From Beroe forskalii (taxonomy: Eukaryota; Ctenophora; Nuda; Beroida; Beroidae): DNA of 64,000 nt. The stretch covers positions 124,001 through 188,000 of the forward strand of contig WFMF01000035.1 in NCBI GenBank assembly GCA_011033025.1, read 5' to 3'. Both the position numbers and the translations under genes were made by a program. A model generated the notes under the pieces. That model did no database searches. It was not told the origin of the DNA and worked only from the letters and a program-made list of their open reading frames with translations. The stretch's first letter is position 1. Every line of letters begins with the position of its first letter. Below are positions 1-64,000 of this stretch, piece after piece.

Positions 1-97
1 CTGTACAGTGTACAGTACCCACTTGTTCTCTCATAAAATATTCAATTAAATATCAATCCGTATTGTACTAACAAATTCAGAGAATTGCAATCTTCAC

Positions 98-2069
98 CTT
101 TTTCTAGATATCTTAGGAACAGTATGATACAGAGGTAACACCTCATTCATACCACGATGTATCCAAGGTAAAATAACAGGGGGATCGTCACTGTCTAAAA
201 CCAGTCGTCCTACTCCCCATTTAGTTCGTATGAGGGTCGGGGTATCATTCACTTTTCCTAGATGGAATGATGATGGAATGATTTGAATCAAAGACCAAAG
301 TGATTCAAATATATAAGAAATCGGTTTACCTAAAGGGATCAATTTAGTGAGTAATTCAACTGTGTCACGTCTGTTAACAAAATAAAAATTAACGCACATT
401 TCTTCATACAGTAATTGAAGGAAATCAAACGAAATGTCTTTATCTATCATTAGACTATCACATATCATGACTCAATAAATTACTTACCTTCTACGAACAA
501 GTGAACTGGAATTTTCTTGTTCAGACTTTCTATGCAGAAATCCATGCATGGTTGATAAACACCCTCTCCTCTCTTACAGGAAACAGTTTTACCCATCGAT
601 ATAAGCAATGCTGGAATATTTTATTCAATGAACATGACATACAGTGGTATCAAGCATTACTGAGTATCTATAAAAGTGATTAGAAGCCCATTCAGTGCAA
701 CAGTACATCACATCTCAAACAAACTGTCAAATACCTTTTAAATTAGGAAATTTTCCCCCATCAAAGCAGATTTCATGTGCTCCAGGCACCCATCTGACAG
801 TATCCCATCCAAACAGCAATCTCTTCATCCTCAGTAACACTCCCCATAACAGGGGGTCATCCAGACAACTGAAAACTGGTGAATATGATACGATATTTTT
901 TAATGAGCTGATCTGTAATAATAGTTAAGACTTATGAAAATGACTATCCTTTTGTCTTTTCATATACATTACAGTAAATATGGATAACTGTAAATACTAC
1001 AGATATTAATTATTAGGTATATTTCATTTGTTTAAGGTTTATAAATCTTATGAAAATGAGTTAGATCAAATTAACTGAAAAACAGCCACCCCAAGGCCAA
1101 ATCATTATTCCCCAACTATACATCTTATATATAATTTCGTAAGAGCACGTGAATAATGTATGTCTGTGCGGGCGCACAGTTTAAATTTGAGCTTGCCAAG
1201 AGAATATCAAGGGAAACGAAGGCTAAGCTGGGTTAAGTCGCGCCGTTGCTATGGAAACAAATTTTTGCACGTGCAGATTATGATCAGTTCTCTGCGAGTG
1301 CTTTCTGATACGTTGTTGACTGCTGCATTGTAACGTTTGAAAGAACGGCCTGTTTACTGTTTTTCATTTGAATTTCAAGATCTGAAGATAGAGAACGGGT
1401 ATGGCTAGCACCATGGAGGCCTATTTCCGATAGCAACTCTTCATAAATTTGTGGCAGACGTCGATCAATTTAAATCAATGCTGAGTTGATGGTGACGGAA
1501 AATGTGAATTTAGAGCAATTTAAGATTGAACAAAATCAAAATGAATCGAATTTGGGCATAGCATATTGCGATTTTGGAATGCTGCCCTTGGCGTGAATCA
1601 ATGCTTTGATTCAACGTTCACTATGAGTACGATACTCGGTTTTTATTATCTTAACATTAAACTTCATCATACAAAACTTGCACGGACAAGCATTACTAAA
1701 AGAAACCAATGCATAATGGTAAATTTTGCTCCTTCATAAACTTTTTGAGAGCTTATTATTTAGCAGGCCCAACGGGCATTTCTAGTGGTATAATAAAGGA
1801 ATTATTGAATACTTTTTTACAAATTAACAATACAGTTTTGTATACCTATACCTCATATGGTTTGAGACAGTGATGACACTTCTATTCCTATTCTCATCAA
1901 ACAAGTGATCTAATTGATACTGAAAGGGAGAAACAGATACATCATGGAAGCAATTGAAGAACAGTTTACTAGCCAAACCAGTGGTCATTACAAAGAGCTG
2001 ACTTCCACGTTTCCATAGTTTGAAATTGTTGTGATATAGTGCAACAGGTATGGCTTGAAATTTATCCAT
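98..2069 (-). CDS. TAZ: Tafazzin, cardiolipin-remodelling acyltransferase (3' end beyond window)
   Basis: Tafazzin is the mitochondrial transacylase that remodels cardiolipin. I read four exons on the minus strand: 1852-2069, 735-868, 488-568 and 98-257, all with GT-AG borders and matching phases. Exon 1 starts at the ATG at 2069 and ends in TVSNHM; the split codon then gives S, followed by CLDDPLLWG, so the joined HxxxxD acyltransferase motif is NHMSCLD. Exon 2 carries VPGAHEICF, exon 3 GEGVYQPCMDF ending in VHLFVE, and exon 4 GKV followed by RTKWGVGRL and GMNEVLP, all in family order. The C-terminal exons lie left of position 1; the short read-through after the exon 4 donor at 97 is intronic. 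The N-terminus diverges from vertebrate tafazzins and an upstream exon is possible. It lies about 360 bases downstream of TFIIF-alpha on the same strand. Confidence 0.9.
1245..1258. promoter_or_regulatory. RFX X-box-like site in tafazzin intron 1
   Basis: GTTGCTATGGAAAC differs by one base from the palindromic RFX X-box consensus (GTTGCCATGGAAAC). It sits in intron 1 of tafazzin, with CACGTG E-boxes nearby (about 1147 and 1268) in a locally CpG-richer stretch (about 1140-1290). It may be an internal or bidirectional promoter; I see no convincing downstream ORF on the plus strand. Confidence 0.45.
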
Positions 2070-2430
2070 TTAGCTTCATCAAGTTTAGTATTGATTTCCT
2101 CATCATTAAATCATTATACCCTGGGCTGTTCAATAAAGTTAACAGATTAGCAAATGCAAATTTGAAACAGTAAAGTTTCTTCACAGTTTAATATTCAAAA
2201 TTATAGTTTGAAGAGTGCATACTTGCATATTGCATAAATGCAGTCTATGATGTTTCAAATAAATCTAAAATTCATGAAATTTTTTGCTATAGTGAAGCAT
2301 GTTGTACTATATATCAATAGAATTAAATAAACTTGAACATAAGTACAGTCAATGAATATCATAATATAAAAATTGAATTATTAAAACAATTAATATTTTG
2401 CAAACAATTTATCTGAAATGAAAATTATTA

Positions 2431-3756
2431 TCACTCCTTATATAAGTTTTTGTATTCATCCTTTAGAACAAAATAGTTCTTTCCATCTTTCATGAATTGC
2501 TTGGCTATCTTCTTAAGAATGCTGCTAAGTTTATACACCATTTCCTGTTTGCTGAGACCAGATTTTTTACTCTTAAACTTGGCTATGAGCTCTTTTGTGC
2601 TTATAGGTTTCCTTGCAAGATATCTCCAGACGTTCTCTTCAGTGAGACTTGATCCTTCTGATTTATCCATCTTCTGCTTTTTAGATGGAGGTTCCTTACC
2701 ATTTGTTGCTGGTGTAGCAGCTCGTTCAACCTTAGGTTCTTTACTGCTAGCATTTGCTTTATTTTTCAACATCAGTGCTTTGAACTCCTCACTATTTTCA
2801 TCAACATCACTACCACTTTCATCTTCTCCTTGCTCAAGTAAAAGCTTCTTCATTTCAGAATTTTCCTCCTCATCTTCATTATCACTCTCCTGGAAAATTT
2901 GACCATCTTCCTTGAGAGCAGTTTCACTTTTCTTGATGGTATCTGGTTTTTCAGAATCAATATCAATTGAATCATCTGATTCTGATTCAGAAATATAGTC
3001 AACTTCAGTTGATGCAGCTGCATCATAATTGTCTTCATCATCTTTTTCCTTATTCAATTCTTGCTCATCTTTTTCTTTGGACTTAGCAAACTTTTTTAAT
3101 TTCTTCTTTCTTTTCTTTGAAGCATCTTCATCAACATCTTCATTAGCATCATCTGAGTCACCTAATAAATCTTCAGCATCATGTACTTTCAATTGAGCAT
3201 TTTCATATTCGTTTTGAGACCCAAGGTTAATATTCAACCTCTTTTGCAGCATTAAATTGTAGTGGTTCTGGGTTTTATTTCTCCTCAGAAATTCTTCCTC
3301 AGCTTCTTCCTCAGTCAATGTAGTGTAGTTAATCTTAGGGGTAAATGTAACCCAGTCTTCAATAGGAAATGCCTCATATACACCAGGCTGTGCTTCTCTC
3401 ATGATAATATAACTTGAGTTTGCAGTTATACCACCTTCTTTTCTACCAACATATGTTTTATCATTAGCATCCTTTAACTCCCATGGACACTGTTCTTCAG
3501 TGATAGCTTTTACTTTATATTTGTGGGCCAGTCGTGCTTGCTTACTTTTCCAACCATACTCACTACCTTCACCTTCAAGATTCACTTCTTGGTTGACATG
3601 TTTCTCATCAACAATTCGGGTCATAGAAACATTATCAGAAAGAATCTCATCTAACTTGATATTTGTGGGTGTGTTGAATCTTAATATGTGGTGCTTTCTA
3701 CCACTGGTGTCACCTTTGATGACTTTAACAGGTTTTTGAGGAAGCTGCAAAGACAT
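2431..3756 (-). CDS. GTF2F1: TFIIF alpha subunit (RAP74), intronless coding region
   Basis: This is the large subunit of general transcription factor TFIIF, which pairs with RAP30 and escorts RNA polymerase II. From the chosen start it is about 441 residues, somewhat shorter than the human protein. The N-terminal third is the RAP30-dimerisation region: GRKHHILRFN, a QCPW stretch, KEGGITANSSYIIM, YEAFPIEDWVTFTP and LTEEEAEEEFLRRNK all follow family order. The middle is a long acidic/lysine-rich low-complexity linker. The last 70 residues are the winged helix (LTEENVWRYLARKPIST, KKSGLSKQEMV, KNYFVLKDEY). I place the start at the ATG at 3756 (MSLQLPQ) because the bases just upstream (ATTTCAG then TCCT) look like a 3' splice site of a 5'UTR intron. 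The frame stays open to about 3855 without an equally convincing start. No intron interrupts the coding part. Confidence 0.93.
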   Translation of the reverse strand: MSLQLPQKPVKVIKGDTSGRKHHILRFNTPTNIKLDEILSDNVSMTRIVDEKHVNQEVNLEGEGSEYGWKSKQARLAHKYKVKAITEEQCPWELKDANDKTYVGRKEGGITANSSYIIMREAQPGVYEAFPIEDWVTFTPKINYTTLTEEEAEEEFLRRNKTQNHYNLMLQKRLNINLGSQNEYENAQLKVHDAEDLLGDSDDANEDVDEDASKKRKKKLKKFAKSKEKDEQELNKEKDDEDNYDAAASTEVDYISESESDDSIDIDSEKPDTIKKSETALKEDGQIFQESDNEDEEENSEMKKLLLEQGEDESGSDVDENSEEFKALMLKNKANASSKEPKVERAATPATNGKEPPSKKQKMDKSEGSSLTEENVWRYLARKPISTKELIAKFKSKKSGLSKQEMVYKLSSILKKIAKQFMKDGKNYFVLKDEYKNLYKE

Positions 3757-4430
3757 AGGACTGAAATCACGATAATTGACTGGACAGTTGTCACATTTAC
3801 CCATCAAATCAAACCATAACACATTCCCCTCAAACAATAAGACAAATAAATGGTTTTAAGTGAAATAGGATACTTTAAAACAGCAATGAGCACAGTTAAA
3901 CAGTGAAGTGTCAATACAAGTATACACTAGATTTTTGAATTTCATTGCTCATGGTTTGAACAGAGGAATTACCAATACCAAAACACCAATATTAGAAAAA
4001 GGACTTCAAATCAAAGCTACTTCACACTGCAAGTTTTGAGCCAAAACATTACTTCTCGCTTTCAAAAAACCTCCATTTGGTGATCAGCACCATGTAAATA
4101 AGAGGAAAAAAGTAAAAAATATAGTATTGTAACCCAAGCCTACACAGCCACACGGTTCACTCAGTCGAGTGCACAGAAAACTGTGCATGATGGTTGAATG
4201 AGGAGCTGCCCATTGCAGCGAAGTTTCTGGCCAATAAAGTATGGATTCAGGATTACACTTCTTTAACCGTCACTGGCTTGAACTCCTCGATTCCTGTCAT
4301 TGGACGTACGTCTGTTGGAATAGAAGTAAGCCCCAGAAATAAATCCTCAAGAAACGCACCTCACAACATGAAGTATGAACACTGAACAGGGTTATTCGTG
4401 GTTAGCAATCGTCTCTCAAAAATGTGCGCG
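3757..4430. other. Intergenic spacer upstream of TFIIF-alpha
   Basis: AT-rich spacer with no supported gene. It should hold the TFIIF-alpha promoter and probably a 5'UTR exon, neither of which I can place. The duplicated 21-bp minisatellite begins on its right side. Confidence 0.5.
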
Positions 4431-4499
4431 TCTTTCAGGAGAGTGCTTAATGCCAGACGTTGCCTGGCCCCCTGCGATGCGCCCCTTACTTTAGAAAAA

Positions 4500-6125
4500 T
4501 ATGGAGCAAGCAAGAGTGCGAACGCATCTCTCAAAAGTGCGCGCGCATCTCTCAAGATCAAGAGTGCGCGCATCTCTTTAGAGTGCGCGCGCATCTTCTT
4601 AAGAGTGCGCGCGCATCTTTCAAGAGTGCGCGCACATCTCTCAATAGCTGTGCGCGCACATCTCTCAATAGTGCGCGCGCATCTCTCAATAGTGCGTGCG
4701 CATCTTTCAAGAGTGCGTGTATCTCTCAAGAGTGCGCGCGCATCTCTAATAAGTGCGCGCTTATCTCTCAAGAGTGCGCGCGCATCTCTAAAAAGTGCGC
4801 GCTTATCTCTTAAGAGTGCGCGCGCATCTCTAAAAAGTGCGCGCTTATCTCTTAAGAGTGCGCGCGCATGTCTAAAAAGTGCGCGCGCATCTCTCAAGAG
4901 TGCGCGCGCATCTCTCATGAAGATTGTGCGCGCATCTCTCAAGAGTGCGCGCGCATCTCTCATGAAGATTGTGCGCGCATCTCTCAAGATTGTGCGCGCA
5001 TCTCTCAAGAGTGCGCGCGCATCTCTCAAGAGTGCGCGCGCATCTCCCAAGAGTGCACGCGCATCCCTAAAAGTGCGCGCGCATCTCTCAAGAGTGCGCG
5101 GCATCTCTCAAGAGTGCGCGCATCTCTCAAGAGTGCGCACGCATCTCTCAAGAGTGCGCGCGCATCTCTCAAGAGAGCGCGCGCATCTCTCAAGAGAGCG
5201 CGCATCTCTCAAGAGCGCGCGCATCTCTCAAGAGCGCGCATCTCAGAAAGAGCGCGCATCTCTCAAGAGAGCGCGCGCATCTCTCAAGAGAGCGCGCGCA
5301 TCTCTCAAGAGAGCGCGCGCATCTCTCAAGAGAGCGCGCGCATCTCTCAAGAGAGCGCGCGCATCTCTCAAGAGAGCGCGCGCATCTCCAAGAGCGCGTG
5401 CGCATCTCTCAAGAGCGCGCGCATCTCCAAGAGCGCGCGCGCATCTCTCAAGAGCGCGCGCGCATCTCTCAAGAGCGCGCGCGCATCTCTCAAGAGAGCG
5501 CGCGCATCTCTCAAGAGAGCGCGCGCATCTCTCAAGAGAGCGCGCGCATCTCTCAAGAGTGCGCGCTCATCTCTCAAGAGTGCGCGCTCATCTCTCAAAA
5601 GTGCGCGCGCACTCTTGAGAGATGCGCACGCATCTCTCAGGAGTTCGCGCGCATCTCTCAGGAGTGCGCGCGCATCTCTCAAGAAAGCGCGCGCATCTCT
5701 CAAGAGTGCAAGCGCATCATTCAAGAAAGCGGGCGCATCTCTCAAGAGTGCAAGCGCATCACTCAAGAGTGCACGCGCATCTCTCAAGAGTGCACGCAAA
5801 TCCCTCAAAATTGCGTGCTTCTCTCTCAAGAGCTAGAGTGCGCGAACCTTTCTCAAGAGTGCGTGCACCTCTTTCGAGAAGGCGTGCACCTCTCTCGAGA
5901 GTGCGTGCACCTCTTTCGAGAGTGCGTAAACCTCTCTCAAGTGTGCGTAAACCTCTCTCAAGAGTGTGTGCACTGCACCTTTCTCAAGAGTGCGTGCACC
6001 TCTCTCAAGAGTGCGTGTACCTCTCTCAAGAGTGCGTACACCACTCTCAAGATTGCACGTGCGTCTCTTAATATTGCACGTGCGTTCTCAAAAGTGCGCG
6101 GGCATCCCTTAAGATTGCGCGTGCA
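4500..6125. repeat. 21-bp CG-rich minisatellite, about 75 units
   Basis: Imperfect tandem repeat with unit AGTGCGCGCGCATCTCTCAAG and 19-21 bp variants. The GCGCGC core is an alternating purine-pyrimidine, CpG-dense, Z-DNA-prone block recurring every two helical turns. Because 21 is a multiple of three and the unit has no stop codon, long heptad ORFs appear in several frames on both strands (SARASLK, ECARISQ and VRAHLSR on plus; RDARALL on minus). I treat these as repeat artefacts. The right end drifts to GTGCACCTCTCTCAAGA-type units from about 5840. Confidence 0.95.
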
Positions 6126-6480
6126 CAAGTGAAGGAGTGAAGAAATAAACAAGTGATGAAGTAAAGAAGTGAAGAAGTTATAAGGAAGTGAAAAAGTGAA
6201 GAAGTGGAAAAGTGAAGAATTGAAGAAGTGAAGAATTGAAGAAGTGAAGAATTGAAGAAGTGAGAAACTGAAGAAGTGAAGATATGAAAAAGTGAGAAAT
6301 GAAAAAGTGATTCTTTGCTTCTTTACTTCTTCACTTCACTTCTTCGCTTCTCCACTTCTTTCCTTTTCACTTTTTCAATTATTCACTTGTTTACTTCTCC
6401 ACTTTTTCACTTCTTCACTTTTCAAACATCTCCACTTCTTCACTTTTCAAACATCTTCACTTCTTCGCTTCTTCACTCAT
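6125..6480. repeat. GAAGTGAAGAA / TTCTTCACTT low-complexity tract
   Basis: Purine-rich GTGAAGAAGTGAAGAA repeat to about 6305, then its pyrimidine complement to about 6480, forming an imperfect inverted repeat. It is the counterpart of 24055-24830 in the second copy. Purine-pyrimidine strand asymmetry with mirror symmetry makes it prone to triplex and hairpin formation. Confidence 0.85.
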
Positions 6481-7396
6481 GAAGGAGTTTTGCCCATACA
6501 TAAATTGTGTGTATGATGTATTGACTCTTGACGTCATATCATTATCATATTACTTTAAGCTGTTTCCTTGAATTGATAGCACTTAACTTCCTGCTACACA
6601 TTTGTAACTTTGGTAAAATAGAATCACGTCACTTTGCCATTGTGGAGACATCTGAATGACATCGTAGTATTCATGGTTTGACGATGGTTACTTTTTCTAA
6701 AGGAATTAACATGGAGTACCTATATCTCTTAATGAGTAAAAATAAGACAGGCGAAGTTGAACACGGCAAAAATCAAGATCATATTTCGTTTCACTAGTCA
6801 TTATTAATATCAGCTGCAAGCAAAATTTAAATATATATATCCTCAATTTCTTATCAACAGTTTAGGTCGTATTAAACATGAAGAATTGAATTTCAAAAAT
6901 GGGATTATTAAATTAGATTATAAAGCATGAATTACCTACTTTTAAAATGCACAAGTGTCTTTGCACGATCAGAAAAGTGCTAAAACCGCAGGTGGTTTTG
7001 TTGTTTCTCTTCTCTCATTTCTTTTTTGCTAATTGTATTGCCAATAATATTCAGAAGCAACACTTTTCACGGAATTTTGAAAGCCGTGTGCAAAAAAGGA
7101 AAACTCTAAAAGCCGAAAAATGGTTGGTATAGCGATTATAAACGATTAATTATTGATGATTTACTTAAAATAGTCTCATGCTATCATATAGATCCCCATC
7201 CATGCGATTCTTTTATAGCTCAAGTCATAATATCAGATGATCCCACAACAATCTCAAGAGAAATAAATTCAGCTTGTCTGAATTACTGTTGCAACACTTC
7301 AGCTAATTCAGACAAGCTGAAATCATGATTTCTGATAATATCAGTCAATTGATTTTTCTGCAAACCACTTAAACTAAATCTCCTCCCCTACTCTAG

Positions 7397-10300
7397 AACC
7401 GCCTGTCCAACCTCAAAGCCAATGAAAGCATTGACAACGATCTGAGCTTGAGTGCAGCGGAAGATTGTGGCTTGGAGTCCGAGAGATCTTACGAATCAAT
7501 ACCGATAATATCAGGTAATATGCCCCATAAGCATGGCTTTTGGTTATTTTCAAACACAAGGAAATATTTGTATAGTTCAACTTCCGTTAAAATTTAATGC
7601 TGTTGTAAATAGGTTGCGATACGTTGTAAAAGGCCACGGTTATAACTTTGCAAACTATGAAAAACTTCTCATGCTCAGCAAAGAGTGGAGTGCCCACAGG
7701 ACGTCTTGGGATGGTCGGTGCAGCTCTGTTTATCGTGGGAGAAATGACCGGATCTGGAATCTTAGGTGAGACATGCTTCATACCTTCTACAATAAGCACT
7801 TTATGAATATGATAGAATTCCACTGTGATATATTGGAGCGGAGAGCAGACCTCAGGAAGTTTCACCTTACGACATATCGCCTCGTAATACCTCAAAAAAG
7901 TTAGGGTTTGTGTGATATTTAGGGTGAGGACTGAGAGATGAGGTGTCGTGAGAGGTGAAATTTTGTGTTGTGTTAAGTCGGGCTCTCAACCTTCTACTGG
8001 ACACTTAACGTGTTTTCTAACTTAACGTGACATACTACGAACATGTTTCACCTAACCAGGTGCTAACGCCGATCGTTACTTAGAGTAACGAACGCGTTTC
8101 AGGTGTTCCTCAAGCAATATCGTACTCTGGGTTCAGCGGCATAGGTCTGATGGTGCTCTGTGTGTGCGTGGCCAGCTACACTGGACTGGTACTAAGCAGG
8201 AACTGGATGCATGTCAGAGACCAGTGAGTACCTTATCGGACTAATTATCAAGGAATAATTACGCCGAGCACCTCAGCGTGAATATTAAAAAGTTATATCT
8301 GTGATACTATATAGTCCGTGATTTTCAGGTGCTTGAAAATTAACCCATTAACGACGAGATATGTCCGATAGGGTATATTAAAGTACTAAAGTACTACGAG
8401 GTTACACATGGCAAAGTGGTGATCCTATCATATACCATACTTTAATGATTGCATAAATGAGGTTGCTACAAGAAGGGGTATAATCAATAACCATCATTTG
8501 ATTCAAATAGTGGACAGCTGCCAGATCTGTAACCGGAAGTGGTAGCATAAGAACTGAGCTCTTAAGAATAACTAAAAGTTTGACAATTTGGTCCCATTTA
8601 AAAGCACAGCAGCTGGGGCATATAGTTACTTAAGTTTCGATTATTGATTTCCTAATACCATTATAGTGACTGCTCAACGTTCATAAAATAGCTTATCCCC
8701 TATCGATCAAAATCAGATGACAGTTTTCTTAGATAAATATCGATGGTTGTTTGATAAACATTGAACCCTAAACTGCTTCCCAGAGACTTGACAAGAACTG
8801 TCACAACTGAAGCTCCATTCAATTTCATAAGTTACTGAAGTCATTTCACCTCTAGTTCATGAACGAATTAAGGTATCAATAAGAAACAGTGTAAGATTTT
8901 ATCTTTTTATCATGAAAGAACATCTCAGGTACCCACACTGCAGCAAGCCTTATCAGAGGATTGGTTACACAGCGTTTGGTCAAGGAGGGGAGATTGCAGT
9001 TCAGATAAGATGACTTCTAATTTCCAAGTATTGCTAGCCAACCTGTCCGCTACCAGGTTGGAAGAGTGGATCCATGCCACTAAACAGACCATGAGTAACC
9101 GACCACTATAGAAATAAATCAAAATTTGTGCTCCAAGTCCGTATAAACCACTGGATTTTACCACCATGATTATTGAATAGTCGTTTATCTTCTCAGATAT
9201 GTGCCACAGTTACTCTGATTGGGGGCTGTTGTGCATACATCCTGATAGCAGCACAGAGTTTGGCCAGGTTTCTTTACTTGGAGAGTCCGATGTCATTCAT
9301 ACATTCCCAGACCGGGATCTTTCCCCCAGTGCTTCGAGTCCCAACTTGTTTCACTGTTTTTACTTTTAGTTATTCACAGACCTATGCACTTTTTGAATTC
9401 CTATTTCACAGTGACATGATTTCAGGAGACGGGAACTGACGTAGTCGAATATCGGTCGTGCGTAGCCATAATGGCAGTTGTCTTCCTTCTAGTCCTCATA
9501 TTTGGTATGCCATTCATGATTTCAATGATTTCACCAGGCTAGATAAGAATTAGTTCTTCATTGACAATGACCTTGATTTATCTAAATCAGCACAATGTAC
9601 TAATGTACTTCTACTCTTCTCTTTTCTCAAAGACTTCTGTTTTCAGGGGCTGGTAAGGAGTCTCTGATTGTAGCTATCATAGCTACAGTCCTTTCCATTA
9701 TCTTCACTATCATCATATTCTGTGGTATCATTATGACAGGGAAGCCTGACAACTTCCAACCTTACCACGTGACACCTCCCGGTGTTTTCTAAAAGTAGAA
9801 ACATAACACATGATCGTTAAACAAATCTTATAAACTTGGGAAATCATACCAGAGTACCAGCAAAACCTTCAATTCAACCGCCTTCAACTCACGTGACACC
9901 TAAATCGTGGTTTTTGAGTTTTGGGAAGTTTCTCTTTGCCTTTGGAGGACATTCAGCATTCCCAAACTTCCAAAAAGAAATGAAGAATCCAAGGAACTTT
10001 CCTGGATCTATTTTGATAGCTTTCGTGATCAAGTTGGTTCTTTACATACCTCTTGGTGTCGTTGGAATGCTGTTCTTTGGGGATATGCTTCATGCCAATA
10101 TTCTGAATAACATCAGCGGGGATCTTCAAGCTAATCGAAGTTCCAAAAGGAGCCCAAATTGAGATCTAGGTGGTGAAATTTCACTGAATTGTGTTGTTAT
10201 GATCTCACTTAAATGTTTTCATCCTCTAATACCATGTAAAATGTAAATAGCTTTACATTATAGTCTTTAGACTCTCGGAATACCAAAGAACCTATTTCAG

Positions 10301-10414
10301 CTATCAACGTGTCTGTGCTGTTGCTGGTTGCAGTCCAAGCGATCATGTCAGCCACCATTCTTGGGAACCCAGTGGTAGTTATGATTGAGGGAGCAGTCAA
10401 CACACCACCCGACA
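7397..10414 (+). pseudogene. Aa_trans amino-acid transporter, truncated copy 1
   Basis: Exons of an SLC32/36-type amino-acid/proton transporter (Aa_trans family, multi-pass membrane protein). They are: 7397-7514 (cytosolic N-terminal segment), 7679-7765 (GMVGAALFIVGEMTGSGIL, TM1), 8103-8223 (GVPQAISYSG to RDQ), 8929-9004 (YPHCSKPYQRIGYTAFG), a 9197-onward exon (TVTLIGGCCAYILIAAQ), 9426-9504 (CVAIMAVVFLLVLIFG), 9647-9768, 9893-10130 (FAFGGHSAFPNFQKEM, a family hallmark) and 10301-10414. The last exons are missing because the duplication ends at 11148. Lesions: the donor after 9004 reads ATAAGA where copy 2 has GTATGA, the acceptor before 9893 reads CAC instead of CAG, the donor at 10131 is CTAATC, and a GTGAGC donor present in copy 2 near 30258 is deleted near 9343. 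The first coding exon upstream of 7397 was not found. I call it a degraded duplicate unless the splice lesions prove to be assembly errors. Confidence 0.75.
8562..8565. other. Empty TTAA target site of the 1.9-kb insertion in copy 2
   Basis: Copy 1 reads GAGCTCTTAAGAATAAC across this point. Copy 2 has the same flanks with 1923 bases plus one extra TTAA between them (27516-29446). This is the pre-insertion allele in paralogous form. Confidence 0.85.
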
Positions 10415-10593
10415 GTAAGTTCATTTTACATCTTAACAATGAATTTCTTATCATGCCACATACTCACATAAATCAGACATAGCTGGTAACCAGATTTCTT
10501 GTTGCCATACAGTTGGCTATAACAAGCATACAGATTTTTCAGTTATGTGACGTTTCAGCTATAGGATTTTAAAAACTATCATCTAGATTCTGG

Positions 10594-10728
10594 AATTACC
10601 AACCCAATAATTATCACCATGGAGTTAAATTTCCAATAACGATGAAACTTCAGGGCTACTGGAATTACCAACCCAATAATTATCACCAGAGTTAAATTTC
10701 CAATAACGATGTGAAACTTCAGGGCTAA
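10594..10728. repeat. About 65-70 bp direct repeat, two units
   Basis: Two adjacent near-identical units beginning TGGAATTACCAACCCAATAA. The same pair occurs at about 32760-32905 in copy 2, so this small duplication predates the segmental one. Confidence 0.85.
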
Positions 10729-10808
10729 TTAGTTGGAAGCGCGTTCTGGTAAGATTCTGTAGTGTCCTTGGGTTTCATCATCTGTAGTATACCAAGGTAA
10801 ATTGCAAA

Positions 10809-11014
10809 TGGCCGACTGGAACCTATCAGGTACTGATCAGCGATACCACCGATCATCGCCGATAAAAATGGACCTTCTTCTATTGGCGGTCAGGTGGTAT
10901 CGGTGCCGATCTGCCACGATCGCCGTCGGCGAATTGCTCAAATTCCATCGGCGGTCATCAGCACCGATCACTCATGACTGGCGCTGATAATTGATGAGCG
11001 CCGAGTCGGCGATT
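10809..11014. repeat. CGCCGAT-rich palindromic element (MITE-like)
   Basis: About 205 bases bounded by GGCCGACTGG and GCCGAGTCGGC, with many internal inverted CGCCGAT/ATCGGCG pairs. It is also present in copy 2 (about 32989-33200), with small differences in the loop. It resembles in style the element at 37400-37746. No coding capacity. Confidence 0.6.
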
Positions 11015-11146
11015 TTCAATGTTCATTTGTCAATTTTTCGTGATCCTAACTTACAATTCACTTTAACGTACAATTTACTGTCAAAGTTTTCAAGAAATGT
11101 TATTGTTCAACATAAGGATGTTCTTTCCATCGACTTAATTGTCTGC

Positions 11147-11833
11147 TCATGAGTAAGAAGGAGGGAACTGGAAGGTCTTCTCTGAGTCTGCGTAATCTGG
11201 TGACAGTATCCTGACATCATTGAGCTTGCTGTTGAAAGACACAGACTTCTTCAGCTGCGATTCTCCTGAGTTGGTTGGGGAGTCTGGGAGGGAAGAGGGT
11301 TTGATGATTCCTTTCCGGGGCTGGGATTCCTTCCTGTCTTTCTTCTTGAAGATCTTGGAGGCTGAGAGGCTTCTCTTAAGGGTTGCAGTCTTGACTTTCC
11401 TCACTTTCTTCTTGCAGGATCCCTTCCGCCATGTAGTTATCTGTTTCCAGAGGTCTGACATCTTGTTTCTGTTAGAAGAGGAGGGTGCAGGATGGCAGTC
11501 CAGATGGTCTTGAGATTCTGTGGGGGTGAAGTCCAGGGAATCCGGGTAGGAACAGCTGAGGTCCAGATGAGGAGGGCAGTTGTAGGGTGACAACATCTCA
11601 GTGGGGTGGAAGGGAGGATATAGAGCTGGAGTTGACACCGACATCTGGAGGGGTTGTGACATCAAGTGAGGAGACACCAAGTCTGAGCGTAGGATCCTCA
11701 TTCCTGACTTGTAGGTGTGGTTTTCTGGGAGAGTTTCTTGGTAGGGAGGAGGAGGAGGGAGAAGGTAGTCAGGAAGCAGACAGGAATCTGAAGGGAGGTC
11801 CATGAGGCAGGGTTCAGAAGAGTTGCGGTACAT
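11147..11833 (-). CDS. Unidentified intronless Ser/Pro/Lys-rich protein, 228 residues
   Basis: Single-exon ORF with ATG at 11833 and stop TGA at 11147-11149. I do not recognise the family. The N-terminal half is proline/serine-rich with a PPPPPY run near residue 30, a PPxY motif of the kind bound by group I WW domains. Residues about 135-175 are strongly basic (KKKVRKVK and IFKKKDRK), a likely nuclear localisation signal. Near the C-terminus KKSVSFN fits the RVxF-type PP1 docking pattern. No signal peptide or membrane segment. A TATA box and clustered E-box/CRE-like sites lie upstream on the same strand, which supports a real promoter. Its stop codon abuts the segmental-duplication breakpoint at 11148, so the original 3' UTR may have been replaced. 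Could be a short-lived regulatory protein; function unknown. Confidence 0.65.
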   Translation of the reverse strand: MYRNSSEPCLMDLPSDSCLLPDYLLPPPPPYQETLPENHTYKSGMRILRSDLVSPHLMSQPLQMSVSTPALYPPFHPTEMLSPYNCPPHLDLSCSYPDSLDFTPTESQDHLDCHPAPSSSNRNKMSDLWKQITTWRKGSCKKKVRKVKTATLKRSLSASKIFKKKDRKESQPRKGIIKPSSLPDSPTNSGESQLKKSVSFNSKLNDVRILSPDYADSEKTFQFPPSYS

Positions 11834-11889
11834 TGCTTGGTGTTGAGAGTTTGTAGAGGAGATACAATGGAACTGATAATGGTGTGATT

Positions 11890-12160
11890 TCTGTTGGTGT
11901 TATATATACTCCACACTTGACGCTCACTTAAGCTCACATTTCCTATTCGTAGCTCGGTCATGTGACGTATCCCATCATCCAGGGTATCACGTGACCATAT
12001 ACCTACGTCACGTGTTGCCATGGGATCATGTTAGATACCTGGCTTGTCACCCAGGATACGATCTTCTGGGGTCACGTGATCTGTGTAGATCAGATTCATT
12101 ACGTCACCAAGGTAACGCGTGATATGTGTATCAGGTTCATTACGTCACCAAGGTAACGAG
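11890..12160 (-). promoter_or_regulatory. Promoter of the 228-residue gene: TATA box, E-boxes, CRE-like sites
   Basis: On the minus strand GAGTATATATAACACC (about 11900-11913) is a good TATA box 70-80 bases before the ATG at 11833. Further upstream are three CACGTG E-boxes in GTCACGTG/CACGTGAC context (about 11988, 12008 and 12074) and two near-identical TTACGTCACCAAGGTAACG blocks (about 12098 and 12139), each a CRE-like TACGTCA plus an inverted GTTACC. This is denser in known motifs than the surroundings. Confidence 0.5.
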
Positions 12161-12671
12161 TTGGAAGGGCATGACGTAACGCTATGTGATGCTACTCACA
12201 TGAGTCGAATGATAGTACCTAGAGTGGTAGACTCAAATAATTAGGCTACCTTAGTCTCATGTTGTCTCCAATTCTTGCTTCAGTTCTCAACTGATGGGCG
12301 GGTCTCAGAATTTTGAGCCATAGGCGGAGTCTTCAAATTATGCGACTCAAGGACGACTTCTGGAGAAAGCTTAAAGTGAACTGATTTCAACGCACATACT
12401 AGTGTCATCAAAACTGATGTCAATATTCACTTGTGTCACAAAGGGAGCTAAATTTTTAATAAATTTAAAAGTAAAATGGTTCACTGCCCCTCGAGCTACA
12501 ACGTCTGTCAACTAGCCCCTAACTACAACTCATTGTAATCTGCAACACCCCTAAAATCCTCACTCTAACACCTCATATTCCTCACTCTTTCTTATCCTCA
12601 CTTTCCCTGACTTAATCCTCACGTTCCCTTACTTAATCCTCCCTCTAAATTTTAAATTTTCTCCCTTCCAG

Positions 12672-13677
12672 CTACAACGTCTGTCCGCCAGCCCCTACAA
12701 GCTCCTCATCCCATTCATCGTTATGGACGAGATGGTTGGACTCAGTAAGAGCGCGGGGAAGGGGGAGAGGGCTGCTCGGGCACTGGATGTCGTGGGGACC
12801 ATGATCCGGGAGAAGACAGTGGCTCTAGTCACTTCTAAGGTAATGTACAGTGGCTCTCGTCACCTGTTTACGGTAACGGTGACAGTTCGAACTTCAATTT
12901 TGTGTGCGCGGCGTAAACACATATAAATAACGTGTCTATACGCCGCGCAAACTTACGACGCGCACAACTAAGTCCAATTGTGGAACTTCGTGCATTGAAT
13001 CAACTTTCAAAATTAACTTTCAAGGTGAATTAAATATTCAAGGTTAATTTATCCTACAAGGTTAATTTAACTTAAAAGATTTGAATGATGTTTTAAACTG
13101 TGCGTAACGCCTCTTATATCACCCAGGGTTCGATCATGGAGAGTAGGGACTTCAACGAGGAGCGAGGTTCTAACATAACTAACGACGACATGATCCTGAA
13201 CTCAGTGATATGTCTCAGTGAGCAAACAGGTTCGTTTCCAACTTAACCTTGGGTAGCTCACTTTTCCGAGTTGCAACTGCAAGGCTGCGATAGTGGTTAT
13301 TCTAGTACACTGCATGAAATCTACCGTACACCCCCTCAGAACCTAGGTTTGATTTCCGTTCTTCATCTAGTGTTAATGCTCCCGCTGACTCCAGCAGCCG
13401 AGCTATTAAACCTAAGCTTTTATTTTCATCGCAACATATTGATATTAAAGAGAACGCGTGTTTTTAAGTGCGCGCACCTGAGCTTAAATAAGAAATAATG
13501 ATAGGAATTTGAGCAGAATACCCCTGCGCAGGATCTACCGATGAACAGTCCGGCTCCGTCCGTCTGACCCGTCTGGTCGTCCTGCTGACGGACGATAGTA
13601 ACCTCCGCGTGAAAGCGCACAGTCACAACCTAGCTGTTCAGACCATAGTGGACTTTGTGCTCTGTGCCAAGTTGTAA
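12672..13677 (+). CDS. SMG6: C-terminal PIN nuclease domain, SMG6/EST1A type (N-terminal part not found)
   Basis: Three exons, 12672-12839, 13127-13229 and 13532-13677, join in frame with GT-AG borders and end in TAA. They encode KLLIPFIVMDEMVGLSK, then ALVTSKGSIMESRDF, then NITNDDMILNS, then VVLLTDDSNLRVKAHS. This is the order and spacing of the PIN domain at the C-terminus of SMG6, the endonuclease of nonsense-mediated decay. Two of the acidic active-site positions are visible (NDD and LLTDD). The exon with the first catalytic Asp (the DTNxFIDHL region) and the large N-terminal portion are not found between 11.8 and 12.67 kb. Further upstream lies the duplicated transporter, so either one very long intron spans it or the gene was cut by the duplication. 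SWT1 or SMG5 are less likely, given the LTSxGNxxES-like match. Confidence 0.75.
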
Positions 13678-14372
13678 TGGCGCTCAACAGAGACATGTGA
13701 GGTAATGATATATCAAAACTTGGGTAACTTATATACAATGATTTGGGGAATTTTTGTATGATTTTATTTAATTTTGCGGACAAATTAGCACCTTTTTGAT
13801 TCTTGCTTCTTCGCTTGGATCAGCGTGATTTGTCAAATTACGGATCCTGGATCCAATCCAATGGAGCAACGGATCCATGCTATTTTCGTGTTTTTCCACG
13901 GAGCTGCTGATTAGTGTTGTGATGTAGCCACTCCTTCTGAGAGTGTGAAGTTTTGTATTGCTTTCGTCAAAATCAAGACATCGAATTTGAAGCAATCCCC
14001 GAATTTGATTTCTTCCCCCAAACCTCACATACCATTTACGACTACTAAAATATCTGAGGTACTTCAGAAATAGATTCCCTCACGTACAGGGTTTTGTAAT
14101 GATCATTAAGGAATCGGTTGAGGGTCAAAAATATGTAAATTTTTGAAAATTCTTGATGGTACTTTGATAATGAAAAAATGCTCATTCCTGCAAATGGGAA
14201 AAGAGTTAGGGTTGACAATATTTGGGAATGCCAGGAATGGGCGAGGGTTGGAGAACAGAATTTTAGCAAAGTACTTCATTCACTTTAGGCCTGCCCGGTT
14301 TGTTCACCATCGTTCCCTTTCAGCGTCTAGAAGAATGGAATAGTCTGGTGTTGCTATATTTTTCAGTAATCA
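13678..14372. other. Spacer, no gene seen
   Basis: AT-rich spacer after the PIN-domain stop codon; short ORFs on both strands resemble nothing I know. It probably holds the 3' UTR of the PIN gene. Confidence 0.5.
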
Positions 14373-14606
14373 GGGCGCTGGCAAGCGCCCGCAGCGCATT
14401 TTGCACACACCTCTAGGGCATCTGCCCGAAGGGCAGATGCCCCCGGCCCGAAGGGCCGAGGGCAGCCGAATTGGCCAGCAGTCCCGGCCCGAAGGGCCGG
14501 GACTGCTGGCCAGACACTCCAAACAAGCCGATAGTACCAGCATGAAGTGCTTAAAGTGGTAGTGGAATTGTTTAACAAGTATTGAAAAACTTGTTTGCCA
14601 GCGCCC
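14373..14606. mobile_element. Small inverted-repeat element with GC-rich hairpins (MITE-like)
   Basis: Terminal inverted repeats GGGCGCTGGCAA (left) and TTGCCAGCGCCC (right) bound 234 bases. The interior carries back-to-back perfect hairpins with GAA loops: 14416-14442 (stem GGGCATCTGCCC) and 14473-14511 (18-base stem). No clear target-site duplication and no ORF. GC content is far above the flanks. Confidence 0.65.
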
Positions 14607-14817
14607 ATTATATAAAAATACAGTGATTTGCGAAAATCGCGATTTTCGTGTCGTGTTTTCAAGATGTTAATTTCAGTTTTTGATCAAGAAAATTTGCACA
14701 GGCTTAGTCCATCACATGATAAAGAAACCCTGAAAATTTCATGAAAATCGGCCGTACTGTTTTGGCAGGAAAAATTATTAAAAAATGCCTAAAATCACGA
14801 AAATTAGTATTATCGTC

Positions 14818-14841
14818 GTCTCTCTCTCTCTCTCTCTCTCG
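14818..14841. repeat. TC microsatellite
   Basis: (TC)n of about 11 units in AT-rich spacer DNA. Confidence 0.9.
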
Positions 14842-14967
14842 ATACAACCACAGTTTTTATAAATCACTTTGCGAGAAAACCAAAACAGATATCGTCGTAA
14901 GTCTAACGGCATCAGAAACTTTGGCATAGGGCACGTGTAGTAGGCTATATGTGAATTTTAGTATCAA

Positions 14968-15596
14968 ATTTTATAATTGGATAATTGACCAATTAAACCA
15001 ATTATCGCCTATATCTCATCTCAGAAAGATGGTATCGACTTCATTCCAACGCCATCGTAAACTTTGGCATAAATTGCGTAAAGTGAGCTATGTAAAAATT
15101 TTCATTGCAAATCGCTTAATTGGATAATTGGCCAATTAAACCAATTAACGCTTATATCTCGTCTCAGGAATATGGTATCGACTTCATTCTAACGCCATCG
15201 TAAACTTTGGCATAAATTGCGTGAACTAAGCTATATAAAAGCTTTCATTGCAAATCGTTTAATTGGATAATTGGCCAATTAAACCAATTATCGCTTATAT
15301 TTCGTCTCAGGAACATGGTATCGACTTCATTCTAACGCCATCGTAAACTTTGGCATGAATTGTGTGAAGTGAGCTACATAAAAGTTTTCATTGCAAATCG
15401 CTTAATTGGATAATTGGCCAATTAAACCAATTATCACTAATATGTCGTCTCAGGAACATGGTATCGACTTCATTCCAACGCCATCGTAAACTTTGGCATG
15501 AATTGCGTAAAGTGAGCTATGTAAAAATTTTCATTGCAAATCGATTAATTTGATAATTGGCCAATTAAACCAATTATCGCTTATCTTCGTCTCAGG
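14968..15596. repeat. 143-bp tandem repeat, about 4.3 units
   Basis: The marker GGTATCGACTTCATT recurs at 15031, 15174, 15317 and 15460, exactly 143 bases apart each time. Each unit also holds an inverted AATTGG/CCAATTAAACCAATT cluster. The array ends just left of the foldback element at 15635. The unit is near nucleosome length; no coding capacity. Confidence 0.92.
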
Positions 15597-15634
15597 ATTT
15601 GTTGAACAAAATTTGTTAACAAAAAGAATGATAT

Positions 15635-15971
15635 GGTATGACAAAAAACAATTGGAAATTGTGTAGGTTACGCAGCGCCCTTGCAAATTTTTGCGATTAA
15701 AAGAGGTGATATGGGCTTTAATCGCAGCGCTGGCGTGGTGGTAGGCTGTAGTTGCAAGGAATATTTTAATCCATCGTAGAAATTCAATTGAATTCATTAA
15801 TAGATGAATGAAACTATTGATTTATTGAATTGATTAGCCTATATTCCTTGCACCCAACAGTCAACCACCACGCCAGCGCTGCGATTAAAGCCCATATCAC
15901 CTCTTTTAATCGCAAAAATTTGCAAGGGCGCTGCGTAACCTACACAATTTCCAATTGTTTTTTGTCATACC
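15635..15971. mobile_element. Foldback/MITE with about 135-bp inverted arms
   Basis: The left arm from GGTATGACAAAAAACAATTGG (15635) to about 15770 is the near-perfect reverse complement of about 15837-15971, with a loop of about 65 bases rich in GAATTC/AATTCAAT. TAT directly flanks both ends, so a 2-3 bp TA or TAT target duplication is possible. No ORF; non-autonomous. Confidence 0.8.
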
Positions 15972-16122
15972 TATAAAGATAGCGATATGTACTATCATTG
16001 TACCATATTCAATAATAATTTCTAAAAATCTACAGTTATGAAAAATTATTATGGAATGCAAAAATTCTTTCCTCAAGAACCTAAAAAGAATAATATTTCA
16101 ATTTCCACCATCAGAATGTCTC

Positions 16123-18075
16123 TTAATCCTGCATGTAAGTAATCTTGACCTCAGCCAGTGCACTGTTCTCCACATCTGCCACCATCTCGTCAATACCTTG
16201 CCAGTGCTTTTCATCCACAAAGAACCTTCTGTCGAAGGGGTATCCCATGGGCTTCTTATCGGGGTACTTAGCGTCCACCTTGCCACAGAAAGCCACATTC
16301 CCTGTCATCCTCACACTCGCATCCACAGCGTCCTCATTCCAATCCGTAACCAGGACAAACAGCTTGGTCTTCATGCCTCCTGGAGATCCTCTGGGGATGA
16401 GCAGGTTCCGGGGCCAGCCACAGCCACAGTACGGCTTGGTGCCTTCCTCCACTCCGTTCTTGATGGCTTCCACAGTACTCACGTCCGCCATCAAGACGGA
16501 CGAATCTTTGGACTCCCTCTCCACTGTCTCGCTCTGTCCCGCCTTAACTTCCTGGACAAAGCAGTCCAGTTCGATGAAGGAGGTCTTCTGGTGGTCTAAG
16601 TTGGGCACCCACTGGTCTGGACACAAGAAGACTCTGAAACAGAGCAGAGCGTCCTCTGTGCGGGTGTTGGTCACATCGAATTTATATGTGAAGGGGGCGT
16701 GCTGCAGGATAATCTGCTTCACTACTCTCTCCGGGTCGTCATGGTCCTGCAAATGGATGTTTATCTGCTCGTTCTCCATCCAGGTGTAGAGATGGTTGTT
16801 CCTGTCCTCCTCACTTATCTTCCTCATGTGATCCTTATCATCATCCCTGCTTACCACAGAGACGGAATCCAGGGTCACTCCCCCAATCTCCAGTGTCTGC
16901 TTATAATACGGGGTGAGGGTTTGTCGGTACTCCTCAAAGATGTTATCCACGTATTTGTGCCACCTGAAGAACACCGGGTCCCTCATGGCTGTCAGAGTGT
17001 CGTACATGGGTCCGTACTTTATGCCGAACCTGTTGTCCGGGTCGTTTACCATGGCCAGGACCAAGTGGCCGTTGTTGTGCAGGTTCCCATAGAGGAGCGT
17101 GTTGATGGATCCCATGTTAGCCTCCACTGTGCAACCCAGGTTATGCATCGTTATCTCAGCTTCCTTCTTTTTATCATCATCGCCGCCCCCAAGCAGTGGG
17201 ATTTCCCTCTCCAGGTAATTCCGGGCGATGGAAATGTGGAGACGTTCTCTGCTTGTCTCCATGGAACTCTTCAGGATTTTACGAGTGGGTCGGAAGTCCG
17301 CCTTTTCAGGAATGGGCATGTTAGCTGCCCTGTAGGAGTACCCTTCCAGTTTCCCATTGTACCCCTCCACCAATGGGCCATCCCAGCCCTGTCCTGGCCC
17401 GTAGGGCACTACGTGAGACAGTCCGACACCCAGTCTCTCAAAGTCGTACCTGGCAAGCGCCTGCTCGTGCATGTAAGCGAACAGCTCTCCCTGCCGGTCT
17501 TTGGGCGCGGAATCAGTGTTGTAGTAGACATGCCAGTTGTAGTGATGCTCATTCAGGGATGGGTCCTCCCTCCACCACGCCAACTTAAACTCAGGGTCCC
17601 GGTACTCAGGTGCTCCTATCTTCGGGGGTTTCGGGATGTCGGGTTCTGCTGCAGCAAAACGAAACGCTGCTTCCTTCTTGGTGGCATCTTTGAGCTGGTC
17701 GGTGGTGAAGAAGGCGGTGGGTCGGACCTGGGAGACAGGAGGCATGATGGCGTTCCGGGTTGGAGGGTGCTTGAAGAAGGTAACTCTGGAGAGATAGTCG
17801 GAGTACGCGCTGTCTGGGGCCCGGTTCTTGATGTACTTCAGGACCTCAACGATCTGCTTTGTGTCCTGCAAGGCAACCAACTTCTCTGCTGTTTCCTTGA
17901 CTTTCTGCACGTGTTCCTCGATGAAGACTGAGAAGTCCGGGATGATTTCTATGGGGAAGGGAGGGGTGAAGACTGCGTAGGAAAAGTTTTCATCGTATCC
18001 TGGGAGGAAGGCTTCTAGCACGGACTGACTCGTGGTCGGGTCTGCAGCCTGGTCGCAACCATCACACTCTGACAT
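16123..18075 (-). CDS. Arthropod-type phenoloxidase / hemocyanin, 650 residues, intronless
   Basis: Member of the arthropod hemocyanin superfamily: type-3 copper proteins that oxidise phenols (melanisation, immunity) or carry oxygen. The CuA site is visible at about residues 183-220 as NEHHYNWHVYY followed by GELFAYMHEQALARYDFERL. The CuB site is LYGNLHNNGHLVLAM, then TAMRDPVFFRWHKYVDNIF. All six copper-binding histidine positions appear present. The C-terminal immunoglobulin-like domain carries CGCGWPRNLLIPRG, the thioester-like GCGWP signature typical of prophenoloxidases. There is no signal peptide, as in most PPOs. Length fits the family (about 630-700). The start ATG at 18075 gives the full N-terminal domain. 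Lack of introns contrasts with the multi-exon neighbours and could mean a retrocopy. Phenoloxidase activity rather than oxygen transport is inferred, not shown. Confidence 0.93.
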   Translation of the reverse strand: MSECDGCDQAADPTTSQSVLEAFLPGYDENFSYAVFTPPFPIEIIPDFSVFIEEHVQKVKETAEKLVALQDTKQIVEVLKYIKNRAPDSAYSDYLSRVTFFKHPPTRNAIMPPVSQVRPTAFFTTDQLKDATKKEAAFRFAAAEPDIPKPPKIGAPEYRDPEFKLAWWREDPSLNEHHYNWHVYYNTDSAPKDRQGELFAYMHEQALARYDFERLGVGLSHVVPYGPGQGWDGPLVEGYNGKLEGYSYRAANMPIPEKADFRPTRKILKSSMETSRERLHISIARNYLEREIPLLGGGDDDKKKEAEITMHNLGCTVEANMGSINTLLYGNLHNNGHLVLAMVNDPDNRFGIKYGPMYDTLTAMRDPVFFRWHKYVDNIFEEYRQTLTPYYKQTLEIGGVTLDSVSVVSRDDDKDHMRKISEEDRNNHLYTWMENEQINIHLQDHDDPERVVKQIILQHAPFTYKFDVTNTRTEDALLCFRVFLCPDQWVPNLDHQKTSFIELDCFVQEVKAGQSETVERESKDSSVLMADVSTVEAIKNGVEEGTKPYCGCGWPRNLLIPRGSPGGMKTKLFVLVTDWNEDAVDASVRMTGNVAFCGKVDAKYPDKKPMGYPFDRRFFVDEKHWQGIDEMVADVENSALAEVKITYMQD

Positions 18076-21000
18076 GACTAGACTGACTTAGAATCTAAGG
18101 AGAAGTTGTAGTAAGTTGATTATTAAAGTATTAAGTGACTTAGAAGGTAGGGAGAAGTTGTAGCAAGTTAATTATTAAGTGAGTGGACATTGGTCAAAAA
18201 TTATAATGGAAGTCTTTACACGCGATTTTTCCCTGCTTTGACTGACAATTATTTAAATTTTGGGAGAGCTACTAAAAACCTATCGTTTGCTTAACCTCTA
18301 AATTAACTTAGTTCTACATAAACAGAAAACTGATATTTTTGAAGCCACTGCTGCTTGAATAAATTTTCATTAATTGTGATTTTCTTTCTATATGAATTAT
18401 CACGTGCACCAGAAATTAACACTTGTCGTGATGAATGATATTGAGTGACATAATGGAATCCAAATTATTCTAGAAAATCTCTGGGGTGCATAGACAGAGA
18501 GATCCTTTACGCAGCAGGTGCACTAAACCATCTGTCCTGATTTTTGCTATACCAAGCCATGTTAAAATTAACAAGTCTAAGACTGCGAATTTGATAACTG
18601 AGTTTTTTAATAAATAAAATTGGATTTAAAAGCGAAATCAAGGAAAATTTATCCCTAAAAAGTTAGATTTTGCTCGCAGCAGCTGCTTAAATATGATTTT
18701 GTTTGTGACTTTTCCTCCATAAAGCCACGTGCCGTATCAGACTCAATTAAACTAATCAATTTGAGCAAGTCATATCATGCTGCTGCCTCATATTATTTTC
18801 AGACCGGAAAATAGACCGGCAAATTAAATCAAGATTAATTTCTCTTTTTCCTGCAATTAACATATTTTGCTGCAGGTGGTTGAAAATGAATGTTGAAAAA
18901 ACATTTGAAAATTTCTAAGCAGCAAAAACAACATAGTTTTATTGCTACAATAAACGATGCTTGTAACAACTTTACTCGTCCTGTTTCTCTCCAAGAAATC
19001 CCTTTTCTTCACTCCTTGCTGCTGGCATATTAAAACTTTTGCTTAATTATTCATGATATTATGCGATAGTTAAAAAGATACCGAACAGGAAAACGATAAA
19101 ATGCTCATAGCATTTATAGAAATCAAATGCAATAATGCATGTTGTTCATTTTAAAAGCCCGGAGCATGGAATTGCTAATTCTTAAAATTAAATGATATTT
19201 TTATGTCTTTCGGAATCAGATATTAAATACTTAGGTTTTTAGAATTACAAGCAAAAATTTAAATAAGTTATTTTCTTAAGAATTTCCTCCAGTAGCAATA
19301 GCTTTAGAAAGTTGATTTTCAAGTAAAACTATAAAAATGTAAAACACTGTTTGTATTTTAAAGCCCTGCAATAGATTCTCACAGTTCTGCAGATCCATAA
19401 GTCGAATTTAAATTGTAGTAATTTTAAAAATTCTGACCCGTACAAAATTACAAAGGCTTTCTTAATTAAATTCTCAAAATAGGCCTGCAAAATGATGATT
19501 ATTTGCAAGTGCGCGCGCGTTGCAATTGACAAAATTCCGCCTCAAACTTTTTCGGTCTTCCTGATATGTTATGAAAAGTTTGACTCACTATCATTTACTT
19601 GCGCCTTGCGAAAAATCGTGAAATTTTAAGTAACGCCTTATATGGGTTCTCATCGTACCCAAAGTGGTGAAAACTGAGGGCACATCTTGGACATAGCGAT
19701 GGAATTTTTATCGAATATTCTTCTCTTCGCATCTTGTTCACATCGGTATTGATCAAGAGATGATTTTGTAAGACAGAGGGACATACGGCACTGATACCAC
19801 AATTGCTAAAGATAGGAAGAGTTATGGGACGAGTAGTACCAGAACCAAAGATGTAATTGTCATCTTTGGATAACAATATGTACTGTCACGTGATCCTTTA
19901 TGATGGAGTTCCTTGAAGCTGTCCTCTGTAATTTCCGACTGCCTGGTTTCAAACACTGGCCCTCTATGCTAGTTCTCTTAACTGGAGTCGCGTAGGGTTG
20001 TCCTCTGTTCCGATATCTCGCTCCTCTTTTGAGGGGTCTTTTTATATCATCTATGCTGGTCCTCTATTGCAACGAATCCTTAGTTAGTGTTACCAGTCCA
20101 ATCAGTTTCAGATTAAAACGGCCGGGAATCAAATCAAAATCATTCAATATTACCATTTCATTGTCTCTCCTCACAGTCCCGTACTCTGAAGTACTGCCTT
20201 GATGTTGAACTCCTACGACCACACCACTTTTGCCAGCAATTTCAAGTCTACATAAATCTACAATCGTGTTCCACTACCAAGTACTGCTGGTCCTGTCTTG
20301 ATGGCAACAGCACTGCTCTGTTAGAAAGAGAATTGGCTTTAATGACTTCCTTCATCTTCTGTCTTTCTGTGGATCTTTTTCAAGGGTACCAGCGTCGCTT
20401 ATCCAGCTAGAACCCTTACAATGAATGAGAAAAATGCGCGTTCTCTCTTCCGGGCTATTTAACTGTTTTTAGATGGATTTCTCCCATTCCTAGCGCGCAA
20501 CACTCGGAAATTTGGAGGGTGGTGTTGCAGAAAAATATGGCGTGCTGAGTTTTACCCTCGGTGTGCCCTCAATGTGCTTACCCTCAGTGTGTCTGAGGTG
20601 TTGCCCTCAGGGTACCCTCAGTTTGCATCGGTGTTTTACCGAGTTAGTTACCCTTTCTTCATAATTTATCGTTTAATGGCGCTCACGCCATTTCACCACG
20701 AATTGCTTTTCAGTGCCAACTGCCAGTTACACTCTTACATAGTTACATGTTGGATAGTAAAAGTAAATCATTAGAATTAGAATTTTATTTATTTAGAATT
20801 ATACTTTTTGTGTGAATCGAAGAATCCCTCTTTTATTTCAAATTTTAAACTTACCTAGGAAGTTTTTGAAACATAGAAAAACACGTTTTCCCAGCAATGA
20901 CGTATATATTAATCAACTAAATTTTGATTATCAAAATTCAAAACATATTTACAGAATTGGAGCAAACTATATACAACCAATTACTTGATATATATACACT

Positions 21001-22140
21001 AACTTAAATTAAAATCCTTTTTGATTAAAATTTGGTCTGTAGCAAAATATGAAGGTTGCGTAATTAACATTCGGATTAGAAATGTACAAAAATCGAAATA
21101 GCATGTGTTCAAAACGAATCTGAACTGAAACTATAATGGGTCGCTGAACTTCCTTGTTCATAAATTTTATGACAATAGTCAAAAAAACAATCTTAGGTAG
21201 GGCACGCAAAATGTGAAATATGAAAAATTGTATTATATATGGTACAATAGTTATTATCTGAAAGAAAAACCGTGTCTCTATAATTATATGCTTACTGAAA
21301 TACTACAAAATGCAGGCACATTTTGAGACTTTTCAACCATAAATCCCTCGATTGTTTTGATAATCCAAACCATTTTAAGATTTGCACACGCTTCAGAATA
21401 TACATCTACAAAAATACTATAAATTTAATGTTGTATTAATTTTAGATAAGTAAAAAACAACACTTACGATAATATCATAATGTTAACATCAAATATCATC
21501 AAATAATTTAAAAGTCCTACGTTTCACCTGGCATGGTTCATCATCACGGTATTCATTGGTTTCGCGCGTGAAAAATAGAAAATATGACATCACCAATATT
21601 CATTATAATAAACTATGGCAACTCGGTCCAATTCCGGTGCATAGCAAGGGCATACTTGGGACATAGCGTAGTTGGGCCTCACTATGCCCCAACTATGCCC
21701 ATCATTATATCATAGTTTTTAATGAATATAATGTTTAACCATCTATTCGCGTCCTTGACTTGCATTGTTTTCACTGTAAATCCCGTGATGATGAGTGCCT
21801 AGTACGGTGACCCGGTTTGAGCTTCGTGACTTTGATGTTCGGGGGTAACAGTTTCTTTGGGGTTCTAACAAGGTTGAAGGAGTTCAGTGGAAGGAGTTAG
21901 GAGTTCAGTGGAAGGAGTTAGGAGTTCAGTGAAAGTAGGCGTTCTTCAGGTGCAGATTCCAGAAGGAAGCAGAGGAGTTTATGGGTTATCAAAGTTTAGT
22001 CTAGGATTCTCCGTATTTCACGAGAAGAAGGAAGGTCGCTTAGAGTGGGTGTGGGAGTGGGATCATAGAGTGGCTGTGGGAGTGTAGGGTGGGATCAGGG
22101 AAGGGCGCATCAAGTGGCTGTAGGGAGTAGGTTCATCTCC
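18076..22140. other. 4-kb AT-rich spacer
   Basis: No supported gene. Visible: the promoter side of the phenoloxidase gene, GTGCGCGCGCG at about 19509, a short run of TACCCTCAGTGTG-like repeats at about 20550-20625, and a triplicated GGAGTTCAGTGGAAGGAGTTA-like unit at about 21877-21930. Short ORFs show no family features. Confidence 0.5.
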
Positions 22141-22931
22141 TTACAAGAGGAAGAAAGGCAGGAGCATGAAGATGAGAGTGGCGGTTAGCGAGCAGGCGCC
22201 ACACACGGGGGAGGCGATGCCACCTGGCTCACAGGTGGCTTGGGCGGCACCCTCCTGAGGGAATAAATGCTGTTAGAATGACTGATGTTAGAATAACCGC
22301 TGTTAGAATCATTTGGCAGTGTTGCAGGAAACATTGTATGCCATAGACTTATGGAAACATGGGAGACTCCCTGCATCAGATTGAAGTCTCATCAAAAGTT
22401 AAAACTTCAGGAGTTCTGAATGAAATTGGAGTATCTTAGGATTGAAATAGGATCATTCCAATCCCTAAAATGTGGGTATTATCGCGTCAAACACCGGTTT
22501 TTAATCCCACGTACCACGATCTCCTTGTCGTCGAAGCAGGTGAAAGAGACCTGCTGGTGCATGGAGTAGGGGGCCTGTCCGGAGGTCTGCACGTCAGGGT
22601 ACACCTGGCCCTGGACCACGAAGTCCGTGGGGGCCTGACATCCGTCTGCGGGGAAGGGTGTGGTTAATACATGGGGGATGAAGTCAGATTATGGGCTCAA
22701 AATGACTATTGACTTATTTGCTGGAAATGAGATGAGCTGAGTTATTTGGCATGATATATCTAATTCATAAATGCAGGAATAATTCCATTGCCAAATGAAG
22801 ACATTTCAGTTTCTTACGGTAGCATTCGAAGGCCGGGAAAGCGTCTCCAGTGCACTCCAAAGTTATCTCGAAGTCCTTGTTGGTACTGTTTCCACCGTAG
22901 GTAGAGGCTGTCTCCAGATCAAACCAATGGG
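22141..22931 (-). CDS. C-terminal exons of a sushi (CCP) domain protein, probably GPI-anchored
   Basis: Three exons, 22818-22931, 22515-22645 and 22141-22254, join in phase with GT-AG borders and end in TAA at 22141. The first gives WFDLETASTYGG, FEITLECTGDAF and FECY, the end of one CCP-like module. The next two give one module: DGCQAPTDF, VSFTCFDDKEIV, QATCEPGG and SPVCG, which is the CxxxFTCxxxATCxxxPxC pattern of sushi domains. After it comes ACSLTATLIFMLLPFFLL and stop, a short hydrophobic tail like a GPI-attachment signal or tail anchor. Proteins of this kind are extracellular adhesion or complement-like receptors. Upstream exons should lie to the right, but the duplicated minisatellite begins about 300 bases away and I cannot find them; the gene may be cut by the duplication. 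Confidence 0.7.
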
Positions 22932-23244
22932 CTGAGGGGAAACAAATATTTAGGTCAAATCACAGTTTCGTGCCCTAAATAGACAGCTAGCACTTTATGG
23001 TGTCACTTTCCAGTGCCAAATAAACGGGGGTGCTATAATTCACGCAAAGACGTTTACTCGGCACTGGAGAGTAGGCCAAATGACTTAAAATCGTAAGTTG
23101 GAACTTCATGCTCGTATATATTTCCACTCTACTCCCTGTCTACTCCCTGTCTACTCCCACTCTGCTCCCTATCTACTTCCACTCCACTCCCTCTCTACTC
23201 CCACTCCACTCCCTTTCTACTCCCACTCAACTCCCTTTCCGCGC
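22932..23244. other. Spacer with pyrimidine-rich 18-bp-like repeat
   Basis: Up to about 23115 nothing is recognisable. From 23115 to 23240 there are imperfect repeats of CACTCCACTCCCTCTCTACT type, leading directly into the 21-bp minisatellite. Confidence 0.55.
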
Positions 23245-24054
23245 ATCTCTCAAGTGCGCGCATCTCTCAAGTGCGCGCGCATCTCAAGTGCGCGCGCATC
23301 TCTCAAAGTGCGCGCGCATCTCAAGTGCGTCTTCAAGTGCGCGCGCACATCTCAAGAGTGCGCGCACTCTCAAGAGTGCGCGCATCTCTCTCAAGAGTGC
23401 GCGCGCATCTCTCAGAGTGCGCGCATCTCTCAGAGTGCGCACGCGCGCATCTCAAGAGTGCGCGCGCATCTTTCAAGAGTGCGCGCGCATCTCTCAAGAG
23501 TGAGTGCGCATCTCTCAAAAGTGCGTGCGCCTCTCTCAAGAGTGCCGTGCACCTCTCTCAAAGAGTGCGCGCATCTGCACGCTCTCAAGAGTTCCCGTGC
23601 GCGCTCTCAAGAGTGCGTGCGCCTCTCTCAAGATTGCGCATCTCTCAAGATTGCGTGCGCCTCTCAAGAGATTGCGTGCACCTCTCAGGGTCGTGCGCTC
23701 TCTCAAGATTGTGTGCCTCAGTCAGAGTGCGTGCACTCTCTCAAATAATTGTACCCTCTCAGATTGCGTGCACCTCTCTCAAGATTGCGTGCACCTCTCT
23801 CAAGATTGCGTGCACCTCTCTCAAGAGTGCGTGCACCTCTCTCAAGATTGTGTGCACCTCTCTAGTCAAGAGTGCGTGCACCTCTCTCAAATGGGCGTGT
23901 ACCTCTCTCAAATGGGCGTGTACCTCTCTCAAATGAGCTTGCACCTCTCTCGAGGGTGCGTAAACCTCTCTCAAGAGTGCGTGCACCTCTCTTGAGAGTG
24001 CGTGTATCTCTCTCAAGAGTGCGTGTACCTTTCTCAAGAGTGCGTACACCTCTC
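23245..24054. repeat. 21-bp CG-rich minisatellite, second locus
   Basis: Same unit family as 4500-6125 (GTGCGCGCGCATCTCTCAAGA), here about 38 units, more degenerate, grading into GTGCACCTCTCTCAAGA and GTGTACCTCTCTCAAA units toward the right. Long multi-frame ORFs over it are repeat artefacts. Confidence 0.93.
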
Positions 24055-24434
24055 TTTCACTTCTTCACTTCTTTTCTTCATCACTTTTTCATTTTTCACT
24101 TTTGCATTTTTTATATCTTCACTTCTTCAATTCTTCACTTCTTCAATTCTTCACTTTTTCACTTCTTCGCTTTTTCACTTCTTCATAACTTCTTCCCTTC
24201 TTAACATCTTCACTTATTTATTTCTTCACTCCTTCACTTGTGCACTCGCAAGTGAAGGAGTGAAGAAATAAATAAGTGAAGATGTTAAGAAGGGAAGAAG
24301 TTATGAAGAAGTGAAAAAGCGAAGAAGTGAAAAAGTGAAGAATTGAAGAAGTGAAGAATTGAAGAAGTGAAGATATAAAAAATGCAAAAGTGAAAAATGA
24401 AAAAGTGATGAAGAAAAGAAGTGAAGAAGTGAAA
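24055..24434. repeat. Perfect 186-bp-arm palindrome, 8-bp spacer
   Basis: Bases 24055-24240 (pyrimidine-rich TTCACTTCTTC repeats) are the exact reverse complement of 24249-24434; I checked the arms base by base and saw no mismatch. The spacer is TGCACTCG. Both strands therefore read the same short peptide from opposite sides. The right arm matches the unique purine tract that follows the minisatellite in copy 1 (from about 6125), so the left arm is the added one. Confidence 0.95.
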
Positions 24435-24454
24435 CGAAGAAGAAAAAAGTGAAA

Positions 24455-24585
24455 AGTGCAGCGAAGAATTCAAAAGGTGAAGGAGTGAAGACGGAAAGAT
24501 GCACCCTTGAGAGATGCGCGTAATGCATCTCAAAGTGCATCTCTCCGTCTTCACTCCTCCACCTTTTGAATTCTTCACTGCACTT
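24455..24585. repeat. Second inverted repeat, about 48-bp arms
   Basis: GTGCAGCGAAGAATTCAAAA at about 24456 reading into GAAGACGGA is mirrored by TCCGTCTTCACTCC through TTGAATTCTTCACTGCAC ending at about 24582, with few mismatches. The loop carries leftover minisatellite (CCTTGAGAGATGCGCG). Confidence 0.8.
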
Positions 24586-24835
24586 TTTCACTTCCCTTCG
24601 CTTCATCACTTCTTTTCTTCTTCAGCGTCACCACTTTTAGTTTTTGATCCTTCACTTTTTCACTTCTTGACTTCTCCACTTCTTCACTTTTTCACTCTTC
24701 GAACATCTTCACTCCTTCACTTCTTCACTTTTTCACTTCTTTACTTCTTCACTTTTTTACTTCTTCACTTTTTCACTTCTTCACTTTTCAAATATCTTCA
24801 CTTCTTCACATCTTCACTTCTTCACTCACGAAGGA
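24586..24835. repeat. TTCTTCACTTTTTCAC low-complexity tract
   Basis: Pyrimidine-rich repeat corresponding to about 6310-6480 in copy 1. It ends at the shared GAAGGAGTTTTGCCCATA sequence. Confidence 0.85.
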
Positions 24836-25743
24836 GTTTTGCCCATAAATGGATTGACGGATTTTGTGTGAGATGTATTGACTCTTGACGTCATATCATT
24901 ATCATATTATGTTTCCTTGAGTTGATAGCACTTAACTTCCTGCTATACTGTAGCTTTGATAAGGTAGAATCACGTCACTTTGCCATTGTGGAATCATCTG
25001 AATGATATCGTAGTATTACTATTTATCAGTATTCAGGTTTAACGATGATTACTTTTTCTAAAGGAATTTACATGGAGTACCTATATCCCTATACGAGTAA
25101 AATTAAGACAGGTGAGGTGGAACACGGCGAAAATCAAGATCATATTTCGTTTCATTAGTCATTATTAATATCAGCTGCAAGCAAAATTTAAATATATATC
25201 CTTGATTCCTTATCAACAGTTTAGGTCGTATTAAACATAAAGAATTGAATTTCAAAAATGGGATTATTAAATTAGATTATAAAGCATGAATTACCTGCGT
25301 TTGAAAAGCACAAGTGTCTTTGCACGATCAGAAAAGTACTAAAACCGCTGGTGGTTTGTTGTTTCTCTTCTCTCATTTCTTTTTTGCTAATTGTTTTGCC
25401 AATAATCTTCAAAAGCAACACTTTTCACGGAATTTTGAAAGCCGTGTGCAAAAAAGGAAAACTCTAAAAGCCGAAAAATGGTTAGTATAGCGATTATAAA
25501 CGATTAATTATTGATGATTTACTTCATATAGTCTCATGCTTTTATATATTTTCATGCGATTCTTCTATTATAGCTCAAGTCATTATCGGATGATCCCACA
25601 ACAATATCAAGAGAAATAAATTCAGCTTGTCTGAATTAATGTTGCAACAGTTTAGACAAGCTGAAATCATGATTTTTGATGATATTAGCCAATTGATCAT
25701 GTTTCTGCAAACCACTAAAACTAAATCTCCTCCCCTACTCTAG

Positions 25744-28700
25744 AACCGTCTGTCTAACCTCAAAGCCAATGAAAGCATTGACAACGATCTGAGCTTGAGT
25801 GCGGTGGAAGATTGTGGCTTGGAGTCCGAGAGATCTTACGAATCAATACCGATAATATCAGCAAAGAGTGCCTCATTAGCACGACTTTTGGTTATTTTCA
25901 AACACAAGGAAATATTTCATTTGTGTAGTTCAACTTCCGTTAAAATTTAATGCTTTTGTAAATAGGTTGCGATACGTTTTAAAATTTAAAAGGACAAGGT
26001 TATAACTATGAAACTATGGTTAATCCTCAGCAAAGAGTGGAGTGCCCACAGGACGTCTGGGGATGGTAGGTGCAGCTCTGTTTATCGTGGGAGAAATGAC
26101 TGGATCTGGAATCTTAGGTGAGACATACTTATGAGCTTACGAGCATATATATTGATAGAACTTCCATTGTGATATATTGGAGAGGGGGACAGACCTCAGG
26201 CAACTTCACCTCAAGACACATCACCTCGTTATTCTTCGAGGCAAAGGTTAAGGTTTGGGTTATATTAAGGGTGAGGACTGGGAGATAAAGTGTCGTGAGA
26301 GGTGAAATTTCATGTGGTGAAAAGTCTGTCTCCCAACCTATTTTAATGACCACTTAACGTGGTGTTTTCTCACTTAATGTGACATCCTACGAACGTTTTT
26401 CAGGAGTTCCTCAAGCCATATCATACTCTGTGTTTCAGGTGTTCCTCAAGCCATATCGTACTCTGTGTTTCAGGTGTTCCTCAAGCCATATCGTACTCTG
26501 TGTTTCAGGTGTTCCTCAAGCCATATCATACTCTGTGTTTCAGGCGTTCCTCAAGCCATATCGTACTCTGTGTTTCAGGAGTTCCTCAAGCCATATCATA
26601 CTCTGTGTTTCAGGTGTTCCTCAAGCCATATCGTACTCTGTGTTTCAGGTGTTCCTCAAGCCATATCTTACTCTGTGTTTCAGGTGTTCCTCAAGCCATA
26701 TCGTACTCTGTGTTTCAGGTGTTCCTCAAGCCATATCGTACTCTGTGTTTCAGGTGTTCCTCAAGCCATATCGTACTCTGTGTTTCAGGAGTTCCTCAAG
26801 CCATATCGTACTCTGTGTTTCAGGAGTTCCTCAAGCCATATCGTACTCTGTGTTTCAGGTGTTCCTCAAATAATGTACTCTGTGTTTCAGGTGTTCCTCA
26901 AAGCCATATCGTACTCTGTGTTTCAGGTGTTCCTCAAGCCATATCGTACTCTGTGTTTCAGGTGTTCCTCAAGCCATATCGTACTCTGTGTTTCAGGAGT
27001 TCCTCAAGCCATATCGTACTCTGTGTTTCAGGTGTTCCTCAAGCCATATCGTACTCTGGGTTCAGCGGCATAGGTCTGATGGTGCTCTGTGTGTGCGTGG
27101 CCAGCTACACTGGACTCGTACTCAGTCGGAACTGGATGCATGTCAGAGACCAGTGAGTACTGAGTAGTGAGTACCTTACCGTTATAATCAGTATCACGGG
27201 CATTATGCTGAGCATCTCAGCATGAACATTAAAGTCCGTGAAAATAATTTCCGTGATACTATAATGTCCGTGATTTTAAGGTGCGTGAAAATTAACCCAC
27301 TAATAAATGACGAGATATGTCCGATAGGGTATATTAAAGTACTAAAGTACTAAGAGGTTACATGGCAAAGTGGTGATCCTATCATATACCATACTTTAAT
27401 GATTGCATAAATGAGGTTGCTACAAGAAGGGGTATAGTCGATAACCATCATTTGATTCAAATAGTGGACAGCTGCCAGATCTGTAACCGGAAGTGGTAGC
27501 ATAAGAACTGAGCTCTTAAAGGACGAGTGTACTTAAAATTAACCTATCCTCATATTCAAATCATATGTCAAGTACGTGTTACTAAGCATTTCTGTGAAAT
27601 CCCGGTAATCAAATTCCCTTCCTATCGCGTGTGAGAGCTAAATAAATAAATTATGCTGTGACGTCAGTTCTTCCTTATGCGCTCCCGTATATACTGCGTG
27701 AGAGCTTATACTAACACTAGTTTTACATCATAATGAAAGCGTTTCTGCTGATTAATCATTAATTTTTAAAGATAAATTCAAAATCACACCTGTGAGTGGT
27801 AGCAGAAGTAATGCAATGTAAAATCATGTGCATAAATGAGAAAAAAAAAGGTTCAATAACCCAATCAAGAGTCAAATATATACTCGGATATTATTATGAA
27901 TAGACGTGATATCATATCTGTACGTTTCACATTTCAATAATACCATACAGCACTACAATAACAATGAGTACAATACACTTCCACCAGTTTTGTTATCATT
28001 TTGTGTCGATGTTTCTTGTTTTCCAATTACAGTTTTACAGTACGAGAGAAGAATTGAAAAAATAATAGACTCATGAGTAAAAAGGTCGCAATGGATCCTT
28101 GGATCCATCGTGTCCAATGGACGTCCGTTGGACATACAATGGACATCCATTGAACATGATGTCCATCGGTAAAATTGTCCAATGGTGTTCAATGGATCCA
28201 TTGGATCCATTTTTTGATGTTTAATGGACATGTTCGATGGATTTAATAGATGTTCAATGGATCCATCTGAGTGGATCCGGTGGACACGGTCACCAAACAT
28301 GGCTTGGTAGACGACCATCGGTCTGGTATTTTTGTTTTATGGATCCGTTGTGTCCATTGGATTCAATGGATCCATTGCGTCCATTGAAAACGATTGCAAA
28401 TTGTGTCCATTGGATCCATTAGATGTTTTGCACATTGTGTCCATTGGATCCATTGTGTCCAATGGATCCATTGAGTTCAATGGAAAAAATGCATCCATTG
28501 GATCCAAAAGCACAATCGATCCAATGGGCGTGTACAATGGTGTTCAATGGGCACAATGGATCCATTGGACCAATGGATGCATAGATGTTCATCTCCCAAA
28601 CCATGTTTGGTGATTGTGTCCGTTGGATCCGCTCAGATGGACCCATTATACATCCATTGAACACCATTGGACAATTTTACCGATGTACATCATGTTTAAT

Positions 28701-31700
28701 GGATGTCCATTGTATGTCCAACGGACGTCCATTGGACATGATGGATCCACGTGAGAAACACAGCATACAGGTGTGTCTTACATATTCTAATTTCAGAGGT
28801 TTAGGAATAGGTAAAAGGTACAAGCTTCCATCCTGTGTTGAGCACGTCATCAGAGAATTGTAACCTAGTCCTGGTGGAAAATGCACAGGTTTTCATGGAT
28901 TAGACGAAGTAAATTCACTGAAAGAATTCCATAGTACTTGTAGCAATTACCAAATAAAGTTAACGAGATAGTTTAAAACGATACACTGTTGTCTAAGGCA
29001 TATCATATGAGATACGTCTTGTTCTTGTTTCACTATGTCTAAAGGATAATAAGTTCACATATCTAGATTTTTGTCATTATTGATTGATAATCAATTTATA
29101 GTGCGTTATTAAACAACAGAAGATTTATTGTTATAAAACCAGATTGAACAACTGAACTTAGTAATCTGCTGTGAAACAAAACAATAATAGATCAATTAGG
29201 TATAGCAACAGAATTAGTGTTTACATAGCGATTTTACATACACAGCGACTGTGGGCAGTGATTCCAAGGAAGAACTGACGTCACACCATAAGGTATCATG
29301 TTTCTAATTTACGCCCATATCTTGCGTTACACACGGAGTAGAGAGGTGGGACTTTCGAGATTCGATTACTATAATAATAATGATGATATACTGAATTTTT
29401 TGTTATATTTAGAAGAAGTCAATTTTTAAGTACACCCGTCCTTTAAGAATAACTAAAAGTTTGACAATTTGGTCCCATTTAAAAGCACAGCAGCTGGGGC
29501 ATATAGTTACTTAAGTTTCGATTATTGATTTCCTAATACCATTAGTGACTGCTCAACGTTCATAAAATAGCTTAAATACTTTATCTTTTATCGATCAAAA
29601 TCAGATGACAGTTTTCTTAGATAAATATCGATGGTTGTTTGATAAATATTGAACCCTAAACTGCTTCCCAGAGACTTGACAAGAACTGTCACAACTGCAG
29701 CTCCATTCATAAGTTACTGAAGTCATTTCACATCTAGTTCATGAACGAATTAAGGTATCAATAAGAAACTGTGAAAGCTTTTATCTTTTTATCATCAGAT
29801 CATCTCAGGTACCCACACTGCAGCAAGCCTTATCAGAGGATTGGTTACACAGCGTTTGGTCAAGGTGGAGAGATAGCAGTCCAGGTATGATGAGAATTAT
29901 AATTTCCAACTATTGCAGTATTGCTAACCAACTTGTCCGCTTCCATTTCCAGTTTGGAAGAGTTGATCCATGCCATTAAACAGACCATGAGTAACCGACC
30001 ACTATAGAAATAAATCAGAATTTGTGCTCCAAGTCCGTATAAACCACTGGATTTTTACCATGATCATTGAATGGTCATTAATCTTCTCAGATATGTGCCA
30101 CGGTAACTCTGATTGGGGGCTGCTGTGCATACATCCTGATAGCAGCTCAGAGTTTGGCCAGGTTCCTTTACTTGGAGAGTCCGATTTCATTCATAATCAT
30201 ACACTATTTGTTAACTTCCCAGACCGGGATCTTTCCACTAGTGCGTCGAGTCCCAAGTGAGCCATCTTGTTTCACTGTTTTCACTTTTATAGTTATTCAC
30301 GGACCTCTTTTAGAATTCTTATTTCACAGTGACATAATTTCAGGAGACGGGAACTGACGTTGTCGAATATCGGTCCTGTGTAGCCATTATGGCAGTTGTC
30401 TTCCTTCTAGTCCTCATATTTGGTATGCCATTCAACTTTAATGATTTCACTTTAGGCTAGGTAAGAATGAGTTCTTTATCGACAATTACCATGATTTATT
30501 TAAATTCATAAGGCGCCCGTAACGTTCGTCGGTCGATCGATTGGAATTGGTCGATCGATCAACTTCATTTGATCGACTGATGTGTTTTGAATAGAAAATG
30601 CCCTGATCGATATCATTGGGAACGAAGGTCTAAATGGGGACGACAAAATCTCACAGAATTTTATGTCATTTTATTTTTGTCATTTTTATGTCATTTTATT
30701 TTTGTCAGAAGAAATTCTAAAAACACACTTTCGCTCTCTGGAAAATTATACACTATGCTTGATACATGTCATTCTATTTCCTCCCGTTACCATATCTCAT
30801 AACATGGTGTTATTTTTAGAGCTTGATGCACTGATCACGGTAAGGCATAATATGCTACTGAATATGATGTAGTCCTCTAATTTCCTCTCTTGTGTTCTAC
30901 TTGAGGCTCCCGACGATAAGTCTAGCGTTACCCCCGCGGTATCGCGCCGTTCCTCACTTTCCATACGTAAAGCTATGATATTAATGATTTTTGGAATCAG
31001 AGGATGTCTTTAATTAATCGAATTTGATGTTGTCCTCTTCTCAGCTCCTTGAGAAAAAGTGGAGGTTCAACGTCATCAACATAACACACCGATCTATGAA
31101 ATTAACGACATTTTAACCGCCGACTTATGATCTGTGGGCTTATTAATCCTTGGCGGATATCAAGCTTGATGTATCATAATATTGCCATGTAGTATTCAAC
31201 CGCAATGAATAATTTCCTATGGAACTTGAGGTAAATGTGAAAGGCTATGATGAGGATCAGCACCCTAAAGTAATTGTGATAATTTCATACCATATTCATA
31301 AATCATATGGTGCATTATGAAATCTAATTTTTATCATGATAGGCCACAATTCGTTCATTTTGGCTGAAGTGGACTGTGGAGCCATTGCTACCATTGTATA
31401 TCAAAGCTTAAATTTGTTACTTTACACGTCGCCTTTTTCGCACTGTACGGTATTATGTACATAAAAAATTTGCTAATTAATAAAAGTTAATTCAATTAGG
31501 ACATCCTTTGAAATTTTTGGGGACGACCAATTAACAATGATATCGATCTGGGAGAAAATGTTTGAGCTAGTAGGAAAACAACTAAATATTGATCATTTAA
31601 ACACGATTCAAGTCATTAGGGACCAGTAAAAAACACCATTTGTTCAAATGGAGTTGATCGATCGACCAATTCCAATCGATCGACCGTCGAACGTTACTGG

Positions 31701-33779
31701 CGCCTAATTCCTACTTCTTTCTAGCTGGTCAATCTCTATTCTCAGAGACCTCTGTTTTCAGGAGCTGGTAAGGAGTCTCTGATTGTAGCTATAATCGCTA
31801 CAGTCCTTTCCATCATATTCACTATCATCATCTTCTGTGGTATCATCATGACAGGGAAGCCTGACAACTTCCAACCTTACCACGTGAGTTCTTCTGGTGC
31901 TTTCTGGAATTGGCCAGGTATTTCAAAGCCTGCTTAAAGTTAATTTATAAAAGTAGAAATATAAACATGAGTTATACCTTATCATCGTGGGAAATCATAC
32001 CAGAGTACCACTACCAGCAAAGCCTTTGATTCAACCGCCTATAACTCAGGTAACACCTAAATCTTGGTTTCTAAGTTTTGGGAAGTTCCTCTTTGCCTTT
32101 GGAGGACATTCAGCATTCCCAAACTTCCAAAAAGAAATGAAGAATCCAAGAAACTTTCCTGGATCTATTTTGATAGCTTTCGTGATCAAGTTGGTTCTTT
32201 ACATACCTCTTGGTGTCGTTGGAATGCTGTTCTTTGGGGATATGCTTCATGCCAATATTCTGAATAACATCAGCGGGGATCTTCAAGCTAATAGAAATTC
32301 CAAAAGGAGCCCATTGAGATCCTTAGGTGGTGAATTTGGTGAAATTTCATTGAATGGTGCTATGTCATGATCTCGGTTATGTTTTCATCCTCTAATACCA
32401 TGTAAAATGTAAATAGCTCTATATTATAGTCTTTAGACTCTCGGAATACCAAAGAACCTATATTTTCAGCTATCAACGTGTCAGTGCTGTTACTGGTTGC
32501 AGTACAAGCGATCATGTCTGCTACCATCCTTGGAAACCCCGTGGTTGTTATGATTGAGGGGGCAGTGAACACACCACCCGACAGTATGTTCATTTTACAT
32601 CTTAACAATGAATCTCTTATCATGCCACATACTCACATAGATCAGACATAGCTGGTAACCAGATTTCTTGTTGCCATACAGTTGGCTATAACAAGCATAC
32701 ACATTTTTCAGTTATGTGACGTTTCAGCTATAGGATTTTAAAAACTATCATCTAGATTCTGGAATTACCAACCCAATAATTATCACCATGGAGTTAAATT
32801 TCCAATAACGATGTGAAACTTCAGGGCTACTGGAATTACCAACCCAATAATTATCACCAGGGAGTTAAATTTCCAATAACGATGTGAAACTTCAGGGCTA
32901 ATTAGTTGGAAGCGAGTTCTAGTAAGATTCTGTAGTGTCTTGGGGGTTGTCATCATCTGTGAAGCTATACCAAGGTAAATTGCAAAATGGCCGACTGGCA
33001 CCTATCAGGTACTGATCAGCGATACCACCGATCATCGCCGATAAAAATGGACCTTCTTCTATTGGCGGTCAGGTGGTATCGGTGCCGATCTGCCCACGAT
33101 CGCCGTCGGCGAATTGCTCAAATTCCATCGGCGGTCATCAGCACCGATCACTCATGACTGGCGCTGATGTAACGCCGATGAGCGCCGAGTCGGCGATTTT
33201 TCAATGTTCATTTGTCAATTTTTCGTGATCCTAACTTACAATTCACTTTAACGTACAATTTACTGTCAAAGTTTTCAAGAAATGTTATTGTTTAACATAA
33301 GGATGTTCTTTCCATCGACTTAATTGTCTGCTCATCTGTGCTGCAGGTTTGACCTCATAATGGCACTAATTGGTGGCACTACCATTAACACAGCAGTCTT
33401 TATTCTGCCTTGTCTATTCCACATGAAGCTGGCGAAGAATGATCAGTGGCACAAGATGAAGATAAATATCGTGATCACAGTTATATCTTCTCTTGGGAAA
33501 ACCTTATTCAAAACTATAATTTATTTTTGGTTTGGTTTCACATTGTCGGTTAAGCAAATGGAAATCTTGTACACAATTACCTTTTCTTTTGGATCATGGC
33601 CACATTCAAATTAATTAAAGGTAATAATTGTACCTATTTTTGTATCCACTGCAGTATTTTTTTATCAAAATGAAATATTTCAGATATCATTTGACATCAT
33701 GGCAATCATATTTGGTGTAGTTGCTGGCTGTGTGTGTACTTATGCTTCTATTGCTCATATTGTGGAAGCATATCAATAA
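25744..33779 (+). CDS. Aa_trans amino-acid transporter (SLC32/36-like), copy 2 with 3' end
   Basis: Multi-pass amino-acid/proton transporter of the Aa_trans family. Exons: 25744-25861, 26031-26117 (FIVGEMTGSGIL), 27032-27152, 29809-29884, 30091-onward (LIGGCCAYILIAAQ), 30344-30422, 31762-31883, 32050-32287 (FAFGGHSAFPNFQKEM), 32470-32583 (INVSVLLLVAVQ), 33347-33479 (FDLIMALIGGTTINT, a family hallmark) and 33684-33779 (FGVVAGCVCTYASIAHIVEA, stop TAA). Problems: no GT donor follows exon 1 (CAAAGAGTG instead), none follows 32287 (CTAATA), the end of the 30091 exon is uncertain, and I find no exon for the helix between 32583 and 33347, where phases also disagree. Exon 3's acceptor lies at the end of a 19-unit array of itself. 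The first coding exon was not found. Probably the parental gene; whether it is intact depends on the odd splice edges. Confidence 0.75.
26394..27060 (+). repeat. 35-bp array repeating the exon 3 splice acceptor and exon start, 19 units
   Basis: Each unit is the acceptor TGTTTCAG plus the first 27 bases of transporter exon 3 (GTGTTCCTCAAGCC...). The marker GTTCCTCAA occurs 19 times, from 26406 to 27034, spaced 35 except for one 32-base and one 36-base unit. Copy 1 has a single unit at 8101. The unit has no stop in any frame. Acceptors of units 3, 6, 9, 12, 15, 16 and 19 keep the transporter frame; the rest shift it. Confidence 0.95.
27520..29442. mobile_element. 1.9-kb non-autonomous DNA transposon with TTAA target duplication
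   Basis: Starts AGGACGAGTGTACTTAAAAT and ends with the inverse, AAGTACACCCGTCCT, with TTAA at 27516-27519 and 29443-29446. The empty site is intact in copy 1 (8562). TTAA is the piggyBac target, but the termini do not begin CCC, so the superfamily is open. No transposase ORF. The interior holds an inverted repeat (about 28084-28318 against 28585-28748) built from GGATCCATTG/TGTCCAATGG repeats; ORFs there are palindrome artefacts. Confidence 0.85.
28084..28748. repeat. GGATCCATTG-type repeats in inverted arms inside the transposon
   Basis: Runs of ATGGATCCATTGTGTCCA and its variants, many containing self-complementary GGATCC or CCATTGG cores. The outer parts (about 160-230 bases) are imperfect reverse complements, so each strand reads similar peptides from both sides. 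Confidence 0.85.
30512..31704. mobile_element. 1.2-kb non-autonomous DNA transposon, PIF/Harbinger-like
   Basis: About 50-bp terminal inverted repeats: left GGCGCCCGTAACGTTCGTCG followed by GTCGATCGATTGGAATTGG; the right end is the near-perfect inverse, ending CGTTACTGGCGCC. TAA flanks both ends (30509-30511 and 31705-31707), a 3-bp target duplication of the TWA type used by PIF/Harbinger elements. Copy 1 lacks the insertion near 9570. No transposase ORF. Confidence 0.8.
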
Positions 33780-34422
33780 CCCTATAAGACAGTAAGAAGG
33801 CATGAAGCTCTCAATGGTTCTGGAGTTCTATGGAGCTCGGACTTTGAAGACTTATACCTAATTGGAAGATTCATGTTCTTGTATGATGTGTAGAATCATT
33901 TTTATAGTTCTTAAGAATTTTTCTCGGTCAAGATGTTGATCATTATTTGTATAAAAGCAAAATCCTAGGGCAGAAAACATTGTGGAAAAAGAATGGTTCA
34001 AAATTCTATTTCGTTGAGTTGTGAATGGAAATCTTTTAGAATCATGATTATATGACGTTATGATATTTTATTACTTCGTATGCTCGAACTATGATTGTGT
34101 TGTCTTATTATGACGGTCGCGGTGGCTCGTCATCCCAGAATGCAACTCATGATTGTCTCAAACACAGCAAGAAACAGGGATAGTTTCAAAAACACAGGAA
34201 AAATGTCATTGTTACATTCACTACTGCAACTCAATAGAGAAGACATAGGCCATTGCCTTTCAAGCTTATGACGTTTTTCAAAAATCAGAAAATGTCTGAT
34301 TAGATCTCAGCTTGATTTATAATTCATCTTAAAGTAAATAAAAATCATTTCTGTCAATTCTGGATTCTGGTAGATTCTGGTAAATTCTGGTTTGTACATC
34401 AAAAACGACAATCTACCATGCT
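33780..34422. other. Spacer between convergent transporter and ETS gene
   Basis: Contains the presumed 3' UTRs of both converging genes. A candidate AATAAA for the transporter lies at about 34338. No other gene seen. Confidence 0.5.
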
Positions 34423-36397
34423 TTACGGTACATTGCCAGAGTTATTTGGCCTGGATTCCGATTTGAGAGCTGCCTCACTGAAACTGTAGACAAATCTTCC
34501 CATGCCCTGGCGCCTCTTCAGGATGTTACGACTGTAGTAGTACCTGAAAATATTCTGACTTGAAATGATTAAATTTTGTAGGAAGTGATCTGTTAGGATC
34601 AATAAATCAATAAGGATGGTTTCTGGAGAGAATGATACCAACAGAGCAAGTAGATATTTAACGAAATTACTGAAAATCAAAGAGACAATCATGGATTTAT
34701 CTAATATCTGTATAGAAGTAGTTACCTGAGGGCTCTGCATAGACTGTCAACGTTGATTCCTCCTCGCCCTTTGTATTCTGTCCACAGCTTTGCAACCTGG
34801 TTAATATGGATTTAAATATATAAAGGATGCCTTGTATTTCTAGCTGGGAATAAAAACTTAACAAACTTATGGTTACAATAATCTAATAATAATAAGTTTG
34901 TTGATAATCATCTTATTCCAACGACTGAGGGACGCTCTACCTGCTGTGGGTCAGTGAGTATGAACTCTGGTGGTCTCTCTGTCCAGGTGATACACGTCTC
35001 TGCAGGGTCCCTTATCAGCTGGAGGAGAAACTGCCACAGATAAAGCTTCTTAGAACCAGTCTTACCATTCCCAGGGTCCGTGCCTTCTTCAACATCTGGA
35101 ATAATATGTTTTGTTAGTTTGTCACAATGGATTACAGAGTTTATTTTTAAAAAACCCTCAAATAGTAAGGTAAAAAAACGTTTTTAAGATGTAAATGAAA
35201 CCTTCCCATAGTATTGGTAGTTATAAAGTTTGATCTTCTTCAAATCACCTTCATATCTGTGTGTCTCTGGACAGGAGCTGGGTGGACGACTGTCCTTGTC
35301 TTCTCCTCCTCCTTCCTCCCCCTGATCTTCCTCATTGTCTTCGTTATCATGCTCACTGTCGGATTCAGTGCTCTCTGAACTCGTTGTGGTGTCCTCAAAC
35401 CTCTCCTCCATCATGTTGTACGATATTGAATCGTTTTGTAAGGTCAATCTCACTTGCATAACATAGCCATATTACTGGGTTGTAAAGAATCCGTTATAAT
35501 GATGGGAAGATATGTTGAACAATAAGTCAACCAAATTTATTATTGGAATCTATGTAGGAAAAGGATGATCAAATATTTGGCTTTCTTAGTAACTGCAGGC
35601 ATACCAGGGTGAAGCTGCGCATATAGGATGTCTCCAGAGTAAGGGAAAATACTGTTGAATAGCTCGCCACTAGTTGAGAAGTCAGCGGGAATACTTCGAG
35701 GTAACTCCGACATCAGACCTCCAGACCGGTGGATGTCAAAGTTTTCTAAAAGCTCCTGGAGTCTTTCCTGCAGATTTGGTTTTTTCATTATGATAACCGG
35801 TTTTGCATTCATGATCAGCTTTCATCATATCTTTGCTATCGATCATTTTTATAAGTTTATAGGAAACCTCTGATTTTCTAATTTCATGAAATGTTACCGT
35901 ACCTGTAGCTCTGTGTCGAGTGGCTCAGCTGAACTTGGACCACCAATGCCAATCCCACCCATAGTTCCCCCACCACACATGTTATCTGGATTATAGCAAT
36001 CTGGTTCCTCCTTGATCTGTACATTTTCAGCAGTTGGAGGCTGCTCACTGGTTGTCTGGAAGATAGGTTGGTTTACAATACAACTCGATATTGTGGAGGA
36101 ATCTTTGATTTCACAATTTTTGATCCTTCTCCGCAATGCATATGTCTCTGAAGTTTATTTGTCAACTTCTAAACGCAAGAAAAGAAATTGACGGCCAGGT
36201 TTTTGTAAAGATATAAATTTGCAGGGATAAATATATTATTTTCCTAATAGAAGTAAATAACCCACCTGATCTAGTTCAATGTCTGAGAGAAGGGATGAAA
36301 TAGAGGGCAGCATCAGTAGGATGTTCAGTTCCGACTGCTCTGATGTCAGCTGGTTTATGTAGATAGGCTCTTCTGATTTGACATAGTAAGGCACCAT
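34423..36397 (-). CDS. ETS-domain transcription factor, seven exons
   Basis: Exons 36266-36397, 35903-36055, 35605-35767, 35249-35452, 34941-35095, 34726-34796 and 34423-34543 join in phase with GT-AG borders, giving about 332 residues. The last three exons encode a complete ETS DNA-binding domain: KKLYLWQFLLQLI, CITWTERPPEFILTD, VAKLWTEYKGRGG, then the recognition helix LCRALRYYYSRNIL and MGRFVYSF. The domain is C-terminal with about 15 residues after it. The N-terminal part is acidic/serine-rich with VQIKEEP, a SUMO-type psi-K-x-E site, and an Asp/Glu-rich stretch in exon 4. I see no Pointed domain. GRGGINVDS replaces the usual N-K/R-P-x-M-x-Y before the recognition helix, so subfamily (ELF, SPI or other) is unassigned. 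The first coding exon could lie upstream, because the ATG at 36397 closely follows an acceptor. Confidence 0.88.
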
Positions 36398-39203
36398 TTT
36401 TACCTGGTCATCAAAGGGTCAATAAGTTAGATGGATCAGATTTTTTTAAAAAGAGATTGCAGTTCAAAAGGTTCGGTTTTCAATTGAGACTGTTTATCCT
36501 TAGAATAATCACCTACAAAATAAAGTAAAAAAATCGACAAAGCAAATTCTCAAGTATCAACCAAAGACTTTGGAGCAAAGTTATAATATCCGAGTATTTG
36601 TGACAAATCCTAAAATCAAAGTTCTTTATATGGAGAACATAATTACATCCAAACTAGAATTTTAAATTATTAAAAGCTGACGAATTTGTAAGATATTGAG
36701 CTGGTGGTGGAACCTAATATATTTCCATTTGGAGTAATCATTATATGAATCGCATACATAAACCCGAATGGAGGACTATGAATCGTGTTCAAAGTACTGT
36801 CTTTGACGTATCATGCTAACGTATGCTCCAAGATAATGTCAAGACACCACACGAAGCAATCTTTATACCTTATTAAGAACTCCTATATACTATCTCAGGC
36901 TAGCAAATTATTTAACCTTGCAATCATAGTATAGGAATTGTAAAACCGAGCTCATTTGGGTAAAATATAATATGGGTGGCTCAGACAGACATATATAGAT
37001 AATATGCCAAAGTGGGAATTTCAGAATATATCAAAGTTATTAACAAACAGATTAACTGATTTCGTAGATTATTTATCACAAGGGCGTCGTCACTCATTAG
37101 AACTTCTGATTATGGTAGACGGCTCAAAGAATTATGAATTCAGCTCATAACTTCACAATTATAGTCATAGAATGCTTTGCAGAGTTAAATTCACAGGTCT
37201 TACATGGTGGGCGCCGCCCTCGCTGGTCCATCCCCCTTCTAGTAGTAGTAGAAGACATGCTGTTACTTTTACGTTGAGAAGGGCAAAAAACTAATTTTTA
37301 GTCACTTCAATTTACCATGAAAAGTGCAAAAATGTAATTGTTTGTATTGCTGATACAACCAAAATGAGTGTCAGAAACGAAGATAAGGTCGTACTTTGGG
37401 GCAAAGTCCTATTTATGCATAATGCCGATTCGGCGCCGACAAGTGCCGATTCGACGCATATAGGGGCCTTTATTTCTTTCATAGACGCCGATCCAGCACC
37501 GATTTTTGTCACCGCTTATAGGTACCTATAGGCGGTAAAAACGTAGGCGCTAATAAAGGGTCGATAAGCGCTCGAAGCGCCGATATGCGGTGCATAATTG
37601 CATATACGCTTATCAGCGCCTATAGGCGCCGACAATCGCCGATAACTTTTCGACGCCTATAAAGGATTAGGCGCCTATATTAAACGGTGACGAAAATATG
37701 CGCTTGTTGGCGCCGGATCGGCGATTTGTGTAAATAGGATTTTGCCAACTTTGGAGCATTATCATATCTGCAGGTACGTGCAGCTGAGATTGAGAACCTG
37801 AAATTTGGAAACTATTTGAGATATATTATCGAAATTAACTACTAGGGAACATAATATTATGGTAGGAACATGTTTTAAGTTTGTTCAATTAAATTACTGA
37901 AGGCCATAATTTGAATTGATTGGTCAATTGGACCTTCAAGATCAGTACGTCCATCAAGAAAGCTATATAATCACATGAATGCGGTCTGAATGGGGAACAA
38001 AATAGAAAAAAAATCTACCAAGCTATAACCAAAAGATCAAACATTTCTGCCACGTTTCAACCGAGACAGCAACACACGCAATCATGTGCTCATGAACTCA
38101 CGAAATACCCCAGCAAAATCTCAAGTCTGGCAGATTAAATAATTAACGTCAGGTTCTCGTGGTGCTCTTATAAAACATGCCCATGCCCACTTCTTTAAAA
38201 GCGCAGTTAAGCGGTGTGTGACGCTCGACTTCGTGATCAAATGGGTGCCAGGACGTATAGTTGCCATATATGTAACAGAGCGAAAACAGGAATCGCGAAT
38301 GTAGCTTTTATAGGCATGCATTATGAAGTTCTGAAGGAATAGCGAATATATACAGACTATCATTAGTGGGCGTTTCTCTTGTATTAGGAACTGCCATTCC
38401 TTTTAATTTTATACTTACTATAAACTAAATATAGAAATTTACAAAATTAAGCTCTAACTCATATTATGGCACGCTTCACCTAACCCATACTGAACTACCA
38501 GTTCAATGTTCATTATTTATTTCTATGATTGAGAAGTCAAAGACTTGTAGGGGCATGAATTTGGGAAATTTCACAGAATTTTATTTTTTCAAATTAATTT
38601 TCAACGTCCATTTGACGTAAATCAAGAAACTTAGAAATGAAAAAGTACATTTTATAAATGATAAAATTGAATATTTACAGTATATGAACTTCCTACAATT
38701 CCAAAATTCAATTTCTAGTAACAACTTTAGTCATATATCAAAGATAGAGCCTAAATGAATTTCAGTCAATACTCAAACAATTGAGTAGCTATAGCAGTGG
38801 ACTATCATCATCTAGATGCTTAGATGCAGATATGAATTGAATCTATCGAATCTGTTATCACAGATCAATTTGGTCATAATAAAGAATTAGATCCAGTGGA
38901 CCAATTTTCAAAGTAAGTTATAATCCAAGGGATATTATACTTATTTTCGTGCATCATTAAGGGTAGATAAAATAAAAACTGATTAGATCAATAACTCATT
39001 ATAACTCAATTAACTTCTAGATTAACTTCTATTAACTATTCACTAAATCACTATGAGGCCTACTTCAATAAAATGGAGCTCATTGATAACTATATTCAGC
39101 CCCAAATAATCTGTCCTTTGGATTCCTTCAAGATCCGAAAGTTTGAACCTTCTGCCTAAGCATAATTGAACGGCTATAGGGAGCTAAAGGTGTTGCATCT
39201 TAT
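36398..39203. other. 2.8-kb spacer
   Basis: AT-rich, apart from the inverted-repeat element at 37400-37746. It should contain the promoter of the ETS gene and the 3' UTR of the next gene. No further gene seen. Confidence 0.5.
37400..37746. mobile_element. 347-bp MITE-like palindromic element
   Basis: Left end GGCAAAGTCCTATTTA and right end TAAATAGGATTTTGCC are near-perfect inverted repeats. Inside, GGCGCC/CGCCGAT/TATAGGCGCC motifs repeat in both orientations. No ORF; the flanking target duplication is unclear. Confidence 0.7.
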
Positions 39204-42200
39204 TCATATTTGAGTCTTGCTCCTCGGAAAACTGTACATAAGTTCTGGATCTGGCTCAGTTACCCAGGGCCCAAAACCTTTCATCATGTCTGGGCTTTCC
39301 AACTTTCTTTTGTTTTTCGAACCTTTCTTCCCTTTTTTGTGCTGATTACTTTGAACTGATTTCCTGTGTTTGTTGGACCGGGATGATTTGGGGTTTTCTC
39401 CAACTCTGGGAATCAAGTGTGTCTTTGCTCTGAGATGGTTGTATCGTACCTGAATGATAGAGCATTTAGCTAATATCACAAGCATTATATTAAAGTAGTA
39501 GGTACTCCAGCAATCAAAACTGTAGCAAAGAGTTTGATTTTGTAGATTATGGTTGAAAAATATTTAAATATTTGTTTCATATCTCGTTGTGGTGACATCA
39601 GAAAGAGGAATATAAATTGAAGTGGACAGATCATAACTTTTATGAGGAATCATTCTGCAAGCAGATCAAATTCATGCATAATATGCCTACAAGATGTGAC
39701 CTGATTTAAGTCAGCTTCTTCAAGCAAATAAGAAAGGGAAGTGGAAAGGTGATGACTATTTATCTGGAATTATTTCAATGTATTCTTGTGGGCAAATCGA
39801 GATCATGTTAGAGCTCAGATGTGCTTATTCTGGACCTAAAAAGTCTGCTGATTCAGAATAACATCATGAGAAAATTTGAAGCCCCTGTTTTCCCATGCTA
39901 CTGGCCGATTAGATTGAGAAGGTACAAAAAATCTTGCACAAATTCAAAGATTGACTTCCTGACATATGATTGGAAAATTGCATACAGGAGCATTCCCATC
40001 AGTTGCCATGAACTTCGTTAGCTGAGACACTAATGAAGACCTCTACATGCATTTTTCGTTGAATATCAAGAAAATTCTTGGATTTTAGAGCTAAAATCCC
40101 GCCAAATTTCTGGAAAAAGGTGTGTGTTTTTTTGCTACACCAGGCCTTAAGGAAGTCTTAGAACAGGACCTAGGTGGTCTGAACACTCAAATTTGATGGC
40201 AGGGACCTCATTAAACATATTTCAAGTCTTTGGACCACTTCCATTTATTGGTATGCAGAATTTTGGATAGACAATTACCCAAAATCGCAGTTTTATGAAA
40301 GTGACATTATCCTAGAATTGACGATTTTAAACACGTTTTAGGTTCCATAGGGTCACCACTGATAAGTTAGTGATGCTACTCACTGCAGTCACTTGAGACC
40401 CTCCTGCTCAGAATCATCCCATAGTAAGGCTTAAATAACACTTTGGAGATAATTATTGTCATTGAGATTTTGTGCAAGATTTTTTTGTACCTTCTCAAAC
40501 TAATCATTAGTAGCATTAGAAAAACAGGGTTTTCAAATTTTATCATGATGTTATTCTGAATCAGCAGACTTTTTAGGTCCAGAATAATCATATTTGAGCT
40601 CTAACATGATCTCGATTTGCCCACAAGAATACATTGAATTAATTCCAGATAATTAGTCATCACCCGTTATTTGCCATAAGCTTCGTTAATTCGAATGAAT
40701 GCAAGTGTATCATTTAATCAGAATGAAGATCACTGAACCCTTTCTGACTGCAATCAATCTGACTGTAAAGCACTGTGAGATCATGTGGCAGACTTAGAAT
40801 GATGTTATTAAATGGTTTTCAATGACAATGAACTAATGAATGGAACCTCAAAAGCTAATCTGGTACCTTTTGGCAGAGAAGAGGCCTTGGTTGCCTAGTT
40901 TCATATAGCTCAGTCACGGAGAATACTGATCTGTTATGTTTCACGAATGCTGAGTCTATTGTCGTGCAATCAGGAATCAGCACCTACAGAAATTTTGTTG
41001 CTGATTGCTGAATCGATTGAGGTTTAATTGTTGAATCGATTGAGGTTTTTTAGCTTTTATTACGTGTACCTATTCTATTTTTATGATTTCGTGATTTTGT
41101 TATTTCCCTAAATTTAATCTAGGGTGAGTTTGCCTTTCAGAGATTTATACCAGAAAACTCGGCAATATATTATCGAAAACTTTTTAGTTTTCAGTTTGGG
41201 GATGGATAGAAAGATGGCATGTGTTGTGGCAAACGGATATGAGCAGGTGTGACAAAATACAGTGATAGTTAGGAATTGGACGTGCCATAACAGACAAATG
41301 ATATTGTGCTCACTTGATAAATTTACCTCTTTGTCGGCGATTTGTTCCAGTATCGGACTCTGATACAGTTCACAAATCGGAGTGTTCTGTTTTGGCACAA
41401 TGGGGGTGGGTGGTCTGGGGCTCGGAGACAGTCCTTGCAGTGTCTCCTCATAGTCAAGGTGTTGGTCTTGGGCAGTCTTCTGAGTTTGCTCGGGCTTCGG
41501 GCTGTTAGTGATCTGAACCAAGTGAACTTGAGTTTGTTGCTGGATGGCTTGGACCTCCTGCTGAGTGATCTCTGCAGGACTGACACATTCAGGATGGTTG
41601 CCAGAGAGGCAAGGAGGACTCAGGCAGTCAGTTTGGTTATTGGATTGGTTGCTATGATGGGTACCCGGGTAACATGGTGGTGTTCCTTGTCGTCGGTCCC
41701 CATCTCGGATGATGTGAACCTAGGAAGATGAAGTTTTTCAAGTTTATTGATCATGTTTACTGATAACTATACTGGATGAATGCTAAAATCAGAAAGAAGA
41801 ATAGCCTTTACGAGCCAGGTCTTTCATAGGGACATTATAATAGTGCCCCTTTGAAAGACTTGGTGCACCTGGAAAAATCCCTGAGTTATGTTAACCGTGC
41901 CATCCAAAAACAAACAGCTGATGTATGATCATTCATCATGAAAAGCACATCCACATGAATATTTAAAGTATATAAAATTAAATGAAGTTAGTGGAAGGAA
42001 AATCGGGTTTGTGACTCACCAGCGTTACAATGGATGGCTCCAGCTGAAGTCTTCTTGTTGATTTTCCATCGCTTAAAATAGGAGGTTTCATTGCATTTGC
42101 AGGTTCCTTTTTTCTCAATATATTTCCCTGTCAATGAAGTATTTTAGTAAACAAAGAAAGTATAATTAAAACAGTTATAAATGCAGTTGGTTTGTCCAGT

Positions 42201-43138
42201 CTTCCACTACATTCCCACATGTTAATTCTTCCAGCAATAAAAATATTAACTTTCTGTGCTACCTTTTCTATAGCTTGAGCCTGTCGTGTCAGTATAGAGT
42301 CCACACTGCCAGCTGAATCAAGCTCAGTTCTAGAAAACTTTGATTTGTTGAAGGCCCTGTGTCTTCCACTGCTATTCCTGGGCACAGTTTCATTTTCGTT
42401 AGATGGGCTCATAGGGATAAATTCATGGTTACAGCAACAGAACTGAAGCCGCAGTTAAACATTCTTCATGTATCTCCAATTCATGAAAATCTGCTAGGCC
42501 TCTATGCCTTATAGGCCCGTTTGCAATGCTAGGCCTCTATATCTGCTAGGACTCTAACATGGACCTAACTCAAATCAGGAAACCTGGATAGTGGATACCT
42601 ACCTCAGAGTAAGTCGGCTGAGATGTTGATCAAGAAGATCGTTCACTGAGATGCTCTTCACATTCCCTGAATTCTTTTCAATAAACCGGACTCCATCCAC
42701 ACCCGTACTGATATGTACTCGTCTATTTTGAGAGGACTGAAATGACCTGGTGTGAAAGGAATGAAAAATAGCACGGATCAGTTTTCTTTAAAATATTTCC
42801 TTACTTTTGAAAAGAGAGGAGAAAATCCAGATACATGCAGTGGAAAACGCTCATGAGAAACTTTAAACTCAAAATCCGAAGGTATCATATACTTATAACT
42901 TTCCACAAAGAGCTTACACTTGAAATACCTTTAAAAATATTTCCTTGTGTTTGACATTTACCTTACTATTGTTATTTCCTGACCGCTGGGTGTATGCCCC
43001 ATTCCGCATGTGGTTCCCCTCAATGTCGAAGTAGTGTTTGTAGGTAACAGCGTTGGGGTTGAAGTTGGAGAAGTAGGGTAGAGTTCGTGGGATGGAGTAT
43101 CGGGAACAGTGTTTGTCGGAATCTGTCAGCATCACCAT
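39204..43138 (-). CDS. Unidentified seven-exon protein, about 429 residues
   Basis: Exons 42962-43138, 42603-42736, 42263-42377, 42020-42127, 41327-41719, 40867-40983 and 39204-39449 join with canonical borders and consistent phases. The ATG at 43138 has a good CACCATGG context and the stop is at 39204. I do not recognise the family. The N-terminus reads PRTLPYFSNFNPNAVTYKHY; exon 2 has RRVHISTGVDGVRFIEK and SISVNDLLDQHLSRL; exon 3 ends in a short helix (RQAQAIEK); exon 5 is Gln/Pro/Ser-rich and probably disordered; the last exon is very basic (KHRKSVQSNQHKKGKKG) and ends GFGPWVTEPDPELMYSF. The FSxxNPxxV patch faintly recalls the TBATA/SPATIAL family, but I give that low weight. No signal peptide or membrane segment. 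Confidence 0.8.
39748..40666. repeat. Foldback inverted repeat inside intron 6 of the 429-residue gene
   Basis: About 39748-39960 (from GGTGATGACTATTTATCTGG) is imperfectly reverse-complementary to about 40430-40666 (to CCAGATAATTAGTCATCACC), separated by roughly 470 bases of unrelated sequence. Both arms read the same short peptide (ILDLKSLLIQNNIM) on opposite strands. Likely a non-autonomous transposon with long inverted ends. Confidence 0.75.
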
Positions 43139-44379
43139 GGTGCTGGGCCAGCTGGGATCGGTGTCAGCTACTGGACACTGCTAGACTATAGATTCTTTTG
43201 TATTACTATTAAAATTATATTGTCAACTGTGAAGCTCAAGGATTCAATTGCAAATTGGATCCTTTGGATATTGATGGAATTTCCAAAAACGAACTTTTCT
43301 AAATCTAATGGGCGTTCATTGAACCTGTTCATGAAGCGAAATACGGATCTGATGATCTGATGAACAAGCCATTCACAAAAATCCTGTGACCTTATTCAAC
43401 TCGAAATTGATGCATACTACTGCGAAAAATATCTGAATATTTAAAGAAAATAATAATAATTTACATATAGGCATGACCTAGACTAACAAATTGAATAAAA
43501 TATAAAAGTTATGCAAAAACATATATATACGATCTCATTTTATTCAAAATAAACGTAAAACCACCGCTGATGATCTCTGTATCAAATCTCCGTTACAACG
43601 TTTAGAATGGAGACATTTGTGGTGGGTAGTGATGTAAAACTCGTTGAGTCACACGAACACTGTTCGTATAATAGCATACATATGAGTGGAGCTATTTTAA
43701 CAAATAACTCCAGTTTAAAACATATCAGCTTGTTAAGCATGATTTTCATTATTATTACACACAAGCACAGCATTAAAAGTCGTCGGCCAGCAATGGACCG
43801 TGTACATGATATGTATCTTTGCGGCATACATAGAATGACACCGAGTTAAAAGATATTTCCTTGTGTTTAAAAAGCAGGGAATATTAATAAACACATATAT
43901 AATACCAGGAATTGTTTAAGATAATACGACTTCAAAGATCAAAATAGCGTGGCGACGGACTTGAATAATAGTTACCAAGTGCAGACAATCATTATTAGGT
44001 CATATTTTGTTTCCATTTCCAAACCAATCAAATCAATTCGTCAAGCATGATAAGGGATAAGCTAGGCCTACCGACATCTTCAGATTTCAATGGATTCAGT
44101 ACCAGATTGGATTTTGACGAACTATCATGGTACCATCCGAATACCAGATTCCAACATGACATCATATCAATAGATTCCGACAGACTCGGCTCCTGGACTC
44201 CGGTCAACACTGCAGGTCACTGAACAACGAGATTCCACCAGACTCAAAACCGACTGATTGGGCACCGACTACTGGATTACAGACGACTCGGTTTCGACGG
44301 CCGAAATCTGACTGAATCGGTTTAGACTGCCAGATTCCGGCGGAATCACTAAACTACCGGAGCCAGATAAGGTCAAAAT
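43139..44379. other. Spacer, no gene seen
   Basis: AT-rich; should hold the promoter of the 429-residue gene. Short ORFs on both strands have no recognisable feature. Confidence 0.5.
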
Positions 44380-45310
44380 CTGGTAGTCGATATCGAATTC
44401 CGTCAACTAGTCAATACCTAATAGCGTCGGAATCTAGTTTTTGATACTGAATTTCGTTACAATCCGGTAGTCGATATCTAATTCCGTAATTAGAATCTGG
44501 CATACTCGTGGAATAGTCGATACCGAGGCCGTCAGGCCGAAGTTGATAATGATTACAGAATCTGGTAGTTGATACTTCATTACGTCACAATCCGGAAGTC
44601 GAATTCGATACCGATACAGAATTCCTATGAAATCTGGGAGTCGATACCGAATTCGATTAAAATCTGGTGCTGGTAGTGGATACCGAAATCCGTCGGAATC
44701 CGGTAGTTAATACCGAATCCTGAAGTCGAACTCGAAGCAATGCCAAGTCCGTTAGAATCCGGTATCGATGCAGATTCCATCTGAATTCGGAATCGACTAT
44801 CAAATTCCGACAGAATTCGTTATCTACTACCGGAATTTGGTAGTCGATACCGAGTCGGTATCGTATCGACTACCAAATTCCGACGGAACTAGGTATCGAC
44901 TACCAAATTCCGACGGAATTCGGTATCCACTATTCCACTACCATATTCCGACGGAACTCGGTATCGACTACCAAATTCCAACAGAATGCGGCATCGACTA
45001 CCACATTCCGACGGAACTCGGTATCGACTACCAGATTCCAACGGAATTCTGTATCCATAACCGATTCCGAAAGAATTCGGTATCGACCACCAGATTCCGA
45101 CGGAACTCGGTATCGACTACCAGATTCCAACGGAATTCAGTATCGACCACTAGAATCTGACTGACTTCGGTATTGCCTACAAAATTCAAACAGAATTCGG
45201 TATTGACTACCAAATTCCGACGGAATTCGGTATTGGTTACCAAATTAAGACGGAATTCGGTATCGACTACCAGATTCCGACTTTCGAATTCCGTCAAAAT
45301 CTGGTAGTCG
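44380..45310. repeat. Degenerate GAATTCGGTATCGACTACCA repeat field
   Basis: Many imperfect 24-33 bp units built from ACTACCAGATTCCGACGGAA and TTCGGTATCG. From 44380 to about 44760 the units are mostly in the opposite orientation (AATCTGGTAGTCGATACCGA), so the field is a large imperfect inverted array. ORFs over it are artefacts. Confidence 0.85.
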
Positions 45311-45675
45311 ATTATTCCGACAAAGGTAATTCAATAATTAATTATTGGACTACGGTTCCGGAATTTAACTGGATTTGGAATTTCAAACTCCGATTGAATT
45401 TGTATTTATAGCTACTATAGCTTTCTGACGTAGCTATTGCTTATAATCATAAAAGATTCATTGGCTCACTTTCATTTCCAAGATCACGAGACAAATAGAG
45501 ACACTGTGATTAAAAGAGAATCTTAATATTACATACATTAGCGTTCCTGTACAATATAACCAGCGTTTAAATAACGGTTTAAAATGATTGAAACTCTTGA
45601 GCCACTGCAACACCATCAAATTGAGCTGATATTCTTTTCGGTTGAGGGATAATATGAGAGGCATGTATATTACAT

Positions 45676-45790
45676 CGGTCTATCGAATGGAATTGGTCGA
45701 TCGAATGGAGTTGGTCGATCGATCAAATCCATTTGAACGACTGATGTGTTTCACTGGTCCCAAAAGACTTGAATCGTGTTTAAACAACTA
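45676..45790. mobile_element. Fragment of the TAA-inserted element family
   Basis: GGAATTGGTCGATCGAATGG, then GGTCGATCGATCAAATCCAT and GACTTGAATCGTGTTTAAAC match the subterminal sequence at the right end of the 30512-31704 element (read in reverse). One end only; no partner end seen. Confidence 0.7.
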
Positions 45791-46656
45791 TACATAATAT
45801 TATAGTTGCTCCCCTACTAGCAACAAGATTTTCTGTGTAAAAATGGCGCCGCGTGAGTCGGTAATTTCAGAAAGTTCTCGTTTCTCGAAGTCGCGACACT
45901 GCAGTGTTAAAATCATTAATTATCAATATTACCCAAATCAAACTATGCAGTATGCTTTGTCCAATAACCGTGGCATACCATTATCAATCCTGTGCGATAG
46001 ATGGTCAAAAGTAACATGACATCCAATTTGTCCATAACAATAATCAATTGTTTAATCAGTATTCTTCAGAGAAAAGCACACACCAAAATTGCTTAACCGA
46101 AAATACTATCATTCAAATTTATCCACATTATCAAAATACCTTTAGGGGTTCAAAAATAGAGGTTTTAAAAAATATATGATTATTTCTATGGTGTCTTTTT
46201 CCAGTATCACCGTGATATGATGAAGTCGTATTGAAATTGTTTGGGGTGCGAAAATCTGGAGATCATTTCCGAAAAAAAGCCTAAATTTTTTCTATAAAAT
46301 ATTTTGATAACACGGATAAAATTTGAATTTATATCAATCTTTTGAAGTTCCTATAAATTACTAGAATATTGATGGTATTGCAAGACTCGCTACGGCAGGT
46401 ATCACAGATTAAAAGGAAACTTGATCCAAAGTTTTACAAAACAGTTTCAACGGAATACTAGACACGAGTTTCATAAATCAGAAGCTACTGAATATTATAT
46501 CAAATTTGGAAGTTTGAAATCAAAATTATAGAAACGAATTAATTAATTATTTTAGCTTAGAATAGGATCACTGGCACTATTATAACTGTTATCTAAAAAT
46601 TAAAACAGTTCAAGCAAATTAAACAAAATTCTTCTGACTTTTTCAGTTTCTATTAA

Positions 46657-46777
46657 GCGCATTAGCTTACCCACAGATTCATTTGACATTGACCAATCGG
46701 CACGCGAATTGAATGTAAAATGGTAAAATGGAGCACTGATTGGCCAATGTCCTGACGATTTCTGGGTGCTTATACGA
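46657..46777. mobile_element. CCAATCAG-type palindromic MITE, copy A
   Basis: Ends GCGCATTAGCTTACCCA and its inverse, with internal TTGACATTGACCAATCGGC facing GCACTGATTGGCCAATGTC. Member of a family with at least five more copies at 48575, 52847, 55650, 56864 and 58534. Confidence 0.75.
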
Positions 46778-46984
46778 GTGAAACTAATAGTAATAAGCCG
46801 TGGACATTAGTTCTAGCAAAGAATACATAAGTACCATTTTAGAATTAAAGTACTAATTATTACTGATCTTAGCCACATAATAAGCGGGAAATATTATAGC
46901 ATACTGATACATTAATAATGCAGAGGGCTGTGAAAATATACAGGCCCAAATCTGCTACAGCACAGCTGTGATAAATTCAATCTG

Positions 46985-47280
46985 TCACCAGTCACCATTC
47001 AGAGTCACCATGACAACGCCACAATGTCACCATTGGCAATATTCAGAGGTCATCTTGACAAAATTCAGTGTCACCATGACAACGCCACAATGTCACCATT
47101 GGCAGCATTCAGAGTCACCATGACAACGCTCCAATGTCACCATGACAACATTCAGAGTCACCATGACAGCATTCGAGTCACCATGACAACACAACAATGT
47201 CACTATGACAAAACTTCAATGTCGCCATGAGAATACTGCTATGTCACCATGACAACAAACACCGCTATGTCACCAAGACA
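46985..47280. repeat. GTCACCATGACAAC repeat, about 13 units
   Basis: Imperfect 21-25 bp units of GTCACCATGACAACGCCACA and AGTCACCATGACAACATTC type, some halves differing. It lies just beyond the 3' end of APBB. Confidence 0.88.
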
Positions 47281-47651
47281 ACGCCTGTCTAAAGTCAGTC
47301 ATTCCCCAAAACATACATAATTCCTCATGCTGACACATAACTCGACGTGGTATACTGGTATTTGGCAACAGAATACATATTCTTCAAATCTTCATGATTT
47401 GACAACAGAGATCTTTCAAATCTTCCGAGTTTTCTGACAAAATGCAGGTCCACATACTCCAGGATTAAACACGCGTACGGGAAATAGGCGGTTCAAAGTC
47501 AACAACTCATTACATCATGATATGATAATGACGTCATCCTACCCGCCTATTTCTCGCGCGCGGCGTATAACATTATACACTGAAGTGAAGTAGGGGCGTG
47601 CGTTTGGCAACTGATAAAATGTCACAAGGGTTGCTAGGGTAACCGGTGCTT

Positions 47652-50600
47652 TCACTTCGTAACAACGGCTCTTGAGTCACCCTCTGTTGACTTCTTCTTT
47701 AGCTTCTTCCAGAATGAGAATATCTGAGAAAGGGCGCGTTAGTGATCAGCCGGGAGCAGGGTCAAAATTTATAGATTCAAGGGTGCGCTAAAAATGAAGT
47801 ACTCAAGCGATATTTGGAGATATAATGGGACAGAGTCAACATTTATAGATTTAAGGGCGCGTTTAAAACAAAATGAGCAGTACCGATACTGTGCATTGAA
47901 TTGACCAGTCTGTTTGTCTGTCTGTCTGTCTGTTTTACTAACCCCCGGTGACTCAGGTTTGTGTGTCTTCTTCATCTCCTCCTGCTTCGCCAGCAGTAAC
48001 TGGTAGCGCGCGTTGCACGCGTTCTGAATGGCGCGCGCCATGTCCGCGCACGAGGAGTCGCTCTGGTACACGTGGCAGTAGAAGATGCGCGGGCCGCCGT
48101 GCACGATGTAGCCGAGGTGGTGCTCGTGCTGGCCCAGTGCCATGAAACTCACAAACCTCACCCGGTGCTCCGCCAGAAGCGTCCGGTCCTGGAAGAAAGC
48201 GGGTTTAAACTAAAGCAGTGGTTAGGTTTGAAAGCAGTGGGTAGGTTAAAAAGCAATGAGCACAAGATCTGAGACTTCACTGACTTTTTGGAATAAGGAC
48301 AAAAATATAATGATGAATTTAGGTTTTCAGAGTAAGATTTTGAGATGTAGAAGAGCAAATGTAAGAAGATTTAAGTTTTTGAGATGTAAGAACATGCAAA
48401 TGTAAGTAAAGTTTGATTACTGTTTCCACCTATCGCTGAGTGGATTTTCCTGAAAATGAGATTGATGGTGGCACTGGCAGTTCGAACCTCCATTGTGACA
48501 CTCGTAGGTTGGTCTGGTTACTGTTCTCTACAGTTCTCGTCACCGTTAGGGTGTATCACATCCGTTCCTGAGTAACGTATTAGCTTACCTACAGGTCCCT
48601 TTGGTATTAACCAATTAGTGCGTGAGTTAACAGTAAACAATAAACAGTCAATCAAAAGTAAATCCTTGATGTTAAGCAGTTAGTTAAATTATTTCAATCA
48701 AAGAAATAATTATCAACAAGTCCAATTCCTCACCTTTCTCCTTCTCCACTCGGATGTATCCCAGATAGAGAGTCTCGAATCTGGAGGGCTGTGCTATGGA
48801 GGACTCTGGGGCAGCTGGACACCCAGCGCCAGGCTGGTCTGTCATGGTGGTCTCCTCAAATAACAAGGAGATAATTAGAATAATTAGAATAATAAGTAGC
48901 TTATTAGAATAATTATAATGCTTTTATTTAGGTTGTGAAATTGAATTGATGTTAGAAATGACACAGTGCACCTTCATATTAACTTCAAATGGTAGGGAGT
49001 CAGAGTACTACAAGCGTAACCCACCGTATAGTATAGAAGTCTTGATAGCTAATTTATGTAAATTAGTAGCACTAATTAATGCAAATAAGTACTGGAACAT
49101 AATGAGTGTTAACGCTAATTACCTTCACTAACTATGAAGCTTCCATTCAATTCATAAATAACAAAATATGTTTTCAGATGAAAATTCGATGCAAAATTTT
49201 ATGAATCGAATACAGAAATACACGAGTGAAATATGTTGTCAGATGAAAACACGAGTGAAATATGTTTTCAGATGAAAATTTGATGCAAAATTTTATGAAC
49301 CGAATGCACGAGTGAACTACTATTTTAATTTTTATGAAACTCATAAAATTAAAATAGTCCTTTAAAATAATTAATTACTGTCAATCTATTTGGAATGAAT
49401 TTTTAATGAGCGAGGTGACAAAACACAAAAGAGAGCGGGGAGCAATAGCGAAATAATAATAAAACACGAGGCGAGCGTTTTAATAATACGCATGTCTCGA
49501 ATCAGGCGCGCGTTCTAAAGTGGAAATAAGACGCGCGGCGCGCGCGCGAGGGGTTCCGATCACCACAAGATAAACAACAACAACAGCAACAGCTCAGCAG
49601 CTTAAAAGCTACCAATTGATGTCGTGACAGAGTGTATACGTATATATGGAGTATAGTCCCACTGCTCCCTCAGACTACTCAACCTCACCAACACACCACT
49701 CTAAGCCATGATAATGACGTCATTGCGCCGCGCCTACAGCTCCACAGAGCGACACCATGGTTTATATATTATTACTGTTAGCAAGCACATATATTATGCG
49801 GCGAAGTGAAGCACTGTGTAGAGTATATACTGACGATCATAATAAACTATTCAAGCAGCGGAGGGGTAGACGCCGTGACGTCATCAATTCTATGAGTTAA
49901 ACCATGAAAATGTCGTCATATTTCATGATATTGGTTGGTTTATATGTAATATTGGGAGGTGCTAATATAAAAACTATTCAAACGATTTAACAAACGAAAT
50001 AAAAAAGGAGGAATTCAAACACTTTATATAGAGTTTTTTCGAGAATTTTTTTAAACGTTTAAGACTTATTTTGAGATTCGATTTAGAGATAGATCAAGAA
50101 ATCTAAAAATACTGATTCAACAATAACAAGCATACAGTATATATTTATATGAAACTTAAATTTTCGATAGGAAAAACATTTCGCTATATTTTTTTGAAAA
50201 AATCTTTCTGCCCTTCGGTTACTGTCTCAACCTATTTTCACTTCACAACACCCCGCTTTAAACAACATGAAATCCAAATAAAGTGGAACATTCAAAACAG
50301 CAAGGGTGAGCAGGAATTCAGAATTGGAACATGGTAAATCTAATTTTAAGTTTACGGTCATAACAAGCCACAAGTTGCCGGGTCTAACGCACATAAAACA
50401 TAAAGATATATTTTTCATACATAAAGTTATATTTTTCATATATAAAGTAATATTTTTCATTTATAAAGCAAAGTTGTATATTTCTCGGAAGATAATGAAT
50501 TCATCTTGTAAAATATAACATGTTGTAATAATATGTTTAGCTGGACAGTGGACACGCATGAGTAAAACACACGTTAGACGGTGATGTCATCATCAGGAGT

Positions 50601-53600
50601 TTGAGTGGTAACTTGATAACCTCACCCTATCACGCTAGGGAAATCAGGGTGAGTGGTGTGAAGTGAGGATGAATGGCAAGGTCACACGACAATGCTACTT
50701 GATAAGGAGAAGGGGTTGTGCAAGGCCAAACCGGCAAACCAAACAGAAGAAATAATCTGCCGAAAAAGTGACAAAGCAGACAAAAACGCACGTTTTAGAA
50801 AAAAAAGGAAAAAGACAAAAGGTGAGAACTTCAAGTTTATGGATGGAAAAGAAACCGTATTTTGAACACATGAGCCTAAGCATGCAAAGTATGAAAATAT
50901 GAAATTGGGAAAGATCGTATTTGTCCTCTCAGATTTTGGTTAACATGTTATTGATCTCAGGGGATCGGTGTGGAAGCAGCTTGTTATTCTCGATTTCAGG
51001 GTCAGGGCAAAAATTACTGCTATAAAAGTATAATATCGCTGTACAGACACACACACAGACACTTTGGTACTAAAAATAACTCCGGTGACATAGAACTCTG
51101 CTTTAATCTGATACTTGGGATCTGTTTTAAATCAAATAACAATTCGAACCAATAATAGATGGGTGTGAAATGACAAAATGTTCATTGTTCATTGTTCAAT
51201 AATATACTTTAATTAATATTTGAGAGGAAAATCATTGGGAAAAATTACTTAAATAATACACTAGATTGCTAAAGACTAACTTCGACAAAACGTACAAAAA
51301 TTCAAACACAGATAATCATAACCTTGACTGTCCACAGACAAACAGATAAACAAAAACCACAATAGAAACCAAAAAATGTAGCAAAACAAGGGCGCCTCAA
51401 GTACAGACATGCCAAGTACAATTTGAAACATCAAAGTTCATGAGGTAAAAAGTAGGAAACGAGAAACTATGTGTCACGGATTTAATCATTCGTACTAAAC
51501 GTCAAATTTAATTCTAATATAAATATCCGGTAATAATGCATGGAGTCAAATTAAAACCTCATCATCTCTGTTCGACAAAATTATGAAACATATTGTAGAC
51601 CACGTGGCATTGGGACCACGTGACATTTGTATCACGTGACCAAATTGTAGTAAATGACAGGTAGCATTTTATCGAAGCTGTGTAATGGAGGACATTATAA
51701 ATTCCCATTAGAAGCGTGATAAAATGTTCACATCGTGTAGAGTAAGTGATGAGGGAATCAGGGGCAAGAATATCGGAATTTGGGAGAGTTTAAGTAAAAT
51801 TTAGGGCTTATTTGGTCCCATTTCCACAATTCCTAAGGGGCTGAAGCATTATTTGATCTATTCTTATTCTATGCAAATTGTAATCTATCACAAGAGCTGT
51901 TTTTGATTTTTACAGTTTTGATTGGTCAACAGCAATGTTATCCCAAAACTCTGACTACGGACCCCAATATGTTTTCTGCAAATACGCTGCACTGGTCCCT
52001 GTGATCTACGGCCCCGTTGGGTTCAAAGGGGGGTAAAGACAAGTAGAGGGGTTAAAAAGGGCGAGTACGTAATACACAATCAACAGTGTACAGGCAACAG
52101 ACACAATATCCCACCCTACAGAGACACAAACAGACACAATCCAATGGCGACACTAAGACGTAGCTTGGGCAATGAAATAGGCATTACATGTCTGATTTCT
52201 CCTGCTTTTGGGAGGTATCGGATATACCACAGGGAGATCCTTAGTTAGGTTGCAGAGTAATGTTAGGCGGTTGAGAATGAAGTCATTATCAGGGGTTAAA
52301 ATGGAGCGCTGACGGAGATTAAGTGCCTATTTTACCGTGATTAGCTAGCATTTAATTTGTGCGGGGATGTGTTTGAGTATCATAGTTTGTGTGTAAATAT
52401 TCAAGGTGTAAATATTCTAGCAAAACGAAGGATTTAATACTAATCAAGCATCACGATTTTGAAAGTTCACTAACGACGATGCGTCATGAGAACATACCGA
52501 AATCAAAAGTTTGTGCAAATAAAATAAAATGGGACACGACAACTGCAAGACGTGGACATTTGAACAACGCGATTATTATCAATCCACCATTGCTCTTTTT
52601 GTGAGTGCAATTATCAGATATTGTTACCTACCAAAAAGCAAATGCTCCTCAGCATTCATCAGGTGGCATGTACATTGTACCCCTCCATTGGGTCAATGAT
52701 GCGTCCATTAACAAGGTACTGTGACAATGCTAGATAAGTGATCATTTGCCACCTTATAATCACTTGTCGATGAAGTGACAACCGCATTTTAAGCTATTTC
52801 ACAGGACAAATACTCAAATAATGGGGCTGGGGCCTTATTATCAACAGCGCATTAGCTTACCCACAGAACCATTTGACATTGACCAATCAGCGCACAAGTT
52901 GATTTTAGACTCGCGCGCTGAATGGTCAGTACCACAACAATGTCTCATGTCAGTATCCCACGGGTAAACTAAATCGCCTCAAATTAAGTACTATAGAATT
53001 AAGCACTGGGGTCACAAAAAATGCTTAATTTGGTGCTGCGTAATAGTGTGCCTTCTTAATTTGCGGAGCTCTTAATTTCCTGTACTAAGGTAAACTATAG
53101 AATAACAGAACGTCCACATGCAGCTGCAAAGCTAGAGAAACGGAGCAATTCTCAAATATACAATATTCATGAATCTGAGGCAATACCGCAAGACAGCTGT
53201 TACCACAATATGGCAATATTGTCACCAATTCATGTCGGTAGCGATAATCACCATGGAAACGCCACTATGCTGAGTTGGATTAAATTATGCAGATTCTACT
53301 CAGAGCTCAGCGATCTGAGGAAAAGAGAGACTTGGAATTCATTCACTAAAATGCACACAGAATGAATAGGTTTTCAAGATATCGTGATTATCATACCAAA
53401 ATGTAGTAAGTTGAACCCCTATTTTAAATGCGGGCATATAAAAGCCCTCATTTTACCCCGACACACAGGATTGAGAGAAAGAGATTAAGCTACGAAAACA
53501 ATTAGATTGGTCAAGAAAGGTCAAACTATATAACCAGGGTAAAGTTGAAAGTCGTCAGAAAATAAAGTATATTATATGACACAAGTATATCATTATGCTG

Positions 53601-56600
53601 AATTATAATAATCAAGCACTGAGCTTCGTCCACGGCTAATAAACGACAGAAAATTAGGTCGTTATCATTACTAGAACAAGTGAATTGATGACGACAAAAC
53701 GCGTATTATGCGAACATGACGTTTAAATCATATAATTTATATATTTCACTAAAGTACGATGAATATATTCTAACATGTGTACTACTGAAAGAGAGAATGT
53801 GCTGTGTCGGGGTGTAATGCGCTATTAAACTGTCGGTGACGACGCGTCACTGCGTGCTGGCCAATCAGACGGCAGAATAAGTATCATCGACCAATCAGAT
53901 TGCAGAATGAGTATCATCAACCAATCAGACGGCTGGATGAGTATCATCAACCAATCAGAAGGCTGGTTGAGTATTATCAACCAATAAGATGGCTGGATGA
54001 GTATCATCAACCAATCAGAAGGCTGGTTGAGTATTATCAACCAATAAGATGGCTGGATGAGTATCATCAACCAATCAGACGGCTGGATGAGTCTCATCAA
54101 CCAATCAGACGGCTGGATGAGTATCATCAACCAATCAGATGGCTGGATGAGTCTCATCAACCAATCAGACGGCTGGATGAGTATCATCAACCAATCAGAC
54201 GGCTGGATCAGTATCATCAACCAATCAGATGACTGGATGAGTACCATCAACCAATCAGATGGCTGGATGAGTATCATCAACCAATCAGATGGCTGGATGA
54301 GTATCATCAAGTTCAACTAATAAGATGGCTGGATGAGTATCATCAACCAATCAGATGGCATGATGAGTATCATCAACCAATCAGATGGCTGCATGAGCTA
54401 CATTAACCAATGAGGGGGGGCTAAATGATATATTTCAAATGATGAGAGAGAGAAACGAGTCGCATCAGCCAATCGATGGACAAAAGGAGGGACACAGATT
54501 ATAACTTGACAAATGAGGGATTCAAACCACCCCAATTGATCAATGTAAGACATCTGAAAGCAAGAGCAGTTTGAATAATTGGTAAAACTAAAATATCAAA
54601 ATATGTGTTGTTTTGCTCAAGCAAGGGTGAATGAAATAGAAAGAAAATATCGTCCAATGGCAGCACGTCATCTGCAGAGAATCAGCCAATGTCGGGGAAG
54701 GATTTGCAACGTTAACCAATCAAGGATATTCGATATATAAACGCGAATATCGTTGTCGACTATATGACCCATGGCGTATTGATGGTAAACCAATCAGCGT
54801 GCACTATTTGCAAGATAATACGCGCTGATTGGTCGAACGAAGGAGTGCGCTGGGTAAACTGAAAAAATCGGCGTCGTCAGTTAAATGATTGCACTAACGA
54901 ATCCAATTACATAATATTCAAGGTAATTGCACTAAATATAACAGTCACATTTTAATGCACTTCCCCGGCCATTTCATCTCGAGTCACGTGACGTATCGTG
55001 GGGCGTTTTGATTGGCTGATCAGCGAGAATCACGCGGTGTAGATTTTTCTCATTTCATTGGCGGAGAATAGAAAAGACGCGATGATATGTGGCGCTATAC
55101 TGCCTTCTGATTGGTTTAGAATGGGAGAGGAGAGAAATATGGCTGAAAGACATCTCAACACGTCGAGCAGAGAAAAATATGCGAGAATGCGTAATGAACC
55201 ATGAAAAAGATGATTTAAATGTTTATTTACAATATAATGAAGTCATCAATATTCGCACGTTTAAACACGAGCTGATGACATCATTAGTCATTACAGCTCT
55301 GCTCTATTATATTGATTGGTATGGAAAATAGAACAAGAACTGAGATTTAGATAAGTTCAAAGTAACGGCAGTACATTGTGGAGAGTATAGAACAACAGGT
55401 GTCCATAGAATCGTCCCGATGAACAACATGAACTAAGACTCTATAAAATCAAATAATAGATATCTAAATCAAATAGATAATATATCTAAAGATACTATCA
55501 AATTGCAGAACATTGCACTAGAACAACAGCTGTTCTCTCACATATTTTCCTTTTGTGATTTAATTAACGCACTAGCACACTCCATAAGCACCAAATATCA
55601 AGTATCTTCAAATCATTGGCATAACAACTGTGTCCGACAAATGTTGTCGGCGTATTAGTTTACCCACAGGTCCATTTGATATTGGCCAATCAGCGCACGA
55701 GTTGAGTGTAAACTTGTTCGCTGATTGGTCAATGTCTTAACGATTTCGCAATCCTATGGGTAAGCTAATATGCCGTCGAGTAACTGTAAACCCAAGCGGT
55801 CTCTTGTCGTTTATATAAACCAGTAAAGTCCTGATTATGACGTAACTTACAACCGCTTATCATAACTATGGGTAAAGACAGATCTTGTTTCGTTGAGAAC
55901 TATGAAAAAATAAGAAAAGAAAAGACAGATTGTTTTGTTGAGAACTAGAAAAAGAGAAGAAAAGTGCAAAAAAGAGGAGAAAAGTGCAGCTATTTGTGTG
56001 TGACGAGACGAGAGAGCAGATATAATATATGTACAGGATGAATAGGCGCTTGAGATGACGTCATTATCAGTGATCAAGAGTATGAAGCTGATGACGTTTT
56101 GCCCCTAATTTTGCGGGGAATTCATTGGCCCCACCTTTACTTAAAGGTACAATTTAATGAAACATATTTACTGATATATAAGCGCATTAAAAGCTTGCGC
56201 CATTTTATTAAAGCATTATGATTTATCATAATTTATTACTGACATAGTATGAGTACCTTAGATTTAATGTAAGATGTAGATATGGTAAAGTTACAGAGGG
56301 AGATTAATAAGAAGGGTTATCGACCAATCAGGAGATAATATGAATACTTCAATAGGAGGCTGGAGTTATTATCCAATCACGAGCCACGGTGGGCAACTTC
56401 ACTTCATCCACAGGTCCTCAATCACGCGTCAGACAGGATTAATTCATCACCAAATCACGATAAAAATGAATTTGAAAATTAAAATTAAAAATATAAATCT
56501 AAAAAAACTTAAGATTATCCACCAAGAACAAGGAGCTAATATTAACGACATAATATTTTACAGTAGTTTCCTTCTAGAAAGTTATGGAAGTTTCTCGAAC

Positions 56601-59600
56601 AGTACTATATTTAGAAGCAAAGGGCGGAAGAAGAGTTCTAGCGAGGAAAAGTACTTGACATTTTATCAACAAGAAAAGTATTTTACCCTCTCCAATCCTA
56701 ATATAGTCATTTAATTTTAAGTCGTGAACTGATCAGTTAAATTGACCAGTCACTGTAAGCTGGTTTCTTGGCAAAGTGGCGTTTAAAACCGAAAGGAAAG
56801 TCTCAACACACGTTGCAGAGGACGCTAAACGTTCTCGACATGAAAACACCTCTGATATCGACGGTAAATTAGTTTACCCAGAAATTATAATCATCAGAAA
56901 TTTGGCCAATCAGCGCGCGAGTTTGCAGTCAACTCGTGCACTGATTGGTCAATGTCAAAGTGACCTGGGTAAGCTAAAACACTTTCGATAATAATCGGTT
57001 TACGTTGTTATATTTAGGCCCCATTGAAAAACTAAATGTTAACTGAGGAAACTCGCAACGCCTATTTGATTGAGATCAAAATATTTGATCACTTTTTGAA
57101 AGACGTCATTCTTATTGCTTTATATTGGCGCAAGCTTGTCCCACATAATATGAAAGCAATTTAGAATCTCTCTCGTTGCCTATAGTAGACACCACAACAA
57201 TATATAATCCAGTTGACACAGACAAACGTATGTTGATGCTCAGACTTTGTATGGCTGAGGTCATGCTTGTTTACTTTCTCTAGTACATCCCCCGCTCGAA
57301 AAACAGCGGTGCTACGTCACCAACGCTCCATGCTAAACCCTCTGATAGTGACGTCACTAGGCAGTGCGTGTTTGTCGCGTGGTGTGAATATATACAAACC
57401 GTGACGTTTGTGTGATAATTGCTTTCACAGCACACGCCCACAATCCACATTACTCAATTAATATTTCATATATATAGGAGAAGGAGGAATTATCATTATG
57501 CGTTTTGAATAACTATATTATTATTCAATATATATCTATTATAGTAGACGAATAATATATACTTCACGAAACGCATCTAAAGATTTGACAGTCAAATCTT
57601 TAGATGATTTTAAGACGTAAGGACGCGTTTAACTGGCTCACGAGTCACGAGTCAGGAGTTTTGTATTAACTAAGTCACGGTTGCGCAAAACGCTTTTTTA
57701 AATGATTTAGCCAGTTGTGCTAGTCACAATTTTGAAGATGTCGGTAAACGCTAAAAGAAGGCGAGTTTGAAAAATTTTGACCAAACTCTTTTTCTGTCTT
57801 AAAAGTTAAAAAGACAAGGATGTACACTATGATACGGCATCGTAACGGAACATTCAACATTGTGCGACCTGAGGGTATTTTCAATACAGTACCTATTCAA
57901 CATAGAAAATAAAAATAAGGCGGTTTTGAGGCGGTTAGAACAGCCCTACACATAAATTGCGCACATGGGTTTATAACAAGTTATTGAAATTAATGAAACT
58001 AAAAACACGTGATAGTAATACAAGCATGTGATTGGTCGGACGGATACTCCTGTTATTTGATTGGTCTACAGTCGCAGATCGCATTAAATATTATGATATC
58101 GTTATAACAACCCTGAGAGATTGTAGGGTTCAATCTGAATAAATTCGATAGCGAACTTGTGTATTACAATGACAAGTGAAATCACATTCTCACACGGTGT
58201 TAAGGTTAGGACACCTGCTTTTCAGTTTTCATGATAATGAATTGCGATATTTTCAATGCCATTCCTTATTAGAATTTTACTTATGGCCCTGCTTTTTCCA
58301 TAATAACGCGCGGAAATACGCGAGACAATCTCATGATAAATAAAATGACAATAACATTGGCGTCATTCCAAAAAGAAACCTTTCCCTGAGAACCGAGAAC
58401 TTTTCCCTTCATAAAACGCTTTTTACGAGGGAGTTAGATAAAAAGAAAAAAAAAAGAAAAAAAATGTAGATTCTACTCGAGATCCATTCTTCGCGAAAAA
58501 ACTGGAATTATGGACAGGCGAATAATATAAGCAGCGTATTAGCTTAGCAGCTGGTTTATTTGACATAGACCAATGCCAATCAGCGAGCGAATCAAGTGTT
58601 ACTAGCGCAGATTGGTCGATGTCATGACAACAACGGAATCTGCTATTTGAGCAACAAACTAAACGATGGAATCCACCCATCCCAAGCGCGAAACACTCGG
58701 GAATGTGGAAGGTCGCGGAAAAAAGTGCGCGCGATGGAGGACACGGTAAAATCCGACAACAAAAAAAGGCTCACCTCGTCGCGTTTCTGAGCAGCGAGCT
58801 TACAAATGTTCTGCATTTGGAGGGCGATGTGACTGGCGGGTTTGGTGCAGTGTAACACGTAACACCGGCAGCAGTTCAGCTGCTTCTGCTTAACCACGTA
58901 CGCAAAGTTCCTGGAAGGAGTAAACGGTTACGTTTTGCGGTGTTTTTGGAGGAGTTTACGGTTAAGTTATGTGGTTAAGTTATGTGGTTAAGTTGTGCGA
59001 AGTATTTAAATTACTTTCAGAGGGAGGCATTGATACCATAGATAATTATCTCGGCTCAGGATGGTCGTAGAGACTTAATTTTTAGTCCAAAATGTTCGTA
59101 ATATGTGGACGATCCCTTACCTGACGTCGTCACTTCCCACGCCCCATCTTCGGACGGTGAGAATGTTTTGTTTGGCGAGCACAGCTCCCGTCTTGTAGTC
59201 CAGCAGCTTGAAGAACGTTCCTTCGAACACAAGGATCTGCTGTGAAGTGTCCTGAGGAGCGAGTAGAGATGAGAGAAGGAGTGGGGGGGAGGGGGAGAAG
59301 GAAGGGGAGTGAGGGGGAGAGGGAGTGAGGGGGATAGAGGGAGTGAGGGGCAGTGTGCGAGGGGGAGTGAGGGGGATAGAGGGAGTGAGGGGGATAGAGG
59401 GAGTGATGGGGATCCCTAAGGGGATAGAGGGGGTGAGGCGGACAAGTGAGGGATGGGGAAAGGGAGTGGGGGGTGGGCGTGTAGGGGGAGGAGTGAGGGG
59501 GAAGGGAAGTAAGGCGGAGAGAGGGGGTGAGGCTCGTGATCAGTGAATGAAAGGGAGTTTAGTTCTTCTTAGTGGGGGATGGGCCGAAGAACAAGTCCCA

Positions 59601-62600
59601 TTCTCTCCCTAAGGTTATCTGACAGCGCACACAATGATTCGAATCGAGTAAGTTTATTAAGACCCGTAGAGAAGTTTCTATAACCCACCATTTGCTCGTT
59701 ATCATGAATGACGGAGCTCTAAGTTTGCGGATACACTCGTTAATTGCCACGGAACTGTTAGCTGCCTTCAGCGTCTTAGCGTCCATATCCATGTAGCCCA
59801 GGTTGATTACTTTGTGCCTGTAACACGGTGAGAGTTAGCGGTTTTCTTCGTCATTTACATCAAGCGGGACGCCGGGACAATTGTCAAAGTTTTTACAAAG
59901 TGCGACAGTTGTCTCAGTCGAGGACCGGGGTTCTTGGACAATGCCTCATAGACGTTAGGGTGCACAAAAGTTGGATTGGAGGGAAAAGGAAACGCATTCT
60001 CAAAAACCATATACAAACAACAATCATCAGAGCAAAAATACAATCACGAAATCGTAGAGATTGGCTAAAACCAACACGTTTAAATCACATACTGATCGGG
60101 AGGTAAGTCTTCGGCAGATTCCTGCAGACGTTGCGGACTCTCCTGTCTGGCTTCAGGGACAGAAAGCTGCTGAGAGTTCACTTTCTCTGATAGCTGCAAT
60201 TAAATGGGAGGTAAAATAGGGTGGCAGGATGTTCTAGAATGAGATTCATAAAAGCTCGTTGGAACTGCAAAGTTGCCTCTTAATGGTGTCAAAAGGAAGA
60301 TTGTAAAATTTCAATGTTACTCTTATCAAGTAACTTTTCAAAACAAGGTCATCAATTCATTGAACCCTCCCATACTAACGTCTTGGGTGGATGATAGTTT
60401 GGGGTGTTGGTACTGCGTAGTCCCGGAGGGTACGTGCCAGTAGTAGACACCAGTAGGGCCTTGTACTTGCTCCCACCCATCTCCTAGAACAATGCTACTC
60501 CCTGGGGATTAGAGTGTTAGACAACACCAACAGAATAATATCTGACAATGGGGGGGGGGGCGGGTGCAGGGTTGGAGGAATCATTCAATTTTATTCAATT
60601 CAGGAGCTTTTGTCGCCTGGTTCAAGGAGTGATAACCGTTCGCAGCGCGCGGGTTAGAAATGCACGTGGGCGGTTTTGAAACCTTGGCAACGCGCTTTTT
60701 CCTCGCAGAACCACAAAAAAGCTCCAGCTTACGTTCTGATTTCTCGCTCTCGAAGCCAGATACAACACTTTCTTTGCTGTTAACTGATTGTTTCTTCTGA
60801 AAGATGGAAGACACAACCCTCACAGTTATCGCCTCATTCATCCTCCTACTGGCAGTCAGTCTGATGGGACTGTTCATTTACCTGATCAGGACTGCTAAGC
60901 AAGACTCGGCTGCGACGATAATGAGGCTGAGTGGATCAGTGAACAAACTGATTCAACTCCAAACCACGAATGATCGGACGTTCTTGGAAATGCAAGCGTT
61001 TCTCCAGAAACGTCTCAAGAACCTCCTGATACCCAAGAGACCCCGGAGTGCTTCTCTCGGAGTGCAAGCGGACTTGGAGGCAGGGACGGAGACCCAGGGG
61101 AGCCAGACACAGGACCCCAACACAGTGATTGTCTGTGGGAGACTACCACCCTTGCTAGTTCGCCCTGCTCTCTCAAGCGACATCACTCTAGAGTTGGGGG
61201 AGGAGTGAGAGGTCAAGACTCCCAGCACATTCGCCCGGATTGGCGGACTTCTACCAGATTTACGATTTTAGCAACCATTTTATACGATTTTAGTACGGTC
61301 CCTAGTTTACTAGGGGCCACAGTGGGGGGAGGACTGGTAAGCCTCTTCGTGCCAGCCTCTGATTTCCCAGAGGTCCCACTGCCGCGGATCTGACCCGGCT
61401 GATGATCCAGGAGTGCGGTCAACTCCACTTAATGAGGCCATTGTTTTTGTATTTGAAGTTTTGTGTGTACTCAATTCAAACTAAGATCAAGTAAGAAACG
61501 AGGCGATTGCCGAATAAATAATCGTTAAAATGGAATATAATGTGATCTTTGAACGTCGATGGTCGAACGTTTGACCGGCCGTAATCAAAACATGCGCGCA
61601 AATTAAATAACGCGCGCGCTCAAAATAGATCATTGCGCGCGGAGTTCAGTAAAAATAATTTATCGCGTATTCCGTAAATTCCGGCAAAAAGGAGTGCCGT
61701 GGTCGATTATTCGCTCATTTGGCTCATTAAAGAAACACCGGACTTCAGGCCACCTAACCGCCGACCGCAGTGTAATGTAGCATTAGCTGGAGTCAAGTCA
61801 TAGCTTTGATCTTCCGCCTGTACACTGGAATGTATCTTAGGTAATGTATTGTTTGGGGAAACGGCGACTTATTTTGGGAATTGGGATTTCCACTGGGGAC
61901 TTATCATGCCGTTGAAAAACTTGCCATGGCAGGTTGAAGAAATGATGTTGAAATCAGAACAAGCAAATTAATATGTGTTAATATGATCAAATTCATGCGC
62001 AGGCGTGAACTGATAAATTTCAAAGTTAATCTCCGATTAAGGAATAATGACAAGAATCAGAATGTTGTTAGAGCCATTTACTTTGAAAGGCGACCAGTAA
62101 CTTAAACTTTTAAGATTTGATTCGAAAAAGTGAGGCCACCGTTTACTTGGTTAATGACCTTAATTGAGCCACAAACTATTTCAGTTTTTTTCCTCGTGAG
62201 AAAGTACAACTTTTGAAAATATAAGCCAAGGATTTCGCAATTCTTTGAGCCACGAAGTTTCTTAATCTATCTTCAATTCTGCGTAAGAAAAAGTTTTAGG
62301 TTTACCAGGTAATTTTAATTCGTAAATATATTTTGCAAAGGATGCTGTAACTGGCAATTGCACAACCTGAATGAGTGAATGGGGTCTGTTACCCTGTTGT
62401 GTTCAAGGAGTAGTCTGATTGTGATTACATAATGTGATTATTAAGGATACATTTAATGACTTAATGGTGCCAGATGCATGTAGCCGATGTAATTTACAAA
62501 TGCAATGACATTGTAGACTAGTGGTGTCAAAATATGTTCGTACGTCGTACAACGGTATGTAGTGTGACGTATTAGATTGGTGTCAAAGGCTAGTAGCGGT

Positions 62601-63898
62601 ATGAAGTCTGACGTATAGTGGTGTATGTAGTCTGTCGTATAGTGGTGTCAAAGTCTCGTAGCGGTATGAAGTCTGGGGTATTGTGGTGTCAAAGGCTAGT
62701 AGCGGTATGTAGTCTGACGTATAGTGGTGTCAAAGGCACGTATCGGTATGTAGTCTGACGTATAGTGGTGTCAAAAGGCACGTAGCGGTATGAAGTGTGA
62801 CGTATAGTGGTGTCAAAGGCACGTAGTGGTATATTATGAAGTCTGACGTATAGTGGTGTCAAAGGCACGCAGCGGTATGTAGTCTGACTAATAGTGGTGT
62901 CAAAGGCTAGTAGCGGTATGAAGTCTGACGTATAGTGGTGTCAAAGTCTCGTAGCGGTATGAAGTCTGGCGTATAGTGGTGTCAAAAGCACGTAGCGGTA
63001 TGAAGTCTGACTAATAGTGGTGTCAAAGGCAAGAAGCGGTATGAAGTCTGGCGTATAGTGGTGTCAAAACACTAGTAGCGGTATGTAGTCCAACTTATAG
63101 TGGTGTCAAAGTCTCGTAGCGGTATGAAGTCTGAAGTATAGTGGTGTCAAAGGCTAGTAGCGGTATGTAGTCTGACGTATAGTGGTGTCAAAGGCACGTA
63201 TCGGTATGTAGTCTGACGTATAGTGGTGTCAAAGGCACGCAGCGGTATGTAGTCTGACCTATAGTGGTGTCAAAGGCACGCAGCGGTATGTAGTCTGACT
63301 AATAGTGGTGTCAAAGGCAAGAAGCGGTATGAAGTCTGGCGTATAGTGGTGTCAAAACACTAGTAGCGGTATGTAGTCCAACTTATAGTGGTGTCAAAGT
63401 CTCGTAGCGGTATGGAGTCTGTAGTATAGTGGTGTCAAAAGGCGCGTAGCGGTATGAAGACTGAAGTAAAGTGATGTCAAGGGCTAGTAGCGGTATGAAG
63501 TCTGTCGTATAGTGGTGTCAAAGGCACGTAGTGGTATGAAGACTGACGTATAGTGGTGTCAAAAGGTACGTAGCGGTATGTAGTTTGGCGTATAGTGGTG
63601 TCAAAGGCTCGTAGCTGTATGATGTCCGTAGTAAACATTATATTAGTCATGGTGTAAAGTTTTATATGTGCACGGGTAGCGTATTGGAATAAGGTACTAC
63701 TAAGCCAACCAAGACATTATATAAACCTGACGTAGTGCTCTTGTTAAGGTTACTGTCTGTCTCTCCCATGACTTCATGATCGGCACTGTCAGTCTCCATG
63801 CTGTCTGTATCCAAGACAACACTATCAGTTTCCAAGGTAGCACTGTCAGTTGTCATAGCGACACACGAGGAGGAAGAAGATTTCACGGAGCCGTTCAT
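47652..63898 (-). CDS. APBB1: APBB / Fe65 adaptor: acidic N-terminus, WW domain, two PTB domains
   Basis: Fe65-family adaptor that links the APP cytoplasmic tail to nuclear and cytoskeletal partners. Exons: 63727-63898 (acidic, TDS-rich start), 60380-60501 (WW: GDGWEQVQGPTGVYYWHVPSGTTQYQ begins here), 60093-60193, about 59690-59817 (PTB1: VINLGYMDMD, SSVAINECIRKL), 59121-59239 (ILTVRRWGVGSDD), 58775-58910 (NFAYVVKQKQLNCCRCYVL), 48734-48854 (PTB2: RFETLYLGYIRVE), 48430-48513, 47943-48188 (RVRFVSFMALG, FYCHVYQSD, ACNARYQ) and 47652-47723 (FSFWKKLKKK, stop). Domain order and motifs match Fe65. Two joins are uncertain: the end of the 59.7-kb exon, and 48430, where the visible donor leaves one base too many. 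The second G of the WW core and the YYW triplet are kept; the second tryptophan is replaced (TTQYQHP). Paralogue (APBB1, 2 or 3) cannot be assigned. Confidence 0.9.
47907..47932. repeat. TGTC microsatellite in the last APBB intron
   Basis: Five or six TGTC units, the closest simple repeat to the APBB 3' exons. Confidence 0.85.
48575..48657. mobile_element. CCAATCAG-type MITE, copy B (degraded)
   Basis: ACGTATTAGCTTACCTACAG followed by ACCAATTAGTGCGTGAGTT; only the left half is clear. Same family as 46657. Confidence 0.55.
50388..50470. repeat. 21-bp ATAAAGTTATATTTTTCAT repeat, about 4 units
   Basis: CATAAAG followed by (A/T)-rich ATATTTTTCAT, repeated at about 21-base spacing in the long APBB intron. 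Confidence 0.85.
52847..52977. mobile_element. CCAATCAG-type MITE, copy C
   Basis: GCGCATTAGCTTACCCACAG, then TTGACCAATCAGCGCACAAG, ending near CACGGGTAAACTAAATCGC. Same family as 46657. Confidence 0.75.
53851..54416. repeat. 30-bp minisatellite carrying a CCAAT-box array
   Basis: Unit GTATCATCAACCAATCAGAC plus GGCTGGATGA, about 18 units. I count 18 CCAAT pentamers, most as AACCAATCAGA, which is the NF-Y consensus. Unit length is 30, about three helical turns, so sites face the same side of the helix. Open in several frames (MSIINQSDGW on plus, LMILIQPSDW on minus) because 30 is a multiple of three; not treated as coding. Located in the 10-kb APBB intron. Confidence 0.92.
55650..55773. mobile_element. 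CCAATCAG-type MITE, copy D
   Basis: GCGTATTAGTTTACCCACAG, GGCCAATCAGCGCACGAGTT, then CGCTGATTGGTCAATGTC and TGGGTAAGCTAATATGC: a well-kept palindrome of about 124 bases. Confidence 0.82.
56864..56981. mobile_element. CCAATCAG-type MITE, copy E
   Basis: GTAAATTAGTTTACCCAGAA, GGCCAATCAGCGCGCGAGTT facing CTCGTGCACTGATTGGTCAA, ending CCTGGGTAAGCTAAAAC. Confidence 0.78.
58534..58632. mobile_element. CCAATCAG-type MITE, copy F
   Basis: GCGTATTAGCTTAGCAGCTG, GCCAATCAGCGAGCGAATCA facing GCGCAGATTGGTCGATGTCA. It lies about 140 bases downstream of the end of an APBB PTB1 exon. Confidence 0.7.
59271..59535 (+). repeat. G-rich GGGAGTGAGGGGGATAGA tract
   Basis: About 260 bases of nearly pure purine with many GGG/GGGG runs at short spacing on the plus strand, in the APBB intron between two PTB1 exons. 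G-quadruplex potential is high on the strand opposite the APBB message. Confidence 0.9.
60804..61208 (+). CDS. Single-pass membrane protein ORF, 134 residues, nested in an APBB intron
   Basis: Intronless ORF with ATG at 60804 and stop TGA, on the strand opposite APBB, in the intron between the acidic first exon and the WW exon. Residues about 5-27 (TLTVIASFILLLAVSLMGLF, then IYLIR) form one transmembrane segment preceded by acidic MED and followed by positive RTAK, which suggests the N-terminus outside or luminal. The rest is a helical stretch (MRLSGSVNKLIQLQ to FLQKRLKNLLI), then a low-complexity acidic tail. No family recognised. An AATAAA lies at about 61513. Codon usage is more GC-rich than the surroundings, which supports a real gene, but there is no homology evidence. 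Confidence 0.5.
   Translation: MEDTTLTVIASFILLLAVSLMGLFIYLIRTAKQDSAATIMRLSGSVNKLIQLQTTNDRTFLEMQAFLQKRLKNLLIPKRPRSASLGVQADLEAGTETQGSQTQDPNTVIVCGRLPPLLVRPALSSDITLELGEE
61209..62520. other. APBB intron sequence without gene
   Basis: Includes the presumed 3' UTR of the nested ORF and a CG-rich patch with several GCGCGC motifs at about 61590-61640. Nothing else recognised. Confidence 0.5.
62525..63625. repeat. 41-bp minisatellite, about 27 units
   Basis: Unit TAGCGGTATGAAGTCTGACG plus TATAGTGGTGTCAAAGGCACG with point variants and a few 1-5 base length changes. Higher-order pattern: blocks near 62900-63110 and 63300-63420 repeat the same order of variant units. Lies in the first long APBB intron, about 100 bases from exon 63727-63898. 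Confidence 0.93.
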
Positions 63899-64000
63899 CA
63901 AACTGGCAAAAAGGTTTGGGTTATCGAGAATGGAACCTTAGAATATAAGTGAGTTTTTGTATTTTGGTAACTCGGGTAAATATCAAGGCAATGCAGTATT

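Follow-up and report, generated by a model that had tools for sequence, protein, structure and literature searches.

The second copy of a transporter gene in Beroe forskalii carries 19 near-identical acceptors before one exon, which raises the question of how the correct acceptor is recognised if the sequence around it is no guide. Candidate deciding factors are proximity to the exon, first-AG scanning, or decay of the wrong products. The locus was analyzed in a stretch of 64,000 nucleotides (positions 124,001 to 188,000 of contig WFMF01000035.1), referred to here as the window. The array is best explained as a boundary minisatellite, or "mirage", that was probably amplified after the gene duplication, and the last acceptor is most likely the one used in the coding mRNA, with units 1-18 removed as intron (probability of about 0.7, judged from the DNA).

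The transporter gene and its two copies

Exons 1-11 of copy 2 and exons 1-9 of copy 1 were placed by tblastn of exon peptides (Table 1). An approximate join of exons 2-11 of copy 2, used as the query, matched the Aa_trans profile (PF01490) with an E-value of 3.8e-49, over the curated cut-off. The one solved relative found by sequence was the proton-coupled transporter PAT1 (E 2.9e-8), in an alignment that begins at query residue 76 and thus does not cover TM1. The exon 2/3 join of copy 2 falls in GSGILG/VPQA, which we take to be the unwound middle of TM1 in this fold, so that an insert of at least 35 residues should not be tolerated there.

Exons 1-9 are duplicated in tandem (7397-10413 and 25744-33776), while exons 10-11 occur only after copy 2; tblastn of the exon peptides against the window found no exons 10-11 for copy 1. 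The copies differ by 47 synonymous and 1 nonsynonymous nucleotide changes in 343 codons compared, a count that leaves out the end of exon 8 after GDLQ, where the donor is unsure. This end is less conserved. Two indels and one or more amino-acid changes set copy 1 apart there by eye, and an exon extended past this point would contain a TGA in copy 1 and remain open in copy 2. The 47:1 ratio indicates that both copies were held by purifying selection for most of their divergence, which argues that both proteins were constrained for most of their history and that the protein encoded in part by the exon behind the array was needed.

In its present state, copy 1 appears broken, given its lack of exons 10-11, an exon 4 donor that reads ATAAG, and an exon 8 acceptor that reads CAC. 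The last exons may once have served both copies, or copy 1 may have been broken recently. Copy 2 may itself be damaged, as its exon 1 donor is replaced. Footprints were seen at splice sites of both copies: in copy 2, the opening bases of exon 2 stand in place of the exon 1 donor (25861-25870). In copy 1, the 9 bases that open exon 8 occupy the exon 7 donor (9769-9777), the CAC at the exon 8 acceptor resembles the final bases of exon 7 (9890-9892), and the exon 4 donor begins ATA like exon 5 (9005-9009). These footprints look like conversion by spliced cDNA, or like assembly polishing with RNA reads. A search for outgroup copies returned Aa_trans paralogues on contigs C1003 and C413 that matched at exon 10 alone, with 39% identity. 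The window also holds, on the reverse strand at 16123-18087, one open frame of 654 residues that resembles hemocyanin/phenoloxidase (Hemocyanin_M, E 4.2e-36 over the first 399 residues), which to our knowledge would not be expected in a non-bilaterian animal.

Table 1. Coordinates of the transporter copies, the array and acceptor arrays at exon-like frames elsewhere (window positions unless a contig is named)
Feature	Position	Strand	Basis
Copy 1, exons 1-9 (exon 3 at 8103, one unit)	7397..10413	+	tblastn
Copy 2, exon 1 codons; donor after exon 1 replaced by GCAAAGAGTG, resembling exon 2 start	25744..25860	+	
Copy 2, exon 2; intact donor TTAG/GTGAGA	26031..26117	+	
Original intron end before unit 1; putative branch point GTGAC and TTTTTCAG acceptor	26379..26403	+	sequence, frames
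Array of 19 units (35 bp), acceptor and first 27 bases of exon 3	26398..27065	+	TRF, unit list
Unit 14, 32 bp variant with TAA at 26871-26873	26859..26890	+	unit list, ORF
Unit 15, 36 bp variant (+1 base), sets in-frame status of upstream units	26891..26926	+	unit list
Copy 2, exon 3 proper, entered from last acceptor	27032..27152	+	
Copy 2, exons 4-11	29810..33776	+	tblastn; Aa_trans C-terminal match
Copy 2, exon 4-11 codons	29810, 30091, 30344, 31761, 32050, 32469, 33348, 33684	+	
Acceptor arrays at exon-like frames	C1:268k, C1:882k, C1:908k, C1:1350k, C1:1757k, C2:82k		

Structure and origin of the array

The array lies at the intron 2/exon 3 border of copy 2, where TRF reported 26398-27062 with a period of 35, 19.1 copies, a 95% match, and a score of 1209. 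Splitting at TTCAG gave 19 tandem head-to-tail units, 16 of which are 35 bp long (units 1-13 and 16-18), while unit 14 has 32 bp, unit 15 has 36 bp, and unit 19 continues into the true exon. A 19-fold amplification of a 3' splice site and exon start, as claimed in the first-pass annotation, was thus confirmed, with the span now set at 26398-27065. Its description of the unit as the acceptor plus the first 27 bases of exon 3 also held, since the unit reads TGTTTCAG followed by GTGTTCCTCAAGCCATATCGTACTCTG, i.e., 8 intron bases and 27 exon bases, as did its statement that copy 1 has one unit, which is found at exon 3 near 8103. A chance origin of the array was ruled out by the TRF score and by the core 16-mer, which occurs 18 times in the window (17 times inside the array and once, with a mismatch, in copy 1) vs 0.68 expected from shuffles. 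No second copy of the array turned up in a DNA search of the assembly, a search that passes over very common words. The window is rich in minisatellites, with 75 TRF rows, some of them overlapping, and several arrays over 600 bp; minisatellites lie, for example, at 4511-6125, 14974-15597, 23350-24055, and 62623-63626.

All 19 acceptors of the array read TTTCAG. The acceptor of units 2-19 is TGTTTCAG, and that of unit 1 is TTTTTCAG, part of the original intron end. Because acceptors 2-18 share TGTTTCAG with the last one, no local signal marks the last acceptor. AG/GT occurs in 13 of the 19 units, and the GTGTTC donor looks weak by eye. Outside the indels of units 14 and 15, the units vary at base 2 (T in 13, A in 5, and C in 1 of 19) and base 20 (A in units 1, 4, and 6, T in unit 8, and G in the rest) only. 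These four substitution types all fall on third codon positions of the exon frame, a placement that is only suggestive with two sites.

Ordered variants among the units (GTG/GAG/GCG, TCG/TCA/TCT, and the 32 and 36 bp lengths) speak against the actual DNA having fewer units than the assembly. Tandem arrays are error-prone, but the 668 bp are short for long reads, which the 852 kb contig suggests, and similar arrays occur elsewhere in the genome. Assembly expansion is therefore considered very improbable.

The array probably formed by slippage or unequal exchange that amplified, in tandem, a small piece of DNA spanning the intron 2/exon 3 border. A second TTCAG lies 34 bases inside exon 3 and forms a short direct repeat with the TTCAG of the acceptor, and this repeat may have seeded the process. 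We infer that the array probably arose after the gene duplication because copy 1 is without it, loss from copy 1 being the alternative.

Reading frames and acceptor choice

Computed frames showed that acceptors 3, 6, 9, 12, 15, 16, and 19 retain the transporter frame and are open, as had been listed in the first-pass annotation. Their predicted inserts are 186, 151, 116, 81, 47, 35, and 0 residues, respectively, so that the smallest non-zero insert has 35 residues. The other 12 of 19 acceptors are unproductive. The frame from acceptors 1, 4, 7, 10, and 13 is closed by the TAA of unit 14, which ends an open reading frame at 26358..26873 and contradicts the earlier claim that all three frames are stop-free. 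Acceptors 2, 5, 8, 11, 14, and 18 lead to a stop within exon 3 (ending at 27073), and acceptor 17 is open yet out of frame.

If all seven productive acceptors were used, a ladder of transporters with 0 to 186 extra residues would result; this had been suggested together with titration or pausing of splicing by the array. Seven in-frame and open acceptors out of 19 are unique among the seven acceptor arrays examined, and the third-codon-position substitutions of the 35-bp units would also fit coding use. However, the inserts would presumably hit TM1, the codon score of the array frame resembles non-coding sequence, and the seven productive acceptors are explained by the unit being exon in 27 of its 35 bases. 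The +1 base of unit 15, if an assembly error, would leave acceptors 16 and 19 alone productive. The upstream TTTCAG acceptors counted in the other six acceptor arrays are out of frame or stopped, and the amphioxus examples discussed below are reported to splice normally. The functional reading thus found no support, and an isoform ladder is regarded as most improbable.

The exon-proximal last acceptor would be used according to the favoured reading, with the exon starting at 27032 and units 1-18 spliced out as intron, and upstream acceptors would be used occasionally and mostly unproductively. From the frame pattern it follows that upstream use would be unproductive, but not that such use is absent. 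By the scanning rule, the first AG after the branch point is favoured. Unit 1, as the first AG, should then be preferred, which speaks against exon-proximal use, and unit 1 is unproductive. By eye, its acceptor context is the most favourable of all units (TTTTTCAG preceded by GTGAC, the latter presumably branch-point-like). Should unit 1 or a mixture of upstream acceptors be taken, most transcripts would run into a stop, either the unit 14 TAA or that in exon 3, and be destroyed, and copy 2 would be lowered or silenced. Besides the context of unit 1, the 12 unproductive acceptors and the loss of a normal exon 1 donor agree with such a knock-down. The 47:1 ratio, by contrast, points to long-lasting constraint, though the array expansion may be younger; similar arrays occur in genes with domain matches, and splicing is reportedly normal in the amphioxus arrays. 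Knock-down through decoy acceptors is accordingly rated unlikely.

Similar boundary arrays elsewhere in the genome

Patterns were counted genome-wide over the assembly of 216 Mb and 1134 contigs. Three TTTCAGG at a spacing of 23-53 bases gave 1593 matches (829+764) vs 127+25 for the reversed motif. The same three-in-a-row pattern gave 960+632 matches for AGGTAAG (213+292 reversed), 687+263 for TTGCAGG (136+119 reversed), and 212+82 for TTTCTGG (427+16 reversed). The TTGCAGG matches are clustered, 89 of 100 among the matches listed sitting in one stretch of C1. Distinct arrays on contigs C1-C9, counted by eye among the matches listed, numbered 10 for TTTCAGG, 5 for AGGTAAG, 2 for TTTCTGG, and 1 each for GGACTTT and TTGCAGG. 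As TTGCAGG is also an acceptor-type motif, its single array speaks against a general excess. Single motifs in a 128 kb sample, counted on both strands, occurred 28 (TTTCAGG, leaving out the copy 2 array), 24 (TTTCTGG), 21 (GAATGGA), 16 (GGACTTT), and 10 times (AGGTAAG). Arrays with AGGTAAG or TTTCAGG are expected near exons to some degree because both are splice-site words, and enrichment of boundary arrays over chance in this minisatellite-rich genome is at most a tentative reading of the motif counts.

Flanks were fetched for a set of arrays that leaves out those at C2:781 kb and on C10, C67, C110, and C122. Six of nine distinct TTTCAGG arrays are followed by an open exon-like frame that starts at the repeated acceptor (Table 1), C1:882k and C1:908k being paralogues by eye, and L029, L041, and L043 lie at no recognised exon. 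Among six AGGTAAG arrays, five start where an open exon-like frame runs into the repeated donor, and L049 lies at no recognised exon. Ten array-flanking exons were tested for family matches, of which three matched below 0.001: PDZ (1.4e-8, over the cut-off), LTD (3.5e-8, 0.1 bit under the cut-off), and PAP2_3 (2.1e-4); PAP2_3 and a Sushi match at 0.015 were both under the cut-off. Codon scores of the ten exons were at or above 99% of open stretches in five, near 94% in three, and 89.5 and 78% in L061 and L048, respectively, relative to open stretches drawn from the window that may include unrecognised exons. For L044 and L048, an alternative frame equalled or exceeded this score. The scores support five of the ten exons well and three moderately.

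The last TTTCAG alone is in frame and open in each of the other six acceptor arrays (1 of 14, 7, 4, 7, 7, and 39), as is the first donor in four of five donor arrays (1 of 4, 16, 5, and 32); these counts refer to exact motif words in the fetched stretch, and the arrays may hold further variant sites. A sole productive site on the exon side would be predicted if splicing takes the exon-proximal site and no coding constraint acts on the array. None of the seven acceptor arrays apart from that of copy 2 has more than one in-frame open acceptor. Against exon-proximal use stand the fifth donor array, L061 (C2:441k), with 10 in-frame, open donors out of 95, and the possible damage to copy 2. L061 is an 18-bp donor repeat of about 119 copies directly after the weakly Sushi-like exon, and its unit is a multiple of three.

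The COX1-bearing contig of the assembly (13,339 bp) had 17% GC in the 10 kb read, with all frames of at least 90 codons on one strand. TGA is read as tryptophan and AGA stands at COX1 positions that we take to be conserved as arginine. These features fit the very fast mtDNA of a non-bilaterian animal, most likely a ctenophore.

Relation to known systems

Tandem alternative 3' splice sites of the NAGNAG-like type place several acceptors before one exon, some of them in frame. The copy 2 array is similar in both respects but differs by its spacing of 35, its many copies, and its mostly unproductive sites, which are candidate acceptors by sequence alone.

The closest likeness is to the mirages of amphioxus, described as tandem repeats across the intron/exon boundary, at 3' or 5' borders, with many units carrying AG/GT signals and with homogenised copies; they occur in Adh3, the globins BflGb6 and BflGb9, TnC, and PGBD5, and splicing is reportedly undisturbed (PMC3087553, PMC3902484). 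The globin paper adds that repeated sites could act as cryptic sites (PMC3087553). The copy 2 array is of the same build in that its repeat unit spans the intron/exon border of an Aa_trans gene and the repeated units carry AG/GT. Unlike the amphioxus cases, the host is a non-chordate, the units are 19 and short, splicing is deduced from DNA frames, and other arrays of the genome reach 39 TTTCAG acceptors or 95 donors.

Intron gain by tandem duplication across a boundary, which can bring both AG and GT, was reported for potato RdRp (PMC4974935). As in that case and in the Rogers AGGT model, the duplicated segment crosses an intron-exon border, and 13 of 19 units have AG/GT. The DNA gives no sign of a new intron within the array, whose donor looks weak by eye. 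Among the papers found on boundary minisatellites, judged by title and opening of the abstract, close matches were the amphioxus and intron-gain cases only, and no boundary-repeat description appeared among the ctenophore matches listed. Of the ctenophore papers, that on Hormiphora gives 13% tandem repeats and common spliced leaders, and a Mnemiopsis paper of 2025 mentions one tandem repeat, as unassigned sequence.

Significance

The kind of array is already known from the amphioxus mirages, and what is new is the recurrence of boundary arrays in this non-bilaterian genome. Tentatively, and at slightly less than even odds, minisatellite expansion across exon borders may form a genome-wide class at 3' and 5' splice sites, in which the splicing machinery would reliably pick the exon-proximal of up to dozens of identical sites. 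Boundary arrays are a proposed source of new introns. If true, such a class would offer a natural test of exon definition and would be a continuing source of new introns.
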